DNA from: Flavobacteriales bacterium
GTDB lineage: Bacteria; Bacteroidota; Bacteroidia; Flavobacteriales_C; GCA-002722245
DNA: 64,000 bases
Assembly (NCBI GenBank): GCA_023251095.1
Contig: JAHEZL010000005.1
Coordinates: 1 to 64,000, forward strand
Reading direction: 5' to 3'
Both the position numbers and the translations under genes were made by a program. This document shows, piece by piece, positions 1 to 64,000 of this stretch. Position 1 is the first letter of the stretch, and each line of letters opens with the position of its first letter. The notes beneath the pieces were generated by a model. That model was not told where the DNA came from. It made no database searches and saw only the letters and a list, made by a program, of their open reading frames with translations.

Positions 1-99
1 TTGACGTTACTTAATAAAACTCCCGTAAATCAACTATTTCAGCACTATCAAGCAAATGAAAAAGGGAAAGAAAATCACAATCAACTGATTCTCTTTTAA
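1..99 (+). CDS. C-terminal tail of a probable IS transposase (partial, runs off left edge)
   Basis: An open frame enters from the left edge and ends at the TAA at 97-99, giving 32 residues. The tail contains KTPVNQLF and ends in NQLILF. This style of ending, as I remember it, is common in IS4-like transposases of Bacteroidota, but only the tail is visible, so the family is inference. The position supports it: about 20 bases later the oppositely oriented surface protein gene stops abruptly in the middle of a conserved domain, as expected if an IS landed there. It could instead be the end of an unrelated protein. Confidence 0.4.
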   Translation: MTLLNKTPVNQLFQHYQANEKGKENHNQLILF

Positions 100-120
100 T
101 TATGTTAGGACGCTAGTGCC
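1..120. mobile_element. Right end of a probable insertion sequence (partial)
   Basis: The transposase-like tail ends at 99. The surface protein reading in from the right keeps its family pattern up to about 115-125 and then ends in a short unrelated tail. The terminal inverted repeat would lie about 105-120 (TTAGGACGCTAGTGC). The left end and the target duplication are outside the window, so the boundary is approximate. Confidence 0.4.
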
Positions 121-2062
121 CATTGCATATCACTTCCTCCACGAAGAATTTCAAAATAATCACTATTTATTTCCGCCGCAGTTTCCCATTGAAGAACTAC
201 TTCTTCATTATTTTTATTTGCAGTAAACGACACCAGTTTCACCGGCAAAGTCCCCGTAGGAACAATTTCACCTGTCCCTGTAATTTGAGTAGCGGTATAC
301 GTTGATCCGTTGGAAGTTCTTCTGAAATAAAGTGCAGCCAAATGACTCGCATTTAAATCATTGGTGGTACCCATTTTAAATTTCGGGTCAGATCCTCCCC
401 CACCTGTACCATCATATCCCCCCAACCAATTGTTGATTCCTAATTTTTTATTGTTCGTCCACGTGATACCATTACTTGCTGATGCAGTTAAAGTGAAATT
501 TCCCACGGGAAGATCCAACACTGAATAATCACTTATTTTAATTGTTGAAACCGTTTCGCTATAATTTCCCATGTGTAATTTTCCGCCGTTGAACACCAGC
601 TGACTAGCATCAGGAATCACATTCGCAGCACCGGTAGTTATAGTTCCCGCTGTAATGGTCGTGGCCCCACTCCACGAACCATTTGGAGAAACCAGCGCAA
701 AATTACCCGTTCCTGTTTTTGTAAGAGCTCCCAAAGTCAAGGTACCTAAAGTGTATCCTGTATTATTACCCCCCACTGTTGAATTCCCGTCGTTAATAGT
801 TAAAGTGCCATAAGTAGTAGTGGCCGAAAGATTAATACTGTTTGAAATGGCTACTCCGTTTGTTCCTGTAAAACTAACATTGGCCGCTGTGGAAGTACCC
901 GTTCCTCTGCTTGATCCACCTATACCCGAAAGGGCTACGCTTAAAGCGAAATAATCACCCGCACTAAACGTAATCGCTCCACCATTCCCACCGCTTTGAT
1001 TAGCGATACCACTACCTGAATTACCGCCATCTGTAGTGATAATATTTGCAACATTTACATAACTTGAAGTAGCTGTACCTGTGATTGCACCACCATTTCC
1101 GCCATTTCCTCCACCGGCCCCGGCCCCGCCGGATGAGTTTATTGCATTGGGAATATTTAAATAAGTTGCAGCAGTCATTGTAATTGCACCGCCCGCACCA
1201 CCATTCCCGAAACCGGCTGAATTGGTTCCGCCGGCACCAACTCCTCCTGTGGTAGTGATAACATTTCCCATTGAGATATAGGTGGATGTTGCCGTTAAAC
1301 TAACTGCTCCACCTGCTCCACCGCCGCCACTACCTAAACCGGCACCTCCGCGGGCATATATTGCCGAACCGGTAGAAACAGTTTGACTACTTATGGTTAT
1401 TGCTCCCGACGCACCTCCTGTTCCACCGGCACTACCTCCAATATTTCCATCAGCAGTCAACGTATTTGAAACAGTGACTGTTCCTGATGCAGCAGTCAAT
1501 GTAATATTACCGCCTTTACCACCTGTAACAGCACCCGAAGAAGGTCCGCCTGTAGTGGCAATACTGCTACTTATAGTCACACCTGTGGGGCCCGTTAATA
1601 CTACATTTGTCCCGGATAACCTGTACTTGCGTTAGTAAATGGCAACAAATTAATAACATTACTCAAAGTAACAGTACCGGCAGCGGTTACAGTAAAAGTC
1701 AATTGCGTAGAACTTGTTGTGGCTGCCGTTATTCCGCTGGTAATGGTTACGTTACCTGTTTGATTACAGCTTGCACATGCTGTTAAAACAACTACACTTC
1801 CTGCACCACTGTTAGAGGTGGTGCCTGATCCGCCAAGGGTACCGCTTCCCAACAAACAGTTTTGTATATCGGCAACATTTATGGTTGAGCTGTTAGCAGT
1901 GGGAGTCCACGTGTAAACAGAAGAAGCATAAGCCCATCCTCCGTTTGCACTTGTACCTCCCATATCAATATTGGATTGTCCCGCAAAAAGCACATTTGAG
2001 CCGCACACGAAAAGACAAAGTGCCAGAAATATTTTAGGATTAAAAGTTTTAGAGTTTTTCAA
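105..2062 (-). pseudogene. Glycine-rich repetitive surface protein, frameshifted and truncated
   Basis: The N-terminal part (1601-2062) has a signal peptide ending near LFAGQS and beta-strand repeats, then stops at a TAG at 1601. The next frame (105 to about 1620) continues at once with the same style, including LSGTNVVLTGPTG and many GGAGGAI-type repeats, so one frameshift around 1611-1625 splits one gene. The C-terminal part reaches LPVKLVSFTANKNNEEVVLQW, a module that in Bacteroidota normally precedes a type IX sorting domain. It then ends at 105 without that domain, apparently cut by an insertion sequence. The family is secreted adhesin-like proteins. The gene is probably dead, although an assembly error in the frameshift cannot be excluded. 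Confidence 0.7.
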
Positions 2063-2247
2063 GTTGTAAGCAATTAGTTCTTCTAATGTAAAGCCTGAAA
2101 ACCCTGTATATGTAAGGATTTCTTCAATGGGTCCTTTTTTAGGGATGAGTGGTAATAAACATCTGGTAACGGGATTGTGTAATTGATTGCAAATTGGTGA
2201 CTGGCATGTTTTTTTTAGTTCTCCTCAATAAATTTTAAAACCAAAAA

Positions 2248-2904
2248 ATGAAAACCACTACAAGAATATTTTTAACCTTACCCTTATTGGTAATAATGAT
2301 GGCCGCCACCTTAGCCTTCTCTGAAAAAGAATCCAACGAAGAACTCTCCATGACCTCTCCTCTAGAGCTTAAAACAAATATGCGCAAACTATGGGAAGAC
2401 CATATTACCTGGACACGCAACGTTATTTTATGTTTGGTGGATGATCTTCCCGGAACCAATCAGGCGCTGAACCGTTTGCTTAAAAATCAGGATGATATCG
2501 GCAACGCTATCAAAACTTATTACGGAGAAGCTGCCGGAGACAAGTTAAGCGGTTTATTGCGTGCCCACATCGCGATATCAGCCGATGTGGTAAAAGCAGC
2601 AAAAGCTTCAAACACACCGGCATTGGATGAAGCCAATGGAAGATGGATGGCAAATGCCGATGAAATTTCGGAATTTCTTTGCAAGGCAAATTCAACCTGG
2701 TCCTTAGCTGAAATGAAAATGATGATGCACGATCATCTTAAATTAACCACCGAGGAAGCTGTTTGTCGCATTAAAAAAGATTACGATGCAGATGTAATTG
2801 CTTATGACAAAGTGCACAATGAAATTTTAAAAATGGCGGATATGCTAACCGATGGAATCGTTTTGCAGTTCCCCAAAAAATTCCATCCCATGATGGAAAA
2901 ATAA
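2248..2904 (+). CDS. Secreted helical protein of unknown function
   Basis: The 218-residue protein starts with a hydrophobic signal segment (residues 5-24). The mature part is predicted to be helical: a W-T-R-N motif near residue 55, LVDDLPGTNQALNRLLKNQ around 63-81, then YYGEAAGDKL and a C-terminal KMADMLTDGIVLQFPKKF. I recognise the pattern as a conserved family of exported or surface proteins with no established function. Some database names for relatives (for example glycosyltransferase) are not supported by any motif here. It stands alone, with a hairpin terminator after it, so it is probably transcribed by itself. Confidence 0.75.
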   Translation: MKTTTRIFLTLPLLVIMMAATLAFSEKESNEELSMTSPLELKTNMRKLWEDHITWTRNVILCLVDDLPGTNQALNRLLKNQDDIGNAIKTYYGEAAGDKLSGLLRAHIAISADVVKAAKASNTPALDEANGRWMANADEISEFLCKANSTWSLAEMKMMMHDHLKLTTEEAVCRIKKDYDADVIAYDKVHNEILKMADMLTDGIVLQFPKKFHPMMEK

Positions 2905-2932
2905 GGCGAAAGATAATTTCAATATATTTTCT

Positions 2933-2968
2933 GAAAGACATCGGGACTTAAAAAGTCCGATGTCTTTC
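2933..2968 (+). terminator. Stem-loop terminator after the secreted helical protein
   Basis: The arms GAAAGACATCGGGACTT and AAGTCCGATGTCTTTC pair with one bulged base. They are followed by TATTTAC, a weak U-tract. Confidence 0.6.
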
Positions 2969-3023
2969 TATTTACAACAAGTCAATACTCCTCTAAATAC
3001 TAATAATTCTCTGCTTTCTTTTA

Positions 3024-3054
3024 TTTGCCAGTACAAAACATAATAATACTTTTG
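3024..3054 (+). promoter_or_regulatory. Bacteroidota-type sigma promoter of the PBP1A gene
   Basis: TTTG at 3024-3027, a 19-base spacer and TACTTTTG at 3047-3054 match the TTTG-N19-TAnnTTTG consensus of the primary sigma factor in this phylum exactly. Transcription would start near 3060, about 15 bases before the ATG at 3076. Confidence 0.7.
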
Positions 3055-3075
3055 TCTTCAATTATTTAGCAACAC

Positions 3076-5376
3076 ATGTTCGAAAAAGTAAAGCAGTTTT
3101 TCCGTTACCTCTGGAAGAAAAAACGTTACCGTTATTCCATCATCGCCATTGTATTTTTATACCTAGTCATTCAATATAATTTCTTGTGGTTGGTTGGAAA
3201 CATGCCATCAGTAGGCGAATTGAAAGATCCTGATCTTCCGGTAGCTTCTGAAATTTATGCTGCCGACGGACAATTAATCGGTAAGTTTTTTCGCGAAAAC
3301 CGCTCGTCGGTGGAAATGAAAGACATCAGCCCTGTGTTTTACAAAGGACTCGTAGCCACTGAAGATGTGCGTTTTTATAATCATGACGGTATAGACTGGA
3401 AGGCCAACGGCGCCGTATTCTGGTACATGATCAAAGGCGACAAACGCGGAGGCAGCACAATCACACAACAATTGGCAAAAAACCTTTTTAAAATCCGCAA
3501 AGCCAATAAAGGTCTTTTAAGCTACATCCCGGGAATAAAAACAGCCAACGCCAAAATGAAAGAATGGATGGTGGCAAAACGACTGGAGGAAAATTATTCA
3601 AAAGAAGAAATCCTGTTGTTGTATATGAACACCGTTGATTTCGGTAGTAATGCCTTTGGTATCAATACTGCCGCACGCACTTATTTCAACAAAACACCCA
3701 ATCAGCTAAGCATTGATGAATGTGCCATTTTAATCGGTTTGCTGAAAGCCACCACCAGTTACAGTCCGGTACTCCACCCCGATAAATCCCTTGAGCGAAG
3801 AAACGTAGTATTGTCGCTCATGAAAAAACACAAAGTTATTTCTGATGACGATTACAAAAAATCCATCGCCAAACCTATCTCTCTGAATTTCCACGTAGAG
3901 AGTTCGGAAGACTGTAAAGTACCTTACGTTCGCGCAGCTGTTGCCCGTGAAATCAGCGAATGGTGCAGTGATAACGGTTATGACATTTACAGCGACGGAT
4001 TAAAAATATACACTACCATCGACATGGGTTTGCAAAAACATGCTGAAGAAGCAGTGGCCGAACACATGAAATCTTTACAGCATAAATTTGATGTGCAATG
4101 GAAAGATCAAAAGCCATGGACCGATTCCAAAAAACAGGAGATTCCCAATTTTATTGAGAACGCCATCAAACAAACCGATGCCTATCGCAATTTGAAAAAA
4201 ATGTGGGGAGAAAATGAAGACACCATCTACCACTTTCTTCGTGAACCTCATCCTTGTGTGATCTACACACACGATGGGTACCGCAAGGAAATCATGAGCT
4301 CCATGGACTCTCTGGCTTATTACAAAAAAATGCTGCACTGCGGATTTTTCACCATCGACCCTAAAGACGGACACATCAAAACCTGGGTGGGCGGCTGGAA
4401 TTTTAAAGTCACTAAATACGATCACATCGTGCAAAGCAAACGCCAACCGGGATCAACCTTCAAGCCCTTTGTTTACGCTACGGCTTTTGAGCAGGGCAAC
4501 GGTCCGTGTGACACCCGTGTCGATCGCTACATCCGACACGAATACGACGAAAATGGCGAACATCATGTATGGACACCCCACAATGCCAATCGCGTGTTTA
4601 CCAATGATACGCTTACCTTGCGACAAGGAATGGCAACTTCCATCAACAGTATTGCGGTTCAGTTAACGCTGGAATGCGGACCCGAAAACGTTGCCATAAC
4701 AGCTAAAAAATGCGGCATCAACAGTACGCTTGAAACCGTTCCTTCTATCGGTTTAGGTTCTAACGACGTTAATTTACTGGAGCTCACCTCGGCTTACGCA
4801 CCCTTCATCAACGGCGGTTATAAAGTGAAACCCGTTTTGGTGACTCACATTGTCAATCAAAAAGGAGAAGAAATCGCCCGTTTTACCGAAAACAGAGAAC
4901 GCGTTTTAACAGAAGAAACTGCATGGCTGATGTCGTATATGCTAAGAGGAACAGTAGAAGAACATGGAGGAACATCACAGGCCCTTTTTCAATATCCTAT
5001 TTTCGGCAACAGCCAGATAGGCGGTAAAACAGGAACTTCCAACAATTATTCCGACGGATGGTACATTGGTGTTACCACCGATTTGATTGGTGGAACATGG
5101 GTGGGAGCCGACGACAGATGCATACACTTTAAAAACTCAGCTACGGGCGAGGGAATGAAAACCGCTTTACCTGTGTTTGGTTTATTTATGTCGAAGGTTT
5201 ATGCCGACAAAAAATGTTCTGTCAAACCATCCCTCTTTCCTAAAGAACCATTCCCTATTGAAAAAGCACACAACTGCAGGGTTTACGTTCCTAAAAAAGA
5301 TACCGCAGTTGTTGTCGCTGATTCATTGATGATTGATGTGATTCCTACAGACACTATTCCTGAGGCAATAGATTAG
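3076..5376 (+). CDS. Penicillin-binding protein 1A, bifunctional transglycosylase/transpeptidase
   Basis: This 766-residue inner-membrane enzyme polymerises lipid II and crosslinks peptidoglycan in the periplasm. One membrane helix (about 20-40) anchors it. The GT51 domain shows ATEDVRFYNHDGID (catalytic Glu at 96) and RGGSTITQQLAKNLF at about 124-138. The transpeptidase domain shows the active-site SxxK at Ser460 and Lys463 (PGSTFKPF), an S-x-N motif in TSINS near 523, and KTGTS at 651-655. Length and motif order are those of class A PBPs. A good promoter precedes it, and no partner gene overlaps, so it is probably monocistronic. PBP1A is expected to work with elongation and division complexes. 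Confidence 0.95.
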   Translation: MFEKVKQFFRYLWKKKRYRYSIIAIVFLYLVIQYNFLWLVGNMPSVGELKDPDLPVASEIYAADGQLIGKFFRENRSSVEMKDISPVFYKGLVATEDVRFYNHDGIDWKANGAVFWYMIKGDKRGGSTITQQLAKNLFKIRKANKGLLSYIPGIKTANAKMKEWMVAKRLEENYSKEEILLLYMNTVDFGSNAFGINTAARTYFNKTPNQLSIDECAILIGLLKATTSYSPVLHPDKSLERRNVVLSLMKKHKVISDDDYKKSIAKPISLNFHVESSEDCKVPYVRAAVAREISEWCSDNGYDIYSDGLKIYTTIDMGLQKHAEEAVAEHMKSLQHKFDVQWKDQKPWTDSKKQEIPNFIENAIKQTDAYRNLKKMWGENEDTIYHFLREPHPCVIYTHDGYRKEIMSSMDSLAYYKKMLHCGFFTIDPKDGHIKTWVGGWNFKVTKYDHIVQSKRQPGSTFKPFVYATAFEQGNGPCDTRVDRYIRHEYDENGEHHVWTPHNANRVFTNDTLTLRQGMATSINSIAVQLTLECGPENVAITAKKCGINSTLETVPSIGLGSNDVNLLELTSAYAPFINGGYKVKPVLVTHIVNQKGEEIARFTENRERVLTEETAWLMSYMLRGTVEEHGGTSQALFQYPIFGNSQIGGKTGTSNNYSDGWYIGVTTDLIGGTWVGADDRCIHFKNSATGEGMKTALPVFGLFMSKVYADKKCSVKPSLFPKEPFPIEKAHNCRVYVPKKDTAVVVADSLMIDVIPTDTIPEAID

Positions 5377-5475
5377 GGCATATTGTTTGATATCCTAAAT
5401 CAGCTAAAAATTAGCTTATGGTTTTTTAATTAAAACCTATACTTTTATCGAATTAAATAACTAAAACAAACTATT

Positions 5476-6177
5476 ATGAAATTTGTATTGCCCTCTCTTT
5501 TACTACTATGCATGCTATTTACCTCCAATTCTTATGCTCAGAAGAACATAATAAAATGGAGACCCGCAGCTTTAACCTGGAACAACATCGATTTTTCTTA
5601 CGAAAGAGTATTGACTAACAATAGTTCTTTTGCCGTTAAAGCCGGAGGAATGATTCCTTTGGATTTTACCGTTGCCTTCAATAACTACAAAGCATCTTTT
5701 CAGGCAGCGGAAAATAATTTAGGCGGATATACAATGACGAAAGGAATCATGGGAGGTTTTTCAGTTCTTCCCGAATTTCGTTATTACACTGCAGCCGACG
5801 CTCCTAATGGTTTTTATGTAGCTCCTTACTTAAAATACTGGAGAGCCGGATTTTCTGCAACAGCAACCAATGACACTACTAGTTTCGCCTCTACTGTAAA
5901 TGCAAGCATCAATGTAATTGGCGTAGGTTTAGGTATCGGATACCAATGGGTAATTGGAGATGCGTTTACTGTAGACTGGAATTTCCTCGGATTGGGTGCT
6001 GATGCTTATATCTTCAATGCTAATGTAACAGGAGTAAACGCTACAGGCACCGCTAATCAAATCAAAGAAGCTTTTCCCGGAACTGTTACCACAACATCCA
6101 ATTCGGTTGACTATACTTCCTCTCCTCTGATGCAGTTTGGCTTTAAATCCAATTTCTCCATAGGATATATGTTCTAA
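5476..6177 (+). CDS. Outer-membrane beta-barrel protein (DUF3575-like)
   Basis: The 233-residue protein has a signal peptide ending at SYAQ and then alternating amphipathic strands with many aromatic residues (for example EFRYYTAADAPNGFYVAPYLKYW). It ends in an aromatic residue (GYMF), the usual signal for barrel insertion by BAM. The opening WRPAALTWNNIDFSYERVL resembles the DUF3575 family of small porin-like proteins found across Bacteroidota. The substrate, if any, is unknown. It has its own gap upstream and a strong shared terminator downstream. Confidence 0.8.
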   Translation: MKFVLPSLLLLCMLFTSNSYAQKNIIKWRPAALTWNNIDFSYERVLTNNSSFAVKAGGMIPLDFTVAFNNYKASFQAAENNLGGYTMTKGIMGGFSVLPEFRYYTAADAPNGFYVAPYLKYWRAGFSATATNDTTSFASTVNASINVIGVGLGIGYQWVIGDAFTVDWNFLGLGADAYIFNANVTGVNATGTANQIKEAFPGTVTTTSNSVDYTSSPLMQFGFKSNFSIGYMF

Positions 6178-6201
6178 AAAAAACAGATGAATTAATTTAA
6201 G

Positions 6202-6231
6202 CTCCCATCTCCGAAAGAGATGGGAGTTTTT
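6202..6231. terminator. Bidirectional terminator between convergent genes
   Basis: A perfect 10-bp stem (CTCCCATCTC / GAGATGGGAG) with a CGAAA loop is followed by TTTTTATTA on the plus strand. It sits between the end of the barrel gene and the end of the convergent channel gene. Confidence 0.85.
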
Positions 6232-6232
6232 A

Positions 6233-8329
6233 TTATCCTATAAACCACCACACAAGGGCGAAATAGGAAATACCCACGAATATAATAATGCGGCGAACAT
6301 TCATTCCCCTCACCTTATCTTCGTTGTACAAGGCGTTGAGCACAATCACTATCATGAAGTTTACAAACACCACAACAAAGGTGAGCCAGAAGAGTAAATC
6401 GGCTTTGGTTAAATCGCTTGATTTAGGTGTTGATGCAGAGAAGGAAATGGAGAAGGCTACTATCGACATGAACACACCGATACTTACTTCTCCCATGGCA
6501 TCAAAAGTAAGATCCCGCATGAACAGCAAACTCAATGAAATTAAACCGATGAGCACCAAGGGTAAAATAATTTCGAGCATTGGTGTGGTAGGATTTCTTT
6601 TTACATCGAGTCGGAAATAAATATTTTTAAACTCATTTAATTCTTCCTGATTGATATCGGGATCACCGTGCATACCCATGCTTATTTCATTGTCGACAGT
6701 AACATAAAATCTCGTTTTTTCCCATTCGGTAATTTTAAATTTATCAATGGATTTTTTGTCGAGAGAAAAACTTTTCTGATCAAAAGAAACCTTGAGTTTA
6801 TTGGACGGACTCAGTATTTCGGCCCTGATGAATAATTCCTGCTGATCAAAAGGATATTCTTTGAGCTGACAATTCACATAAAATATTCCCGAGACTTTAT
6901 ACAACTTGTAAACCGTAGATCCATCCATCTTTTCAAACACCAGTTCTTTTGAACTTTCGTTTTGTTTCATGTTTTGAAAAATGAGAAATTTCTCTGCATC
7001 TCGATTGGTGGAATCCAGTTTTATCCAATAATAAAAATCAGAAGTGAAGGAATTTGAGTTCACATCGATGTTGTAAATATCCACGATCTCCATTCCGAAA
7101 AATAAATTAGGAATCACCTGTCGCTCCTTATTCAGCTGCAAAGGATAGGAGTTCAGTTTACCCGATACATATTCGGTGAAATACAATTCGGGAATGATGG
7201 TGAGCAAACTATCAAATTCATACAATTTATTTTCCTCCACTATCGTGGAATTTTTCAGTGAATGAAAAAAATCAATGAAATCACTTTTGTGCAGAGCAGT
7301 AGTATCGCTTTGGTATTTGAATTTGTTTTTAATAATCTCCACCGCATCAAAACAGCGCCCGACAAACATTGGATGATTAGGGTTTTCCAGATACTGAGGA
7401 TAGTTGTTTTTTAATTCCAAAATATCATCTGTCAGTTTTTTAGGAAGCGCATCGGTGGGACTGCTGATGATGATGAGTTCATTTTTATTTTTATCTCCAA
7501 AACCCCTTACCTTTTCGGGATTGAGGATATAAGTGTGGCCGAGAATTTTGAGATGACTGAAATGATCATCAATATAATTAATCAAATGATTGCCCACGTT
7601 ATTGTGCACATTCACGACCAATAAGGTTCCCTCCTCTTCAGGATTATTAGTAAAAAAGGCACTTAAGTCGTTGTAAAAATTTACAGAATCGGCTTGCGAA
7701 AAAGATTTTCCTTTGAGGGTAAAAAGTTTGTTGACTGCTATTCCCTTTTTCTTAAAAATTCTGAGATAATTTTCATGCAGCGGATAATCCTCTTCGGAAA
7801 TAAAATTGATTTTATTCACCTTCAATATCTTTTGAGTGAAGGCCGCTATGTCTTTAGGAACATTGTCGTTGTTACCGGTGAAAATCACGTTGGTGCCAAA
7901 ATCACAATTGTTTCGATCGGCGTTGATGGAAATTACCGGAATATTTTTTTCTTTAATGGTAGCCGCGCACTGCTTAATTTCCTGTCCCCATGTGTTGTCG
8001 ATTACCGCCACAATATTGCTGTCGCTCGCAATGCTGTCGTAAATAGAATTACTGATAGCGCCATCCTTTCTGCAATCAAAAGTTTTAAGTTCCAATTTGG
8101 TATAAGGCAAATCCACTTGCTGCAAATATTGTCGCAATGCAACTTCATGTAATTTATCAAACTTACTTTCCTTTTGAGTAGCCGAAGAATCCTTGATATC
8201 AGTGTATCTTCCGATGTAGGCGATGTATTTTATCTTTTTGTGATCCGACGATTTTCCGCAGGAAAAACTCAATGCAGTGCAAACTACAAGAGAAAGAATA
8301 AAAAGAGATGTGCTTTTTAAAACCGACAT
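6233..8329 (-). CDS. Pentameric ligand-gated ion channel homologue fused to a periplasmic-binding-like sensor
   Basis: This is a 698-residue protein. An N-terminal signal (1-24) ends at SFSC, possibly a loose lipobox. Residues about 30-340 look like a type I periplasmic ligand-binding fold: alternating strands and helices with VAVIDNTWGQEI, VISINADRN and LLVVNVHNNVG. Residues about 400-575 match the beta-sandwich of pentameric ligand-gated channels, with the pro-loop signature YPFDQQE near 492-498. Four membrane helices follow: M1 (TPMLEIILPLVLIGLIS, about 578-600), M2 (EVSIGVFMSIVAFSISFS, about 612-632), the M2-M3 loop STPKSSDLTKAD, M3 (about 645-667) and M4 (about 679-697). It is therefore probably an inner-membrane ion channel gated by a periplasmic ligand. 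Ligand and ion are unknown. The gene stands alone. Confidence 0.8.
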   Translation of the reverse strand: MSVLKSTSLFILSLVVCTALSFSCGKSSDHKKIKYIAYIGRYTDIKDSSATQKESKFDKLHEVALRQYLQQVDLPYTKLELKTFDCRKDGAISNSIYDSIASDSNIVAVIDNTWGQEIKQCAATIKEKNIPVISINADRNNCDFGTNVIFTGNNDNVPKDIAAFTQKILKVNKINFISEEDYPLHENYLRIFKKKGIAVNKLFTLKGKSFSQADSVNFYNDLSAFFTNNPEEEGTLLVVNVHNNVGNHLINYIDDHFSHLKILGHTYILNPEKVRGFGDKNKNELIIISSPTDALPKKLTDDILELKNNYPQYLENPNHPMFVGRCFDAVEIIKNKFKYQSDTTALHKSDFIDFFHSLKNSTIVEENKLYEFDSLLTIIPELYFTEYVSGKLNSYPLQLNKERQVIPNLFFGMEIVDIYNIDVNSNSFTSDFYYWIKLDSTNRDAEKFLIFQNMKQNESSKELVFEKMDGSTVYKLYKVSGIFYVNCQLKEYPFDQQELFIRAEILSPSNKLKVSFDQKSFSLDKKSIDKFKITEWEKTRFYVTVDNEISMGMHGDPDINQEELNEFKNIYFRLDVKRNPTTPMLEIILPLVLIGLISLSLLFMRDLTFDAMGEVSIGVFMSIVAFSISFSASTPKSSDLTKADLLFWLTFVVVFVNFMIVIVLNALYNEDKVRGMNVRRIIIFVGISYFALVWWFIG

Positions 8330-8380
8330 GCTTTATATTTTGTTTTTAAATATAAAGAAGATTATACCGATTTTAACAAA

Positions 8381-8412
8381 GAGCCCCGGAGCTTTATAAA
8401 ACTCCGGGGCTC
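8381..8412 (-). terminator. Terminator of the metallopeptidase gene
   Basis: An 11-bp GC-rich stem (GAGCCCCGGAG / CTCCGGGGCTC) lies just after the end of the minus-strand gene. It is followed on that strand by TTTGTTAAAA. Confidence 0.75.
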
Positions 8413-8436
8413 TGTGCTTAAAAAATATTCCGGTGC

Positions 8437-10011
8437 TTAAGCTAAATCCTTAGTCAGAAATTCCTTTCCGATTTCTTCCAGCTTTACAGAAGGACCGCCT
8501 ATTTGGTGATGCCAGTATAAATTTCCGAAGCCGGCAGAGAAACCAAATTTATCGCCCCAGCCGTAAATAAACTCCATCATGTTTTTTGGTTTTTTGTCGT
8601 TGATCACCGCTATGATATTGGTAAACAATGCGCTTTCGGTATCATCGGCATCAGGGTTACTATCCTGCAAATCCCACAAAAACGCGGCAATCACGCCTTC
8701 AATCATCCATCCTTTATCATTTGAACCTGCTACTCCCGTATCAGAAAAACCGCTGAGCCATTTTCTGCTTGGCGCTTCAGGAGTTTCAATATCGGTTGGA
8801 AATGGTTTTCCCGAACTGTCTTTGTACCATGAGCCGAATAAAGCAGGACGGCAATCGCCTGTGTTGCCACCCGTGAGGAAAACCTGCATAAACTCAGCAA
8901 AGCCTTCTACCCAAGCATGTCCGCCGCCTTTATTGTCAATGGTATCCACATCATGTATCGCAATCACATCATACAAAGGCAAAGCGCCCAAAGCATGATC
9001 CATAACACCGTGACCGAACTCATGCGCCACCACCCAGTAACTATGAAAAACTTTACCGAGCACCATTTCATTCCAGAAACCATTCCACTGCGCCATGTCG
9101 GGCTTAACATCGGTACTTGGAAATTTGGTTTTAAATTTCGGCATCCACACCGAAGTTAAATTACCAATGGTTTTGCGGAAGAGGAACAGTTGATCTAAAG
9201 TAAAATATGCACGATCCCATTCATCACCTCCGGTAGGAAAAAAAGTACCGTAATCTGTTTGTCCCGGAGTATAAAAATTAGCCATGTTTATTTGAACAAT
9301 TTTCATTGGATCAATCCAGGTAGTATTGTTTTCCGTTTTAAACTGAACAATAATATCTTTCAAATCATAAGAGGTAGAATTCAAATATATTCTTTGCCAG
9401 TCTTCCATTTCCAGCACCTGCTCCTGCACCACCGAACCCTTATTAAAAACTACAATTTTAAAAGAATGTAGTTTTTGTAACACGCCGTTCCATGGATTAT
9501 GGAAACCTGCATCAAAAACGATATTGAAACTTTTATCGCCTTTTGCATCGCCCGCTTTATCTAAATTGATAATTACATGATCTCCTTCTTTATTTGATTT
9601 TGCAGAAGCAATGTTGCCCGCCAAACATTTTGCTTGCGACTCAATTTCTACCACGCCAACATCTCCATTTTTAAGATGGCCGATAAAAAAGGCAAAGGAA
9701 TCTTCAAAAGCAATTCCGTTTTCCAGTTTTCCGCTAACAAATACTTTTACTTCAAAAGGCAAATAAGCAGGATATACATTGAAAGAAAGAGCACTGTTTT
9801 CTTCTCTGGAAAAAGAATGAATGGCCCGTTCATTCACAACTTCCATAGTTTCACTCAACACCGATTTGAATTTCATTTCCGTTAAATCGCACGACGGAGT
9901 CAATTGGATATTTAAGGATAAACCATCGCTGGCATTTTTTCCTTTTAAAAATTGCGGCGCCGAAACAGAATATGAAAATCTCTTTTCCGCCACTCTTGAG
10001 TGTAGTAACAT
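8437..10011 (-). CDS. Zinc metallopeptidase (HEXXH), large uncharacterised
   Basis: The 524-residue protein carries HEFGH at about 329-333 (in VAHEFGHGVMDHAL) and an EGFAEF segment about 40 residues later. The second Glu of that segment would be the third zinc ligand, the gluzincin arrangement. The first 250 residues are beta-rich and probably form accessory sandwich domains. I see no signal peptide at the start used (MLLHSRVAEK), so the enzyme is either cytoplasmic or exported by another route. No peptidase family is assigned with certainty. It has its own terminator and no clear operon partner. Confidence 0.75.
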   Translation of the reverse strand: MLLHSRVAEKRFSYSVSAPQFLKGKNASDGLSLNIQLTPSCDLTEMKFKSVLSETMEVVNERAIHSFSREENSALSFNVYPAYLPFEVKVFVSGKLENGIAFEDSFAFFIGHLKNGDVGVVEIESQAKCLAGNIASAKSNKEGDHVIINLDKAGDAKGDKSFNIVFDAGFHNPWNGVLQKLHSFKIVVFNKGSVVQEQVLEMEDWQRIYLNSTSYDLKDIIVQFKTENNTTWIDPMKIVQINMANFYTPGQTDYGTFFPTGGDEWDRAYFTLDQLFLFRKTIGNLTSVWMPKFKTKFPSTDVKPDMAQWNGFWNEMVLGKVFHSYWVVAHEFGHGVMDHALGALPLYDVIAIHDVDTIDNKGGGHAWVEGFAEFMQVFLTGGNTGDCRPALFGSWYKDSSGKPFPTDIETPEAPSRKWLSGFSDTGVAGSNDKGWMIEGVIAAFLWDLQDSNPDADDTESALFTNIIAVINDKKPKNMMEFIYGWGDKFGFSAGFGNLYWHHQIGGPSVKLEEIGKEFLTKDLA

Positions 10012-10118
10012 AGATTAGGTTTTTAAAGTTTAGTGCGTTGAAGTTAAAAAAACATTTCATTTATTTTAAAAAACTCGAATGAAGGTTTTGACTACATACA
10101 AGAAAAAAAGTATTCAGC

Positions 10119-10145
10119 GTCATGGGTTCGAGTCCCATACTTCGC
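10119..10145 (+). repeat. Orphan 27-nt tRNA-His T-arm/acceptor fragment, inverted relative to the attachment site
   Basis: These 27 bases match the T-arm and 3' acceptor strand of the tRNA-His at 30711-30785, but on the plus strand. They lie outside the island's left repeat. The rest of the tRNA is absent. It may be the scar of an earlier integration, or of a second, lost tRNA gene. Confidence 0.75.
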
Positions 10146-10202
10146 TCTTCAGAAATATGGACAACTACTATTTTTAAAATTCCTCATCAACATAAAAACA
10201 AA

Positions 10203-10232
10203 AAATCCCCTCAGTTTCCTGAGAGGATTTTT
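10203..10232. terminator. Original terminator of tRNA-His, separated by the island
   Basis: AAATCCCCTCAG and CTGAGAGGATTT pair around a TTTC loop with one mismatch and have A- and T-runs outside. Before the island inserted, this hairpin lay directly after the 3' end of the minus-strand tRNA-His. Confidence 0.65.
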
Positions 10233-10280
10233 CTTCGGGCGAAGTATGGGACTCGAACCCATGACCCTCGGTACCACAAA
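10232..10280. repeat. attL: 49-bp copy of the tRNA-His 3' end
   Basis: It is identical to 30705-30753 in the same orientation. It covers the acceptor 3' strand, T-arm, variable loop and part of the anticodon arm of tRNA-His. Right of position 10280 the match ends, so this is the left junction of the island. Confidence 0.92.
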
Positions 10281-10417
10281 ATGAGGATACAAAACCCTAA
10301 AAAGACATACAACTCAATGATATCAATGGATTTAAGTTTTAGATACTTTTTAGAAAAGTGCATAAAAACCCTGTTTTTGACGATTTAGTGTACCTTGAAG
10401 TGTACCTGACTTTTGAG

Positions 10418-11248
10418 TCATTCGGCAATTACCTGCTTCCATGTTTCAAGATATTCAATTACTAATTTTTTCAATTTGCTTTTGGCAAATTCTAAATCGA
10501 TAGGACATGGAACACATTCATGTCGATAAACATCTACAGCATAACAAATAGCAGGAGTCTCCCCTTCAACACACATGAATTCTGCATAGAGATAAGTCAA
10601 CAAAGCGACTAGTTCACTTTGTTCTCTTTTAAACTTAGCGTGAGGAGGTTTAATAACAAATTTTGACGCACCAACCACTTTTTCCCCTTTTATTACTGAT
10701 TTATATACCAGCTCTGGGCGTACGCTAATGTCCAATCCATGAAATACAAATTTTCCATTTTCAGAACCAGTACCTATATAGTTTTTCTTAGCTTGAGTAT
10801 ATTCGGGGTGCCAATGGGTTTTTTGATATTCTTCCATAGCGTTAATATTACTAGCCCAACGGTCACGAGTTCGCTTTTTAGGCGTGTTTGGAATATCATC
10901 CCTAACTTCTTTGATTTTATTAAATAAAGGTGTCAAGCTAGACTTTTCTTGAGCCTTTTTCATACCACTTAAGGCACGGACATAATAATGTCCTCCATCT
11001 GTCTTTTGACCTGCCTTTTTATCATTCAGTTTCTTAATTGTAGCTCTTACGATTGCCTTCCTGCCTTTTGGAGTACAATTTTGAAACTCAACTAAGTCGT
11101 TAACTGTAACTCTGGCTTCTAATTCAGCAAGTGCTTCAGCTATAGTTTTAAATTTATATTCTGAAGGAGAGAATCTTACTTCTTTCTTTTTATCTAATTG
11201 TTTGTCAGATAACATTTTCGGGTCATTGACACCTTTTTTATCGGCCAT
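10418..11248 (-). CDS. Hypothetical island protein, first gene after attL
   Basis: I do not recognise the family. The start chosen is MADKKG at 11248, because the upstream extension (from 11302) is a hydrophobic, low-quality stretch. The 276-residue product is highly charged. Its N-terminal half is lysine-rich and has a KxxARVTVNDLVEF stretch that could be a small helical domain. The C-terminal half has FHGLDISVRPELVYKS, VVGASKFVIKPPHAKF and ICYAVDVYRHECV, suggesting an alpha/beta core. It lies alone next to the attachment site. A shared role with the integration or defence genes is possible but not shown. Confidence 0.6.
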   Translation of the reverse strand: MADKKGVNDPKMLSDKQLDKKKEVRFSPSEYKFKTIAEALAELEARVTVNDLVEFQNCTPKGRKAIVRATIKKLNDKKAGQKTDGGHYYVRALSGMKKAQEKSSLTPLFNKIKEVRDDIPNTPKKRTRDRWASNINAMEEYQKTHWHPEYTQAKKNYIGTGSENGKFVFHGLDISVRPELVYKSVIKGEKVVGASKFVIKPPHAKFKREQSELVALLTYLYAEFMCVEGETPAICYAVDVYRHECVPCPIDLEFAKSKLKKLVIEYLETWKQVIAE

Positions 11249-11296
11249 GATAATTATTTTATAGTTAACGGACATGAATTTAAACAAAAATAACAT

Positions 11297-11322
11297 AAAC
11301 ACCTAAAGATGTTTATATTATG
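11297..11322. promoter_or_regulatory. Inverted repeat upstream of the divergent gene pair
   Basis: AACATAAACA and TGTTTATATT pair around an 8-base spacer in the gap between the divergent genes at 11248 and 11535. It could be an operator or a short hairpin. No regulator is assigned. Confidence 0.3.
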
Positions 11323-11534
11323 TTTAAAACTTTTCTAAATAAATAATGTCATATAAGTTCATAACCTATGTTTTTAAATCCCCAATGCAATTGTTAACTA
11401 CTATGGATGGATATTTTGACGAAAATGGCTTTCTAGAGTGGTTTCATAAAAAACACAATGTCGAACAAACAAGTTTTACGTCAAAGACACCTACTTGAAG
11501 ATTTTTCTGTTAGTTTTGCATAAAACTAAATAAA

Positions 11535-12104
11535 GTGCAAATCACTGGATATCATGGAACATCTGTAGACAATGCAAACAACATTGTTTCTAATGGATTT
11601 ACAATAAGCGCTGGAGATGAACACTGGATTGGAGATGGGATTTACTTTTTTATCAAAGGTCTATTCAAAAACCCTGATGAAAGTGCAAAAAAATGGGCAA
11701 TTGCAAATTCTTGGGACAATGATTCAAAAAAGCATAAATATTCAAATTACGGAACTATTGAAGCTAATATTTCAATTGATGAAGATACCTTTTGGGATTT
11801 AACTTCATCCGACGGAATAGAGACATTTAACTATTTAAGAGACAAATACGTAGAAGCTATAAGTAAAGCTGGAAAACGACTAAAAGACAAAGACTTTAAA
11901 GATGGCCATATTATTAATAAGGCAGTAAACGACGGGTTTTTTAGTCCCAGCGCTATAAAAGCTGATTTTTATATTAAATTCACAACCGAACGAATATTTA
12001 CAATTAACTTTAGAATACCAAATTGTACTATATTAGCGTTAAGGAACAATAATTGTATTGAAAAAGAAAGATTGAAAATTAAGGATAAAGGGCAAATACA
12101 ATGA
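11535..12104 (+). CDS. CmdT-like PARP-type ADP-ribosyltransferase toxin
   Basis: The 189-residue protein starts at a GTG. Its N-terminus follows the PARP-type catalytic pattern: YHGTS with His7, NANNIVSNGF, then GDGIYFF with Tyr37, and ESAKKWAI after it. The His and Tyr correspond to the NAD-binding residues of the H-Y-E triad; I did not place the third residue. The two genes that follow overlap or abut it and encode a small acidic protein and a SecB-like chaperone. In CmdTAC systems the toxin ADP-ribosylates mRNA during phage infection, and the antitoxin is kept stable by the chaperone. The call rests on the motif plus this context. The substrate here is inferred. Confidence 0.75.
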   Translation: MQITGYHGTSVDNANNIVSNGFTISAGDEHWIGDGIYFFIKGLFKNPDESAKKWAIANSWDNDSKKHKYSNYGTIEANISIDEDTFWDLTSSDGIETFNYLRDKYVEAISKAGKRLKDKDFKDGHIINKAVNDGFFSPSAIKADFYIKFTTERIFTINFRIPNCTILALRNNNCIEKERLKIKDKGQIQ

Positions 12105-12505
12105 TAAAATTAGATAATATATTAAAAGAAAAAATAGACTCTTTCTTTCATAATACTGACCCTATTATGATTGTTAAGAGCTTTGAGAAAATGGGATATG
12201 AATTTGAAGATGATTCTTATCGTATTTCTATTATTAATTGTTCTTCAGTGGATTTAAATGAACAATCATTAAATTCTTTTGAATATTTTTATTCTAAAGG
12301 ACTTGAAAATCAGTTCTATACAGGAATAGAATCGACTTTCTTTGATGACATGCATTCTAATATTAAATACAGTTGGCACGAACATAATAACTGTTATACC
12401 TATTACAATCACGTAGCTGAAGTTTTAAATCAATTTAGCGATATTGAAACTGAATCAGAGGATTTTTCTGACAATGAACCAGCACAATATAATCTAGCAG
12501 CTTAA
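12101..12505 (+). CDS. CmdA-like antitoxin of the toxin-antitoxin-chaperone cassette
   Basis: The 134-residue acidic protein starts inside the toxin's stop (ATGA overlap), so it is translationally coupled. I recognise no domain. It has no obvious helix-turn-helix. The last residues are EPAQYNLAA, close to the ssrA-tag ending that ClpXP recognises. In toxin-antitoxin-chaperone systems a C-terminal segment of the antitoxin binds the SecB-like chaperone and is otherwise a degradation signal. An exposed LAA tail here would fit that. The role comes from gene order and this tail, not from a family match. Confidence 0.6.
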   Translation: MIKLDNILKEKIDSFFHNTDPIMIVKSFEKMGYEFEDDSYRISIINCSSVDLNEQSLNSFEYFYSKGLENQFYTGIESTFFDDMHSNIKYSWHEHNNCYTYYNHVAEVLNQFSDIETESEDFSDNEPAQYNLAA

Positions 12506-12913
12506 ATGAACCTGCAAATTATTAAATATCAAGCTGTCAAGATTGAATTAGAATCTCTTCTCCAAGAAGAAGAAAATATTTCTTCAAATTCTTCTGAAAA
12601 AACAATGGATTTAAGTTATACCACTTTATTTCCTGAGAATGACAAAACTACTTTTAACATTTCATTTAATATCAATTTAACTCATCCAAATGAGCTTAAA
12701 TTATCCGCAGTTTTTGTCGCATGGTTTAAAACTTCGGATGCAATAGATGATACCTTCAAAAAATCTGATTTCCCTAATATAAACGCCCCTGCAATCGCGT
12801 ATCCCTTTCTCCGCAGTTTAATCTCAACAATTACTCTTAATGCGGGATATGTCCCTGTGATGTTGCCAAGCATCAATTTTGTAGGCATGCATAAGGCTAA
12901 ACAAACAACTTAA
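12506..12913 (+). CDS. CmdC-like SecB-family chaperone
   Basis: The 135-residue protein begins on the base after the antitoxin's stop. Its C-terminal half has INAPAIAYPFLRSLISTIT followed by GYVPVMLPSINFV, the pattern of SecB (NAPxLLFPYAR... GGFPPLxLxPVNF). The N-terminal half has the alternating beta-strands of the SecB fold (FNISFNINLTHPNELKLSA). Bacteroidota often lack a canonical secB in the Sec pathway, and island-borne SecB-like proteins typically serve toxin-antitoxin pairs. It probably folds and protects the preceding antitoxin. Confidence 0.8.
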   Translation: MNLQIIKYQAVKIELESLLQEEENISSNSSEKTMDLSYTTLFPENDKTTFNISFNINLTHPNELKLSAVFVAWFKTSDAIDDTFKKSDFPNINAPAIAYPFLRSLISTITLNAGYVPVMLPSINFVGMHKAKQTT

Positions 12914-12927
12914 TTAGAATTTCTTCT

Positions 12928-12997
12928 CAAGTAACCTTTTTTACTCCATCGGGGTAAATAATTTCCCCAAAGAAGTAATGTGTCTCAATTTATTCTT
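12928..12997 (-). pseudogene. Degenerate 3' end of a serine recombinase gene
   Basis: On the minus strand this stretch reads ITSLGKLFTPME and then a stop. It aligns with the last 25 codons of the intact recombinase at 15028-15789 (TTSLGKLFTPMAVKRL), with one 3-base gap and scattered substitutions. No upstream recombinase sequence follows; the next gene begins at 13018. It is the scar of a second copy or a duplicated attachment end. Confidence 0.75.
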
Positions 12998-13017
12998 TTT
13001 TGTGGTATTGAAATTAC

Positions 13018-13299
13018 TTACTTTAAATATCCTGAGTAATTTGCATTAAGTAATCCTTCAACGTCACTAGCTTTGTAGTAAATCTTTGCGCCGATTTTAG
13101 AGAAAGGAATCATCCCTGAGTCTCGGTAATTCTGTAGAGTTCGTGTACTGATTCGTAATAATTTGACGACATCACTGTTGTCAAGCCATGCTTCTGATAA
13201 TGGATTCTGTCTCTTCTGAACTTTTATCTGGGTGAGAATTTCATCCAGTTGATTCTTTAATTGCTGGAATGTGGAAGATTCGATTGTAATTACCTCCAT
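13018..13299 (-). CDS. Helix-turn-helix protein (excisionase-like, HTH_17)
   Basis: The 93-residue protein has an N-terminal coil (about 8-30) and a MerR-type winged helix from about 43: WLDNSDVVKLLRISTRTLQNYRDSGMIPF followed by SKIGAKIYYKASDVEGLL. This is the standard small DNA-binding protein of Bacteroidota mobile elements, often an excisionase or directionality factor. It lies within a module bounded by duplicated recombinase 3' ends, so a role in excising that module is plausible. Regulation of nearby genes is the alternative. Confidence 0.8.
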   Translation of the reverse strand: MEVITIESSTFQQLKNQLDEILTQIKVQKRQNPLSEAWLDNSDVVKLLRISTRTLQNYRDSGMIPFSKIGAKIYYKASDVEGLLNANYSGYLK

Positions 13300-13416
13300 T
13301 TGATAATTGGTTAAAGTTAAACACTACACAAAGGTCAGACTATTGTTCAACTATCTCGTTAAAAAAAGTATACTAAATCGTTATTAATTCAGACAGTTTT
13401 CAGTGATGAAATTGGA

Positions 13417-14007
13417 TTATATACTTTGCATTTCTTTTGACAATTTTTCTTTCAAGGCATCGATTGTTTTGTTAAAAGCTATTGTAGTTTCATTATCATC
13501 AGAATCATTAAACACAACATTGTACACCTTTTTAAATCGTGGATTTTCTTGGTCGCAATTATCTACTAATTGGATATATTCGCTAATCGCTCTATGCTGT
13601 TTTCTAAAATGGTCTGTCAGCTCGTTACATAGGCTGTTTGTTTCTTTATCGAATTCAATTTCAACTTCAGGTAAAAAAGTTGAAAATTCATTACAATCAG
13701 ATTGAATTGATTTTAATCTCTTGTTAAATAGATAACTCCATTTTTCAGATTCACGCGCATTAGCACCATGCTCAGAAGAGAGTTCATGAGGCCACATCAT
13801 TGGATTACGAATCTCTTTAAAGGATTCCCTTAAGTTCAGTACGGCCTTTAAAACATTTCTCGAAAGTTCGTATCTTAACTTTCCCTTATGTTCTTTTTTC
13901 CATTTATTAAGACCATAAAAAGAAATAACAATTGTTGTGATTGAACTGACGATTAAGATAATATCTTTTATCAGAACAACATTGAAGAAACATACAGTAT
14001 TATTCAT
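13417..14007 (-). CDS. Membrane-anchored hypothetical protein
   Basis: The 196-residue protein has one N-terminal membrane helix (about 10-33, LIKDIILIVSSITTIVISFYG). A cytoplasmic helical part follows, with many charged residues and a C-terminal coil-like segment (TTIAFNKTIDALKEKLSKEMQ). I do not recognise the family. It is 24 bases after the CoiA-like gene on the same strand and is probably in one transcript with it and the recombinase. Confidence 0.6.
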   Translation of the reverse strand: MNNTVCFFNVVLIKDIILIVSSITTIVISFYGLNKWKKEHKGKLRYELSRNVLKAVLNLRESFKEIRNPMMWPHELSSEHGANARESEKWSYLFNKRLKSIQSDCNEFSTFLPEVEIEFDKETNSLCNELTDHFRKQHRAISEYIQLVDNCDQENPRFKKVYNVVFNDSDDNETTIAFNKTIDALKEKLSKEMQSI

Positions 14008-14031
14008 TTTTTATATCATTTATAGTTAGTT

Positions 14032-15015
14032 TCAGTATGGCATAAATGAATCATTAAAGTAATTTATTTTTTGACAAACCTCTTTAAACTTCAACTTAAC
14101 CCCAGCATTTTCCAATGCAAATATTCGATTATGTATTTCCGTTACTTCTTTCCTTAGAATATTAAGTTCCTTATCCACATCTAGAACATTCATCCTTAAT
14201 TTACTTGCTTCATCTAGATTAAGTAGAAATTGTTCGTTAAAATAATTGTCTAATGACTTTTGAAACAAATTATCATATCGTTCCTTTTTCAATACCACAT
14301 ATTCTTTGGCGGCCACATTTGATTGAAGAAAATACTTCATGTCGTCGAGGGTAAAATCCCAATCATCGTTGTCAATTATGAAGGAGTTTAAGTTTATGGC
14401 AATTGTTGTAGTGTCTAAATCTAAGAGTTTCCGATACTTCTCATAGTCAATTTCACTCGTCAAAAAGGGTTCAATAAACAATTCTTTTCCTTCATGTTCA
14501 ATTGTAATATCAACACGCACATCACCATCACCTATATCCGTCTTTTTGAACACCTCAGTATTCACTTTACAAACTTTAATACTTGATTGGTGCACCAATT
14601 TTAATTTATTTGGCGGAAAGAATTTATTTAGAGGAAGGGGTTTTTCGACTACTACTTTCTTTAATTCCTCGCCTAGTCGGTCTTTGAAAGATTTCCTTAT
14701 TTCAGTATCAAATGTGCTTATTTCAAATGGTGGCAGAGTAAATTCGTCTCCATTTTTTTCCATGTCTTTAAACGCCTCCTTTGCTAGCCAATGAATATAT
14801 GATTCACCATTTATGGAGCATTCAGCTTCCTTTCTATGTTTAAAATGTGCCCTTACTTTTATACCTTCATTATTATAAGCAACTATATCTTCTTTGCAAA
14901 TAGGACAAATACAATTGCATTTTAGCCCATTCAACGCATCTTTAACATTTACTGGATTGTTAGACTCTTTGTCTAATCCAATTGGAATTTTAAATCCTTG
15001 GACTCTTTTCTGCAT
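14032..15015 (-). CDS. CoiA-like putative nuclease with N-terminal zinc finger
   Basis: The 327-residue protein begins with a zinc-finger-like region, CNCICPICKEDIVAY, then HFKH and GESYIHWLAKEAF. That arrangement is typical of the N-terminal half of CoiA-family proteins. A nuclease-like core follows, with GDVRVDITIEHEGKELFIEPF around residues 165-185, where Asp and Glu could be PD-(D/E)XK metal ligands. The C-terminus is a long coiled coil. CoiA itself acts in competence, but relatives in mobile elements are of unknown role and some sit in defence islands. It lies 12 bases from the recombinase gene. Confidence 0.65.
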   Translation of the reverse strand: MQKRVQGFKIPIGLDKESNNPVNVKDALNGLKCNCICPICKEDIVAYNNEGIKVRAHFKHRKEAECSINGESYIHWLAKEAFKDMEKNGDEFTLPPFEISTFDTEIRKSFKDRLGEELKKVVVEKPLPLNKFFPPNKLKLVHQSSIKVCKVNTEVFKKTDIGDGDVRVDITIEHEGKELFIEPFLTSEIDYEKYRKLLDLDTTTIAINLNSFIIDNDDWDFTLDDMKYFLQSNVAAKEYVVLKKERYDNLFQKSLDNYFNEQFLLNLDEASKLRMNVLDVDKELNILRKEVTEIHNRIFALENAGVKLKFKEVCQKINYFNDSFMPY

Positions 15016-15027
15016 CTGATTATTGAC

Positions 15028-15789
15028 TTAGTAATGTTTATCAATTAGTCTCTTAACCGCCATTGGAGTAAATAACTTCCCCAAAGAAGTAGTATATCCC
15101 AATTTATTCATTCTTGTAGCAATACTTAGCAGTGTCGGAAACTCCAGTTCTCCCTTCGAATTGGCTTTATTACGCAAATCTTGAATTTTATCCCAAATCT
15201 GGTAATTAGATTCCTTTGCCTTCTCTTTTATGGCTAAATGCCCTTTCCTTCTTCCTTCCTCTGTAGAGTTATTCTTTTTCTTCAGCTTTCCTCCTTCTCT
15301 GATTTTCTTTTGTTGCAAAGCATTGTATGTTCGTTCTGACACTTTCATAAGTTCCTGTGCATTCAGAGCTGTTTTAATACGCAATAGTGTTGTATCATCG
15401 TTAGGTGAATCGGAAGCCACAAAATTAATATGTTGACTTATTATATGCTCCATCAATAATGGATATCTAGTAAGTCGGGACGCTTCTTTGACAATTATGC
15501 AGGAATCACTTTTCGCAGCCTCTTCAATCACCTTTTTTAAAACAGGTCTCTTTTTTAAAAGAGATTCCTTTGAATATTTTTTATTGAACTGGATGCGGTC
15601 TTTATTTCCACCACTTTCTATTTCCGTGTATTCTCCAATTATTTCCGCACCCACTGATTTGACATAATTACGAACTGCAAACATTTGAGCGTCCAACCCT
15701 AAACCAGACATTCCCTGTTTTTGAGTTGAGACACGATACAAGGCTATAAATTTTTTACACTTCACCATATTTTTCGATTTCTCTTTCAA
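15028..15789 (-). CDS. Serine recombinase (resolvase/invertase family)
   Basis: The 253-residue protein starts with the resolvase catalytic domain: FIALYRVSTQKQ holds the nucleophile Ser, and SCIIVKEASRLTR carries the conserved Arg region. A charged linker and a helix-turn-helix-like C-terminus follow. A second start at Met8 (15768) is equally possible. It is shorter than large serine integrases and longer than typical resolvases. The gene leads a minus-strand cluster with the CoiA-like and membrane proteins. Its last 25 codons are duplicated in decayed form at 12928-12997, which suggests the cluster between them moved or was copied as a unit. Confidence 0.85.
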   Translation of the reverse strand: MKEKSKNMVKCKKFIALYRVSTQKQGMSGLGLDAQMFAVRNYVKSVGAEIIGEYTEIESGGNKDRIQFNKKYSKESLLKKRPVLKKVIEEAAKSDSCIIVKEASRLTRYPLLMEHIISQHINFVASDSPNDDTTLLRIKTALNAQELMKVSERTYNALQQKKIREGGKLKKKNNSTEEGRRKGHLAIKEKAKESNYQIWDKIQDLRNKANSKGELEFPTLLSIATRMNKLGYTTSLGKLFTPMAVKRLIDKHY

Positions 15790-15944
15790 ATATACGATAA
15801 ATTATCAATAGTCCAACGTTCGTTCAATATTTGATAATTAATAATTTGAGAAACGGAAAATCAGTAAACTTTAATGAATTTATATCACATTCGATTGAAT
15901 TAAAGCATTTTCATAAAAAAATCAGTGATACATTTTACATGTAA

Positions 15945-15977
15945 TTGTCAATAAAATCATTCAAAACGATATATTTG
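15945..15977 (+). promoter_or_regulatory. Promoter of the Dnd-like operon, probably leaderless
   Basis: TTG at 15945-15947, a 22-base spacer and TATATTTG at 15970-15977 fit the Bacteroidota TTG-N17-23-TAnnTTTG pattern. The ATG is at 15983, so transcription would start at or almost at the start codon. Confidence 0.5.
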
Positions 15978-15982
15978 GCTTA

Positions 15983-18199
15983 ATGGATGGAATCGAAAAT
16001 GATATTTCACTGAAAGATTTAGCTTTTATAGAAGACTTGTCTATTAGGTCTATTAATATCTGTAATAATTCGGACTTAACTTCATTAAATCGCATCATGG
16101 ACTTTTATAAGAAAAAAAAGTCCTTTATGACCATCAGAAACTGTGGTTCTAAAACAGAAAATGAACTCATTGAACTTTGTGAAAAATATGCAAAACAAGC
16201 ATCAATTGAAAAAATTGGTGTAAAACACAAAAGCATAAATACAATTGAAGCGCTTGATTCAATCCAGAAAGTCACTCTAAACAAACAGATTGAATATCTG
16301 ATTTCAACATTAAGCCCAAGGACTCATAATGGATTATCAAATATTTCTCAACAATTAAATCCTAAAGTGATATTTGAAAAAATGTTTATTGAAGAAATAG
16401 ATTTCAATGACATTAGAAACATTGGCTCCAAATCATTTGAAGAACTAATCAAATTTAAAAGTGATGTTTACAACATCGCTATGGCATTGCTAGCTAATAA
16501 AAAAGAGCAATCTCCTATTCAAAAAGTAACGCTATATCGGCACATCGAATATTTAATTTCAACTCTCAGTGTGAGAACTCAAAATGGCCTACAGTCTATT
16601 TCCGAAAATTTAGTTCCGAAAGAAATTTTCGACAAAATATTTGTTGATGGATTAGTATTCAATAATATTCGAAACATTGGTGAAAAATCGATTGAAGAAC
16701 TAGATAAGTTTAGAAATGACATTTACAACTTTGTAATGATGTTGCAAACAAGCAGCAGCGAACTTCTAATCTACGAACACACAAAGCTTATTATAAAATC
16801 AAACTTCAGCGCTCTTCCTGTAGACTTTGATAAGCAAATTGAAAGCACTTTTGACGTAAACGGAAAAATGAAGTTGTTTCGTCTTATAGATTTACTCTTA
16901 GACTCTGAACATTTTATAAATAAAAATGAAAACAAGGTTTTCCGTTTTGTTTTCAGTAATTATAGCGCTAAAAAAGAATCCTTAGATTCAATTGCTGTTG
17001 ATTTGAACCTTTCTAGAGAACGAGTAAGGCAAATTAAAATTAGACTTGAAAAAAATATTCAAAATTACTTTCTATTTATTTCAAACTTTATTTCTGATGA
17101 CCTAGTCAATTACGGGATTGATAAAACCAAGTCACTGCAAGTGATTGACAATACAACAGCAAATAAAATTAACGAATACGAAAAGGTTAATTTCAATCCA
17201 GCATTTTACAGTATCATTTTTGGCATTTTCCTAAACAAAAGCCACTCAATTTTGGGTGACAATGAAATAATTAGCGGCGAGAGAAAAACAGTAAATAAAA
17301 AAGCTTATACATGCTGCTATTTAATTGCAAATAATATCTTTTCTCACTTTGATTTTGCCAGATTTAGTGAAGATGTAAATACAAAAACAACTGAAAAGAT
17401 TACAGAATCATATTCTTTGAATTTTGAAGGCTATTTATGCGAGTTTATGCATGAAAATGGAATTGCCTTTTTAGATTCAATAAAGATTGTATGTGAATCA
17501 ATATTATTCAATGAATTTGAATTGTTTATTGATTCACATGGATATTTAGAAATAGAAAGAAATACCCATAAAAAACTTCACGAATATTGTTACGAAATAT
17601 TGGAGAAATTTTCAAATCCAATGACTATTGATGAAATTTCAATTGCTTTAAAAGACAAATATCCTCATAAAACAAATCAGGCTCAATCCATTAGAAGTAC
17701 TCTAATAAACAATAGAGATTTGTTTGTTTCTTTTGGAAGAACGAGCACTTACGCATTGAGAAAGTGGGAAAGCGAAAAAGAAAATCTAAAAGGTGGTACT
17801 ATCCGAGATATAGTTGAAGACTATTTAAAACTTTTTAATGCACCCAAACATATTTCCGAGATAATTGAGCATGTTTTAATTTATCGCGAAGACACGAACG
17901 AAAGCAGTGTTTTGACCAATATTAAAGTTGAGCATAGTCGTTTTGTTTTTTATAGTGGCGATTTTGTTGGTTTAAAAAATAAAGTATATCCACTAGACAC
18001 TATTAATTTCAAAAGAGTGGTTGGCTCTCATTTTAGGTCTATTGCTTTTGAAAAATTAAATGGCTGGGATTTAGATAAGGTAATCCAGTATTATGTTCAG
18101 AAATATGGTTATAAAGATATCCAAGTCCAATTTCTAATTCGAAAGAAGGTAAATAATGGCACATTAAAATTAACACTTGAAAATAAATTATTTGTATGA
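15983..18199 (+). CDS. Transcription-factor-like protein: alpha-CTD-like repeats, sigma region-4 HTH, two HARE-HTH domains
   Basis: This 738-residue first gene of the operon has an unusual architecture. Residues about 93-168 and 176-251 are a tandem repeat (KVTLNKQIEYLISTLS / KVTLYRHIEYLISTLS, ending IRNIGSKSFEEL / IRNIGEKSIEEL). It resembles the RNA polymerase alpha C-terminal domain with its LSVRTxNxL and NIGxKSxxEL helix-hairpin-helix. Residues about 332-360 are a sigma-70 region-4.2 helix-turn-helix (SIAVDLNLSRERVRQIK). Residues about 535-597 and 605-670 look like two HARE-HTH domains (MTIDEISIALKDKYP... SFGRTSTYALRKW and ISEIIEHVL... FYSGDFVGL). Known HARE-HTH proteins recognise or recruit effectors to DNA. 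No catalytic motif is visible. It probably binds DNA, or senses transcription, for the ATPases downstream. Its stop overlaps the next start. Confidence 0.7.
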   Translation: MDGIENDISLKDLAFIEDLSIRSINICNNSDLTSLNRIMDFYKKKKSFMTIRNCGSKTENELIELCEKYAKQASIEKIGVKHKSINTIEALDSIQKVTLNKQIEYLISTLSPRTHNGLSNISQQLNPKVIFEKMFIEEIDFNDIRNIGSKSFEELIKFKSDVYNIAMALLANKKEQSPIQKVTLYRHIEYLISTLSVRTQNGLQSISENLVPKEIFDKIFVDGLVFNNIRNIGEKSIEELDKFRNDIYNFVMMLQTSSSELLIYEHTKLIIKSNFSALPVDFDKQIESTFDVNGKMKLFRLIDLLLDSEHFINKNENKVFRFVFSNYSAKKESLDSIAVDLNLSRERVRQIKIRLEKNIQNYFLFISNFISDDLVNYGIDKTKSLQVIDNTTANKINEYEKVNFNPAFYSIIFGIFLNKSHSILGDNEIISGERKTVNKKAYTCCYLIANNIFSHFDFARFSEDVNTKTTEKITESYSLNFEGYLCEFMHENGIAFLDSIKIVCESILFNEFELFIDSHGYLEIERNTHKKLHEYCYEILEKFSNPMTIDEISIALKDKYPHKTNQAQSIRSTLINNRDLFVSFGRTSTYALRKWESEKENLKGGTIRDIVEDYLKLFNAPKHISEIIEHVLIYREDTNESSVLTNIKVEHSRFVFYSGDFVGLKNKVYPLDTINFKRVVGSHFRSIAFEKLNGWDLDKVIQYYVQKYGYKDIQVQFLIRKKVNNGTLKLTLENKLFV

Positions 18200-18393
18200 A
18201 TAGAATTTCAGAAATACGGCGATTACATAATGAGGAATTAGAAAAATACTGTAAGGCCAATGAAATATTATATACTTCTATGCAGAAGTTACTTGAAGCG
18301 GAAAAAACTAAGAAATTACTAAAACGTAATGCTTTAGTTCAACAAAATATTGATAAAGAAATTGATAATGCTATAGAAAATGAAAATAAATAA
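18196..18393 (+). CDS. Small coiled-coil protein of the Dnd-like operon
   Basis: The 65-residue, highly charged protein is helical throughout (RRLHNEELEKYCKANEILY, then a Lys/Glu-rich coil). Its ATG overlaps the stop of the 738-residue protein by 4 bases, and its end overlaps the DndD-like start by 14 bases. That coupling argues that it is real and made in fixed ratio with its neighbours. It may be an adaptor for the SMC-like coil. I recognise no family. Confidence 0.65.
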   Translation: MNRISEIRRLHNEELEKYCKANEILYTSMQKLLEAEKTKKLLKRNALVQQNIDKEIDNAIENENK

Positions 18394-20476
18394 GATATCA
18401 CTGAAGAATTTCAGGCAATACTATGGTGAAAACACCATTGAATTAGCCACTACCCATAATAGGAATATTATACTTATTGGAGGAAAAAACGGGTATGGGA
18501 AAACTAATTTTTTAATGTCCTTAGTTTGGTGCCTTTATGGTGAAGACATTTCCAAAATTGATGAGAATTTCAAAAGAGAAATTCAAAAGGAAGGTAATTA
18601 TTCAAGATACCTTAAAAACTCACTAAATTGGGAATCTATAAAAGAAGGCAATGATAAATTTTCTGTAGAAATTGAATTTGATGAAATCGAATTACCCGAA
18701 ACTATTGAAATTAAAGCTGGAAGCAATTATAAATGCAAGCTCAAACGTACATTTGATTCGAGTTCATCAAATGAAGAATTTGAAATCAATATTGAAGGAA
18801 TAAAAAAGAATATATTCGTTGACAACGATTTCAAAAAAGTATTTATAAATGATTACATTATTCCCATTGAAGCCGCTAAATTTGTGTTTTTTGACGCTGA
18901 AAAAATCGCAAGCTGGGCGGGACTTTCAACCAAAGAAGAAGGAAGCGTTTTAAATGATGCTTTAGGCAAAATATTAGGGCTAGATGTCTATGAAGGATTA
19001 ATTGAAGATTTAGAGACATATACAGATGGACTAAGGAAAGAAAGCGCGACTTCAATAGTAAAGCAGCAAATCACAACAACTGAAAAAGGGATTGAATTAA
19101 ATAGCGAAAAAATCGCGGAATTAGAGGGGGATATTTTAAATAAAGAAACAGATATTACCGAACATAAAAAGGACATCAATCAATATGAAGCTTTTTTAGT
19201 AAAGCACGGCAATAAAGTCTTAAATGTTGGAAGTTTAGAAGAATTATATAAAAGCAAAAAGACATTAGAATTAAAAGAAAAAGAACTAGAAAACAAATTC
19301 AATGAGTTGAGTGAAATCATTCCTTTTGCCATTTCAGCAGGAAAACTTGAAGAGGTAATTGAACACCTTGCAAAACAAGAAGAAGATTCGACACAAAAAG
19401 AAAGAAGGCTTGAGTTAATAGAAAAAAACAATCAATTATTAGAAAAATTATTTAATAGCCCTCCTTTTCCAAGCGATGGAGATATTTCCTTTTCAAAGAA
19501 AATATTCTATGCAGAGAAAGCTAAGAAAATTATTGAAGAAGTTTTTGGCAAAGCCGAAGAAGAAAACACACTAAATTTTGAACACGACCTCAATAAATCA
19601 GATAAGGAATTAATAACGGAAACTTTCCAATATATAAGAAAACAATCAAAGGATATTTTTGAGCAGACAATTGAGAATTTCAATAGAGTAAAAAATGAAA
19701 TTTCTGAAATAGGAAGATTAATTAAAAAAATTGAATCAGACCAACAAGATGAAGAGGTAATTAAGTATACAAATAATAAAAATGACGCAGAGAGAAAGAT
19801 TGAAAAACTAATTGAAGAAAAAGGTGCTTTATTTAGCCAAAAAGAGCAGTTAAGAAAAGCGATAGAAAATGACAATAACAGATTACAGCTACTGATTAAA
19901 AAAATTGAAGTGTCCGAGCAAAAGCGCAAAAAACTTGATAAGGCAACACAGTACATAAAATCTCTGAAAGGATTTGTCGAGGAACAGAAAAGAATTAAAT
20001 GTACTACACTTGAAACAGCCATTTTTCAAGAAATGCAAAAACTAATGCATAAATTGACGGATAGCAATAATTTTGTTGCAGCTGTTAAAGCAGAAACCCT
20101 ACCTGATAATGATGGATTAAAAATCACATTATTCAATAATGAAGGAGAAGTATGGCAAAAAGAATCTTTATCACAAGGAGAAAAACAGATTTATATTTCA
20201 AGTTTAATAAAGGCAATTCTTTCCCTATCAATACAAGAGTATCCTATTTTCATTGATACCCCACTAGGAAGATTAGATAATGAGCATATAAAAAACATTT
20301 TGCTCAACTACTACCCTGACCTTGCAAATCAGGTTATTTTAATGGCAACAAACAATGAAATTCCACCTTCTCGCTACAAATTAGTTAAAGAAAATGTTTC
20401 TCAAACGTATTTGCTAGAAAGCATAAATAATAAAACGAAATTTAAATCAGGTTATTTCCAAAGTTATGAGAATTAG
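18380..20476 (+). CDS. DndD-like SMC/Rad50-type ATPase
   Basis: The 698-residue protein begins KINKISLKNFRQYYGENTI, has Walker A GGKNGYGKT at 34-42 and FFDAEKIASWA near 172, then long coiled coils (about 225-290 and 450-540). The ABC signature LSQGE is at 597-601 and Walker B IFIDTPLGRLD at 623-633. This order and the N-terminal wording match DndD of the DNA phosphorothioation system, whose ATPase activity supports DNA modification. Here no dndC or dndA gene is present. The protein therefore probably works with the DndE-HerA fusion, whose start it overlaps by 11 bases. It could also be described simply as a Rad50-like defence ATPase. Confidence 0.85.
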   Translation: MKINKISLKNFRQYYGENTIELATTHNRNIILIGGKNGYGKTNFLMSLVWCLYGEDISKIDENFKREIQKEGNYSRYLKNSLNWESIKEGNDKFSVEIEFDEIELPETIEIKAGSNYKCKLKRTFDSSSSNEEFEINIEGIKKNIFVDNDFKKVFINDYIIPIEAAKFVFFDAEKIASWAGLSTKEEGSVLNDALGKILGLDVYEGLIEDLETYTDGLRKESATSIVKQQITTTEKGIELNSEKIAELEGDILNKETDITEHKKDINQYEAFLVKHGNKVLNVGSLEELYKSKKTLELKEKELENKFNELSEIIPFAISAGKLEEVIEHLAKQEEDSTQKERRLELIEKNNQLLEKLFNSPPFPSDGDISFSKKIFYAEKAKKIIEEVFGKAEEENTLNFEHDLNKSDKELITETFQYIRKQSKDIFEQTIENFNRVKNEISEIGRLIKKIESDQQDEEVIKYTNNKNDAERKIEKLIEEKGALFSQKEQLRKAIENDNNRLQLLIKKIEVSEQKRKKLDKATQYIKSLKGFVEEQKRIKCTTLETAIFQEMQKLMHKLTDSNNFVAAVKAETLPDNDGLKITLFNNEGEVWQKESLSQGEKQIYISSLIKAILSLSIQEYPIFIDTPLGRLDNEHIKNILLNYYPDLANQVILMATNNEIPPSRYKLVKENVSQTYLLESINNKTKFKSGYFQSYEN

Positions 20477-22085
20477 AATTAGTAAAAGGAATTCAGAAGT
20501 TATTGACCAATTAACTTCGTTATACAATTTCAAATATGATGGGATTATTGCTAGGATTGCTTTCAGTTTAAGCTTACAGCTTAATAAGAAATTTGACATT
20601 CTAGATGAAATTCAAATTAGTTCAGACGGCAAAGATTTGCGGGACGCTAATGCATTGTTTGGGGTCTCAGCGGATGACAAATCTTATTATGTAATATATA
20701 AGGCAATGCTAGACCAGCATTATAGCACCATTTTAACAGAAGATGACTTCGTAAAATTATTCAAGCGGCATTTAGATTTTGGGTTAGAAAAAATCCATGC
20801 AGATATTAACGACAAGAATATTGCTGGAGGGTATCATATCTCCTACCTAATGAAGATTGTAAAAAATGGCCTAGAACTTATTAGCGAAGCCAATCCTTTT
20901 ATCCCACAATCTGAAGAAAGAAAGGAAATAAAATCGTATTCAAATGTTGTCTCCATTTGCCTAGGAAAAGATGATAAAGAACAAGATGTGAAGCTTCGTA
21001 TTAATGACCTAAATGAGTTTGATAGCTGCAATATTGCAATTGCAGGAATGGTGGGTTCAGGAAAAACAGAGTTGGTGAAAGACCTGCTATATCAAATTTC
21101 ATCACAATCAAAAAATGAATTAAAATTTATCTTTTTTGACTACAAAGGTGAAGGAAACCCTGATAGACTAAAAGCTTTTTTCGAAGGGACTGATTGTAAA
21201 ATGGTTGATTTAAAAAAGGGACCAATGGATTTGAATCCATTAAGTTTTGTGTCGCTATCTGACAAGAGAGCTCAAGATTTCAATATAAAATCCTTTGTTG
21301 ATTTTGTTTGCACAATTGCGACGCAACTTGGAGCAAGGCAAAAACATGTCTTACAAACCGTTATTACTGATTGTTTTGGGCAACAAGGGATATTACAAGA
21401 AGCAATGCCTGCCAATTACAGAAACTCACATCCTACCCTAGCTGATATATTTGAGGGATTAGAAACTTACTATGAAAACAATGAAATAGCACCTGATTCC
21501 TTACATGCCATTATTTCAGACCTTGCAACTAGTATTTTCACTTCGAATTCGACACCCAAGGATACTAAAAAAATATATGAACAAAGTTTATACATTAACC
21601 TTCCAATTGAACTCTCAGACACATTGAGGCAATTATGCGTGTTCTTAACTTTAAAATATTTACTTGCAGAATTCAGTTCAACGAATGATACTGAACCAAC
21701 TGAAGAAAGAATCAAACCTTTGCGATACGTTATTGTTGTTGACGAAGCACATGTCTATTTGAAAAATAAAAATGCTAGTAAAGCTCTAGAAGATATTTTA
21801 AGAATATTGCGTTCAAAAGGAGTTGTAGTCATTATGCTTACTCAAGGGGTTGAAGATTATAAAACAAAAAACTTTGACTTTTCTTCTCAGGTAAAAATTC
21901 CGATTTGTTTAAATATTAATAACAAAGACTACAAATTAATTGAATCTTATATTGGAACACCTAGAAGCAAACAAAAACTTACTGAAGCAATAGGAAAACT
22001 TGAACCACAGAAAGGAATAATACACATTAACGAACCACAAGTGATAAAAATCAAACAATTTTGGAAAACGATATCTAAGGGGTAA
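20466..22085 (+). CDS. DndE domain fused to HerA-type ATPase
   Basis: This is a 539-residue fusion. Residues 1-112 resemble DndE: RIRISKRNSEVIDQL, GIIARIAFSLSL, and DFVKLFKRHLDFGLEKI are the family's conserved helices. DndE binds nicked DNA as an oligomer. Residues about 160-535 are a HerA/FtsK-like ATPase with Walker A GMVGSGKT at 194-201, IFFDYKGEG after it, Walker B YVIVVDEAH with Asp426-Glu427, and a C-terminal LTQGVEDY segment. In classical Dnd systems a HerA-like protein (DptH) belongs to the restriction part, in a separate gene. The fusion suggests a pump loaded by the DndE part. It closes the operon. Confidence 0.8.
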   Translation: MRIRISKRNSEVIDQLTSLYNFKYDGIIARIAFSLSLQLNKKFDILDEIQISSDGKDLRDANALFGVSADDKSYYVIYKAMLDQHYSTILTEDDFVKLFKRHLDFGLEKIHADINDKNIAGGYHISYLMKIVKNGLELISEANPFIPQSEERKEIKSYSNVVSICLGKDDKEQDVKLRINDLNEFDSCNIAIAGMVGSGKTELVKDLLYQISSQSKNELKFIFFDYKGEGNPDRLKAFFEGTDCKMVDLKKGPMDLNPLSFVSLSDKRAQDFNIKSFVDFVCTIATQLGARQKHVLQTVITDCFGQQGILQEAMPANYRNSHPTLADIFEGLETYYENNEIAPDSLHAIISDLATSIFTSNSTPKDTKKIYEQSLYINLPIELSDTLRQLCVFLTLKYLLAEFSSTNDTEPTEERIKPLRYVIVVDEAHVYLKNKNASKALEDILRILRSKGVVVIMLTQGVEDYKTKNFDFSSQVKIPICLNINNKDYKLIESYIGTPRSKQKLTEAIGKLEPQKGIIHINEPQVIKIKQFWKTISKG

Positions 22086-22094
22086 TTTTTAGCT

Positions 22095-23105
22095 CTACCA
22101 TGTAATATTTTTTAAAAGTTCCGCTAGTTGGTCTGTTGGAGGCAAAGTCTTTAAGTTTAATTCTGTTTTTAGATTAAAGAACTTCGTCCCTTGTAAGGGG
22201 TACTTCGTTGTTTTTCTAAAATCTGTTTCATAAAATTTCTCAACACAAAAAAAATTGTGACCAGTCGCAATATCCCAGTTATTGTTTTGCTTAGCTGCTG
22301 CAATTACGTTAACGATATCTCTTTCTTGCTCTGGTGTAACAAAGCTCTTTGAATTTTTAATATCTAGTTTACCTGTCGGTAAGAGGTTGGCTTCAATAAT
22401 GTTGGATAGTTTACCAATTCCTCTTATGCTTTTATCACTGTATGTCCCAACATATGAATGGTCAGAATAGCCATCTTCAACCCTATCATAATAAAGATTA
22501 TGCTGAAAATTCTCCTCAAGCGTCCAACCACAAGTTACAGCTCTCATTCTATATTCATCATCGCTGATAAGCTTATCTTTGATACAATAGTCCTCATAAT
22601 CATCAATAATTGGTATTAAGACATAATCATAATCCTCCAAAGTATTGCGAAACTTTTCTACGATTGTTTGAAAAGTTGTAGAAATATATTTAACACTGGT
22701 GTTGTTTAAAGTATTGAACTTTTTAATTTCTTCTTCAATCTGCTTACGAAGTGAAATTGATGGAAGTTTAGGACTTAATGAAAGGAGAATCTTTCTCTCT
22801 TCATGGCCAAAACTAGTTAAATGTTCTGTTAGTTGGGGAATTGAAAAATGTTGATGCAGTTTAGTTTCAACAACAACTTTAAAACTTGTTTGGCTAATGT
22901 TGCCGTCAGGAACAGAGCTTTTTCCTCGTTCTTGCTGATTAAATAAAATTCCTGCTTCTAAGTCGGTGTCGTCAAGTAGGTCGTTTAAAAATCCTTTGAA
23001 ATTGTTCGATGAATGTTGATACAACCTAGAAAGCAATAACAATGTATTATTTGTTGCAACATTTTCTGGTTGAGAATATCTTTGAAAGTAATGTATAGAG
23101 CTCAT
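22095..23105 (-). CDS. PD-(D/E)XK nuclease-like protein, convergent to the Dnd-like operon
   Basis: The start MSSIHYFQRYSQPENV at 23105 is preferred over 23207, whose extra 34 residues look nonconserved. The 336-residue protein has a nuclease-like signature at about 77-97, VPDGNISQTSFKVVVETKL: PD, then hydrophobic strand, then E-x-K. The rest is mixed alpha/beta with RAVTCGWTLEENFQ and DIATGHNFFCVEKFY. I know the type as a conserved Bacteroidota protein of unknown role. It ends 9 bases from the HerA fusion and faces it, so it may supply the nuclease that the operon lacks. That link is inference. Confidence 0.65.
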   Translation of the reverse strand: MSSIHYFQRYSQPENVATNNTLLLLSRLYQHSSNNFKGFLNDLLDDTDLEAGILFNQQERGKSSVPDGNISQTSFKVVVETKLHQHFSIPQLTEHLTSFGHEERKILLSLSPKLPSISLRKQIEEEIKKFNTLNNTSVKYISTTFQTIVEKFRNTLEDYDYVLIPIIDDYEDYCIKDKLISDDEYRMRAVTCGWTLEENFQHNLYYDRVEDGYSDHSYVGTYSDKSIRGIGKLSNIIEANLLPTGKLDIKNSKSFVTPEQERDIVNVIAAAKQNNNWDIATGHNFFCVEKFYETDFRKTTKYPLQGTKFFNLKTELNLKTLPPTDQLAELLKNITW

Positions 23106-23336
23106 TATTATTTTCGCTTTATTTGTTTTCAATAAAAGTGTTAAGTTCGATAAAAATAGTACAGTAAAAAATCGATTCAAAAACCGTTTCACAAAATTCG
23201 CTTGCACAGCAATATTCTCAGGTATAAAAACGGATGTGTTTGAACAAAATCTTAATATTCTATTTTCCTATACCCGATAATAATGCGTAATAATATAGAA
23301 GACTTATCTTACATTTAATAGTCAGTGTTTTTTGTT

Positions 23337-23627
23337 TTAATACTGATACCTTTTGTGCAAATAGCTCTCGTCAGCATCCTGCAAATCCACAATGTGATTT
23401 TCCGAAGTTATCATATCAATATTTCCTGATTCAGTCCAATACATTACCAAAGACTTTTGAAAAGCCAATGTTTGTTTTTCATTTAATTGCAAATAAACAT
23501 GACGCGCAATCATTTCAATCTCGTTGGTGTCAGGAAAATTGCTATCAGATTTGACGAATGTGATAACCCAGTTGATAGTAGGGTCAAATTGAAGCGGTAA
23601 GGAAAATATAAAGGATTTGAAGGTCAT
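23337..23627 (-). CDS. Hypothetical island protein, 96 residues
   Basis: No family recognised. It is small and soluble, with aromatic motifs (FDPTINWVITFVKSD and ARHVYLQLNEKQTLAF) and a tyrosine-rich C-terminus (SYLHKRYQY). It lies 11 bases after the next gene on the same strand, so the two are probably one transcript. Confidence 0.55.
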   Translation of the reverse strand: MTFKSFIFSLPLQFDPTINWVITFVKSDSNFPDTNEIEMIARHVYLQLNEKQTLAFQKSLVMYWTESGNIDMITSENHIVDLQDADESYLHKRYQY

Positions 23628-23638
23628 GGTGGTGCAAG

Positions 23639-23917
23639 TTAAGCAGGAATCGCAACAAATCGGTCCACAGCTTCTTTTACTTTTTTTAATCGCACTAGCT
23701 CATGGTAAAGCTCTTTGTCTAATAGGGCATTTTCTAATTCTGTAATTTGTTCTTTCAAATCACTTACCACCTTTTTGTTTGGCGTATTACGCATTAAATA
23801 GGCTAAAGAGTGGTTAATGTACTTTCTGTTTTTCTGAATACCATTCAAGTACAAGGTGATGTTATTCATTACTAAATCAATAGGTTGTGCGTTTGTGAAT
23901 TGGGGTATCTCGGTCAT
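23639..23917 (-). CDS. Hypothetical helical island protein, 92 residues
   Basis: No family recognised. Residues 45-80 are a heptad-like coil (VSDLKEQITELENALLDKELYHELVRLKKV, described here by its Leu/Glu spacing). It probably forms a two-gene transcript with the 96-residue protein that follows it. Confidence 0.55.
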   Translation of the reverse strand: MTEIPQFTNAQPIDLVMNNITLYLNGIQKNRKYINHSLAYLMRNTPNKKVVSDLKEQITELENALLDKELYHELVRLKKVKEAVDRFVAIPA

Positions 23918-24032
23918 AAAGTCAAAGATAAATAATTACGCATTTATCCTCGTTTTAACAGGCGGTAATTTTAAAAACAATGTCGAAGCCCCTGAATCAT
24001 AATTAATGTAGTGAAGTAGATTAAAACACTCG

Positions 24033-24233
24033 TCAGACGGAAATTACCTCACTCCGTCGATTGCGTAGCAACAATGTTTTTACTTGTGGATTTATCAAAA
24101 GTGAGTAAAATCGGTATTGATAATCCTTTTGAGAAACGAAGTATGTGCTGTACCGTTTTTGGTAGGCACGCAAAGCACTACAAATAAGGTACGGGAAGCC
24201 TTTTTGCGTTTTCCGAAAATCTTGGATGCGCAT
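24033..24233 (-). CDS. Doubtful small ORF, 66 residues
   Basis: An open frame from ATG at 24233 to 24033 gives a basic, tyrosine-rich peptide (for example KGFPYLICSALRAYQKRYS). It starts close to the oppositely oriented small ORF at 24253. There is no recognisable domain and no clear ribosome site. It may be noise in an AT-rich gap. Confidence 0.3.
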   Translation of the reverse strand: MRIQDFRKTQKGFPYLICSALRAYQKRYSTYFVSQKDYQYRFYSLLINPQVKTLLLRNRRSEVISV

Positions 24234-24252
24234 ATTTATAATAAAAGATAAT

Positions 24253-24411
24253 ATGGAAACAGCTTCTGACATACAAAGGAAAATATCAATTAAGTATCAA
24301 CTGCTATCATTAGAAAAAGCACCTGATAAACGCAGGAATCTACAACAAGATATTGCAAAATTATCCCTTGAGAAGAAACTGAAAACAATGCAAAAAAGTT
24401 CAGAAAAGTAA
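24253..24411 (+). CDS. Doubtful small coiled-coil ORF, 52 residues
   Basis: The start METASDIQRK at 24253 is preferred over an upstream ATG. The peptide is charged and helical (KLSLEKKLKTMQKSSEK at the end). No family recognised. Just downstream begins the structured noncoding stretch at 24420. Confidence 0.35.
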   Translation: METASDIQRKISIKYQLLSLEKAPDKRRNLQQDIAKLSLEKKLKTMQKSSEK

Positions 24412-24419
24412 ACGTCCTG

Positions 24420-24735
24420 AAAATCGGTAGCCAAAAAAATATGGCACAAAAATTTTTGGATTTTACTTTTGCTCCTAGATTCAATGAACTTTTTTGGAAG
24501 CGTTTTAAATCGTGGTTAGCGTCAGTGGTAGAAAATTATTTTTTCCGCAATCCTACACTGTATAGATGTTGCTAGTGAAATCTGTATGGTAACAGGGATA
24601 ATGCTGACCTTCTACAACCTCGTCGGGACATACTTTGTAGGAGGGGTGTTCACAGGAAGAGGTGAAAGGGCAGTATTACTACTACTGCCAGCGTTAAATG
24701 AATTGGACTGGTAAAGTAATTTACCAGTCCAATCC
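24420..24735. ncRNA. Candidate structured RNA, unknown class
   Basis: This 315-bp gap has no credible ORF but several nested stem-loops: CTACAA/TTGTAG (24612-24617 with 24635-24640), GGCAGTA/TACTGCC (24669-24675 with 24683-24689), and a perfect 14-bp stem 24702-24715 with 24720-24733 capped by GTAA, a GNRA-type tetraloop. The GC content is higher than in the surrounding AT-rich DNA. The strand is not settled; no U-run follows on either side. No reverse transcriptase or IscB-type gene is near that would name it. It could also be a DNA-level structure such as a transfer origin. Confidence 0.4.
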
Positions 24736-24754
24736 TACTATGAAACACTATTAA

Positions 24755-25543
24755 TTAATAATCTCCGTCGGCTCTCATTTCTTCCATTTTGTCAGCGTAC
24801 TCGGTTTCAAAATCAACTTTTGGTTTAAAATTCCTACTCTTAATTTGTATCCACATAGAATCTGCATTTAAATTGATGTTATTTTTATTGAATATTTCAT
24901 TCTTTAACCAATCTGTATAAGCCTTTATTGCTTTCGGAGTTATGTTGGCTGGCTTGAGTTCAATTAGTGTTTTGTAATGGCTGTATCGTTCTTTTTTCCT
25001 TTTGGTGATTACTTTGTCTGCATCCGATTTAAAAGCGTGGAAATCGCTCCCATGTAAATTTATTAGTTTCATTATTTCATCGAAAATTTTAGTGTCTGAA
25101 CTTGTAAATTGTCCAATAGATGAAATATATTGCTCAAATAATTTTTCCTCGGGATTAGGTTCCTTTTCTTCAACAGGAGTGTTTTGAATTACTTCTGGCT
25201 GTAATTCAGCTTGAGCGGGAGCTTCTATTGTTTCCGTTAGCTCTGGTTTTAAATTACCGAATTCTGAAATAGTATAGAAATTACCTTTGTATTTCTGTGG
25301 TTTTGTTCTGAGGTATCCGCATTGCTCAAGATTTTTTAAAGCTTTACGCAAAGTGTTTTCAGCTATACCGAGCCTGTTAAGCAATAGTTGATGTGTTAGA
25401 TTGAAGTGGTCTGCATCTGATAAGATGCTTACAAGAACTCTGAAAGCAATTGGTGTTATTCTTTTGTCATTCAAAATTGAATGGTGGATTGTTGTGAATT
25501 CTCCCTTTACATTGGGTTTTCTTGTTACGTGTTTGTTTTTCAT
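24755..25543 (-). CDS. Replication-initiator-like winged-helix protein
   Basis: The 262-residue protein has an N-terminal winged helix (about 10-95): GEFTTIHHSILNDKRITPIA, then LLNRLGIAENTLRKALKNLE and GYLRTKPQKYKGNFYTIS. This pattern is shared with phage and plasmid replication or conjugation-linked initiators. A Pro/Glu-rich linker (about 100-135) joins it to a helical C-terminal half, reminiscent of DnaD-type primosomal proteins. The region upstream contains hairpins and tandem repeats that could be its binding site. Function in island replication is inferred. Confidence 0.6.
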   Translation of the reverse strand: MKNKHVTRKPNVKGEFTTIHHSILNDKRITPIAFRVLVSILSDADHFNLTHQLLLNRLGIAENTLRKALKNLEQCGYLRTKPQKYKGNFYTISEFGNLKPELTETIEAPAQAELQPEVIQNTPVEEKEPNPEEKLFEQYISSIGQFTSSDTKIFDEIMKLINLHGSDFHAFKSDADKVITKRKKERYSHYKTLIELKPANITPKAIKAYTDWLKNEIFNKNNINLNADSMWIQIKSRNFKPKVDFETEYADKMEEMRADGDY

Positions 25544-25582
25544 TTTTTAAATAATTTATATTCTCTTTTATTATTAAAGCAA

Positions 25583-25625
25583 TCGGGGTGAGAACACCTT
25601 GAGCAATTGCCCAAGGATACCCCGA
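25583..25625. other. Nested hairpin between initiator-like gene and repeats
   Basis: An outer 7-bp stem TCGGGGT/ACCCCGA (25583-25589 with 25619-25625) encloses CCTTG/CAAGG (25597-25601 with 25612-25616) around the palindrome GCAATTGC. No U-run follows, so it is not a typical terminator. On the minus strand it would be the leader of the gene at 25543, or a DNA site. Confidence 0.5.
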
Positions 25626-25912
25626 CGCTCTATTATTAAGTATACTGGAAAAAGAAAAAAAGTCAAGTCTTTTGATAGAAAAGTTGGAAATATATTTTCT
25701 AATAGAAATATGATAAGTGCAAATTATGACCCTGAATAGGGTCAGTTATTGACTCCAAATAGGGTTAGAATCTGGTACCCTTTACTATAATAGTAATATA
25801 AGAATTCATCAAAGAACCACTTATGGGAGTGGTTTCGTTTAAACTACACCACATCCCAAGTGGACTAAAGTAGTTTTGAAAATTTTAGATTTAGAATGGA
25901 TTTTAAATAGTT

Positions 25913-26033
25913 AGCCGAAGGCATATTATGAAAAATATATATCCAACCAGCGAAGCGTTTTTTGCTTTAAATGATTAAAATAAAGTAATGCCGAGGGCAA
26001 ACATTGAAAATATATAACTCAACCAGCGGAGCG
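25913..26033. repeat. Two imperfect tandem repeats (possible iterons)
   Basis: The units 25913-25957 and 25988-26033 share GCCGA(A/G)GGCA near the start, GAAAATATATA in the middle and CAACCAGCG(A/G)AGCG at the end. The spacing is about 75 bases. Each unit can form small hairpins. Confidence 0.6.
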
Positions 26034-26182
26034 ACTTTTTTTTGTTTTTTGATTAATTTAATAATAGATATAATGGGTGTTTCACACCCTATGCCCAGTA
26101 AGCGAAGCGGTAAAGTCCAACCCCCAAATTGCGCTCACCCCCCTTTTTTTTGCTTAACGACTTGATGAACGTGAAATTTATA

Positions 26183-26404
26183 TTATTTGAAGAATTCAGC
26201 TACTTCAACACCGATGGCATCGGCAATTTTTTTTAAAGTTAGACTGGTAGCATTCTGGCGACCATTTTCAATAGCCGAAAGATTTGTTTTTTCCATATCA
26301 ATCACTGCACACACATCTACCAATGTTTTATTGCTGGCTTTTCGGTGCTGAGCTATTTTCTTTCCTAATTTCTTTAAAAACTCCTTCTCGGTCATGTAGT
26401 CCAA
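26183..26404 (-). CDS. Xre/HTH_3 transcriptional regulator
   Basis: The 73-residue protein is essentially one lambda-repressor-type domain: LGKKIAQHRKASNKTLVDVC, then VIDMEKTNLSAIENGRQNATSLTLKKIADAIG. It is a typical small DNA-binding regulator. It is transcribed away from the membrane protein gene at 26488, and a perfect 16-bp palindrome lies between them. It most likely represses its own gene and the divergent unit. A start at Met4 is also possible. Confidence 0.85.
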   Translation of the reverse strand: MDYMTEKEFLKKLGKKIAQHRKASNKTLVDVCAVIDMEKTNLSAIENGRQNATSLTLKKIADAIGVEVAEFFK

Positions 26405-26430
26405 GTTCAGGATTAATAGTCCTGGCGTGG

Positions 26431-26446
26431 TTATGATATATCATAA
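26431..26446. promoter_or_regulatory. Palindromic operator TTATGATATATCATAA
   Basis: This perfect 16-bp palindrome lies between the divergent xre gene and the gene at 26488. It is about where the -33 region of the rightward promoter would be. It is the likely binding site of the adjacent Xre protein. Confidence 0.6.
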
Positions 26447-26454
26447 CTTAATTT

Positions 26455-26462
26455 TATCTTTG
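26455..26462 (+). promoter_or_regulatory. -7 element TATCTTTG of the rightward unit
   Basis: It matches TAnnTTTG and lies 25 bases before the ATG at 26488. No good TTTG is present at -33, where the palindrome sits, so the promoter may be weak or regulated. A second palindrome, TTTTATCTTTGATAAAA, overlaps it. Confidence 0.45.
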
Positions 26463-26487
26463 ATAAAACATAAAAACAAAATGGATT

Positions 26488-27150
26488 ATGTATTTATTAA
26501 AAACATCAAACGTCCTTTTCTCTCTACTTATTCTGATAGCAATAATGTTTGTTGTGAAATTAATAATGGATATGTTTCGAAAAAAAAGAAACGCAACGGT
26601 AGTTCCAGCGGCGGAAGCCACACCAATTGACCAAGTAAAACAAAGCAACGATAATAAGCTGGGTCAAAGGTTTGCAATAGCCTTTATCTGCATTATGCTG
26701 GTGGCATTTTCTTTCTGGATTGCCAGCATGGTAAATTCAAAATCGGATTCTCAAGAAAACACTGGTTATTCCAACGATAATCCAAACCAAAGCACCGATA
26801 ATAACGAATCTAAAAGTGATAAAGTGGTGTTGGGAAAATGTGGAATCTGCGGGCAAGACGCATTTTATTACACTTGGGAAAACGCGGAGCCATTAAGTAG
26901 AGGACATCATATTAAGATTGATGGTCAACAGTCCAGCGAAATTGTGTGCGGCGTTAATTGTGATGTGAAATTCCGTTATCAATTAAAGGAGCAAATACAG
27001 CAGCAAAAAAATAATGGCAATAGATTGTACGACGAGAATGTTTGTTCATTATGTAATGGGACTGGAATAGAAAAAAACAGAAGTTCACTATCCAATGAAT
27101 ACGGAAGGGTTTGCCCAATGTGCAAGGGAAAAGGACGACAATCTTATTAA
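26488..27150 (+). CDS. Membrane protein with zinc-binding cysteine motifs
   Basis: The 220-residue protein has two membrane helices (about 7-28 and 60-82) and a low-complexity Asn/Ser linker. The C-terminal domain is cysteine-rich: CGICG at about 112, CGVNCD at about 150, and a DnaJ-type zinc-finger pair, CSLCNGTG and CPMCKGKG, near the end. Such pairs bind zinc in chaperones. The function is unknown. It leads a rightward unit of four genes controlled, probably, by the Xre regulator. Confidence 0.6.
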   Translation: MYLLKTSNVLFSLLILIAIMFVVKLIMDMFRKKRNATVVPAAEATPIDQVKQSNDNKLGQRFAIAFICIMLVAFSFWIASMVNSKSDSQENTGYSNDNPNQSTDNNESKSDKVVLGKCGICGQDAFYYTWENAEPLSRGHHIKIDGQQSSEIVCGVNCDVKFRYQLKEQIQQQKNNGNRLYDENVCSLCNGTGIEKNRSSLSNEYGRVCPMCKGKGRQSY

Positions 27151-27160
27151 AAGATAATCT

Positions 27161-27733
27161 ATGTCATTGAAAAAAACTTTATTGTTCCTGATAGCAGTTC
27201 TGCTATTCTCTACCTGCAAAAAGGTTGACCCGCCAGTACAAAAAACTCAAACGACAGAACCTACAATTACACTTTCGGGTGAATGGGTGTTGCGAAGCGG
27301 AATGATGTATTTTACAAATTCAGAAAATGGTCAGAAAATTAAATACTCACATTTTGGAGGCGGCAGAACAACAAGCAGTTTGCGGTATGATGCAATTCTT
27401 TACAATATTGAAAAGTTAATTCAGGACACTACCACTTGGTCGTTCTATCCTTCCAAAGTTGCTGGTTCTTATGGTGTTTTCGTGCTTAACAATGATTCTC
27501 TACACTCTTACGGATTAAACATTACTACTGACTTTTGGTCAATTATAGAAAATCCTACCGCAACGTCGGCGACAATGCAAATGGGTGGTTCTGCAAGACC
27601 ATTTAGCGCATCGATAACAGATTACACAAATAAAATAGGAGTATTTCATATTCAAAACGGAACGTGCAGCATAGGTGGCTACAACTATGAATATTTTTCA
27701 GAACTAACAATGCAAAAAATCAAAGAATGGTAA
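27161..27733 (+). CDS. Lipoprotein of unknown function
   Basis: The signal peptide ends in the lipobox LFSTC (Cys19), so the protein should be a membrane-anchored lipoprotein. The mature part is beta-rich and ends with a TMQKI strand. I recognise no family. It begins 11 bases after the preceding gene, and its end overlaps the next start by 7 bases. Confidence 0.65.
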   Translation: MSLKKTLLFLIAVLLFSTCKKVDPPVQKTQTTEPTITLSGEWVLRSGMMYFTNSENGQKIKYSHFGGGRTTSSLRYDAILYNIEKLIQDTTTWSFYPSKVAGSYGVFVLNNDSLHSYGLNITTDFWSIIENPTATSATMQMGGSARPFSASITDYTNKIGVFHIQNGTCSIGGYNYEYFSELTMQKIKEW

Positions 27734-28224
27734 GAATATTAATAATCAGCATTGTAAGCATAATGATTGTTTTCAGTGCTTCATGCAAAAAGGATTTTGG
27801 TTCATATCAGGAAGTACCAACGGTTCCCGATACAACCACGACAAAGCAAGACACCTATATAGATGGCGGAGTATTGACCAACAATCCCGATGGAAATACC
27901 AATAATGAATTGGTCGGGACGAAATGGGTACTTACAAAAATGGTATCGGGATTGGCAACAACATTTCCCAATGACACTTTAAATTTCACGGACAATAATC
28001 ATTATTCAATGAATGGCGGCGCGTCCAGAACGTACACGTTAACTACTATCACAGGTTCAACAAATAAATCTCTAACACTGAATTTCTTTGCGCCGTTTAG
28101 TGGAAGTAACTACGTCGGAACTGTGGGTCAGTATTTTGTTTCTGACGCGCAAATATCAAATGCAGAGTTTGACGACTTGCAGAATAGTTCAACTATTATT
28201 AAAGCATGGTTTACAAAAATATAA
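27727..28224 (+). CDS. Lipoprotein with lipocalin-like pattern
   Basis: The signal peptide ends in VFSASC (Cys20). After a Thr/Asn-rich linker, the mature part has NELVGTKWVLTKMVSG, LNFTDNNHYSMNG and SLTLNFFAPFSG, a series of short beta-strands like the small lipocalin-like domains common in Bacteroidota lipoproteins. Its start overlaps the previous gene and the next gene begins 2 bases after its stop. Confidence 0.6.
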   Translation: MVRILIISIVSIMIVFSASCKKDFGSYQEVPTVPDTTTTKQDTYIDGGVLTNNPDGNTNNELVGTKWVLTKMVSGLATTFPNDTLNFTDNNHYSMNGGASRTYTLTTITGSTNKSLTLNFFAPFSGSNYVGTVGQYFVSDAQISNAEFDDLQNSSTIIKAWFTKI

Positions 28225-28226
28225 AC

Positions 28227-28745
28227 ATGAAAAATTTAGTCATAGGTATTCTAATGCTATTCTGTTTTACTGGATTTTCGCAAGAGTTTACCTACATATA
28301 TGATAATGGCAAGATTCGGGAAAAAGGAACTCATGTTGATGGACTACTGAGCGGCCAGTATGTAAAATACTATGAAAATGGAGAGATAGAAGAAAAGGGA
28401 ATCTATGTTAATGGAAAGAAAAATGGCGAATACATTATGTTCTTCAAAAATGGACAAGTTCAGGAGAAAGCAACTTATTTTGATGGACATCGGAATGGTG
28501 AATATTTAAGGTATGACAGTAATGGGCAGATTCGTGAGAAAACTATGTTTGCTACTGGGAAACGACACGGCGAGCATATTACCTACTTTGATAATGGTCA
28601 AATTGATGAACAGGGAAATTTCGTCAATGGTGAGCAAAATGGAGAATGGGTAAAATATTATTATAATGGTCAGATGAGTAGCAAAGATGTATTTGTTAAA
28701 GGGCAGAAAGTAAAACATATTTATTTTCCCGCAACACAGAAATGA
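28227..28745 (+). CDS. Secreted MORN-repeat protein (YwqK-like)
   Basis: The start MKNLVIGIL at 28227 is chosen because it sits just after the upstream stop and gives a signal peptide ending near GFSQ. The body is six MORN-variant repeats of about 23 residues (GQVQEKATYFDGHRNGEY, GQIDEQGNFVNGEQNGEW). Databases sometimes call this family an antitoxin, on weak grounds; it is better described as a repeat protein for protein or membrane contact. It ends the four-gene unit. Confidence 0.75.
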   Translation: MKNLVIGILMLFCFTGFSQEFTYIYDNGKIREKGTHVDGLLSGQYVKYYENGEIEEKGIYVNGKKNGEYIMFFKNGQVQEKATYFDGHRNGEYLRYDSNGQIREKTMFATGKRHGEHITYFDNGQIDEQGNFVNGEQNGEWVKYYYNGQMSSKDVFVKGQKVKHIYFPATQK

Positions 28746-28903
28746 ATATTACCAAGGCATATCTAGGTATTCGTAGTGAAAAAATTGCAAGTGTTTACTT
28801 ATCTCTTTAAAAAAAAGTGGCCGTTTGTTTTTTTCTCCAGTAGTTTTGTATAAATAAAGGCCTTTGAATGATTCTTTCAAGGGCATGGATAAGAAAAAAT
28901 AGT

Positions 28904-29266
28904 ATGTTTTTATTTGACACAACGCTACTTACATTAAAAGAAGTAGGGAAATTAATTGGCTTAAAAGACGAAGAAGCAATCAAATCTTGGCTTCACAAAG
29001 AAAAAATCCAAGCTGTGATACCTGGCAAACGCAAATTGTATCCAATAATCAGCATTAAGCTAATTCTTGAGGTTAAATCTTTAGAATCCTTCATGGTAAC
29101 AAATCCTGATGATTGGGAAACTCTTTATTTAGATTTAAGTGGAGACGTGTTTCTTGCCAAAGCTGCTTTATCAAAAATTGGTTTAATACAAAAAGAAGTA
29201 GCAATAAAGACCATGAATGTTGATGATTATTCAAATCAGATAGATTATTTAATTTATGGAAAATAA
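28904..29266 (+). CDS. Excisionase-like helix-turn-helix protein
   Basis: The start MFLFDTTLLTL at 28904 is preferred over 28868, whose first 12 residues look nonconserved. The first 50 residues form a helix-turn-helix pattern (LKEVGKLIGLKDEEAIKSWLHKEKI, then IPGKRKLYPI). The rest is helical. It overlaps the integrase start by 11 bases, so the two are co-translated. A small DNA-binding partner next to an integrase is usually a directionality factor or a repressor. TAGTTTTG at 28841-28848 may be its -7 element. Confidence 0.65.
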   Translation: MFLFDTTLLTLKEVGKLIGLKDEEAIKSWLHKEKIQAVIPGKRKLYPIISIKLILEVKSLESFMVTNPDDWETLYLDLSGDVFLAKAALSKIGLIQKEVAIKTMNVDDYSNQIDYLIYGK

Positions 29267-30512
29267 AAAGCTAAAAACACCTAATTACACTGGACTAAAC
29301 ATTTACTGTTATGAATGCATGTTAAATGTCAAGAAGTCAATGTGCAACCATTATAGCAAGCATATTTATAAATATAGAACCAAAGATAATTTTGGCAAAG
29401 CCCGCTTTAAAAACTTTACATCAAAAGATTTGGATGCGGTTCTACAAGAAATAATTTGTTTCAAAAAAGAAATCGAAAAAGAAACAATTCAGGTAAAAGA
29501 AGCTATTAAACCCACCAATATGACGTTGCGTGACGCGCTTGTTTGTTACGGAAAATGGTTAAACAACATAGATGTACCCGATTTTTTAATTCGTAAAATA
29601 GGTAAAGACCATGCTAAAGACCTAGTTGACACGGTGGTGAAGTTTCTAAAAGTATTGAACGAAAATGGAGTTAATCCCTCAAGAACTTTAGTAACGAATG
29701 TTAATCTTACTATGGTAGGCTACTATTGTGATTGGTTGAAATACACCAAAGAATACGAACCAGTAACATACAATGGTAAGGTAATTAAAATGAGAGCATT
29801 TTTTAAACATGTAATAGAAGTTCTTGAAATAAAAATGAATAACCCTTTTAAATTAGTTCCAGCAAAACAGGTACCAAAAGGAGAAAATGTTATAATTGAA
29901 CGTGAAGAATTTGCTAAACTTATTGACGGTATAGGCAAAGTAACACCCTACCAACAATTAGGAGGTAAAAACAAAGAGGTGAAAACCCGCTACAAACCAT
30001 ATTTAAAAGATGCCTTTAAATTAGCATTATACTCAGGAATGCGTAGAGAAGAATGGGCAACCCTTCAATGGTCAGACATTCAATATTCAGATAACGGACG
30101 AGCTATCATAGTAGTTGACAACAAAAAAGTAGAAAGAATTACAAAAAAGCAAGTTGACCCAACCATTGTACCTGTACATCCTAAATTAGCCATCCTTTTA
30201 AAAGAGCTTGGTCAAGATGATTTAAAGGACAGCAATCTGTTTATCATTGAACCAAATAGAACGTGCTCATGCAAAGCCATAATGCAAGATGCTTCTAAAG
30301 GTTTTTCACACTATTATAAGGAGGTTTTTAAGACTAATGAAATCAAACAAATGAAATGCCTTAGGAAAACATATATGACTGAATTAAAGAAACATACTGG
30401 CGAAAACATTTTAGAATTCGGAACACACAATAAAAACAAAGTATTAGACAACCATTATTTAAACAAAGTAGCAATAGCAAAGACAATTGACAACGATAAG
30501 TTTTTTGGATAG
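29256..30512 (+). CDS. Tyrosine recombinase/integrase of the island
   Basis: This 418-residue protein has an N-terminal zinc-like Cys cluster (CYECMLNVKKSMC) and a core-binding domain (about 95-200). The catalytic domain holds Arg in ALYSGMRREEW, Lys in VVDNKKVE, the second Arg in QMKCLRKTYMTEL, His in EFGTHNK, and the nucleophile Tyr in DNHYLNK. In the CLRK box the usual His is a Lys or Cys. Its end is 200 bases from the tRNA-His, the target. It carries out integration and excision between the 49-bp repeats. Confidence 0.9.
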   Translation: MENKKLKTPNYTGLNIYCYECMLNVKKSMCNHYSKHIYKYRTKDNFGKARFKNFTSKDLDAVLQEIICFKKEIEKETIQVKEAIKPTNMTLRDALVCYGKWLNNIDVPDFLIRKIGKDHAKDLVDTVVKFLKVLNENGVNPSRTLVTNVNLTMVGYYCDWLKYTKEYEPVTYNGKVIKMRAFFKHVIEVLEIKMNNPFKLVPAKQVPKGENVIIEREEFAKLIDGIGKVTPYQQLGGKNKEVKTRYKPYLKDAFKLALYSGMRREEWATLQWSDIQYSDNGRAIIVVDNKKVERITKKQVDPTIVPVHPKLAILLKELGQDDLKDSNLFIIEPNRTCSCKAIMQDASKGFSHYYKEVFKTNEIKQMKCLRKTYMTELKKHTGENILEFGTHNKNKVLDNHYLNKVAIAKTIDNDKFFG

Positions 30513-30533
30513 TATCAAAAAAGACAAACTCTA

Positions 30534-30564
30534 AGCCTCTATAAAATTCTATAGGGGCTTTTTT
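30534..30564 (+). terminator. Terminator of the integrase gene
   Basis: AGCCTCTATA and TATAGGGGCT pair around AAATTC and are followed by a run of T. Confidence 0.85.
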
Positions 30565-30679
30565 ATGTTTTGTCTTGTTCTATAAACCTTGTACTCTAAG
30601 GGCCAGGATATTAAAAGTGTACCTTCTAAGTGTACCTTATTCGGTTTTTAACTCTAAACAAAAAAGGTCTAAAATGACA

Positions 30680-30702
30680 AAAGCCCCTAAAATAGGGGCT
30701 TT
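30680..30702 (-). terminator. New terminator downstream of tRNA-His supplied by the island
   Basis: AAAGCCCCTA and TAGGGGCTTT pair around AAA, two bases outside the att repeat. On the minus strand the sequence continues TGTCATTTTAG. It replaces the hairpin now stranded at 10203. Confidence 0.65.
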
Positions 30703-30704
30703 CA

Positions 30705-30753
30705 TCTTCGGGCGAAGTATGGGACTCGAACCCATGACCCTCGGTACCACAAA
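30705..30753. repeat. attR: 49-bp repeat within tRNA-His
   Basis: It is identical to 10232-10280. It overlaps the 3' half of the intact tRNA-His, so the tRNA stays functional after insertion. Confidence 0.92.
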
Positions 30754-30785
30754 CCGATGCTCTAACCAGCTGAGCTAACATCGCC
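30711..30785 (-). tRNA. tRNA-His (GTG)
   Basis: The cloverleaf is complete: 8-bp acceptor (5' GGCGATGT with 3' ACTTCGCC, one U-U mismatch), D-arm, and anticodon stem TCGGT/ACCGA with loop TTGTGGT, giving anticodon GTG. The T-arm is ATGGG-TTCGAGT-CCCAT. The extra 5' G paired with the last C is the known tRNA-His identity feature. CCA is not encoded. Confidence 0.93.
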
Positions 30786-30872
30786 GTATTGGGTGCAAAT
30801 GTAAAGAAATTCTGCTTTGTGGCAAATGGAATATTCAAGAAAGTACAAAAATCTCGCAATGACGGAGGAGTG

Positions 30873-32177
30873 TTACTTCGAAATATCGATTTTCACCTTC
30901 TTGTTCTTGATTTTTTCATTGCGCAGATCATGTACCAGATTTTGAATTTTACTACGCGTTACCGCCGCATACGTAGCATGATCCTGAACTTCTATCAAGC
31001 CTAATTCATCTTTCTGTAATTTTCCTTTTTGAATCAACAGACCCACTACATCGCCTTTGCTGATTTTTTCTTTTTTACCGCCGGCTATATATAAAGTGGC
31101 CCATTTCGACTTTTCAGGCAAAACATTTTTTTGAGGCAGTTCTTCAAATTTTAAAGTCTCCTTGATATAATCTGGTTGCGACTCTTCTTTAGATAAAATC
31201 AAATAAGATGTTCCTTCGGCGTGCATGCGCGCCGTTCGGCCATTCCTATGTATGAAGGCGCTTTCCTGAGGAGGCAATTGGTAATGAATGATGTTTTCAA
31301 TTTCGGGAATATCGAGTCCGCGGGCGGCTAAATCAGTGGTGATTAGCAAATGGTGACTGCCGTTGCGGAACTTAATCAAGGCTCTCTCCCTGTCCTCCTG
31401 CTCCATTCCACCGTGAAAAATATCATGGATCAGTCCGTAATCACCCAGCAAATCGCTGATACGCTCAACAGCATCACGGTGATTGCAAAAAACCAAAGTT
31501 CCTTTATTCCCAAGCTTGCAAACCAAAGCAAACAAAGTCTCCAGCTTATCGGTTCCTTCCGCCCGCACTGCTTTTACAGCCAAGCCTTTTGGAGCCACGT
31601 CGCTTAAATAGTTCAACACTACAGGCTCTGTAATTCCCGTAAATGCAGGAATCTCCTGAGCATTGGTAGCCGAAATCAATATGCGTTTTTGAAGTTTAGG
31701 CAAGAGTTCAATAATAGCCGACATGTCATCCTGAAAGCCCATTTCCAAAGCTTTATCAAATTCATCCAAAATCAAAACACGAATGGAAGTAGTATCCACT
31801 CTGTTTTCTCTGAGATGCGCATGGATACGGCCCGGAGTACCAATCAACACGGCCGGAGGAAATTCCAGATTGTTTTTTTCGGTTTTCATGGAATGACCAC
31901 CGTAGCAGCAATTCACTTTGAAACCCGTTCCCATGGCGCGAAAAACTTTTTCTATTTGCAGGGCCAGCTCACGCGATGGCGCAAGCACCAACACTTGTAC
32001 ACCCGTAACATTGGGATTTAATTTATCGAGCAGAGGAAGCAAAAAACCTAAGGTTTTTCCCGATCCTGTAGGAGAAAGCAAAACGAGGTCTCCTTCTTGT
32101 TTAAAGGCTTTGATAGACGCCAGCTGCATATCATTGAGCTTGGCTATTTTTAGGTTTTCAAGTACTTTTTTAAGCAT
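30873..32177 (-). CDS. DEAD-box RNA helicase, DbpA-like
   Basis: This 434-residue ATP-dependent RNA helicase shows the motifs in order: Walker A SPTGSGKT near 34-41, ILDEFDKAL (DEFD instead of DEAD), SATN, TTDLAARGLDIP, and HRNGRTAR. The C-terminal 70 residues (KISKGDVVGLLIQKG and AAVTRSKIQNLV) resemble the RNA-binding domain of DbpA, which binds hairpin 92 of 23S rRNA. A role in ribosome assembly is therefore likely. It is the first host gene after the island on the right side. Confidence 0.9.
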   Translation of the reverse strand: MLKKVLENLKIAKLNDMQLASIKAFKQEGDLVLLSPTGSGKTLGFLLPLLDKLNPNVTGVQVLVLAPSRELALQIEKVFRAMGTGFKVNCCYGGHSMKTEKNNLEFPPAVLIGTPGRIHAHLRENRVDTTSIRVLILDEFDKALEMGFQDDMSAIIELLPKLQKRILISATNAQEIPAFTGITEPVVLNYLSDVAPKGLAVKAVRAEGTDKLETLFALVCKLGNKGTLVFCNHRDAVERISDLLGDYGLIHDIFHGGMEQEDRERALIKFRNGSHHLLITTDLAARGLDIPEIENIIHYQLPPQESAFIHRNGRTARMHAEGTSYLILSKEESQPDYIKETLKFEELPQKNVLPEKSKWATLYIAGGKKEKISKGDVVGLLIQKGKLQKDELGLIEVQDHATYAAVTRSKIQNLVHDLRNEKIKNKKVKIDISK

Positions 32178-32189
32178 GGGGCAAAGGTA

Positions 32190-32440
32190 ATGAATAAATC
32201 CCTCTACCTACGCACCATAAGCCCTCACACTCTCCCTTTTTTCAAAGGGAGAAGTCCCACTCTCGTGCATTCTTAAAATAAGTTCGTCAGGAAATGGGGA
32301 AGTAACTTCGTGCGGGGGCCCAAGCCAAGAGGCAGGCGTGTGTTAGATTTTTAGAGCGGTGGCAGCATCCCTGCCGGCAGGCAGGTCTTGGCTCTTGAAT
32401 TTTTTTGATACTTTTTGTTTCAAGACAAAAAGTATCAAAA
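32190..32440. repeat. Dispersed repeats upstream of the ABC transporter
   Basis: This 250-base gap carries the half unit AAATCCCTCT... CTCTCCCTTTTTTCAAAGGGAG, shared with 57609-57769. Next come AAGCCAAGAGGC and CTTGGCTCTTGAATTTTT with the hairpin ATACTTTTTGTTTCAAGACAAAAAGTAT (described by arms ATACTTTTTGT/ACAAAAAGTAT) near 32408-32437, shared with 39051-39150. No gene is seen in it. Confidence 0.7.
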
Positions 32441-32496
32441 GAAGAATTAAACACAAACATGACAGTTTTCCCACATATAACAATAATTTTGCACCC

Positions 32497-34284
32497 ATGT
32501 CAAAAGACAAAAAACCTAAACCCGATTTCAAAAAAGCAAAAAGCTTTCTTGTTTATTTAAAGCCCTACTCTGCCTGGTATTTCGTAGGATTTATTTTCCT
32601 TATACTCACCAGCTTAACCTCCATTGCACTTCCTGTTTTGCTGGGAAAATTGCTCGGCACCAATTACAGCTCAACAGTACCTGTAGATATAAACATCAGC
32701 AGCACAGATAATATATATACCATACTTATATTTTTGGCCATTATACTTCCGGCTCAGGGAATTTTTTCCTTTTTCAGAGTATATACCTTTAGTTATGTAA
32801 CGCAAAGTACGCTGCGCGACCTTCGACTGGCGGCTTTCAAGCATTTGGTGTCTTCACCGATCTCTTTCTTTGATAAAAATAAAGTAGGGGAACTCACTTC
32901 GCGCATTGCCACAGATACACAACAAATAGAAGAAACTCTAGCCACTACCCTTGCCGAATTTGTGCGTCAAATCATAGTGATCACAGCCAGTTTAGTATTG
33001 ATTTTCTATTTCTCTTACCGACTGTCGTTCATCATGCTCGCCATTATTCCTATAGCAGCAATATCAGCCATGATCTTCGGGAAGTTCATCAAAAAACTAT
33101 CTCGAAAAGCGCAGGACGAAGCCGCACAATCCAACTCAGTACTGGAAGAATCTTTGGTAGGTATCAAAAATTTGAAAGCCTACACCAACGAATTTTTTGA
33201 AATAAAAAACTACACCACTACCATCAATAACATTCGTGCTACTTCAATGAAATCGGCACTTTGGCGTGGAATCTTCATTGCTTTCATGTTAACCATAATG
33301 CTGGGTGCCATTGTATTCATCATCTGGCAAGGGATTGAACTCGTACAAACAGGCGACATCACTAAGGCTGAATTCTTTCAGTTCATTTTTCTTACTGTGA
33401 TGCTGGGGACTTCTATTGGCTCCTTTCCCGATCTCTATGCTAAAATTCAAAAAACAATTGGCGCAACGGAAAGTTTGATGAAAATGATGGAAGAACCTGT
33501 TGAACCGGTTCTCACTAATATTCCTGTTAAATCCGATTTCCTTATTAAAGGTGACATTGAACTGAAAGAGGTGTCTTTTTATTATGAATCGCGCCAAAGC
33601 GTTACTGTTCTCAATAAAATCAATTTAAAAGTAAGCTCGGGTCAAACCGTGGCTATTGTTGGTTCATCGGGATCAGGAAAATCAACACTAGCTTCCCTTC
33701 TACTTGGATTTTACCAACCGGTGAGCGGTTCTATTTTTATAGACGGCCAACCGTTTAACAGCTATAACCTGAGCGATCTCCGCAGTCATATTGCTTATGT
33801 TCCGCAGGAAGTGATATTGTTTGGTGGTACTATTGCCGAAAATATCCGTTACGGAAAACCTGATGCTACTGAAGAAGAAGTGATTGAAGCGGCAAAAAAA
33901 GCCAATGCTCACTTGTTTATCAACGGATTTCCTGAAGGCTACACTACTTTGGTTGGCGACAGAGGGATTCAATTGTCGGGCGGACAAAAACAACGCGTTG
34001 CCATTGCCCGTGCGGTTTTGAAAAATCCGTCTATTCTTATTTTAGATGAAGCTACAAGTGCACTGGATTCCGAATCGGAACAACTGGTTCAGGAGGCTTT
34101 GGATAATTTAATGCAAAACAGAACTTCCATTGTTATTGCTCACCGACTCTCCACCATCAAAAAAGCCGACAAGATTTTGGTGGTTAATGAAGGTCAGATC
34201 GCTGAAGCAGGAACGCATCTCGAGCTTTCTCAAAAAGAAAATGGCTTGTATAAAAAGCTGAGTGAATTGCAGTTTAAGAATTAA
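32497..34284 (+). CDS. ABC exporter (MsbA-like lipid or drug exporter)
   Basis: The start MSKDKKPKPDF at 32497 is chosen because a -7 motif TAATTTTG (32484-32491) lies 5 bases upstream and the extension before it is repeat DNA. The 595-residue half transporter has six membrane helices (about 22-320) and a nucleotide-binding domain with Walker A GSSGSGKST, signature LSGGQKQRV and Walker B ILILDEATSALD. It should form a homodimer in the inner membrane. The family includes MsbA, which flips lipid A, but the substrate cannot be read from sequence. The transcript may be leaderless. Confidence 0.9.
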   Translation: MSKDKKPKPDFKKAKSFLVYLKPYSAWYFVGFIFLILTSLTSIALPVLLGKLLGTNYSSTVPVDINISSTDNIYTILIFLAIILPAQGIFSFFRVYTFSYVTQSTLRDLRLAAFKHLVSSPISFFDKNKVGELTSRIATDTQQIEETLATTLAEFVRQIIVITASLVLIFYFSYRLSFIMLAIIPIAAISAMIFGKFIKKLSRKAQDEAAQSNSVLEESLVGIKNLKAYTNEFFEIKNYTTTINNIRATSMKSALWRGIFIAFMLTIMLGAIVFIIWQGIELVQTGDITKAEFFQFIFLTVMLGTSIGSFPDLYAKIQKTIGATESLMKMMEEPVEPVLTNIPVKSDFLIKGDIELKEVSFYYESRQSVTVLNKINLKVSSGQTVAIVGSSGSGKSTLASLLLGFYQPVSGSIFIDGQPFNSYNLSDLRSHIAYVPQEVILFGGTIAENIRYGKPDATEEEVIEAAKKANAHLFINGFPEGYTTLVGDRGIQLSGGQKQRVAIARAVLKNPSILILDEATSALDSESEQLVQEALDNLMQNRTSIVIAHRLSTIKKADKILVVNEGQIAEAGTHLELSQKENGLYKKLSELQFKN

Positions 34285-34330
34285 CAATCTTCTCTTTCTC
34301 TTTCTCTTTTCATTCACCTGATTCGTCACC

Positions 34331-34461
34331 CCCAGTACGTCATTGCGAAATTTTTGTACTCAAAAATGAAGCAACCTCATTATACTTTCTATTGAATTTA
34401 CTTACCCAAAGGGAGTTTGCTTCATTTTTGAGTACAAAAATTTCGCAATGAACGTACTGGG
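34331..34461. repeat. Long inverted repeat (44-bp arms)
   Basis: Arms 34331-34374 and 34417-34461 pair almost perfectly (CCCAGTACGT... GAAGCAA / TTGCTTC... ACGTACTGGG). Single arms of the same repeat are at 39180-39240 and in part at 30846-30866. It resembles REP-type intergenic palindromes and may end transcripts of both neighbours. Confidence 0.8.
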
Positions 34462-34499
34462 TGATAACGTATTGGGTGAAAACGTACTAGGAGTAAAAC

Positions 34500-36059
34500 T
34501 TACTTTACTTGAATTTTCTTACTTATCGCCTCCGCACATTTCTGCCCGTCAATAGCAGCCGACATAATCCCTCCTGCATAACCTGCCCCTTCAGCACATG
34601 GATACAAACCCTTCACCTGAATATGCTCAAAAGTTTCTTTATCACGTGGAATACGCACAGGCGATGAAGTACGTGATTCCACCGCATGCAACACTGCATC
34701 ATTGGTTAAATAACCCTTCATCTTTTTGCCAAACTCTTTCAATCCTTCCTGTAAAGATTTTGCAATCATCGGTGGCAATACTTCTTTTAAATCAACCGAT
34801 GTAATCCCCGGTGTATAAGATGTTTCAGGCAAAGTAGACGATACTTTATTGTAAATAAAATCACTCATTCTTTGCGCAGGAGCAGCTTGTGTTCCACCGC
34901 CCAACAAATGCGCCTTCTCCTCTATCGCCTGCTGATAGTACATTCCCGAAAGTGCTCCGTATTGTTTGTTATCAAAATCGGCCACTTCCAACGCCACCAC
35001 TATCCCTGAATTTGCATAAGGATTGTTTCTTTTGGAAGGCGACCAGCCGTTGGTTACTACCTGATTTTGTTCGGTGGCGCAAGGTGCTATAATTCCACCC
35101 GGACACATACAAAAAGAATACACGGGTTTAATACTTGTTTGATGCACCAAACTGTAGGAAGCCGGAGGTAAAAAATCATTGCGCTCATCACAATGGTACT
35201 GCACCTGATCAATCAATATCTGCGGATGTTCTATCCTCACTCCCAAAGCAAAAGGCTTGGCTTCAATGGCTATTCCGCGTTGGTGCAGTAATTTAAAAAT
35301 ATCCCGCGCCGAATGTCCCGTTGCCAAAATAACATTCCCTGTTTCAATAATTTTTTCGTTGTTGATCTGAACTGCTTTAACAGCATTGTTCTCCACGATA
35401 ATATCTGTGAGTTTTGCATCAAACAAAACTTCGCCGCCGCATGAAATAATATATTCCCGCATCGCCTGAATGATCACAGGCAACTTGTTGGTGCCTATGT
35501 GTGGATGCGCATCAAGCAAAATATCTTCGCTGGCACCAAATTGCACTAGCGTTTCTAAAACCTGATTCACATCTCCACGCTTGTTGGATCGCGTGTACAA
35601 TTTCCCATCGGAAAAAGTACCGGCTCCTCCTTCTCCAAAACAATAATTGGATTCGGGATTGACTATATGCGCTTTATTGATCGCTGCAAGATCCCGTCGT
35701 CTGTCGCGAACGTTTTTCCCGCGCTCAACAACAATGGGTTTGATGTTTAGTTTGATGAGCTCCAACGCTGCGAACAATCCTGCCGGACCCGCTCCTACAA
35801 TAACTGCATGCTGATCAGAGGCTATTTTTTTTACCGAAGGCTGTCCTTTTTTTTCTTCTGCCGGAATTTCGTTGATGTAAACATTTACGCGAATCTGGTA
35901 AACAACATTACGGTTACGCGCATCAATAGAGCGCTTCAACACTTTCACCACCACCGGAACATCGTCGGCAATGAACAACTGTTCTTTCGCCATAGCTGCG
36001 TGAACATCGGAATTATCCACATCCTCGGGAGCTACACGTATATCAATGGTTTTTATCAC
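34500..36059 (-). CDS. FAD-dependent oxidoreductase (COG2509-type)
   Basis: The 519-residue protein has the dinucleotide-binding motif VIVGAGPAGLFAALELI at about 86-102, a second FAD motif (NVILATGHSARDIF), and the family's C-terminal GYAGGIMSAAIDGQKCAEAI, where FAD sits. The first 80 residues (RVAPEDVDNSDVHAAM, VKVLKRSIDARNRNVVY) match the N-terminal cap of the uncharacterised FAD-dependent dehydrogenases of COG2509. The substrate is unknown. It is followed 9 bases later by porT on the same strand only by orientation; a common transcript is possible. Confidence 0.85.
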   Translation of the reverse strand: MIKTIDIRVAPEDVDNSDVHAAMAKEQLFIADDVPVVVKVLKRSIDARNRNVVYQIRVNVYINEIPAEEKKGQPSVKKIASDQHAVIVGAGPAGLFAALELIKLNIKPIVVERGKNVRDRRRDLAAINKAHIVNPESNYCFGEGGAGTFSDGKLYTRSNKRGDVNQVLETLVQFGASEDILLDAHPHIGTNKLPVIIQAMREYIISCGGEVLFDAKLTDIIVENNAVKAVQINNEKIIETGNVILATGHSARDIFKLLHQRGIAIEAKPFALGVRIEHPQILIDQVQYHCDERNDFLPPASYSLVHQTSIKPVYSFCMCPGGIIAPCATEQNQVVTNGWSPSKRNNPYANSGIVVALEVADFDNKQYGALSGMYYQQAIEEKAHLLGGGTQAAPAQRMSDFIYNKVSSTLPETSYTPGITSVDLKEVLPPMIAKSLQEGLKEFGKKMKGYLTNDAVLHAVESRTSSPVRIPRDKETFEHIQVKGLYPCAEGAGYAGGIMSAAIDGQKCAEAISKKIQVK

Positions 36060-36068
36060 AACAGAAAA

Positions 36069-36791
36069 TTATCCTTCAAAACAAAGTGAAAGCACGAAAC
36101 ATTTGGAGTTAACACTTTCAATCAAAGAAGTGTAGATGGTACCGTCGGAAATCAGCAAATTGTTGATTCCGTAGTTCAAAGTGATTTGCGGAGTAAACTT
36201 GAAATACTCGAAATAAAAATCCATACCGAAACCAACATGATAGGAAAAATCCCAGGGATTTAAACGAATCACTTTAGTATTGGCTTTGTCCACACTTTTT
36301 AAAGAAGCCATATCAAAAGCCACTTTACCGCCGGCCATTACAAAGGCCCTTCCATTGTTTACCCTTTCCGACTTATATTTTAAAGAAACAGGAAAATCCA
36401 AAAAGGTGGATTCCACCATTCTTCTCTGACTCTCAATAGTATTGTTGCCTAATTTCACGTTGTATTCAAAATCGCGCTGACCGAAAACCAAGGCCGGCAC
36501 AAAACGCAAATCGAAACCATCGCCTAAATGCAAGTCGGTTATTATCCCTAAATTAAATCCGTACTGCCCCTGTACCCTTGCCGTGTAAACAGTATCATTG
36601 CCTAAAAAAGCCGATTTGTATTTAATGTTTACATCCAGATTATTGACACCGAAATAAAATCCGAAATGAAATTTTCTGGTCGATTCAAACCCCGGTAAAT
36701 TCTTTGGTCGCTGCTTTTGAGCAGAAAGATCATTAGGCAATACAAAAATCAGGAAAACTACAGCGACAATATAGGAGCTAAGAGATCTCAC
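36069..36791 (-). CDS. porT: PorT/SprT, type IX secretion outer-membrane barrel
   Basis: The 240-residue protein has a signal peptide ending at LSAQ and a short barrel. Conserved stretches are FHFGFYFGVNNLDV, YGFNLGIITDLHLGDGFDLRF, ESTFLDFPVSLKYKSERVNN and FYFEYFKFTPQITL. This is the pattern of PorT, needed for type IX secretion and gliding in Bacteroidota. Gene order supports it: it lies immediately downstream of ubiE with no gap, as porT does in many members of the phylum. Confidence 0.85.
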   Translation of the reverse strand: MRSLSSYIVAVVFLIFVLPNDLSAQKQRPKNLPGFESTRKFHFGFYFGVNNLDVNIKYKSAFLGNDTVYTARVQGQYGFNLGIITDLHLGDGFDLRFVPALVFGQRDFEYNVKLGNNTIESQRRMVESTFLDFPVSLKYKSERVNNGRAFVMAGGKVAFDMASLKSVDKANTKVIRLNPWDFSYHVGFGMDFYFEYFKFTPQITLNYGINNLLISDGTIYTSLIESVNSKCFVLSLCFEG

Positions 36792-37523
36792 TTATTTTTG
36801 CGCAATATAAATAGTGGCTATCCCAAAAGTTAAAGGATGAATAACAGGATTTTTAAATCCAACTTCTTTGAGAATCGCCGTGAACTGCTCCCCGTCAGGA
36901 AAAGCCTGTACCGACTCGGGTAAATAAGAATAAGCAGAAGCGTCTTTCGACATTATTTTACCTATCAGCGGAGTTATTCTTTTGAAATAAAAACGATACA
37001 ATTGCTTCACCGGAAATTTAGTGGGTTTTGAAAACTCCAGCACAGCAACCTTTCCACCGGGTTTTAAGACACGGTTCATTTCGGCCAAGCCCTTTTTTAA
37101 ATTCTCAAAATTTCTCACTCCAAAACCAACGGTAATAGCATCAAAAGTATTGTCGGCAAAAGGTAAATTTTCAGAGTCTCCCGACAATAATTCTATTTTA
37201 TCCTCGAGTTTTCTTTTTTTTATTTTTGCTTTCCCAACCTCTACCATTCCCATCGATATATCTACTCCCGTAACTTTTACAGGATTCAGGCTCAAGCTTT
37301 CAATTGCAAAATCACCGGTACCTGTAGCGATATCTAAAATATTTTTTGGTTGCCCCTCTTTCAGTAAGCGGATAGCTTTCTTTCTCCACAACACATCAAT
37401 ACCCAATGAAAGAAAATGATTTAAAAAATCATATCTACCCGCAATGTTATTGAACATCGTTGCCACCTGCTCCTTCTTGGAACCACTTTCGTTGCTGTAA
37501 GGTTTTACTACTGTTTCGCCCAT
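36792..37523 (-). CDS. ubiE: Demethylmenaquinone methyltransferase UbiE/MenG
   Basis: The start MGETVVKPYSN at 37523 is chosen over 37586, whose extra 21 residues are repeat DNA. The 243-residue enzyme transfers a methyl group from SAM to demethylmenaquinone, the last step of menaquinone synthesis. Motifs: RYDFLNHFLSLGIDVLWR, ILDIATGTGDFAI (SAM-binding), GDSENLPFADNTFDAITVGFGVRNF, and RVLKPGGKVAVLEFSKP. Its stop is adjacent to the porT start, so the two are one transcript. Confidence 0.93.
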   Translation of the reverse strand: MGETVVKPYSNESGSKKEQVATMFNNIAGRYDFLNHFLSLGIDVLWRKKAIRLLKEGQPKNILDIATGTGDFAIESLSLNPVKVTGVDISMGMVEVGKAKIKKRKLEDKIELLSGDSENLPFADNTFDAITVGFGVRNFENLKKGLAEMNRVLKPGGKVAVLEFSKPTKFPVKQLYRFYFKRITPLIGKIMSKDASAYSYLPESVQAFPDGEQFTAILKEVGFKNPVIHPLTFGIATIYIAQK

Positions 37524-37625
37524 GGGGTAAAAATAAGTAATAATTTTCGCAATGAAGCAGCACTCGTACTTCAAAGAGTGGGTCACTAACTTCGTGTGCA
37601 GGCCCGAGCCAAGAGGCCATACCCG

Positions 37626-38684
37626 TCAACTTAAAGAGTGCTTTTGCATAAAGGTTAATCTATCCGATCGCTTGTCGTATTGGGAGAAGTAGGCGATTTG
37701 AGGCATGAGGTATTTCCATTGTTGAAAAAGGATTTGCCAAATATTGTCAGCAATAAATTTAGAGAGCTTGATTAAACTGATTTGACTTCGCTTGAACTTA
37801 TTCATGTAAAGCAATACCATGTGGTAAATTTTAGCTTGGAACAGCACTACAAAAATGAGCATCATGTAAACCATTGCTAATGCTCTTTCACGAGTGAGAG
37901 ATCGATTTTGAGGGATCATCTCCTGCAATTGAAAATGACTTTTCCATGAACGAAAAATATTTTCAATTCTCCACCGCATACTATACAAACGAACAATATC
38001 TGGCACAGCAATATTTTGTAAGTCTTGAGAAGTGACGTAAATATCATAACCCAGTCTTTGATAAAATTGTTTGGAATGATTTGCTCTTGAGTCGGCGTGT
38101 TTTTTTTCTATTCGTCTTCTCATAGCAGCTCTTTCAGAAGATAGCGTAATCCCTACTATTCTTACAGGAGCTTTGTATTGAGCTCCCATTAATACCCATT
38201 TGTCAATGAACTTATTCTTTTTAAGATATTTAAATAGGTCAATGTGTTTTCCTGTGCCCAGATCAAAAACATGGGTGCCGTATTTTAATCGGCTGATAAA
38301 CGAAATCTTCTTTTCGTTCATAAGCTTAAAACACTCGCTCGCAAAGTAGCCCATATCTCTGATAACAATGTCTTTATTACCTGCTAATTGCAAAATGTCT
38401 TTTGCTTTCGACTGGTCATTTTGCCTATTAGAGGTCACTTCAAAGTGAACGAACTGATTGTTTTGTAAATCATAGATCACCTGAATTTTCAATTGAGAAT
38501 AAGAATGGCCGTGGAAAATACTTCCTGGAAAATATTTGTTTAGCCACATCGGAAGAGCTATGGTAGTGCTGTCTTGAATTAAAATTATTTTGTAATTACG
38601 AAGCGCTTTTTCTTTAATAGCAAACTGTTTTGCAGACAATTGTTTTTTCATAGCATCAAACAAAATGCAAAGCAAAAAAATCAA
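37626..38684 (-). CDS. IS4-family transposase, C-terminal catalytic part
   Basis: This 352-residue frame holds the DDE core: DSTTIALP (first Asp), VIRDMGYFAS (second Asp) and YSMRWRIENIFRSWK, which is exactly the Y-(2)-R-(3)-E-(6)-K signature of the IS4 family with the catalytic Glu. The first dozen residues (MIFLLCILF) are probably an artefact of the frame; the natural protein would continue from the other ORF near DAMKKQL. It overlaps that ORF by 29 bases in another frame. Confidence 0.85.
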   Translation of the reverse strand: MIFLLCILFDAMKKQLSAKQFAIKEKALRNYKIILIQDSTTIALPMWLNKYFPGSIFHGHSYSQLKIQVIYDLQNNQFVHFEVTSNRQNDQSKAKDILQLAGNKDIVIRDMGYFASECFKLMNEKKISFISRLKYGTHVFDLGTGKHIDLFKYLKKNKFIDKWVLMGAQYKAPVRIVGITLSSERAAMRRRIEKKHADSRANHSKQFYQRLGYDIYVTSQDLQNIAVPDIVRLYSMRWRIENIFRSWKSHFQLQEMIPQNRSLTRERALAMVYMMLIFVVLFQAKIYHMVLLYMNKFKRSQISLIKLSKFIADNIWQILFQQWKYLMPQIAYFSQYDKRSDRLTFMQKHSLS

Positions 38685-38952
38685 TAAACTGTTGATTGAT
38701 TCTTTTAAATAATCCTTGTTTGGAAATGGTTATACCGCTTAAATAACTCACTTGACTTGCCCATTGTTCAAAAGTGTTTTTCTTCTGTAGCGCCATTAGA
38801 ATAAAGCCAATCACTAATTCTTTGCCCTTCAGTTTTTTCGCTTTTCGTTGCTTGAAGCCACTTGAAACAGCGTGCTTATTAAAATTAATTTCTTTTAACC
38901 CTTCATTAAGGTTTTTATATTTTTGTGCTGAACGGATGCTTTTAGTTGTCAT
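38656..38952 (-). CDS. IS4-family transposase, N-terminal part (other frame)
   Basis: The 98-residue frame carries the N-terminal helical domain of the transposase (QWASQVSYLSGITISKQGLF and INQQFIDFFALHF). It ends in a TGA just where the catalytic frame becomes meaningful. A run of seven T at 38677-38683 (minus-strand sense) lies at the junction. The shift needed is +1 or -2, unlike the -1 shift of programmed IS transposases, so an inactivating indel or sequencing error is more likely. Confidence 0.75.
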   Translation of the reverse strand: MTTKSIRSAQKYKNLNEGLKEINFNKHAVSSGFKQRKAKKLKGKELVIGFILMALQKKNTFEQWASQVSYLSGITISKQGLFKRINQQFIDFFALHFV

Positions 38953-39050
38953 TAGATGTAAGCATCCGTTTACCTTCAGATAAACTCCTGAGCCCCTTTA
39001 TTTATAAACACCCCAATATCAATTGATGAATTTTAAGTTGACGGGTATGG

Positions 39051-39245
39051 AGCTAAGAGGCGGGCGCGCGAAAGGTTTTTCGTGTGGCAGCAGCATCTCT
39101 TGGCTCTTGAATTTTTTGGATACTTTTTGTTTCAAGACAAAAAGTATCGATTTGCTTCTTTTAAAAGAAGAAATAAAAAAATGAAGGGATTGCTTCATTT
39201 TTTGAGTACAAAAAATCTCGCAATGACGTACTGGGGATGACGTTG
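39051..39245. repeat. Dispersed repeats downstream of the IS
   Basis: It contains the second half of the repeat split by the IS, then CTTGGCTCTTGAATTTTT, the hairpin ATACTTTTTGT/ACAAAAAGTAT (39118-39147), and one arm of the long palindrome seen at 34331-34461. No gene is seen in it. Confidence 0.7.
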
Positions 39246-39254
39246 GATTGATGG

Positions 39255-40085
39255 TTACACCAACCTAATCCCCTCTTCCTCTATCGTCACTAACCTTTTT
39301 TTATACAAAACACCCACCGCTCTTTTGAAAGTTTTTTTGCTTTCGCCAAACAACATATATATGGACTCCGGTGAGGATTTATCGGTAATGCGGAGAAAGC
39401 CTCCGGTTTCTTTAATTTTTTCAAGTATCCTGTCTTCCAGAGATTCAATTTTAGCAAAACCTGTTTTGCTCAACGAGATATCCAGCTTTTCATCGGGACG
39501 GATTTTTTTGACGTAGCCTTTTACTTTATCGCCGGTTTGTAACTGACGGAAGACTTCATTTTCATAAACAACTCCCCAGAACTTAGAATTAACAATGGCT
39601 TTGAAGCCCAGATCGGTTTTATTTACGATGAGCAAATCCACCTCATCGCCTTCTGCAACATCTAAAGCATAATTATCGAGATACTTATCCAGCTTGGCTG
39701 TAGCGGCTATTCTTCCGCTTTTTTCATCGAGGTAAATAAACACCACATACCAGCGACCTTCTTCCATATCCAGCTTTTGTTCGCGGAAAGGAACGAGGAT
39801 ATCCTTCATCAAACCCCAATCAAGGAAAGCCCCCACCTGATTTACCGCAACAGCTTTCAAACAAGCGAATTCGCCCACTTGTCCGCGTGGCTTTTCAGTA
39901 GTTGCAATAATTCTGTCGTTGGAATCCATGTATACAAAGGCAGTCACCTCATCGCCCGGTTTTGTGCCTTTTGGTACATATCTCTTAGGCATCAGGATTT
40001 CACCACGGTCATCTCCATCCAGATAAACACCGAAGTCTACCAGCTTCACCACTTTCATGGTATTGTACTTTCCGATTGATATCAT
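39255..40085 (-). CDS. CvfB-like S1-domain RNA-binding protein
   Basis: The 276-residue protein has three S1-type OB folds: KVVKLVDFGVYLDGDDRGEIL, VAVNQVGAFLDWGLMKDILVPF and NKTDLGFKAIVNSKFWGVVY... GYVKKIRPDEKLDISL. A C-terminal winged helix follows (KETGGFLRITDKSSPESIYM... GVLYKKRLVTIEEEGI). The order is that of CvfB/YitL, an RNA-binding regulator known in Firmicutes. Its targets here are unknown. It begins 4 bases after the acyl-CoA reductase gene, so the two are co-transcribed. Confidence 0.85.
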   Translation of the reverse strand: MISIGKYNTMKVVKLVDFGVYLDGDDRGEILMPKRYVPKGTKPGDEVTAFVYMDSNDRIIATTEKPRGQVGEFACLKAVAVNQVGAFLDWGLMKDILVPFREQKLDMEEGRWYVVFIYLDEKSGRIAATAKLDKYLDNYALDVAEGDEVDLLIVNKTDLGFKAIVNSKFWGVVYENEVFRQLQTGDKVKGYVKKIRPDEKLDISLSKTGFAKIESLEDRILEKIKETGGFLRITDKSSPESIYMLFGESKKTFKRAVGVLYKKRLVTIEEEGIRLV

Positions 40086-40089
40086 AATT

Positions 40090-41145
40090 TTAATTTAAGC
40101 TCAATAAAAATTTCATTGTATCTATTCCGTCGGCATAATCGCATAAGACCGGAGATTGGGCGGTTCCGAAGGGCAATCCATTTTCGTAAGCACCTATCAC
40201 ACATTGTATTTTGTCTTTGTATTTTTCAAAGAAAGGTTTTAATTCGGACGGATCTTCATAATGCTCGTAATTCAATAACGATACCGCTGTAAAAGGGGTT
40301 TCGGCTTCTTTTAAAAACAAAAATCCGCCATCAATAAAAGGATCTTTATTGAGCAGCATCACCGCCTTTTGGTACTCGAGATTGTTTTGGTATTTATTGT
40401 TATCCAGATAAGGAAGATAGGTTTTAAAGGCCTCCATCAACAAATTGAAAGAATAGTTTTTAGGAACAAAAATCTTGGACACATTGCGGCAACCCAAGCC
40501 GTAATACTGAAAAACATCTTTAGCCAGTAAGGTTAATTCAGCCAGGGATTCCTTGCCATTGAGCACCGCCACAGAAATGCGGTTTTTGCGAATGATATTG
40601 GGATGTTTGCCGAAATAATATTCGAAATAACGGGAAGTATTGTCGCTACCGGTAGCGATCACCACATTGAAGCCTTTGGTTGGTCTTTCCACAAATTCAA
40701 CCTCTTGTTGGAAGCGGGGTTCAACACTATTTAAAATGTCCAGTAAAGCCGGAATTAATTTATGATCGTCGGAAGAAAATTTGATGGTCGCTTTATGTCC
40801 GCACAGCAATACACACAACAAATCATGAAAACCCACCATAGGAATGTTCCCCGCCATGACGATCAAAACATTTTTTTTGTTTTTTAACAGGAGCAGCTCC
40901 TCTTTATAAGGAGCGAGCCAGTCCGCTAAACTTTCGGCTGTTAAAAAGGACCGAACACCTTCACAGGCATTCATCACACTGGCCACAGAAAACCAGCCGT
41001 TGTAGCTCCTGGCCAAATGCACCATTGCCAAAAACTTTTCCTCTGCTTCTGTTAAATCCAGCTCTTGTCCTTTCTCCTTGGCGATCACTTTTTCAAGGGC
41101 GTCTCCCAATTTTGTTAATGCAGATATTCTGTTATCTAAATTCAT
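40090..41145 (-). CDS. Acyl-CoA reductase (LuxC-like family)
   Basis: The 351-residue protein resembles the LuxC/acyl-CoA reductase fold of the aldehyde dehydrogenase superfamily. VLIVMAGNIPMVGFHDLLCVLL and KATIKFSSDDHKLIPALL are the nucleotide-binding strands. FNVVIATGSDNTSRYFEYYF precedes the catalytic region with GLGCRNVSKIFVPKNY, whose Cys is the probable nucleophile. It would reduce acyl-CoA to an aldehyde. Its natural acyl chain and pathway are not known. The ferredoxin gene diverges from it. Confidence 0.8.
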   Translation of the reverse strand: MNLDNRISALTKLGDALEKVIAKEKGQELDLTEAEEKFLAMVHLARSYNGWFSVASVMNACEGVRSFLTAESLADWLAPYKEELLLLKNKKNVLIVMAGNIPMVGFHDLLCVLLCGHKATIKFSSDDHKLIPALLDILNSVEPRFQQEVEFVERPTKGFNVVIATGSDNTSRYFEYYFGKHPNIIRKNRISVAVLNGKESLAELTLLAKDVFQYYGLGCRNVSKIFVPKNYSFNLLMEAFKTYLPYLDNNKYQNNLEYQKAVMLLNKDPFIDGGFLFLKEAETPFTAVSLLNYEHYEDPSELKPFFEKYKDKIQCVIGAYENGLPFGTAQSPVLCDYADGIDTMKFLLSLN

Positions 41146-41201
41146 TTATTATAAAACTATTTGTATTTTCGCCTCTAAATTAACACAATAATAATTGACT
41201 C

Positions 41202-41549
41202 ATGGCTATAATAATCACAGAAGAATGCATTAACTGCGGTGCCTGCGAACCGGAATGTCCTAATAACGCCATCTATGAAGGCGGAGTAGAATGGAGATTA
41301 TCTGACGGAACCTCTATAAAAGGTAAAGTAACTACGCCGACAGGAAACACTTACGAATCGGATGCTACCAACGAACCTGTAGGTACTGATGTTTACTATA
41401 TCGTATCTGACAAATGTACAGAGTGTAAAGGTTTTCATGATGAACCGCAATGTGCATCAGTTTGTCCGGTAGACTGCTGCGTGGATGATCCTGCGCACAG
41501 AGAATCTGAAGAATTACTTTTAGCGAAAAAAGATTTCTTACATCTTTAG
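41202..41549 (+). CDS. 4Fe-4S dicluster ferredoxin
   Basis: The 115-residue protein has two cluster motifs: [17 protein letters not shown] at 9-25 and [22 protein letters not shown] toward the end. The second has an insertion between the second and third Cys, as in the Allochromatium-type ferredoxins common in this phylum. It is an electron carrier in the cytoplasm. It is transcribed alone, with a strong terminator, and is divergent from the acyl-CoA reductase. Confidence 0.92.
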
Positions 41550-41571
41550 AACTTCGCTGTTAATAAAAATA

Positions 41572-41602
41572 AACCCCGCTCCGCAATACGGACGGGGTTT
41601 TT
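41572..41602 (+). terminator. Terminator of the ferredoxin gene
   Basis: AACCCCG, TCCG and CGGA, CGGGGTT form a stem with one bulged C, followed by TTTTGC. Confidence 0.8.
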
Positions 41603-41635
41603 GCTTTATACTTGTAAACAACTAAATTTTCCTTT

Positions 41636-42598
41636 TTGAAATTTCACGCCGTCATAGCACTTTTATTGTTTTCACTGGCCGTTAATGCTCAGCTGAACAT
41701 GAAAGCAATGGAAGACACCTTGCTTGTATTGTTTGAGGGAATGGAAGGTCCGCAAATTGACGACGGTCAGAAATTAGCGCTGAATGAAATTTTTAAAAGC
41801 ACTTTGCACAAAACTTTAGCTCAGCCTTCATCCTTCAAATACGATTTTAAAAAATTAAGCAGTATTTCCGTTATCTCTGCTCCCGATAAAAAATTTAAAA
41901 TATTTACCTGGGCTTTTACCACTTCCGACGGGGTTTATCATTACTATGGTTTTACTCAATACCACGATAATAAAAATAAAAAAATCGTGCTCAGGGAATT
42001 AAAAGACAACAGCACTACTTTCGATGCGTTTTCAAATTACAGCGATTCCACCTGGTATGGCGCAGTGTATTATGAAATAGTTCCGGTAAAAAAGAAAAGC
42101 GACACCTGTTACATTCTTTTGGGTTGGGACGGCAATAATTGGATGTCGAAAAAAAGAATGATTGAACCCATCACGTTTAACCACGAAGGAAAAATAACCT
42201 TCGGAAATAAAATCTTAAAAGAAAAAGAAGAAGAAATAATCGTTGTAAAGAAAAGTAATAAACCTATTCGCACACCGCGCAAAGAAGTAAACACAGGAAA
42301 AGAAAAACAAAGAATTATTTTTGAATATGCCGCAAAAGCCGCCATGTCGCTGCATTACAACAAAGAAATGAAAATGATTGTTTTTGATCATCTGGCGCCA
42401 AGTGATCCGATGTACACGAATATGTTTATGTTTTACGCTCCCGACTTCAGTTACGACGCCTACTACTACAAAAAAAACTCCTGGTATCTCAGCAGAAATA
42501 TTGATGTGCGCAATTCAAAAATAATTAAATCACAACCTTACGATCCAAAGGAAGACGAAGAAATTAAATTGAAGAAAACCGAATTTAAACGGAATTGA
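41636..42598 (+). CDS. Secreted hypothetical protein, 320 residues
   Basis: The start is a TTG at 41636, supported by the signal peptide it gives (KFHAVIALLLFSLAVNAQ). The mature part is rich in Lys and aromatic strands (VYHYYGFTQYHD, CYILLGWDGNNWMSKK). I know it as a conserved Bacteroidota exported protein without a function. It ends 2 bases from the convergent lipoprotein gene, with no terminator visible between them. Confidence 0.7.
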   Translation: MKFHAVIALLLFSLAVNAQLNMKAMEDTLLVLFEGMEGPQIDDGQKLALNEIFKSTLHKTLAQPSSFKYDFKKLSSISVISAPDKKFKIFTWAFTTSDGVYHYYGFTQYHDNKNKKIVLRELKDNSTTFDAFSNYSDSTWYGAVYYEIVPVKKKSDTCYILLGWDGNNWMSKKRMIEPITFNHEGKITFGNKILKEKEEEIIVVKKSNKPIRTPRKEVNTGKEKQRIIFEYAAKAAMSLHYNKEMKMIVFDHLAPSDPMYTNMFMFYAPDFSYDAYYYKKNSWYLSRNIDVRNSKIIKSQPYDPKEDEEIKLKKTEFKRN

Positions 42599-42600
42599 AA

Positions 42601-43662
42601 TTACTTTTCTTCCTCCACACTTTCCAACTGCTCCTTTGCTTTTGCATCATCAATTTTTCTTTGCTGAAGCATTTGCACATAGTTTTTTGAAACCACGCTT
42701 CCGAGTCCGATTGCCTTTTGCGCCCATTCAATCGCTTTGTCCAACTGATCATCTATTTCATAAGCAACAGCTATATTGTGCGCCGCTCTGCCTTGAATTT
42801 TAGGTTTTTCCGCCGTACGAAAAACATCTTCCCATACTTTTACTGCTTCCTTATAATTTTGCGCATTAATGAGCGCTTGTGCATCCTGCAAACGCGGATC
42901 ACCTCCGGTATAAAAATACCGGTTCACCATCATGGCAACAGGCGCAATGCGCAAAGCATATTTTTGTCCGTTATTTCTTGCCAGCTCACTAACAACATTT
43001 GAATATTGAGGCAAAGCACTTTCGGCATCAAAAGTTGAAATGCCTTTGGCCGACGAAAATTTACTGTCGCTTATCCTCCACTGATCCAAAACAATCTGAT
43101 TAATCGGATCATAAATTCTCCATCCGGTAACTACTTCCGTTCTCATGTTAGCAACGTGCATGATTTGATTTTGAGTAATTCCGTTTTTAACTATGCTTTG
43201 ATTTTCGGTACTCCAGCTTATGTTTTTATTGGTATCAAAAATTTCGAGAACCACCAGTGCATCCAAATTATTTTTAGCGCAAAGTTCTTTCACCACCTCC
43301 CAATTCAAAGGTTCGGAAAAAGAGTTGGAACTGCTGTTGGTTAAGTTCACTCCCTGAATCTGATAAATGGTAAATCTTTCGGTTTTTGCCAGCTCTGTAA
43401 TTACTCCCGCCATGGCTTCATTGGCAGTGACTTTATCCTGATACATATTTTCTCCCGAAAATATTCCTTCAATAACATTTAATGTTTTTGAAGATTTATC
43501 GGGATGACTTCTATCTACAATTCCGAGTTTCTTTATCTGCCCCGAAACACTGATATCCGCAGGTTTTATCACCTTCACCATAACCGAAGAAGTGGCCGCG
43601 CAGGAACACAACAAGGAAACAAATAAAATTATTCCTATAAATAAGGAGGTGTTTTTTTTCAT
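42601..43662 (-). CDS. Lipoprotein, DUF6340-like, with TPR-type tail
   Basis: The 353-residue protein has a lipobox LLCSC (Cys21). The body resembles DUF6340: VIKPADISVSGQIKKLGIVDRS, then WRIYDPINQIVLDQWRISD. The C-terminal 90 residues contain tetratricopeptide-like helices (ALINAQNYKEAVKVWEDVF and AHNIAVAYEIDDQLDKAIEWAQKAI). These suggest protein contacts at the cell envelope. Its role is unknown. Confidence 0.75.
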   Translation of the reverse strand: MKKNTSLFIGIILFVSLLCSCAATSSVMVKVIKPADISVSGQIKKLGIVDRSHPDKSSKTLNVIEGIFSGENMYQDKVTANEAMAGVITELAKTERFTIYQIQGVNLTNSSSNSFSEPLNWEVVKELCAKNNLDALVVLEIFDTNKNISWSTENQSIVKNGITQNQIMHVANMRTEVVTGWRIYDPINQIVLDQWRISDSKFSSAKGISTFDAESALPQYSNVVSELARNNGQKYALRIAPVAMMVNRYFYTGGDPRLQDAQALINAQNYKEAVKVWEDVFRTAEKPKIQGRAAHNIAVAYEIDDQLDKAIEWAQKAIGLGSVVSKNYVQMLQQRKIDDAKAKEQLESVEEEK

Positions 43663-43823
43663 ATAAAAAATTTACAGAAAGCTCAGCAAGATAAAAATAC
43701 AATCGCATTTTGAGTAATAGAAAATTATCGAAATATATTTCAAGAATGTTTTGTTGAAATCTCTTCAAAACAAAAAATACAAATTGCGGTACAAAGACGT
43801 AGATTAACATAAAATTAAACTAC

Positions 43824-45161
43824 GTGGGAAAAAGCAGAAAAATTTTCGTTCTAGACACATCAGTAATCATTTACGATCATGATGCAATTAAAAACTTTGG
43901 AGACAACGACGTTGCAATTCCGATAACCGTTTTGGAGGAACTCGATAATTTCAAAAAAGGCAACGACAGCAAAAATTTTGCTGCACGTGAATTCACAAGA
44001 TTTGTTGATGCTGCATCAGGATCTTCTTCTTTGAAAAAATGGATTCCGATCGGAGAACGCGACAAAGGACTTTTTTCTATCGTAATGTCGCATCCTACAA
44101 AATTGGATGCCGAAGAAATTTTCGGAAGAGATAAAGCCGATCATAAAATTTTAAATGCTGCTCTATATCTCATTGAAAAATTCCCGAAACGAAAAGTGAT
44201 TTTTGTTACCAAGGATATCAATCTCCGCATCAAAGCGAAATCTCTCGACATGGTTGCTGAGGATTACGAAACCGGAAAAATGACGAATGAAGTTTTGGAA
44301 GAAGGCTCCACGCCTACCGGAAGAGCTTTCATTGAAGGTGTTGATTCGGCCATCATTGATAAATTATATGAAGAGAAAATTGTTTCTGCAGAAGGTGTTA
44401 TTCCTCCTACCAAACAAAACAATCATTTTTATATTCTTAAAAACGGAAAAAAATCGGTTCTCTCTTATTATAGCTGCGCAGAAAAAACTTTTGAAAGAGT
44501 AGAAAAAATGTCGGCCTATGGTATCGGTCCGAGAAACTCCGAACAAGCCTTTGCTTTGCATGCTATTTTAAATCCTAAAATAAAACTAGTTACCATTCAG
44601 GGAGCGGCAGGGACAGGAAAAACTTTACTTTCCTTAGCGGGTGCTTTACAACAAAGAAGAGATTTTCATCAGATATATTTAGCCCGACCTATTGTTCCTT
44701 TGAGCAACAAAGACATTGGTTATTTACCGGGAGATATCAAATCGAAATTGAATCCTTACATGGAACCGCTGTGGGACAATCTGAAACTGATCAAAAGTCA
44801 GTTCAACCAACAAGACAAAGAATACAAAGCCATTGAAGAAATGGTAGCCAACGAAAAAATGGTGGTTACTCCTCTCGCCTATATTCGCGGAAGAAGTTTA
44901 TCTAATATTTTCTTCATCATCGACGAAGCGCAAAATCTTACCCCACATGAGGTAAAAACCATTATCAGCAGAGCCGGAGAAAACACCAAAATTGTTTTTA
45001 CCGGCGACGTTTATCAAATTGATACTCCTTACCTGGATCATTTAAGTAATGGTTTATCCTATTTAATAGATAAAGTAAAAGGACACCCTTTATATGCCCA
45101 CATTGCACTGGAAAGAGGTGAAAGATCTGAGCTGGCAAATCTAGCAAACGACTTCCTGTAG
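43824..45161 (+). CDS. PhoH-family ATPase with N-terminal PIN nuclease domain
   Basis: The 445-residue protein starts at GTG. The N-terminal PIN domain (about 1-140) has acidic residues in FVLDTSVIIYDHD, ITVLEELDNFK and VTKDINLRIKA. The PhoH ATPase domain has Walker A IQGAAGTGKT near 258, ARPIVPLSNKDIGYLPGD and Walker B FFIIDEAQNLTP. This PIN-PhoH fusion (PhoH2) is known as an RNA helicase with ribonuclease activity. It stands alone between two gaps. Confidence 0.92.
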   Translation: MGKSRKIFVLDTSVIIYDHDAIKNFGDNDVAIPITVLEELDNFKKGNDSKNFAAREFTRFVDAASGSSSLKKWIPIGERDKGLFSIVMSHPTKLDAEEIFGRDKADHKILNAALYLIEKFPKRKVIFVTKDINLRIKAKSLDMVAEDYETGKMTNEVLEEGSTPTGRAFIEGVDSAIIDKLYEEKIVSAEGVIPPTKQNNHFYILKNGKKSVLSYYSCAEKTFERVEKMSAYGIGPRNSEQAFALHAILNPKIKLVTIQGAAGTGKTLLSLAGALQQRRDFHQIYLARPIVPLSNKDIGYLPGDIKSKLNPYMEPLWDNLKLIKSQFNQQDKEYKAIEEMVANEKMVVTPLAYIRGRSLSNIFFIIDEAQNLTPHEVKTIISRAGENTKIVFTGDVYQIDTPYLDHLSNGLSYLIDKVKGHPLYAHIALERGERSELANLANDFL

Positions 45162-45200
45162 AGGATTATCGAGCTTCTTAATTAAAGATTCAAAAAGACC

Positions 45201-45238
45201 TGGCCTTATTTTTTAACAGCTGTTGAAAAATAAGGCCA
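45201..45238. terminator. Long palindrome after phoH
   Basis: TGGCCTTATTTTT pairs with its complement around AACAGCTGTT, giving a 38-base palindrome. No clear U-run follows, so it may be a processing hairpin. Confidence 0.5.
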
Positions 45239-45290
45239 ACTTCTTTACGGGGATTCCCGTAGAAGAACTAGAGGCACTAAAATTCTTTTT

Positions 45291-45527
45291 ATGGAGAGAT
45301 CAATATTTAAAAACTTTGAAAGACAACACTGTCGCATCAAAATGAAATCAGGAAAAGAAGTTTACGGAATCATGTGGGAGGAAAACCTGCCTGAAAATAA
45401 TTTCAGATACTATTTCAGCAGTTCGGGTGATTACCAAAGATTGAAAAACCGCTTGCAAAGCGCCTTGTACGCCATTTATCAATTAGACCTCAACGAAGTA
45501 ATTCACGCAGAAGTCATCAGCAAATAA
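45291..45527 (+). CDS. Hypothetical small cytoplasmic protein, 78 residues
   Basis: No family recognised. The protein starts MERSIFKNFERQHCRIKM, has KSGKEVYGIMWEENLPENN and ends EVIHAEVISK. It has no signal or membrane helix. A very good terminator follows, which supports it as a real gene. Confidence 0.65.
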   Translation: MERSIFKNFERQHCRIKMKSGKEVYGIMWEENLPENNFRYYFSSSGDYQRLKNRLQSALYAIYQLDLNEVIHAEVISK

Positions 45528-45550
45528 TATTCACTACTACTACACCCCTA

Positions 45551-45583
45551 ATCTCCTTCGCACCACGAAGGAGATTTTTTTTT
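45551..45583 (+). terminator. Strong terminator after the 78-residue gene
   Basis: ATCTCCTTCG and CGAAGGAGAT pair perfectly around CACCA, followed by a T-run of about nine. Confidence 0.9.
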
Positions 45584-45654
45584 TTGAAAAAAAATCACAC
45601 CGTAAATACCTTACGGTTTGCTACGGTATCATTGTTATATAAACTTTGACACTT

Positions 45655-45936
45655 ATGAAAACAATTATTCAATTCAGATTAAACGACGAAGCGGTGAAAA
45701 TAACTGCTAATTCCGTAGAATGCAAAAACTCTTGCGCTCAGGTTCAACTGGTTAAAATGCTGGTTGAATGCAGAAGCGAAACTGAAATCGGAAAATGCCC
45801 GCTGGCATTGTTGTTCAATAAATATTTAAGATTTATGGACATTACACACACCGAATTCATTGAATTCAATGAAACAGTACTTGCCAATAATGCAAACAAT
45901 TTTGCTGAGTTGGTACTCTCCAGAATAGCAGCGTAA
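45655..45936 (+). CDS. Hypothetical small protein, 93 residues
   Basis: The start MKTIIQFRLN at 45655 is preferred over a TTG nine bases earlier. No family recognised. It has three cysteines in one region (CKNSCAQ and CRSETEIGKC), which may bind metal. It ends in a helical tail. It lies between two terminators. Confidence 0.6.
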   Translation: MKTIIQFRLNDEAVKITANSVECKNSCAQVQLVKMLVECRSETEIGKCPLALLFNKYLRFMDITHTEFIEFNETVLANNANNFAELVLSRIAA

Positions 45937-45958
45937 AAAATAAATGTTGGTTGATAAA

Positions 45959-45996
45959 CTCAAAAGCCAAAAGAGTGTTTCCCTTTTGGCTTTGAG
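45959..45996. terminator. Bidirectional terminator
   Basis: CTCAAAAGCCAAAAG and CTTTTGGCTTTGAG pair with one mismatch around a 9-base loop, between the convergent genes ending at 45936 and 46016. Confidence 0.75.
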
Positions 45997-46015
45997 CTTT
46001 AGCTTCTGTTTTCTT

Positions 46016-49000
46016 TTATCTTATCAGAGCAACATGGCCTACAATAGGCTTTTGCTTGATACCTGAGAAATGATCAACATAGGTAACGCGCCATATATAT
46101 ACATCTTCCTGCGCATCCCGCATATTGTTATTTCGTTTGCCTTTCCATCCTTCCGTTGCATTGTTAGTTTTAAAAATAACTTCACCCCAGCGGTCAAATA
46201 CCATGAACTCATAACCCGGATCATTTAAATTAATTCCCATAGGAATAAATTCATCATTATCTCCGTCGTTGTTGGGCGTAAAGGCATTAGGAACAAAAAT
46301 GGTTGTATTGGCTCTTACAAATACATTTTTAACAATAGAGTCTTTACAATAACCATTGCTCACCAGTAATTTCACAGGGATCGTATCATCTGTAGTTGAA
46401 TTAAAAGTCACAGCCTGTTCGGACAACGTAGAAGTTAGAGGTGTTCCTTTTGCTGAAAAATCCCACGACCAATCAACCACGGCCCCTGATGACGCATCGT
46501 AGAATGTAGCTTGTGGATTAGATGCATTCATTAAATCGGGAGTTGTTGTAAAATCAGCTTTCGGCCATGCCAAAGCAGTAATATAATCCTTCTTTTGCTC
46601 AATAGAAATACATCCGTTTGCATAAGTATTGGTTAAGGTGATTTGATACTTTCCCGGAACATTGTAGAGATAAGTTGCAGTACCAATTTGCCCTTGATTA
46701 ATTCCGGAGAAAAATGTCCATAAAGTAATTACAGGAACTGAATCTGATATATCCGTAAGAGTAACCGAATGAACGATACACCCGATTAAATGATCTCCCA
46801 CAAAATCAGTTTTAGGTACTTTTTTAACTCTTACAAAATAATTCGCTGTGTCTTTACATGTTCCGTTATCCATGCGGTATTCAATAGTATCTTTTCCAAC
46901 CGGCATGCCTGATGCAGAAAAGAAACCACTTGAATTCACTGCTCCGTTCTTATCCCACCACACACCTGCAGATCCTGCCGCCGAAAGCTGAACACCGGCT
47001 ATGTTTTCACAAACAGTTGAGTCGCCTGTAATGGTTGCCGTTGGAGGAGTAACAACAGTTATCGTAATTGTATCGGGAACATAACATGCGTAAGTGCTCA
47101 CATCATAAGTTATTTTGTATGGACCCGCAGCATTTTGTGATGCATCAAATTTTCCTGTAGCAGCATTCAAACCCGCTCCCGCTCCCACAAATTTCCATGT
47201 CCCCGGAACTACATATCCTAATGTTGCAGGATCAACAGGAAGCCATCCATTGGTTGGTGTGTAAGTTTGATTAGGACAAAGCGATTTATCCTGAGTGATC
47301 ACCGACGTGAAAACAGGCAACACCTGAATATACACTGAAGCCGTATCTCCGCAATTGCTTTGTAATCCGTAACTAATGGTATCCGGTTTTATCATTCGGC
47401 CTAAAGAAGGATTAAAAACTCCGGTAGTTTGATTGACACAAGCCCCACAGGTTGCAAAAAACTTTCCTCCGTTAGAGACTTTAGTAATGGCAAATGGCGC
47501 TGCATTCTGACAAACCGTTGCCTGTGAAGGAAGAATAGAAATACTTGCATTAAACTGAGTCACCACATGAATGATCATAGTATGTTTATCCGGACAAGGA
47601 GCAGCAAAGGAATATTCCAAAGTATAATCTCCCACCAGATAACTTGCGTTAGTCGGATCGAAAGAAGCAGAAGCCAGAGTACCAATAGTTCCGGCTGCTC
47701 CAACAGGTGCGGCAGTAATTTTCCAGGTACCTGATACTTGTTTCTCAAAAGCGTGCAGATTTACTGCAGGATCGGTTTTACAAACAGTGGAATCGGTAAT
47801 CGTCAACCTTGCATTATTGGTATCGTTGATGACAATATCTATTGATTTTTTATCTCCACACAAACCACCTAAAGTATAATACACTTTTTTAATTCCCGAC
47901 GGTGTTGCTTTGGAAGGATCAAAAAGTCCGGTTGCATTAACATAATTGGTTCCCACATCTCCACTCCATACACCGCCACTGGTGCTGGAAGAAGGAATAT
48001 TCATCTGAACTTTAGGATCATTCATGCAATATGGTCCGGCTGCGGTAATCGTAGCATCTTTTCTTTTGTTCACTACCACCGGTTCTTTATCTGTAGCAAC
48101 ACAACCATTAGCATCGGTGTGCGTGTATTTAACGGTGTCGGTTCTGGTAACAGCAGCTCCCGAAAAAGCCGGTGAGCTGGGATCAAATTTATCTGAAGCC
48201 CCTAAATTGACATTGTTGATATACCACTGACCTGTTCCTCCAATTATGGCCGACGTTAAAGTCATGGTGGTTAATACCGAATCACTGCACAAGGGTCCGA
48301 AAGGAGTAATATTTGGCGTTGGCAAAGGATTCACCGTTACATAAATAGAATCTCTGCAGGTAGGATCTCCTGCATCTTTGAAAAGCAATTTATAAGTTCC
48401 GATTTTATTTCCTGTTACCGTTGTAAACACCGTATCTCCTGCTGAGATCACTAAAGTAGGATTGGTACCTACTGATGTTGGAACTGAATCTATCGACCAG
48501 ATTCCCGGTCCGGCCAACACCGTAGTATCCATTTTAATTTTATTGCCGATACAAATTTTCGGCGCTTCATTTTTTACATCGAGCGGACAGGCACAGGAAA
48601 TAATAGTAACATCTGCCGTATCAGAAATAGAGCAAATGGTATAAATCACTTTCATTGTTGTGCCTACAGGAGTATTGACACTAATGGCTCCCGTTTTTGT
48701 ATCTGTGATATAGGCTGCATGCGCAGGATTTACAGTACTCCAATGACTCACCGTAATGTCTTCGGCATTGGTGGCCTTACATTTCCAGGTCACAGCCATA
48801 TTTAAAGTATGGCATTTCTTTACCGTAGTATCTCTCACCTTTAAATAATCGCGCGGAGGAACAAACATATTCGGCAAACCGTAGCCTACTAAGCCGGCAC
48901 CAACCGCTTTCCCGGCAACATTAAAAGTTGCAGCACCATCAGGCGTACTGACAACACCTAAGTTATCCCTGTATCCCCACGGACTCGAGTTAAACGAAGC

Positions 49001-50140
49001 CATATACATTTTACCGTCGCCACCCATTTTAAGGGAAGCTCCATCCACCGCAATACCTAAGTTGGCAAGGTTGGTATACGCATTTGGCGCAGCTACATTG
49101 TAATAACCAATTTTACCATCCTGGGTTGGAGCCCACGGACTCGATTGATAAGTGACATATATCCTGCTGCTATTCGGAGAAAATTCACAATCATAGGGAT
49201 TACCATGATCAGAATCATTAATACTTACCGGTACCGAATTAGACAAAACACCCGTTCCATTATTAAAATCCATTAAAGATACCGTTTCATTAAAACCACT
49301 GATATCACCATTGGCCCTGTGATGCGTTGCTGCAGCTTTTTTGCTGTCCCATGAAAATTGCAAAGAAGATCTTTCATTACTTCTATCCACGTTATTTTGC
49401 CAATCTCTTCCTACAGTCACCTTAAATCCTAAAGTAGAAGTAACCGGCGTGGAATTCACGCCTGAACAAGACAAGAGATAAGCATTGTATTTTTGAGTGA
49501 AAGAAGGTTTTTCCTGTCCAAGAGGAAGCGCTTCATGGGTGACTATCCAGATATCAATTCCATTGGAATGCCAGGTTGCCGCTACCTGTTCGGTCGTTCG
49601 GTAATTCCCCAATCGTGTTGGACCGGTAACTGTAGCACTTGTTTTATTATATACAAAATAGTTAAAACCGTTGGTAGTACCATTTTGTCCATAAATAGCA
49701 TCATCAGTACAAAAGATGTAATAGTTGTTTTGATCCAAAGGGTGTTTCACAACAAAAACCCCTTGCACGGCGCTACCTGCATCACCTGTAGTAATTTCAG
49801 CACCCGTTTTTAATCGTCCGCCCGGAATGGCAACAGCATTTCCGCCTGCATCCCATAAACTAACTCCATTGGTAAAGAAAATTAAATTCCCGCTTTCGTC
49901 GCTCACCGAAGATACCGCTTCATAAGAAGGAAACCAGAATGCTCCTCCTGTAAGCGTACCAACTGTAGAAGCTGCGCTTCCTGTGGCACCAAAGTCCATT
50001 TTTTTACCTTTTCCAAAATACCAGTTGGTATGCGTTGGCCATTGGTATTCATTATTGGAAAGCGGACAAGTTTGAACCTGAGAAAATAAATGAAGAGAAG
50101 TTGATAGAAATGTAAAGAATAGAAAAATTATCTTTTTCAT
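46016..50140 (-). CDS. Giant surface protein with type B (gliding-associated, CHU_C) sorting domain
   Basis: The 1374-residue protein has a signal peptide ending at LFSQ. The N-terminal 430 residues form a beta-propeller-like region with repeated FFTNGVSLWDAGG-style stretches. Many Ig-like or PKD-type domains follow, with CK- and CP-centred repeats, and a true PKD-like domain about 1210-1280 (WSWDFSAKG). The end is the gliding-motility-associated C-terminal domain: FVPNAFTPNNDGDNDEF, FMVFDRWGEVIFKTN, GWKGK and DVYIWRVTY. That domain directs export by the type IX system and attachment. The ligand is unknown. Confidence 0.93.
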   Translation of the reverse strand: MKKIIFLFFTFLSTSLHLFSQVQTCPLSNNEYQWPTHTNWYFGKGKKMDFGATGSAASTVGTLTGGAFWFPSYEAVSSVSDESGNLIFFTNGVSLWDAGGNAVAIPGGRLKTGAEITTGDAGSAVQGVFVVKHPLDQNNYYIFCTDDAIYGQNGTTNGFNYFVYNKTSATVTGPTRLGNYRTTEQVAATWHSNGIDIWIVTHEALPLGQEKPSFTQKYNAYLLSCSGVNSTPVTSTLGFKVTVGRDWQNNVDRSNERSSLQFSWDSKKAAATHHRANGDISGFNETVSLMDFNNGTGVLSNSVPVSINDSDHGNPYDCEFSPNSSRIYVTYQSSPWAPTQDGKIGYYNVAAPNAYTNLANLGIAVDGASLKMGGDGKMYMASFNSSPWGYRDNLGVVSTPDGAATFNVAGKAVGAGLVGYGLPNMFVPPRDYLKVRDTTVKKCHTLNMAVTWKCKATNAEDITVSHWSTVNPAHAAYITDTKTGAISVNTPVGTTMKVIYTICSISDTADVTIISCACPLDVKNEAPKICIGNKIKMDTTVLAGPGIWSIDSVPTSVGTNPTLVISAGDTVFTTVTGNKIGTYKLLFKDAGDPTCRDSIYVTVNPLPTPNITPFGPLCSDSVLTTMTLTSAIIGGTGQWYINNVNLGASDKFDPSSPAFSGAAVTRTDTVKYTHTDANGCVATDKEPVVVNKRKDATITAAGPYCMNDPKVQMNIPSSSTSGGVWSGDVGTNYVNATGLFDPSKATPSGIKKVYYTLGGLCGDKKSIDIVINDTNNARLTITDSTVCKTDPAVNLHAFEKQVSGTWKITAAPVGAAGTIGTLASASFDPTNASYLVGDYTLEYSFAAPCPDKHTMIIHVVTQFNASISILPSQATVCQNAAPFAITKVSNGGKFFATCGACVNQTTGVFNPSLGRMIKPDTISYGLQSNCGDTASVYIQVLPVFTSVITQDKSLCPNQTYTPTNGWLPVDPATLGYVVPGTWKFVGAGAGLNAATGKFDASQNAAGPYKITYDVSTYACYVPDTITITVVTPPTATITGDSTVCENIAGVQLSAAGSAGVWWDKNGAVNSSGFFSASGMPVGKDTIEYRMDNGTCKDTANYFVRVKKVPKTDFVGDHLIGCIVHSVTLTDISDSVPVITLWTFFSGINQGQIGTATYLYNVPGKYQITLTNTYANGCISIEQKKDYITALAWPKADFTTTPDLMNASNPQATFYDASSGAVVDWSWDFSAKGTPLTSTLSEQAVTFNSTTDDTIPVKLLVSNGYCKDSIVKNVFVRANTTIFVPNAFTPNNDGDNDEFIPMGINLNDPGYEFMVFDRWGEVIFKTNNATEGWKGKRNNNMRDAQEDVYIWRVTYVDHFSGIKQKPIVGHVALIR

Positions 50141-50277
50141 AGTACTGGTTAGTAGTGTTTAAAATCCCCTTGTTAAACTTAAAACAATCAACAATATCGA
50201 ATTGTTACATCTCCCTCTCATTTTGGCCCCTATAAACTGAATTCGATTTCTAAAATAGTAAAAATCAACTAATTATT

Positions 50278-51399
50278 TCAAAACCCTGCGAGAATTTCAC
50301 ACAAGAGATTCACCTCATCGGGAGTGTTGTGATAATGCAAGGAAATACGCAGCCTTTCGGTGCCTGCAGGCACAGTAGGATTCAAAATCGCTTTTACGGA
50401 AAACCCCTTATCTCTCATCAAAAGCTCTAAGTGTTTGCATTTAGAATTGTTGCCCACCAAAAAACTTTGAATCAGACTGTCGCTAGAGATGAATTTTTGT
50501 TTTATTCCACTCGCTTCTATTTGCTGTAAAAAATATTTTTTCAGCTCCTGCACTTTTTTAATGCGCACCGCCATTTCTTCTTTTCTTTTATAAACCGCAT
50601 CAATGGCCACTAAGTTAAAGTCGGAACAAAAAGTGGTATAAATGAAAGATCTTGAATAATTGATGAGGTATTCTTTTAAAACTGCCGAGCCTAAAACTGC
50701 TGCACCATGTGCACCAAAAGCTTTTCCGTAAGTAACGAGTCGCGCAAAAACATTTTTTTCTATTCCTTCCTCCACTACTTTACCTTCACCATGCGTAGCA
50801 AAAACTCCAGCCGAATGTGCTTCATCAACGATTAAATAAATTCCTTCAATTTTTGAAAGTGCTGTAAGCGGCGCAGCGTCACCATCCATGGAATAAACCG
50901 ACTCTACCGCCACAAAAATATTTCCTTCCGCTTTGGCGATTTTGCTTTCCAAATCAGCAATATCATTGTGCTTAAACGAAAGTGATTTTGCCCATCCCAA
51001 CCTTATTCCATCTCTGATGGAAGCGTGAATCAGCTCATCATACAACACCGTATCTCCGCGCTTGGGCACCGCAGAAAAAAAGCCAACATTGGCATCGTAA
51101 CCCGAATTAAAAAGGAGGGCCGCTTCCGAATGATGATAAGCGGCAATTGTTTTTTCCAGCTCTTCCGCAAAAACAGAATTTCCTGAAATCAGCCGTGAGC
51201 CTGTTGCTCCGACATGAAATGACTTTTCCTGAAATGTATTGAGAATTGATTTTTTGAGTTCTTCCTCTCTCGCCCATCCCAAATAATCGTTGGAACAAAA
51301 ATCAACGGCTTCTTTATTGTGGGGAAGGGTTCTCAACAAACCCTCCGACTTCCTTTGAAGTAAATCCTCTTGTAATTTTTTCTCCAAAGATTGCATCAA
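50278..51399 (-). CDS. bioF: 8-amino-7-oxononanoate synthase BioF
   Basis: The 373-residue PLP enzyme joins pimeloyl-thioester and alanine in biotin synthesis. Motifs: CSNDYLGWAR, GSRLISGNS, the strand IYLIVDEAHSAGVFA with the PLP-ring Asp-Glu-Ala-His, and VTYGKAFGAHGAAVLG with the Schiff-base Lys. Homologues kbl and hemA share the fold, but the bioB gene directly upstream (one base apart) makes BioF the best call. Confidence 0.92.
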   Translation of the reverse strand: MMQSLEKKLQEDLLQRKSEGLLRTLPHNKEAVDFCSNDYLGWAREEELKKSILNTFQEKSFHVGATGSRLISGNSVFAEELEKTIAAYHHSEAALLFNSGYDANVGFFSAVPKRGDTVLYDELIHASIRDGIRLGWAKSLSFKHNDIADLESKIAKAEGNIFVAVESVYSMDGDAAPLTALSKIEGIYLIVDEAHSAGVFATHGEGKVVEEGIEKNVFARLVTYGKAFGAHGAAVLGSAVLKEYLINYSRSFIYTTFCSDFNLVAIDAVYKRKEEMAVRIKKVQELKKYFLQQIEASGIKQKFISSDSLIQSFLVGNNSKCKHLELLMRDKGFSVKAILNPTVPAGTERLRISLHYHNTPDEVNLLCEILAGF

Positions 51400-52473
51400 C
51401 TACTTTTTAGCAGCTGCCATTTCCTCTTTCCAGGCCTGCACTTTTTCTACCAGTTCTTTTTTCTTCGTGCTTTCTTTATAGCTCATTTTCACTTCAGGTT
51501 TTTCTCCTTTCATGAAAGGCTCGGTAGGTGTTAATCCTAAAATTTTAAACAATTCTCTGTCTTCGTTTTGCGCAGGATTCGGAGTGGTTAACAATTTATC
51601 TCCCGCGAAAACTGATCCCGCTCCAGCCATAAAACACAAAGCCTGACCTTCTTTCGACATTTCTAATCTTCCGGCAGATAAACGAACAACGCTCTTAGGC
51701 ATTACGATTCTTGCAGTGGCTATCATTCTTACCATTTCCCAGATAGAAACTCTTTCCTGATTTTCCAGCGGCGTTCCTGCTACCGGCACCAAAGCGTTGA
51801 TGGGCACTGATTCAGGATGTTTTTCCTGATTGGCCAAAGTCAGTATCATTCCTATTCTGTCCTGTTCGGTTTCTCCCAAACCGATGATTCCGCCCGAACA
51901 CAAGGTCACACCTGCTTTGCGCACGTGCTGATGTGTATCCAATCTGTCTTTATAAGTTCTGGTAGAAATAATATCTCCGTAATGTTCTTCTGATGTATCA
52001 ACATTATGGTTGTAGGCATATAAACCTGCATCGGCCAAACGACGGGCCTGCTCTTCGGTCACCATACCCAAAGTACAGCAAACCTCCATATTCATTTCGT
52101 TGATGCCACGCACCATTTCCAATACTCTATCGAAATCACTATTGTCTCTCACCTCTCTCCACGCCGCACCCAAGCACATTCTTGAAGCTCCGCCAGCCTG
52201 AGCATTTTTAGCCTGACCGAGGACTTCTTCCACTTCCATCAATTTATGTACTTTAACATCGGTGTGGTATTTCGCCGATTGCGGGCAATATCCACAGTCT
52301 TCCGAGCATCCGCCTGTTTTTATTGATATAAGTGAAGAAACCTGAACTTCACGCGGATTGTGGTATTTTCTGTGTACCGAAGCAGCTTCAAAAACCAGCT
52401 CCAATAAGGGTTTGTTGAATATTTCAAGGACTTCCTCTTTCGTCCAGTTGTTCCTGATGTCAGACATAAACAC
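51400..52473 (-). CDS. bioB: Biotin synthase BioB (radical SAM)
   Basis: The 357-residue enzyme inserts sulfur into dethiobiotin. The radical-SAM triad is in GGCSEDCGYCPQSAKY. ASRMCLGAAWREVRD, VCCTLGM, YNHNVDTSEEHYG, CSGGIIGLGE and SAGRLEMS follow; the Cys residues of these hold the 2Fe-2S cluster. The true start may be Met3 (MSDIRNNW). The C-terminal 25 residues extend beyond the usual end. It forms an operon with bioF. Confidence 0.95.
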   Translation of the reverse strand: MFMSDIRNNWTKEEVLEIFNKPLLELVFEAASVHRKYHNPREVQVSSLISIKTGGCSEDCGYCPQSAKYHTDVKVHKLMEVEEVLGQAKNAQAGGASRMCLGAAWREVRDNSDFDRVLEMVRGINEMNMEVCCTLGMVTEEQARRLADAGLYAYNHNVDTSEEHYGDIISTRTYKDRLDTHQHVRKAGVTLCSGGIIGLGETEQDRIGMILTLANQEKHPESVPINALVPVAGTPLENQERVSIWEMVRMIATARIVMPKSVVRLSAGRLEMSKEGQALCFMAGAGSVFAGDKLLTTPNPAQNEDRELFKILGLTPTEPFMKGEKPEVKMSYKESTKKKELVEKVQAWKEEMAAAKK

Positions 52474-52519
52474 TAATTTTGGTCAAATATAGGACATTTA
52501 GCTTCCGATTAAAAGAGTT

Positions 52520-53194
52520 ATGCGCATCGACATATTAACCATATTGCCCAACCTGTTAGAAAGTCCTTTTCAACACTCTATTTTAAAAAAAGCCATTGAA
52601 AACAAAGTGGTGGAGATTCACCTCCACGATATCCGAACTTTCTCCACCAGCAAGCAAAAGAGCGTTGACGACTATCAATACGGAGGTGGCGCGGGAATGG
52701 TAATGACCTGTCAACCTATTTCTGATGCAATTGAAAAACTACAGAGCGAAAGAAAATACGACGAAATCATTTACCTCACCCCTGACGGTGAACGCTACGA
52801 ACAGAAAACTGCCAATCGTTTGTCATTAGCCACAAACCTCATGATGATCTGCGGTCATTACAAAGGCATCGATCAAAGAATTCGCGATTTATATGTTACC
52901 AAAGAAATTTCTATTGGAGATTATGTGCTTTCCGGCGGTGAACTCGCAGCAGCAGTTTTGGCGGATTCCATCATTCGCTTGATTCCAGGAGCAATATCCG
53001 ATGAAACATCAGCCCTCACCGATTCTTTCCAGGATAACTTACTATCTCCTCCGGTTTATACCCGTCCGCCTGAATTTAAAGGATTGAAAGTCCCTGATGT
53101 TTTATTGTCGGGACACGCAGAAAACATTGAAAAATGGAGAATGGAAATGGCGGAGAAAATCACAATGGAAAGAAGACCGGATTTGCTGGATTAA
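52520..53194 (+). CDS. trmD: tRNA (guanine-N1)-methyltransferase TrmD
   Basis: The 224-residue SPOUT enzyme methylates G37 of tRNAs that read CNN codons and so prevents frameshifting. Motifs: DYQYGGGAGMVM, LTPDGERYEQ, LMMICGHYKGIDQRI, and ISIGDYVLSGGELAA, which form the trefoil knot that binds SAM. Unlike many phyla, no rpsP or rplS is adjacent. The trmD gene is divergent from bioB. Confidence 0.96.
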   Translation: MRIDILTILPNLLESPFQHSILKKAIENKVVEIHLHDIRTFSTSKQKSVDDYQYGGGAGMVMTCQPISDAIEKLQSERKYDEIIYLTPDGERYEQKTANRLSLATNLMMICGHYKGIDQRIRDLYVTKEISIGDYVLSGGELAAAVLADSIIRLIPGAISDETSALTDSFQDNLLSPPVYTRPPEFKGLKVPDVLLSGHAENIEKWRMEMAEKITMERRPDLLD

Positions 53195-53198
53195 ATTT

Positions 53199-53262
53199 CC
53201 CCACAGATTTCACAGATTTACACGGCTGCTATCTGTGTAAATCTGTGAAATCTGCGGGAAAA
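53199..53262. repeat. Palindromic repeat between convergent genes
   Basis: Two arms of about 28 bases (TTCCCCACAGATTTCACAGA and onward, and the complementary AATCTGTGAAATCTGCGGGAA) pair around CTGCTA. It resembles intergenic palindromes common in this phylum. It ends transcripts of both trmD and the regulator. Confidence 0.8.
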
Positions 53263-53264
53263 TT

Positions 53265-53954
53265 TTACTCCTTCGAGGAAAAAAGGAAATCATTAGCGCT
53301 CACAATCTGCTCCTTCACTGCAAACAATACAATCCCAGCGGTATTGTTGATGCCCAATTTCTGCATGATATTTTTGCGATGCGTATTGATGGTATGATTA
53401 CTTAAAAACAAAGTATCGGCAATTTCTTTATTGATGCGCCCTTCGGCAATCAGCTTAATAATTTCAATTTCACGATCGGAAATATTCAAACCCTCACATG
53501 TTTTTTTGTACGGAGCTTCACCTTCTTTTAAAACGGCTTTATCGGTTAACACATCTACCACCTGAGCACACACAAAGTTTTTACCGCTCACTGTTTTTTT
53601 TATGCATTCTGTAATTTCACTTTCATCACAAACCTTGAGCAAATAGCTGTTGATTCCCGATTTCAGTAATTTCAGATAATCATGTTTGGAGCGGATATCC
53701 GTCACCGGAATAATTTTCATTTTTTTAGAAAATGCTGAGTAGGCCAATATTTTATCTACATCAAAACGCGATGAAAAAATATCAATTAATAAAATTGAAG
53801 GTGGATTTTTACTTTGAAATAAAGCAGAAACTTCTTCCTGGGAATGCAATGAAGAATGAATTTCAAAATCACTTTTTTTATCCAACACAAAGTGCAATCC
53901 GGCTTCCAAAAGAAACTCATCGAAAGCCAGCGCTATGGTAATTTTGTTTTTCAA
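53265..53954 (-). CDS. LuxR/NarL-family response regulator
   Basis: The 229-residue protein has a receiver domain (KITIALAFDEFLLEAGLHF; the likely phospho-Asp is in SILLIDIFSS; Lys in YLLKVCDES). It also has a C-terminal LuxR helix-turn-helix (ISDREIEIIKLIAEGRINKE and TINTHRKNIMQKLG). No sensor kinase is adjacent. In this phylum such regulators often answer to a distant hybrid kinase. The target genes are unknown. Confidence 0.9.
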   Translation of the reverse strand: MKNKITIALAFDEFLLEAGLHFVLDKKSDFEIHSSLHSQEEVSALFQSKNPPSILLIDIFSSRFDVDKILAYSAFSKKMKIIPVTDIRSKHDYLKLLKSGINSYLLKVCDESEITECIKKTVSGKNFVCAQVVDVLTDKAVLKEGEAPYKKTCEGLNISDREIEIIKLIAEGRINKEIADTLFLSNHTINTHRKNIMQKLGINNTAGIVLFAVKEQIVSANDFLFSSKE

Positions 53955-53994
53955 GCAGAAAACGAATTTAGAAAGATTCTAAATAACAAACAAT

Positions 53995-54906
53995 TCATTC
54001 TGTAGAAAACCATTTGCCATCTTCAGCAACATGAACATTGGCGAAGATAGGTTTAGCTTCTGAAATAAATTCATGAAGTTCGTCATAGCGCGATGAAAAA
54101 TGGGAGAGAATTAATTTTTTAGCAGCACATTTTGCAGCAAAATCGGCTGCTTGCTCAGCTGTGGAATGATGGGTGACTTCTGCCCTGTCCGACATATCCC
54201 TTAAAAAAGTAGCTTCATGGTACAACAAATCAACGCCGTGTAAAATTGGCGGCGCTTCTTTCAACACTTTTGTATCTGATAAACAAGCAAAACTTAAAGC
54301 CTTTTCGGAATCAACGGTCAGCTCCTCATTAGGAATGACTTTACCTGTTTCATCCACAAAATCGGCTCCCAGTTTAATGTCCTTCCGGGCATAAACGGGA
54401 ATATTGTAAAACTCAATTTTTGAAGGAAGAATATTTCGCGGTTTCTTTTTTTGTTTGAACACATAACCCGAACAATCAATTTTATGATCCAGCGGAACAT
54501 TGTGAACTTCCATCTCTTTATCTTCCCAGATGAGTCCACTTTGGGAGCAATCCACCTCATGAAAACTCAAAGGATAACTCAGCCAGGACTTAGTCATTTT
54601 CATCTGTACTTTAATGATTTCCTCCATGCCTTTTGGTGCAAAAATCTGTAAAGGCTTTTCTCTCCCCAATAAACCCTGAGTAGAAATCAATCCAAACAAA
54701 CCTAAAAAGTGATCGGCATGTAAATGAGTGATAAAAATCTGATTGATGCGCTGAAGAGATTGTTTGTATTTACGCAATTGCAGTTGAGTTCCCTCTCCGC
54801 AATCCACTAAAAAATAAGAGTTAGAGCTGTTTACTAATACCCCTGAAGGATTTCTGTCAACTCTTGGTGTTGCAGAACCTGATCCAAGAATAAGAATAGA
54901 AATCAA
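53995..54906 (-). CDS. rnz: Ribonuclease Z
   Basis: The 303-residue metallo-beta-lactamase-fold enzyme trims tRNA 3' ends. Motifs: LGSGSATPRVDRNPSG, the zinc motif FITHLHADHFLGLFG, YHEATFL, AEVTHHSTAEQAADFA and LSHFSSRY. The start codon is directly after the stop of the upstream T9SS-sorted protein, so they are co-translated. Confidence 0.95.
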   Translation of the reverse strand: MISILILGSGSATPRVDRNPSGVLVNSSNSYFLVDCGEGTQLQLRKYKQSLQRINQIFITHLHADHFLGLFGLISTQGLLGREKPLQIFAPKGMEEIIKVQMKMTKSWLSYPLSFHEVDCSQSGLIWEDKEMEVHNVPLDHKIDCSGYVFKQKKKPRNILPSKIEFYNIPVYARKDIKLGADFVDETGKVIPNEELTVDSEKALSFACLSDTKVLKEAPPILHGVDLLYHEATFLRDMSDRAEVTHHSTAEQAADFAAKCAAKKLILSHFSSRYDELHEFISEAKPIFANVHVAEDGKWFSTE

Positions 54907-55617
54907 CTAGTAAAAGCCTTTAGAAATTTTGATAGTTTCCTGTTTACCATTCAACTGAAGATTCACGAAATATATTCCTTTTTCCAAACCGGAAATATTC
55001 ATGTAAGTAGCTTCGCCTTTAACCGACTGGAAATTTGCGCTTTTAACTTCGCGCCCCAGCATATCAAAAATAGCGATAGTCAATTTTCCGTTGGCAGGAT
55101 TTAAAAGTACCAGATCCTCTTCTCTTTGACTTAAAGCGAAAAACGGAGCTTTCGTTACCGATAAACCATTGCTTGCAATAACTTTTAAAGTCACCGGCGC
55201 ATCAACAGATAAAGGCACCGGATTTGGATTCCCATTCATCAGCACAGTAAGGTTCAGCTTTAAAATCAAACTATTATTTCCTGCTGCGCTAGGTATTCCC
55301 GAAAGAGAAACACAACCTATATCTCCTCCATTGTAAGAACATGCATTTGGATATTTATTGCAGGAATAAGTGATTCCGGATGGTAAGCCTGTGATATTGG
55401 ACAACACCACTGTTTGAATGGTTCCGCTCAATGTCATGTAAGTAGTATCTGTAGCCAATTTAAATTGAAGTACCTGAGAATAGCTTTGTCCGACAACAGC
55501 ATCAGGCATTGATGCAGGATAAAATCCGGGACTTGTTATATTTTGATCAGGAGAACACTGAGCGAAAGAAGTTCTGACTAAAATTACAAGAGTGAGTACG
55601 AGTAGTTTTTTAATCAT
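54907..55617 (-). CDS. Secreted protein with type A (Por) sorting domain
   Basis: The 236-residue protein has a signal peptide ending at SFAQ. The mature part (ITSPGFYPASMPDAVVGQSY, then GIPSAAGNNSLIL) is a predicted Ig-like domain with paired cysteines. The last 70 residues (NGKLTIAIFDMLGREVKS, GLEKGIYFVNLQLNGK) are the type A sorting domain for type IX secretion. The function is unknown. It lies in an operon with STAS and rnz. Confidence 0.85.
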   Translation of the reverse strand: MIKKLLVLTLVILVRTSFAQCSPDQNITSPGFYPASMPDAVVGQSYSQVLQFKLATDTTYMTLSGTIQTVVLSNITGLPSGITYSCNKYPNACSYNGGDIGCVSLSGIPSAAGNNSLILKLNLTVLMNGNPNPVPLSVDAPVTLKVIASNGLSVTKAPFFALSQREEDLVLLNPANGKLTIAIFDMLGREVKSANFQSVKGEATYMNISGLEKGIYFVNLQLNGKQETIKISKGFY

Positions 55618-55635
55618 AGCGCTGGGATTTAAAAA

Positions 55636-55998
55636 TTAAAGTCCTTTTTCAACCTCATTCATGAACAAAAAATCAACTGCTTCAGGAAAACTAGGAGTGA
55701 TATTTAAAATAGTATCGAGTTGAGAAATAGAAACCAATTTTTTAACTGAATCCTGTAAACCTGTTAACACAAAGGTTCCTCCTACATTTTTACACAATCG
55801 GTTAGCAACTAAAATGGCGCTTAAACCTGATGAATCACAGTATCTCGTTTCCGACAAATTGATAATGATATTTTTAGTGCCATTGGCATTCAGCATAACC
55901 AATTCCGACTTCAAAGAAGGTGCAATGGTAGTATCCAGTTTTTCAACGTGTAACTTGATTGCCGTGTATTTTTCTTGTTTGTCAACAGTGAAATTCAT
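55636..55998 (-). CDS. STAS-domain anti-sigma-factor antagonist-like protein
   Basis: The start MNFTVDKQEKY at 55998 is preferred over 56043. The 120-residue protein is one STAS domain, with a phosphorylation motif RYCDSSGLSAIL where the Ser after Asp is the usual target of a kinase partner, as in SpoIIAA. No RsbW-like kinase or sigma factor gene is near. Its partner must be elsewhere. Confidence 0.85.
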   Translation of the reverse strand: MNFTVDKQEKYTAIKLHVEKLDTTIAPSLKSELVMLNANGTKNIIINLSETRYCDSSGLSAILVANRLCKNVGGTFVLTGLQDSVKKLVSISQLDTILNITPSFPEAVDFLFMNEVEKGL

Positions 55999-56070
55999 AT
56001 TGATTAGTTTAAGTGCTTGAACAAATATAAGAGATTTCTGCAATTTTTAAAAATGCAATCGTAAACGTTC

Positions 56071-57003
56071 CTATCTTTTTAATTTGCTTGCCAGCAAGTA
56101 CATTACCGCCATCCTTACAGCAACGCCATTTTCAACCTGTTCAAGAATGATAGAATGCTCTGAGTCGGCAACGTCCGACGAGAGCTCTACTCCGCGGTTA
56201 ATTGGTCCGGGATGCATAATCACAATGTTTTTCTTGAGCTGATCCAGTTTTTCTTTGTTCAAACCATACATCATGATGTACTCTCGCACAGAAGGAAAAA
56301 ACTTAGTATCCTGTCTTTCAAACTGAATGCGCAGCATATTCGCCACATCACACCACTGAAGAGCTTTCATTAAATCATGCTCCACCTTAACGCCCAGCTC
56401 ACCAATGAATTTAGGAATCAAAGTTGCCGGTCCGCAAACCATCACTTCCGCACCTAATTTTTTGAGGCAAAAGATATTGGAAAGTGCGACCCTTGAGTGG
56501 AGAATATCTCCTATAATTACAACCTTTTTTCCTTTTACTTCTCCTAATTTCTCTCTGATGGAAAAGGCATCCAGCAAGGCCTGCGTAGGGTGCTCATGTG
56601 CCCCGTCACCTGCGTTTACGATCACTGCGTTTACATTTTCCGATAAAAACTTGGCTGCTCCGGCGTTGGGATGGCGCATTACCACCATATCCACTTTCAT
56701 GGCCAGTATGTTGTTTACCGTGTCAATCAGCGTTTCCCCTTTTTTTACGGAAGAAGATCCTGAAGAGAAATTGATGATGTCGGCCGACAGTCTTTTTTGA
56801 GCCAGCTCAAAGGAAAGCTTTGTTCGGGTTGAGTTTTCAAAGAAGAGATTGGCTACTGTAATGTCGCGTAGAGAAGGAACTTTTTTAATGGGGCGATTGA
56901 TAACTTCTTTGAAATTATCGGCTGCACTAAAGATTAAATCAATGTCCTTTTTGTTTAAATCTTTAATCCCAAGAAGGTGCTGTACACTTATTTGATCCAT
57001 CAC
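56071..57003 (-). CDS. pyrB: Aspartate carbamoyltransferase catalytic subunit
   Basis: The 310-residue enzyme joins carbamoyl phosphate to aspartate, the first committed step of pyrimidine synthesis. Motifs: FFENSTRTKLSFELA (carbamoyl phosphate), SGSSSVKKGET, VVMRHPNAGAA, NAGDGAHEHPTQALLD, and MHPGPINRGVEL. The regulatory subunit pyrI is not adjacent. It overlaps pyrR by 4 bases, so the two form an operon. Confidence 0.96.
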   Translation of the reverse strand: MMDQISVQHLLGIKDLNKKDIDLIFSAADNFKEVINRPIKKVPSLRDITVANLFFENSTRTKLSFELAQKRLSADIINFSSGSSSVKKGETLIDTVNNILAMKVDMVVMRHPNAGAAKFLSENVNAVIVNAGDGAHEHPTQALLDAFSIREKLGEVKGKKVVIIGDILHSRVALSNIFCLKKLGAEVMVCGPATLIPKFIGELGVKVEHDLMKALQWCDVANMLRIQFERQDTKFFPSVREYIMMYGLNKEKLDQLKKNIVIMHPGPINRGVELSSDVADSEHSIILEQVENGVAVRMAVMYLLASKLKR

Positions 57004-57548
57004 TTTTCTTTATCTGTTGAAAACATCAATACTTTATCTTCTCCTTCAATTTTGTCCCATTCTACGGATACACGCTGAGAGGCAATGGAATCCACACGTT
57101 TACCAACATAAGTGGCTTGTATCGGTAAATCTCTGCTGAAACGACGGTCGACAAAAACCAGCAGTTCCACAGCTGAAGGGCGACCATAAACCAGCATCGC
57201 ATCCATTGCTGCTCTAATGGTTCGTCCGGTATACAACACATCATCCACCAACACCACTTTTTTATTCTCTATCACAAAATCAATTTCTGTGGCATCGGCC
57301 AAAAGCAATTTTTCAGTGCGACGGAAATCGTCTCTAAAAAAAGTAATGTCTAATTTCCCGAAGGGAACTTTTATTCCTGTAATGGATTTTAATTCGCGCT
57401 GAATTCTTTCTCCCAACTCTGATCCTCTCGGCTGAACGCCCATCAACACTGTATCGGAGAAATCGCCATGTTGTTCTATCAACTCATAACACAGCCTTTT
57501 TAAGATGAGTTGGAAGGCTTTGCTGTTGATGATGACTTTTGGCTGCAT
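57000..57548 (-). CDS. pyrR: Bifunctional pyr operon regulator/uracil phosphoribosyltransferase
   Basis: The 182-residue protein has the PRPP-binding motif VVLVDDVLYTGRTIRAAMDA and MGVQPRGSELGERI, with RQ-like SQRVSVEW at the end. PyrR in Firmicutes binds pyr mRNA to attenuate transcription and also has uracil phosphoribosyltransferase activity. I see no clear pyr-binding loop in the 5' sequence, so RNA control here is uncertain. The start overlap with pyrB supports coupling. Confidence 0.93.
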   Translation of the reverse strand: MQPKVIINSKAFQLILKRLCYELIEQHGDFSDTVLMGVQPRGSELGERIQRELKSITGIKVPFGKLDITFFRDDFRRTEKLLLADATEIDFVIENKKVVLVDDVLYTGRTIRAAMDAMLVYGRPSAVELLVFVDRRFSRDLPIQATYVGKRVDSIASQRVSVEWDKIEGEDKVLMFSTDKEK

Positions 57549-57608
57549 GGGATCAAAATTATAAAATAAAATGGATTCTTTAAGATTTTAAAAGAGTATG
57601 TCATTGAT

Positions 57609-57769
57609 AAATCCCTCTTGCCATCACACATTAATTCCCTCGCTCTCTCCCTTTTTTCAAAGGGAGAAGCCCGCAACCTGTTAATCCATACTTGAGAATG
57701 GGCGCTAACCAACTTCTCCCTTTGGAAAAGGGAGAGTGCGAAAGCTTTGTGCTGTGGCAAGAGGGATTT
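57609..57769. repeat. MITE-like inverted repeat, 161 bp
   Basis: Terminal arms AAATCCCTCTTGCCA (57609-57623) and TGGCAAGAGGGATTT (57755-57769) are perfect inverts. Inside is a second inverted pair, CTCTCCC... AAGGGAGAAG and CTTCTCCC... GGGAGAG. A half copy is at 32190-32260. No ORF inside is credible. Confidence 0.8.
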
Positions 57770-57783
57770 CAATTACCAAAAAA

Positions 57784-57813
57784 AAAAGCCCCGTCAAACT
57801 GACGAGGCTTTTT
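57784..57813 (-). terminator. Terminator of rpsA
   Basis: AAAAGCCCCGTCA and TGACGAGGCTTTT pair with one mismatch around AAC. On the minus strand a long T-run follows. Confidence 0.85.
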
Positions 57814-57833
57814 CATTTTATGCGTTCAAAAAA

Positions 57834-59690
57834 CTATTTGTTTTTCTCTGCTTTGTCCATTGCATTTTTCAAGTTAGACAATACATCAAGATCTCCCAAT
57901 GTAGACTTCTCTTGAGTTGCCGGCGCGTCTTTAGCTGCTTTTTTAGGTTTAGCCGCTTTAGCTGCAGGTGCTTCAGATTTTTTCGCTGATTTTTCCTCAG
58001 CGCTTTCCTCTTTATACACACGTGTATGAGAAACAACGATTTTCTTAGCTTCTTTGCTGAATTCAATTACTTTGAAATCCAACGCTTCTTCAGCTTTCGC
58101 TGTTGAACCATCTTCTTTCACCAATTGAGCTTTAGGTGCAAATGCTTCAACTCCGTAAGTCATTGAAACGATAGCGCCTTTGTCTTGCAAATCAATGATA
58201 GTTCCTTGGTGAATTGAATCAACTTTGAAAAGTGTTTCAAATACATCCCATGGATTTTCTTCCAATTGTTTGTGACCTAAGCTTAATTTTCTGTTTTCTT
58301 TATCGATTTCTAAAACAACAACATCGATTTTGTCGCCTAGTTTAGCGAACTCAGATGGATGTTTGATTTTTTTAGACCATGACAAGTCAGAGATGTGGAT
58401 CAAACCATCAATACCTTCTTCCATTTCAACGAAGATTCCGAAGTTGGTGAAGTTTCTGATAGTTGCAGAATGTTTAGACCCAACAGGGAACTTAGTTTCC
58501 ACTTTTTGCCATGGATCTTCGTTCAGTTGTTTGATACCCAATGACATTTTTCTTTCTTCTCTGTTCAAAGTCAATACTTCCGCTTCAACAACATCTCCTA
58601 CTTTAAGGAAATCTTGTGCTGAACGTAAATGTTGTGACCAAGACATTTCAGAAACGTGAATCAAACCTTCAACTCCTGCAGCGATTTCAACGAAAGCACC
58701 GTAGTCAGCCAAAACAACCACTTTTCCTTTTACTTTATCTCCCACTTTTAATTCAGTGTTCAATGCATCCCAAGGATGAGCAGCCAATTGTTTCAAGCCC
58801 AAAGCAATTCTTTTCTTGTCGTTATCGAAGTCAAGAATTACAACGTTCAGTTTTTGATCCAACTTAACGATTTCTTCTGGGTGATTGATTCTACCCCATG
58901 ATAAGTCGGTGATATGAATTAAACCGTCAACACCACCTAAGTCGATGAACACACCATAAGAAGTAATGTTTTTAACAGTTCCTTCCAATACTTGTCCTTT
59001 CTCCAGTTTGCTGATGATTTCTTTTTTCTGTTGTTCCAATTCAGCCTCGATCAATGCTTTGTGTGATACAACAACGTTTTTGAATTCGTGGTTGATTTTC
59101 ACCACTTTGAATTCCATTGTTTTAGCAACATATACATCGTAATCACGGATAGGCTTAACATCAATTTGAGAACCCGGTAAGAATGCTTCGATACCGAATA
59201 CATCCACGATCAAACCACCTTTAGTTCTGCATTTCACATAACCTTTGATGATTTCGTCGTTCTCCAAAGCTGAATTAACTCTGTTCCAAGCCGTCAAAGC
59301 GCGAGCTTTGTGGTGAGAAAGTGATAATTGTCCAACTTTGTTTTCTTTGCTTTCAACATAAACATCCACTTTGTCACCTGCTTTCAATTCAGGATTGTAG
59401 CGGAATTCAGAGATAGAGATGATACCTTCGGATTTGTACCCAATGTTGATCACAACTTCTCTTTTAGTTTTCAATACAACTTCTCCTAAAACAACAGTGT
59501 TTTCTGCAACTGAATTAACAGTATCAGAATACTCAGTTTCCATTTTAGAACGGTCTTCTTTAGTGTAAATGTCTTCACCTTTACCTAAACCTTTCCAGTC
59601 GAAACCTTCTAATGATGGTGATGCGTTGGGAGATGATTTTGCTGCGCGTGACTCAAGCACTTCAGCTTCTTGTGTAGCTTTTTTAGCCAT
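57834..59690 (-). CDS. rpsA: 30S ribosomal protein S1
   Basis: The 618-residue protein has six S1 OB-fold repeats. Examples are EVVLKTKREVVINIGYKSEGII, GTVKNITSYGVFIDLGGVDGLIHITDLSW, GKVVVLADYGAFVEIAAGVEGLIHVSEMSW and SATIRNFTNFGIFVEMEEGIDGLIHISDLSW. It ends in a Lys/Ala-rich tail (APAAKAAKPKKAAK) typical of this phylum. The protein binds mRNA and the small subunit; here it probably stands in for weak Shine-Dalgarno pairing. The gene is single, with its own terminator. Confidence 0.97.
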   Translation of the reverse strand: MAKKATQEAEVLESRAAKSSPNASPSLEGFDWKGLGKGEDIYTKEDRSKMETEYSDTVNSVAENTVVLGEVVLKTKREVVINIGYKSEGIISISEFRYNPELKAGDKVDVYVESKENKVGQLSLSHHKARALTAWNRVNSALENDEIIKGYVKCRTKGGLIVDVFGIEAFLPGSQIDVKPIRDYDVYVAKTMEFKVVKINHEFKNVVVSHKALIEAELEQQKKEIISKLEKGQVLEGTVKNITSYGVFIDLGGVDGLIHITDLSWGRINHPEEIVKLDQKLNVVILDFDNDKKRIALGLKQLAAHPWDALNTELKVGDKVKGKVVVLADYGAFVEIAAGVEGLIHVSEMSWSQHLRSAQDFLKVGDVVEAEVLTLNREERKMSLGIKQLNEDPWQKVETKFPVGSKHSATIRNFTNFGIFVEMEEGIDGLIHISDLSWSKKIKHPSEFAKLGDKIDVVVLEIDKENRKLSLGHKQLEENPWDVFETLFKVDSIHQGTIIDLQDKGAIVSMTYGVEAFAPKAQLVKEDGSTAKAEEALDFKVIEFSKEAKKIVVSHTRVYKEESAEEKSAKKSEAPAAKAAKPKKAAKDAPATQEKSTLGDLDVLSNLKNAMDKAEKNK

Positions 59691-59913
59691 TGTGTTATTC
59701 TACTTGTATGTCCTTCGTGTAATAGCCGCCGGACAGCGTTTTTAAAAGTTTTAGGGTATCGATTTTCTATTACCTTTTCAATACCACCCCGATTTTCGGG
59801 AGGGCAAAGATAGGACAAAAAGAGAGAAAATGAAAGGGGAAACTCAATAAATTTTCGATTGATCTGGCAGCGTTTGTGAAAAAACTTCATCTTTACAGTA
59901 CTAAACACTATTC

Positions 59914-60852
59914 ATGAAAAGACTGCTTATTGCCTTGCTTCTTACGGCAGGACTCACTTCCTTAAAAGCTCAGGACCCTATGTTCACTATGGGTTATTCC
60001 TCTTCAATGCATTTAAATCCGGCTTTAACCGGTTATCAAAAAGGATATAAAGTAAATGTAAATTACAGAAACCAATGGCCTGATATCAGCGGAACTTTCG
60101 TGACCAGCGCTGTTGGAATTCAAAAAAAGATAGATGTAATCAATGCAGGTATCGGACTCTTAATTTCTTCAGACCAGGCGGGAGAAGGAACCTTATCCAC
60201 CTTCAACATAGGATTGAATTTATCCAAATCTTTTAATTTGTCTGATCAATTGGGAATCTCCATTGGCAGCAGCTTTAATTACCAGCAAAAATCTGTAGAC
60301 TGGAGCAAACTTACTTTTGGCGACATGATAGATGCTAAATATGGCTTTACAGATACGACATCTGTGGGGAATGTCAACACGACGGTCAATTATTTCAATT
60401 TCACTTCAGGAGTATTATTTACTTATCCTTCAGGAAATATTGGTGTGGTGACAAGTAACATCAACCAACCCAATCAATCTTTTACTGAGGGTGGCGTTTC
60501 TCGTTTACCGATGCGACTCACCCTTCACGCCACACACGATTTTAATATTATTCCGGGAAATATTCTGGTGATTTCTCCTTCTGTTATCATAAATACACAA
60601 AAGGATTTTCATTCCTTAACTTCAGGAATAACCACAAGATATAAGTGGTTTAAAGTCTATACCGGTTATTCTGCTAGCAATGCCGTTATTGCCGGCGCTG
60701 GTTTGTGCTTTAATTATTTTACCCTCAATTATATTTATGAAAGCACTGTTTCAAAACTAACTAACGCAACAGGAGGCGCTCACGAATTATCAATGTCATT
60801 GAGATTTGGGAAAAATAAAGATCTTGAAAAAAGAAATATCAATGCTTTTTAG
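59914..60852 (+). CDS. Type IX secretion membrane protein, PorP/SprF family
   Basis: The 312-residue protein has a signal peptide ending at LKAQ, then DPMFTMGYSSSMHLNPALTGYQ, the PorP/SprF opening. NVNYRNQWPDISGTFVTS and SGVLFTYPSGNIGVVTSNINQP are its barrel strands. It is an outer-membrane barrel linked to type IX cargo or gliding adhesins. In this phylum there are several paralogues per genome, so it need not be the core porP. Its end overlaps the convergent cmk by 14 bases. Confidence 0.9.
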   Translation: MKRLLIALLLTAGLTSLKAQDPMFTMGYSSSMHLNPALTGYQKGYKVNVNYRNQWPDISGTFVTSAVGIQKKIDVINAGIGLLISSDQAGEGTLSTFNIGLNLSKSFNLSDQLGISIGSSFNYQQKSVDWSKLTFGDMIDAKYGFTDTTSVGNVNTTVNYFNFTSGVLFTYPSGNIGVVTSNINQPNQSFTEGGVSRLPMRLTLHATHDFNIIPGNILVISPSVIINTQKDFHSLTSGITTRYKWFKVYTGYSASNAVIAGAGLCFNYFTLNYIYESTVSKLTNATGGAHELSMSLRFGKNKDLEKRNINAF

Positions 60853-61543
60853 CCTTCTCTTCTACTTTCTCCATCACTAAATCATAAGCAATGTCGGCCT
60901 GAATCTGGCGGGTTAAAGTTGTGGTGTCAATGATAATGGCATCATCGGCTTGTATCAGCGGACTCTCTTTGCGATGTGTATCAATGTGATCTCTTTTTTC
61001 GAGATTGAGTTTTATTTCTTCCAACGTTACTTTATCGCCTTTTCCGCGAAGCTCGTTGTAACGGCGTTTGGCGCGCACTTCCGTATCGGCTGTAACAAAT
61101 AATTTGAGTTCGGCATCAGGGAAAACTACCGTACCAATGTCTCTTCCATCCATCACCACCCCTTTCGCTTTTCCCAATTCGCGCTGAAGAGAAACCAGTT
61201 TCTCTCTTACTTCTTTAATTGCTGCAACGGCACTAACGTTATTGGCTACTGTTAAACCGCGGATTTCATTTTCCACCATTTCACCGTTCAGGTACACCTC
61301 ACACTTTTTGGTTTCGGGATCACATTGAAAATTGATGGTGATGTCATCCAAAAACTCTTCCACCTTATATACCTCTTTCCCTTCTTCGGTAATGAGATTA
61401 TTTTTCAAACAATACAAAGTCACTGCGCGGTACATTGCGCCTGTATCTATATATATGTAATCTAATCGATTAGCAATATCTTTAGCCAGGGTGCTTTTAC
61501 CGCAAGACGAAAATCCATCAATAGCAATGGTGATTTTATGCAT
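60839..61543 (-). CDS. cmk: Cytidylate kinase
   Basis: The 234-residue enzyme phosphorylates CMP and dCMP. Motifs: P-loop IAIDGFSSCGKSTLAKDIA, YIDTGAMYRAVTLYC, GVVMDGRDIGTVVFPDAELKLFVTAD, and RAKRRYNELRGKG. It is followed on the same strand by no close gene. porQ lies upstream in the same direction, a pairing often seen in Bacteroidota. Confidence 0.95.
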   Translation of the reverse strand: MHKITIAIDGFSSCGKSTLAKDIANRLDYIYIDTGAMYRAVTLYCLKNNLITEEGKEVYKVEEFLDDITINFQCDPETKKCEVYLNGEMVENEIRGLTVANNVSAVAAIKEVREKLVSLQRELGKAKGVVMDGRDIGTVVFPDAELKLFVTADTEVRAKRRYNELRGKGDKVTLEEIKLNLEKRDHIDTHRKESPLIQADDAIIIDTTTLTRQIQADIAYDLVMEKVEEKAKKH

Positions 61544-61591
61544 GCGGCGAATTTACAATTTTCTTAATAAAGGATAAGAGAGCGAACGAAT

Positions 61592-62674
61592 TTATTTAGC
61601 CTCCTCCGTTTTTTTCGCTTTTTTGAAGTCGGAAGTTTTTGCAGAAACAGATATGAAATGGGCCGATCCTGCTGCGCTATAGGTAGCCCAGGCATATTGA
61701 AAAGTGAACATTTTAATTTTGATCTGGAGTCCGAGAGAAAATCCAACCATACCCAATTTATTATCTCCGCCCAATTTCATTTCCTGCTGACGTTGGTAAT
61801 TGTATCCGGCACGTAAAGCAAAACTTTCTACAGGCACAAACTCAACACCCACTGTTACGCGTCTCGCTATTTCCTCTCCCCAGTTGCTTGTTGGTGTTGT
61901 AGAAGTGGAGTCGGCACCAAACAAAGTAGAACTTTGTGTTTTATCTCCCAGATTTTGAAACCAGATATTTTTGGTTTGTAAATTATGTCCCACCACCACA
62001 AAGCGGAAAGGAGCATGCGCCAGTTTTTTTGAAAAAGCCAGCTGAATATCCAAAGGCAAGGGCTCGTGGATTCCTTGATAAGTAGTAAACTGAGTTCCTA
62101 TATTTCTCAGTACCAAAGAGGCTCCGAAAGCTTTTACAGGATTGTAATACGTTCCGGAAAAATCCATTGCCATCCCAACAGAACTGTATTGAAACAACTG
62201 CGAATAAATTAATTTCAGGTTAGATCCTATGGAAAATTTCTCTCCGATTTTATGTCCCCAACCAACATTCAAAGCAGATTCACTTGCCGTGAAGGTTCCC
62301 AATATTTTAGCTGTTTCATCGGCCTGAACAAAGGAACCGTAATTGAAATAGTTGATTCCTAAACTAACAGTGCCTTTATTCCCAAAATCCTTGATGTATC
62401 CGGTATAGCCATAATTGATGTCACTGATGTAGTTCACATAATTCAACACCAAACGGTTGTCCATTTGTTTGGATAATAAAGACGGATTGGCGTAAACCTG
62501 ACTTTCATCATTGTCCATCACCGGCACGAAATACCCTCCGGTTGCCGCGGCACGTGGCGAATTGGCTAAATTTAAAAACTGGTAAGTGGCCTGCCCTCCT
62601 ATTTGTGAAAACACAGGATAAGCAGCCAAAGCGAACAAAAGAAAAAAGAAAATGTTTTTTGTAAAAAATCTCAT
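61592..62674 (-). CDS. porQ: Type IX secretion protein PorQ
   Basis: The 360-residue outer-membrane protein has a signal peptide ending at VFSQ, then GGQATYQFLNLANSPRAAATGG, DNRLVLNYVNYISDINYGYTGYIKDFG and SLGINYFNYGSFVQADE. These are the PorQ hallmarks. PorQ works with PorU, PorV and PorZ in the attachment complex that anchors cargo. The neighbouring cmk gene supports the identity, since porQ-cmk is a recurrent pair. Confidence 0.9.
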   Translation of the reverse strand: MRFFTKNIFFFLLFALAAYPVFSQIGGQATYQFLNLANSPRAAATGGYFVPVMDNDESQVYANPSLLSKQMDNRLVLNYVNYISDINYGYTGYIKDFGNKGTVSLGINYFNYGSFVQADETAKILGTFTASESALNVGWGHKIGEKFSIGSNLKLIYSQLFQYSSVGMAMDFSGTYYNPVKAFGASLVLRNIGTQFTTYQGIHEPLPLDIQLAFSKKLAHAPFRFVVVGHNLQTKNIWFQNLGDKTQSSTLFGADSTSTTPTSNWGEEIARRVTVGVEFVPVESFALRAGYNYQRQQEMKLGGDNKLGMVGFSLGLQIKIKMFTFQYAWATYSAAGSAHFISVSAKTSDFKKAKKTEEAK

Positions 62675-62772
62675 TTGAACGAAGATAAGAATTATGATAG
62701 TGTTTAAAAATTGAAAAACGATAGCTCGTGTTTTTTATTTCCCTAAATTCGCGTTCTTAAAATTTTGTTCAC

Positions 62773-63246
62773 ATGGTCATTAAAACGAAAAAATACCAGC
62801 TCACTCACTCTAAATACATTAAGCTGGCTCTTGGAATGTTGTTGCGCAAACAATGGTGGTACGGCTTCGGTCCGCTGGCAATTATATCTTTAGCTTTCAT
62901 AACCAATTATTTCTGGACTTTCCTGATCATCGGTTTGTTGATTCCCATCGGATATATTTTGTTTTGGCTCATTCAGTTTGCCGGACTCACCCAGCACGAA
63001 ATGGGGAAAATCATGTTTTACAGCGTGAGCTACGATATCGACAGCAAGCAAATCATCATGAAGTTTGATGCCCAGCGCGGAATGCCAATGCAATGGAACA
63101 CCATTAAAACTGCGGCAAAAACCAAAGAGGCTTTCATCCTTTCATTTTCAAAAGCACAATTCTTCTATTTGCCTTTCGATATTTTCAGATCACAAAACGA
63201 CTTGAAACTCATGGAAACCATCATGAGCAGAAAGAACCTGATTTAG
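62773..63246 (+). CDS. Membrane protein of YcxB-like type
   Basis: The 157-residue protein has two adjacent membrane helices (about 28-70) and a soluble C-terminal part (YSVSYDIDSKQIIMKFDAQR, MQWNTIKTAAKTKEAFILSF, FYLPFDIFRSQNDLKLMETIM). That pattern resembles the YcxB family of small membrane proteins. The function is unknown. It ends one base before the transporter's start, so they are one transcript. Confidence 0.7.
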   Translation: MVIKTKKYQLTHSKYIKLALGMLLRKQWWYGFGPLAIISLAFITNYFWTFLIIGLLIPIGYILFWLIQFAGLTQHEMGKIMFYSVSYDIDSKQIIMKFDAQRGMPMQWNTIKTAAKTKEAFILSFSKAQFFYLPFDIFRSQNDLKLMETIMSRKNLI

Positions 63247-63247
63247 T

Positions 63248-64000
63248 TTGAACTCTTTTTTGAAAGAAAAAAAATCGCTCGCTTATTTTCTGGCGCTCAC
63301 TGCTGCCGTATTATTTTCATCCAAAGCAGTATTGATTAAACTGAGCTATGAATATGAGGTTGACCGACTCACCATACTCACCCTTCGCTTAGGTTTTGCT
63401 TTCCCTATTTACCTGCTCATCAATACCTTCCGCTCTAAAAAAGAAGACCAAAAATCTGTTACTTCCAAAGACTGGATGCTGATTATTTTTTTAGGATTCA
63501 TCGGCTACTACATCTCCAGCTACCTTGATTTCTGGGGCTTACAATACATCAGCGCCGGATTGGAAAGACTGATTCTTTTTGTTTACCCCACCATCACTAC
63601 CATTTTAGCTGCGCTGATTTTAAAGAAAAAAATCACCACTAAACAAATCATTGCCATAGCCATCGCCTACTTCGGAATCTTCATTTCTTTTCAGGACAAC
63701 ATGGACGGCAATGAAAACATCTGGATGGGAGGATTGTTGGTTTTTTTAAGCGCGGTGACTTACGCTTTTTACTTAGTTGGCGCCGATAAACTCATTCCGA
63801 AATACGGCGCAACACGCTTTACCTCCTACTGCATGATCGTTTCGTGCTTAGTTGTTTTTATTCATTTTGCTCTTGAACAACCTTCCGATATTTTTAATTT
63901 ATCGTGGGAGGTTTATGGTTTAGGATTTATTCTTTCCATCTTTTGCACCGTGCTACCTACTTATATGATAGGCGAAGCCATTAAAAGAATTGGTGCTTCC
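63248..64000 (+). CDS. EamA/DMT-family transporter (partial at right edge)
   Basis: An open frame from TTG at 63248 runs without a stop to the window end (251 codons). It reads NSFLKEKKSLAYFLALTAAV, then FSSKAVLIKLSYEYEVD, a typical first EamA helix pair. More hydrophobic helices follow (PIYLLINTF, ISAGLERLILFVYPTIT, AIAIAYFGIFISF, GGLLVFLSAVTYAFYLVG). It is probably a ten-helix drug/metabolite exporter; the substrate is not known. The start codon choice is uncertain; a second TTG is at 63260. Confidence 0.85.
   Translation, partial: MNSFLKEKKSLAYFLALTAAVLFSSKAVLIKLSYEYEVDRLTILTLRLGFAFPIYLLINTFRSKKEDQKSVTSKDWMLIIFLGFIGYYISSYLDFWGLQYISAGLERLILFVYPTITTILAALILKKKITTKQIIAIAIAYFGIFISFQDNMDGNENIWMGGLLVFLSAVTYAFYLVGADKLIPKYGATRFTSYCMIVSCLVVFIHFALEQPSDIFNLSWEVYGLGFILSIFCTVLPTYMIGEAIKRIGAS

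Follow-up and report, generated by a model that had tools for sequence, protein, structure and literature searches.

A Bacteroidota gene joining a Venus-flytrap-like sensor to a pentameric ligand-gated channel subunit

A single gene from a Flavobacteriales bacterium carries a type I periplasmic-binding-protein (PBP-I, or Venus flytrap) domain ahead of the core of a pentameric ligand-gated channel (pLGIC), and the same fusion is conserved in a family of nine Bacteroidota proteins under purifying selection. The gene lies in a stretch of 64,000 nucleotides (contig JAHEZL010000005.1, hereafter the window). The reading that we favor, with a probability of about 0.6, is that the product forms a homopentamer that conducts cations across the inner membrane, with gating set or tuned by a solute that the flytrap binds. 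PBP-I::pLGIC fusions were first described from sequence in 2004, and the Bacteroidota protein is a new, well-supported and uncharacterised member of it.

Gene locus and domain order

The 698-codon open reading frame (ORF) corresponds exactly to positions 6233–8329 of the window and is encoded on the minus strand. The preliminary description had located the gene correctly; the strand, which it did not give, is added here. The plus strand across the same interval is full of stops. The fusion gene is present as a single copy in the source genome, and the nearest genes are unlike it. Hydropathy analysis gave hydrophobic segments at the N-terminus (residues 1–27) and at M1 (580–609), M2 (611–633), M3 (640–670) and M4 (678–698). 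The features of the gene and its neighbors are as follows.

6233–8329, minus: PBP-I::pLGIC fusion gene, 698 aa (ORF; eight full-length relatives with 44–83% identity; single copy)
8258–8329, minus: putative signal peptide or membrane anchor, residues 1–24, with a possible lipobox LSFS-C24 (hydropathy; Cys in 6/9 members)
7145–8236, minus: PBP-I (Venus flytrap)-like domain, residues ~32–395 (Peripla_BP_6 in 8/9 members; beta/alpha model; fold match Z up to 14.6)
6596–7144, minus: pLGIC extracellular (periplasmic) beta-sandwich, residues ~396–578 (ELIC alignment; mean pairwise identity 0.72 over 396–560)
6836–6856, minus: Pro-loop YPFDQQE, residues 492–498 (P, F, D, Q and E invariant in 9/9 members)
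6236–6592, minus: four-helix transmembrane domain M1–M4, residues 580–698, with a short M3–M4 loop (hydropathy; fold matches to GLIC, ELIC and GABA-A receptors)
6431–6505, minus: pore helix M2 with D610 (-2'), E614 (2'), G618 (6'), M621 (9'), A625 (13') and I628 (16') (alignment with the GLIC pore helix, 4yeu)
3076–5376, plus: penicillin-binding protein 1A-type gene
5476–6177, plus: DUF3575 protein gene
8437–10011, minus: gene for a 524-aa protein without a Pfam match, 107 bases upstream of the channel gene

Both named domains exceed chance. A chance ORF was ruled out by homology and dN/dS, and an assembly or chimera artefact at the fusion was ruled out because eight other loci in other genomes carry the same fusion. 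The 524-aa protein has a metalloprotease-like HEFGH motif, and its gene could be co-transcribed with the channel gene. Elsewhere in the window, two adjacent minus-strand ORFs lie within positions 105–2062: one with a signal peptide (1601–2062) and a glycine-rich one (105–1580) that breaks off within sequence resembling the C-terminal region of secreted proteins from Bacteroidota. Together they look like one frameshifted surface-protein gene.

Family, distribution and selection

The search for the same fusion across Bacteroidota that the preliminary description had proposed yielded the eight full-length relatives, each carrying the whole fusion. The closest, L002, is 83% identical to the window protein. 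L003–L007 (59–62% identity) come from Cytophagaceae and Cytophaga and include the protein of Cytophaga aurantiaca DSM 3654 (L006), while L009 and L010 (44–45%) represent further families of the class. The distribution is patchy. The fusion occurs in 2/5 genomes of the window's genus and in four genomes of a 395-genome sample of the class, in which 26 genomes have bare channels only; these are proteins of ~325 aa that align from residue ~400 onward. Run at E 1e-10 against 395 genomes sampled from the phylum, the family profile recovered the window's own protein and no other, indicating that the family is sparse. A plasmid search gave one match, a Streptomyces channel aligned to residues 412–578, and a phage search gave no match. 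In a tree of the channel core, a branch with 100/99 support separates the nine fused proteins from the 26 bare channels, and one fusion event therefore suffices within the sampled set.

Conservation differs between the parts of the protein, with mean pairwise identities of 0.17 for the anchor, 0.50 for the sensor, 0.72 (the highest of all) for the beta-sandwich, 0.67 for M1–M3 and 0.32 for M4. Between the window protein and L002, dN was 0.03–0.14 outside the anchor and dS was ~1.1–1.4 or saturated. The fusion is thus kept under purifying selection in every domain except the anchor.

The anchor itself takes two forms. The putative signal peptide ends in a cysteine in six of the nine proteins (the window protein, L002, L003, L005, L009 and L010), whereas in L004, L006 and L007 a longer, uncleaved-looking hydrophobic membrane segment takes its place and no lipobox is present. 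The lipobox is good in L005 (LSAC) and L010 (LGGC) and weak in the window protein (SFSC). The earlier suggestion of a lipobox at SFSC is therefore plausible for the window protein, as five relatives also have the cysteine there, and does not extend to the three relatives with a membrane segment. From these sequences, a membrane tether seems to be kept in kind while the anchor chemistry changes.

Gene neighborhoods were also compared. In the four Cytophaga-type loci L004–L007, a gene for an HGSNAT_cat-type membrane acyltransferase (assigned by Pfam in L004 and by sequence likeness in L005–L007) ends 2–50 bases upstream of the channel gene. A ricT/PSP1 gene lies upstream of the acyltransferase gene, as do gldH(-like) and DUF4919 genes in L004. 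The acyltransferase gene does not adjoin the channel gene in the window, L002, L003 or L009, on which ground the acyltransferase is not claimed as a functional partner; a distant homologue is found elsewhere in the source genome.

Sensor and channel halves

The assignment of residues ~32–395 to a PBP-I domain is weak by sequence and clear by predicted fold. Pfam Peripla_BP_6 matched the window protein at residues 78–187 (E 0.0015) with 18.7 bits, below the gathering cut-off of 31.7, and the sensor is therefore termed PBP-I-like by fold and not a curated Pfam member; eight of the nine family members matched Peripla_BP_6 independently at E < 0.1. When the sensor by itself was searched against PDB sequences, the best match was 4gnr, with an E of only 0.08. 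The sensor was modelled separately (residues 28–401) at a modest mean pLDDT of 61, and both this model and the full-length one were built on only 7 sequences. The sensor-only model has two lobes of alternating beta/alpha structure, and its strands and helices follow the type I binding-protein order, C-terminal hairpins included. It matched the domains of mGluR, LivJ-like proteins and iGluR amino-terminal domains (ATD) at Z 13–14.6 over ~260 residues, spanning residues 31–398: mGluR3 (Z 14.6, rmsd 6.1, 276 aligned), 3hut (Z 14.2, rmsd 6.1, 262 aligned) and the GluK2/GluK5 ATD (Z 13.8, rmsd 5.8, 259 aligned). As the rmsd values are 5–7 Å, the modelled lobe geometry is not to be trusted. Residues 32–292 of the full-length model likewise matched class C GPCR and branched-chain-amino-acid binding domains. 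The preliminary description had proposed a periplasmic-binding-protein fold at residues 30–340 and had named an N-terminal domain of another type as the outcome that would speak against it. The type I fold is upheld by these matches and by Peripla_BP_6, while the proposed end is too early, since the C-terminal strands of the fold extend to ~395.

Invariant polar and aromatic residues are found in loops at the C-terminal ends of the sensor strands, on the cleft side, and the invariant set includes N112-x-W114-G115, N136-A-D-x-N140 (the D being D138), D155, D181-Y182, H242, Y267 and N270. Invariant residues are not significantly enriched in the cleft-side loops (18/60 vs 43/202, p = 0.11). In the weak alignment (E 0.08), the ligand-holding Ser and Thr of LivJ-type proteins align with Gly115 and Arg139 (His in two members). 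The LivJ-type amino-acid-binding residues thus seem not to be kept and do not point to a ligand of the sensor. C86 and C326 (window 8071–8073 and 7351–7353, minus strand) are invariant in 9/9 members and could form a disulfide. The only other Peripla_BP_6 protein of the genome, L039 (G000:C39:27987-28826), which was considered as a source of the sensor, is a LysM-type protein of 506 aa and not a typical transporter binding protein; its neighbors are presumably genes like those of GMP synthase and coproporphyrinogen oxidase.

Residues ~396–698 are identified from sequence as a pLGIC subunit of the Cys-loop superfamily, with homology over the core, a Pro-loop of the aromatic-P-F-D-x-Q form and four transmembrane helices including an M2 pore helix. 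NCBIfam LGIC_1 matched residues 486–673 (E 2.5e-9) and all nine family members, and TIGR00860 also matched the channel half (E 5.2e-6). The LGIC_1 score of 37 lies under the subfamily cut-off of 500 bits, which makes the window channel a divergent pLGIC member. The best PDB sequence matches of the channel half were ELIC and GLIC-type chains (E ~5e-9), and DeCLIC (6v4a) matched the window protein weakly (E 8.6e-4). In the full-length model, residues 414–698 gave fold matches to GLIC, ELIC and GABA-A receptors, and helices were predicted at 584–601, 609–630, 642–667 and 679–697. Confidence in this model is low, with a mean pLDDT of 51 and values below 50 over most of the channel, and it therefore does not show how the sensor and channel domains are linked. 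The Pro-loop, four helices and pLGIC core that the preliminary description had read from the sequence are all borne out, and P-F-D-x-Q-E of the loop is invariant across the nine members.

M2 was numbered by alignment with the ELIC–GLIC chimera 4yeu. As in GLIC, small and hydrophobic residues line the pore side of the helix, and the M2–M3 linker retains its proline (P635). Both the fold of the subunit and the pattern of M2 are compatible with a pentameric pore. Position -2' is D610 (Glu in GLIC) and is Asp or Glu in 9/9 members, and 2' is Glu in 9/9 members. Acidic rings at the inner mouth of the pore are the rule for cation selectivity (PMC9897478), and the GLIC-like M2 is therefore predicted to form a cation-selective pore. 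GLIC has Thr at 2', unlike all nine members, and this difference could instead be taken as a sign that the protein is a membrane receptor or scaffold that has lost conduction. This seems very improbable to us: M1–M3 is strongly conserved, the GLIC pattern of M2 is maintained, and cation-selective DeCLIC has also been reported to have two acidic rings at the inner pore mouth (PMC9897478).

The bare channels have a different M2. In 24 of the 26 from the class Bacteroidia (among L011–L026 and L028–L035), a near-invariant polar motif, [GA]-N-K-Y-[IV]-[IV]-[DE], occupies approximately 13'–19'. The same outer-half stretch is largely hydrophobic in ELIC, GLIC and the fused family, which gives the bare channels an unusual pore make-up.

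Proposed coupling of sensor and pore

In the favored reading, the periplasmic part of each subunit would consist of a flytrap sensor followed by a beta-sandwich of the usual pLGIC kind. Two tethers would connect the sensor to the inner membrane: a lipid or membrane helix at the N-terminus and the channel itself at the C-terminus. When a small solute of the periplasm binds in the cleft, sensor closure would be altered, and this change would reach the strongly conserved beta-sandwich, the Pro-loop and the M2–M3 linker, by which the pore would be opened or tuned. An extracellular chemical signal would in this way be turned into a cation flux.

Alternatively, gating may occur mainly at the protein's own beta-sandwich in response to an amine, protons or calcium, as in ELIC, GLIC and DeCLIC, with the flytrap acting only as an allosteric modulator or assembly domain, comparable to the one at the N-terminus of AMPA and kainate receptors and perhaps without a ligand. 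We consider this less likely than control by a flytrap-bound solute, but it is the alternative to be taken most seriously. It agrees with the higher conservation of the beta-sandwich relative to the sensor and with the presence of many iGluR amino-terminal domains among the top sensor fold matches. E504 and F567, which are invariant across the family, align with the amine-binding residues E131 and F188 of ELIC, as the same alternative would expect. Against it, 9/9 members have the sensor, its dN is low and many of its polar residues are invariant, and more drift would be expected of a domain that is only a spacer. The flytrap might also serve as a local concentrator or relay that hands its solute to the beta-sandwich site, an option that we regard as quite unlikely: both domains look ligand-competent, yet the sensor seems to be without LivJ-type residues while the beta-sandwich keeps the amine-site positions, and a common ligand is not indicated. 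Such a relay was put forward by Tasneem et al. for fused PBP-I domains (PMC549065). For the modulator role, DeCLIC offers a precedent, as its unrelated N-terminal domain seems to tune gating kinetics and not to drive gating (PMC9897478).

Comparison with known receptors places the window protein in an established architecture. PBP-I::pLGIC fusions were reported in the alphaproteobacteria Bradyrhizobium japonicum and Magnetospirillum magnetotacticum (Tasneem et al. 2004/2005, PMC549065), together with MCP-N/Cache fusions in Cytophaga, Microbulbifer and Methanosarcina, and a role in chemotaxis was proposed. The fusion noted in the preliminary description is real, but that description was silent on the publication of exactly this architecture in 2004 (PMC549065). 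The alphaproteobacterial PBP-I::ART-LGIC proteins and the window protein share the order of signal sequence, PBP-I domain, pLGIC ligand-binding domain and 4-TM domain in one polypeptide. They are likened here by architecture and not by sequence kinship, and the window family differs in its occurrence in Bacteroidota and in its putative lipid or membrane-helix anchor at the N-terminus. ELIC and GLIC share the beta-sandwich, four helices and Pro-loop, and M2 is GLIC-like, but they lack an N-terminal sensor, and the fused family is set apart by Glu at 2' and by Gly, a small residue, at 6'. DeCLIC resembles the window protein in having an extra periplasmic domain before the pLGIC core as well as two acidic rings at the pore mouth. 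Its extra domain consists of two jelly-roll (all-beta) lobes (PMC9897478, PMC12664993), whereas the window sensor is a predicted alpha/beta flytrap alternating strands and long helices. The flytraps of class C GPCRs, iGluRs and LivJ/LivK-type binding proteins have the same fold as that modelled for the window sensor, in which the LivJ-type ligand residues seem changed in the weak alignment. The partners of those flytraps are a 7-TM domain, the tetrameric pore of glutamate receptors or an ABC transporter, and that of the window sensor is a pLGIC pore.

Among pLGICs with an N-terminal domain, DeCLIC is described as the only one to have been characterised (PMC9897478, PMC12664993), and no structure or function of a PBP-I fused pLGIC was found in the later open-licence literature. 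A stronger form of the favored reading is that the doubly anchored flytrap is a true agonist site directly gating a pLGIC pore, with a ligand class new to both receptor types. We put this forward tentatively and would not count on it. If true, a single polypeptide would sense as metabotropic glutamate receptors do and conduct through a pore like that of nicotinic and GABA-A receptors. The compact, well-conserved Bacteroidota family, with the named strain Cytophaga aurantiaca DSM 3654 among its hosts, offers an opening to study the coupling between a flytrap and a pLGIC pore and the use that bacteria make of flytrap-fused channels.
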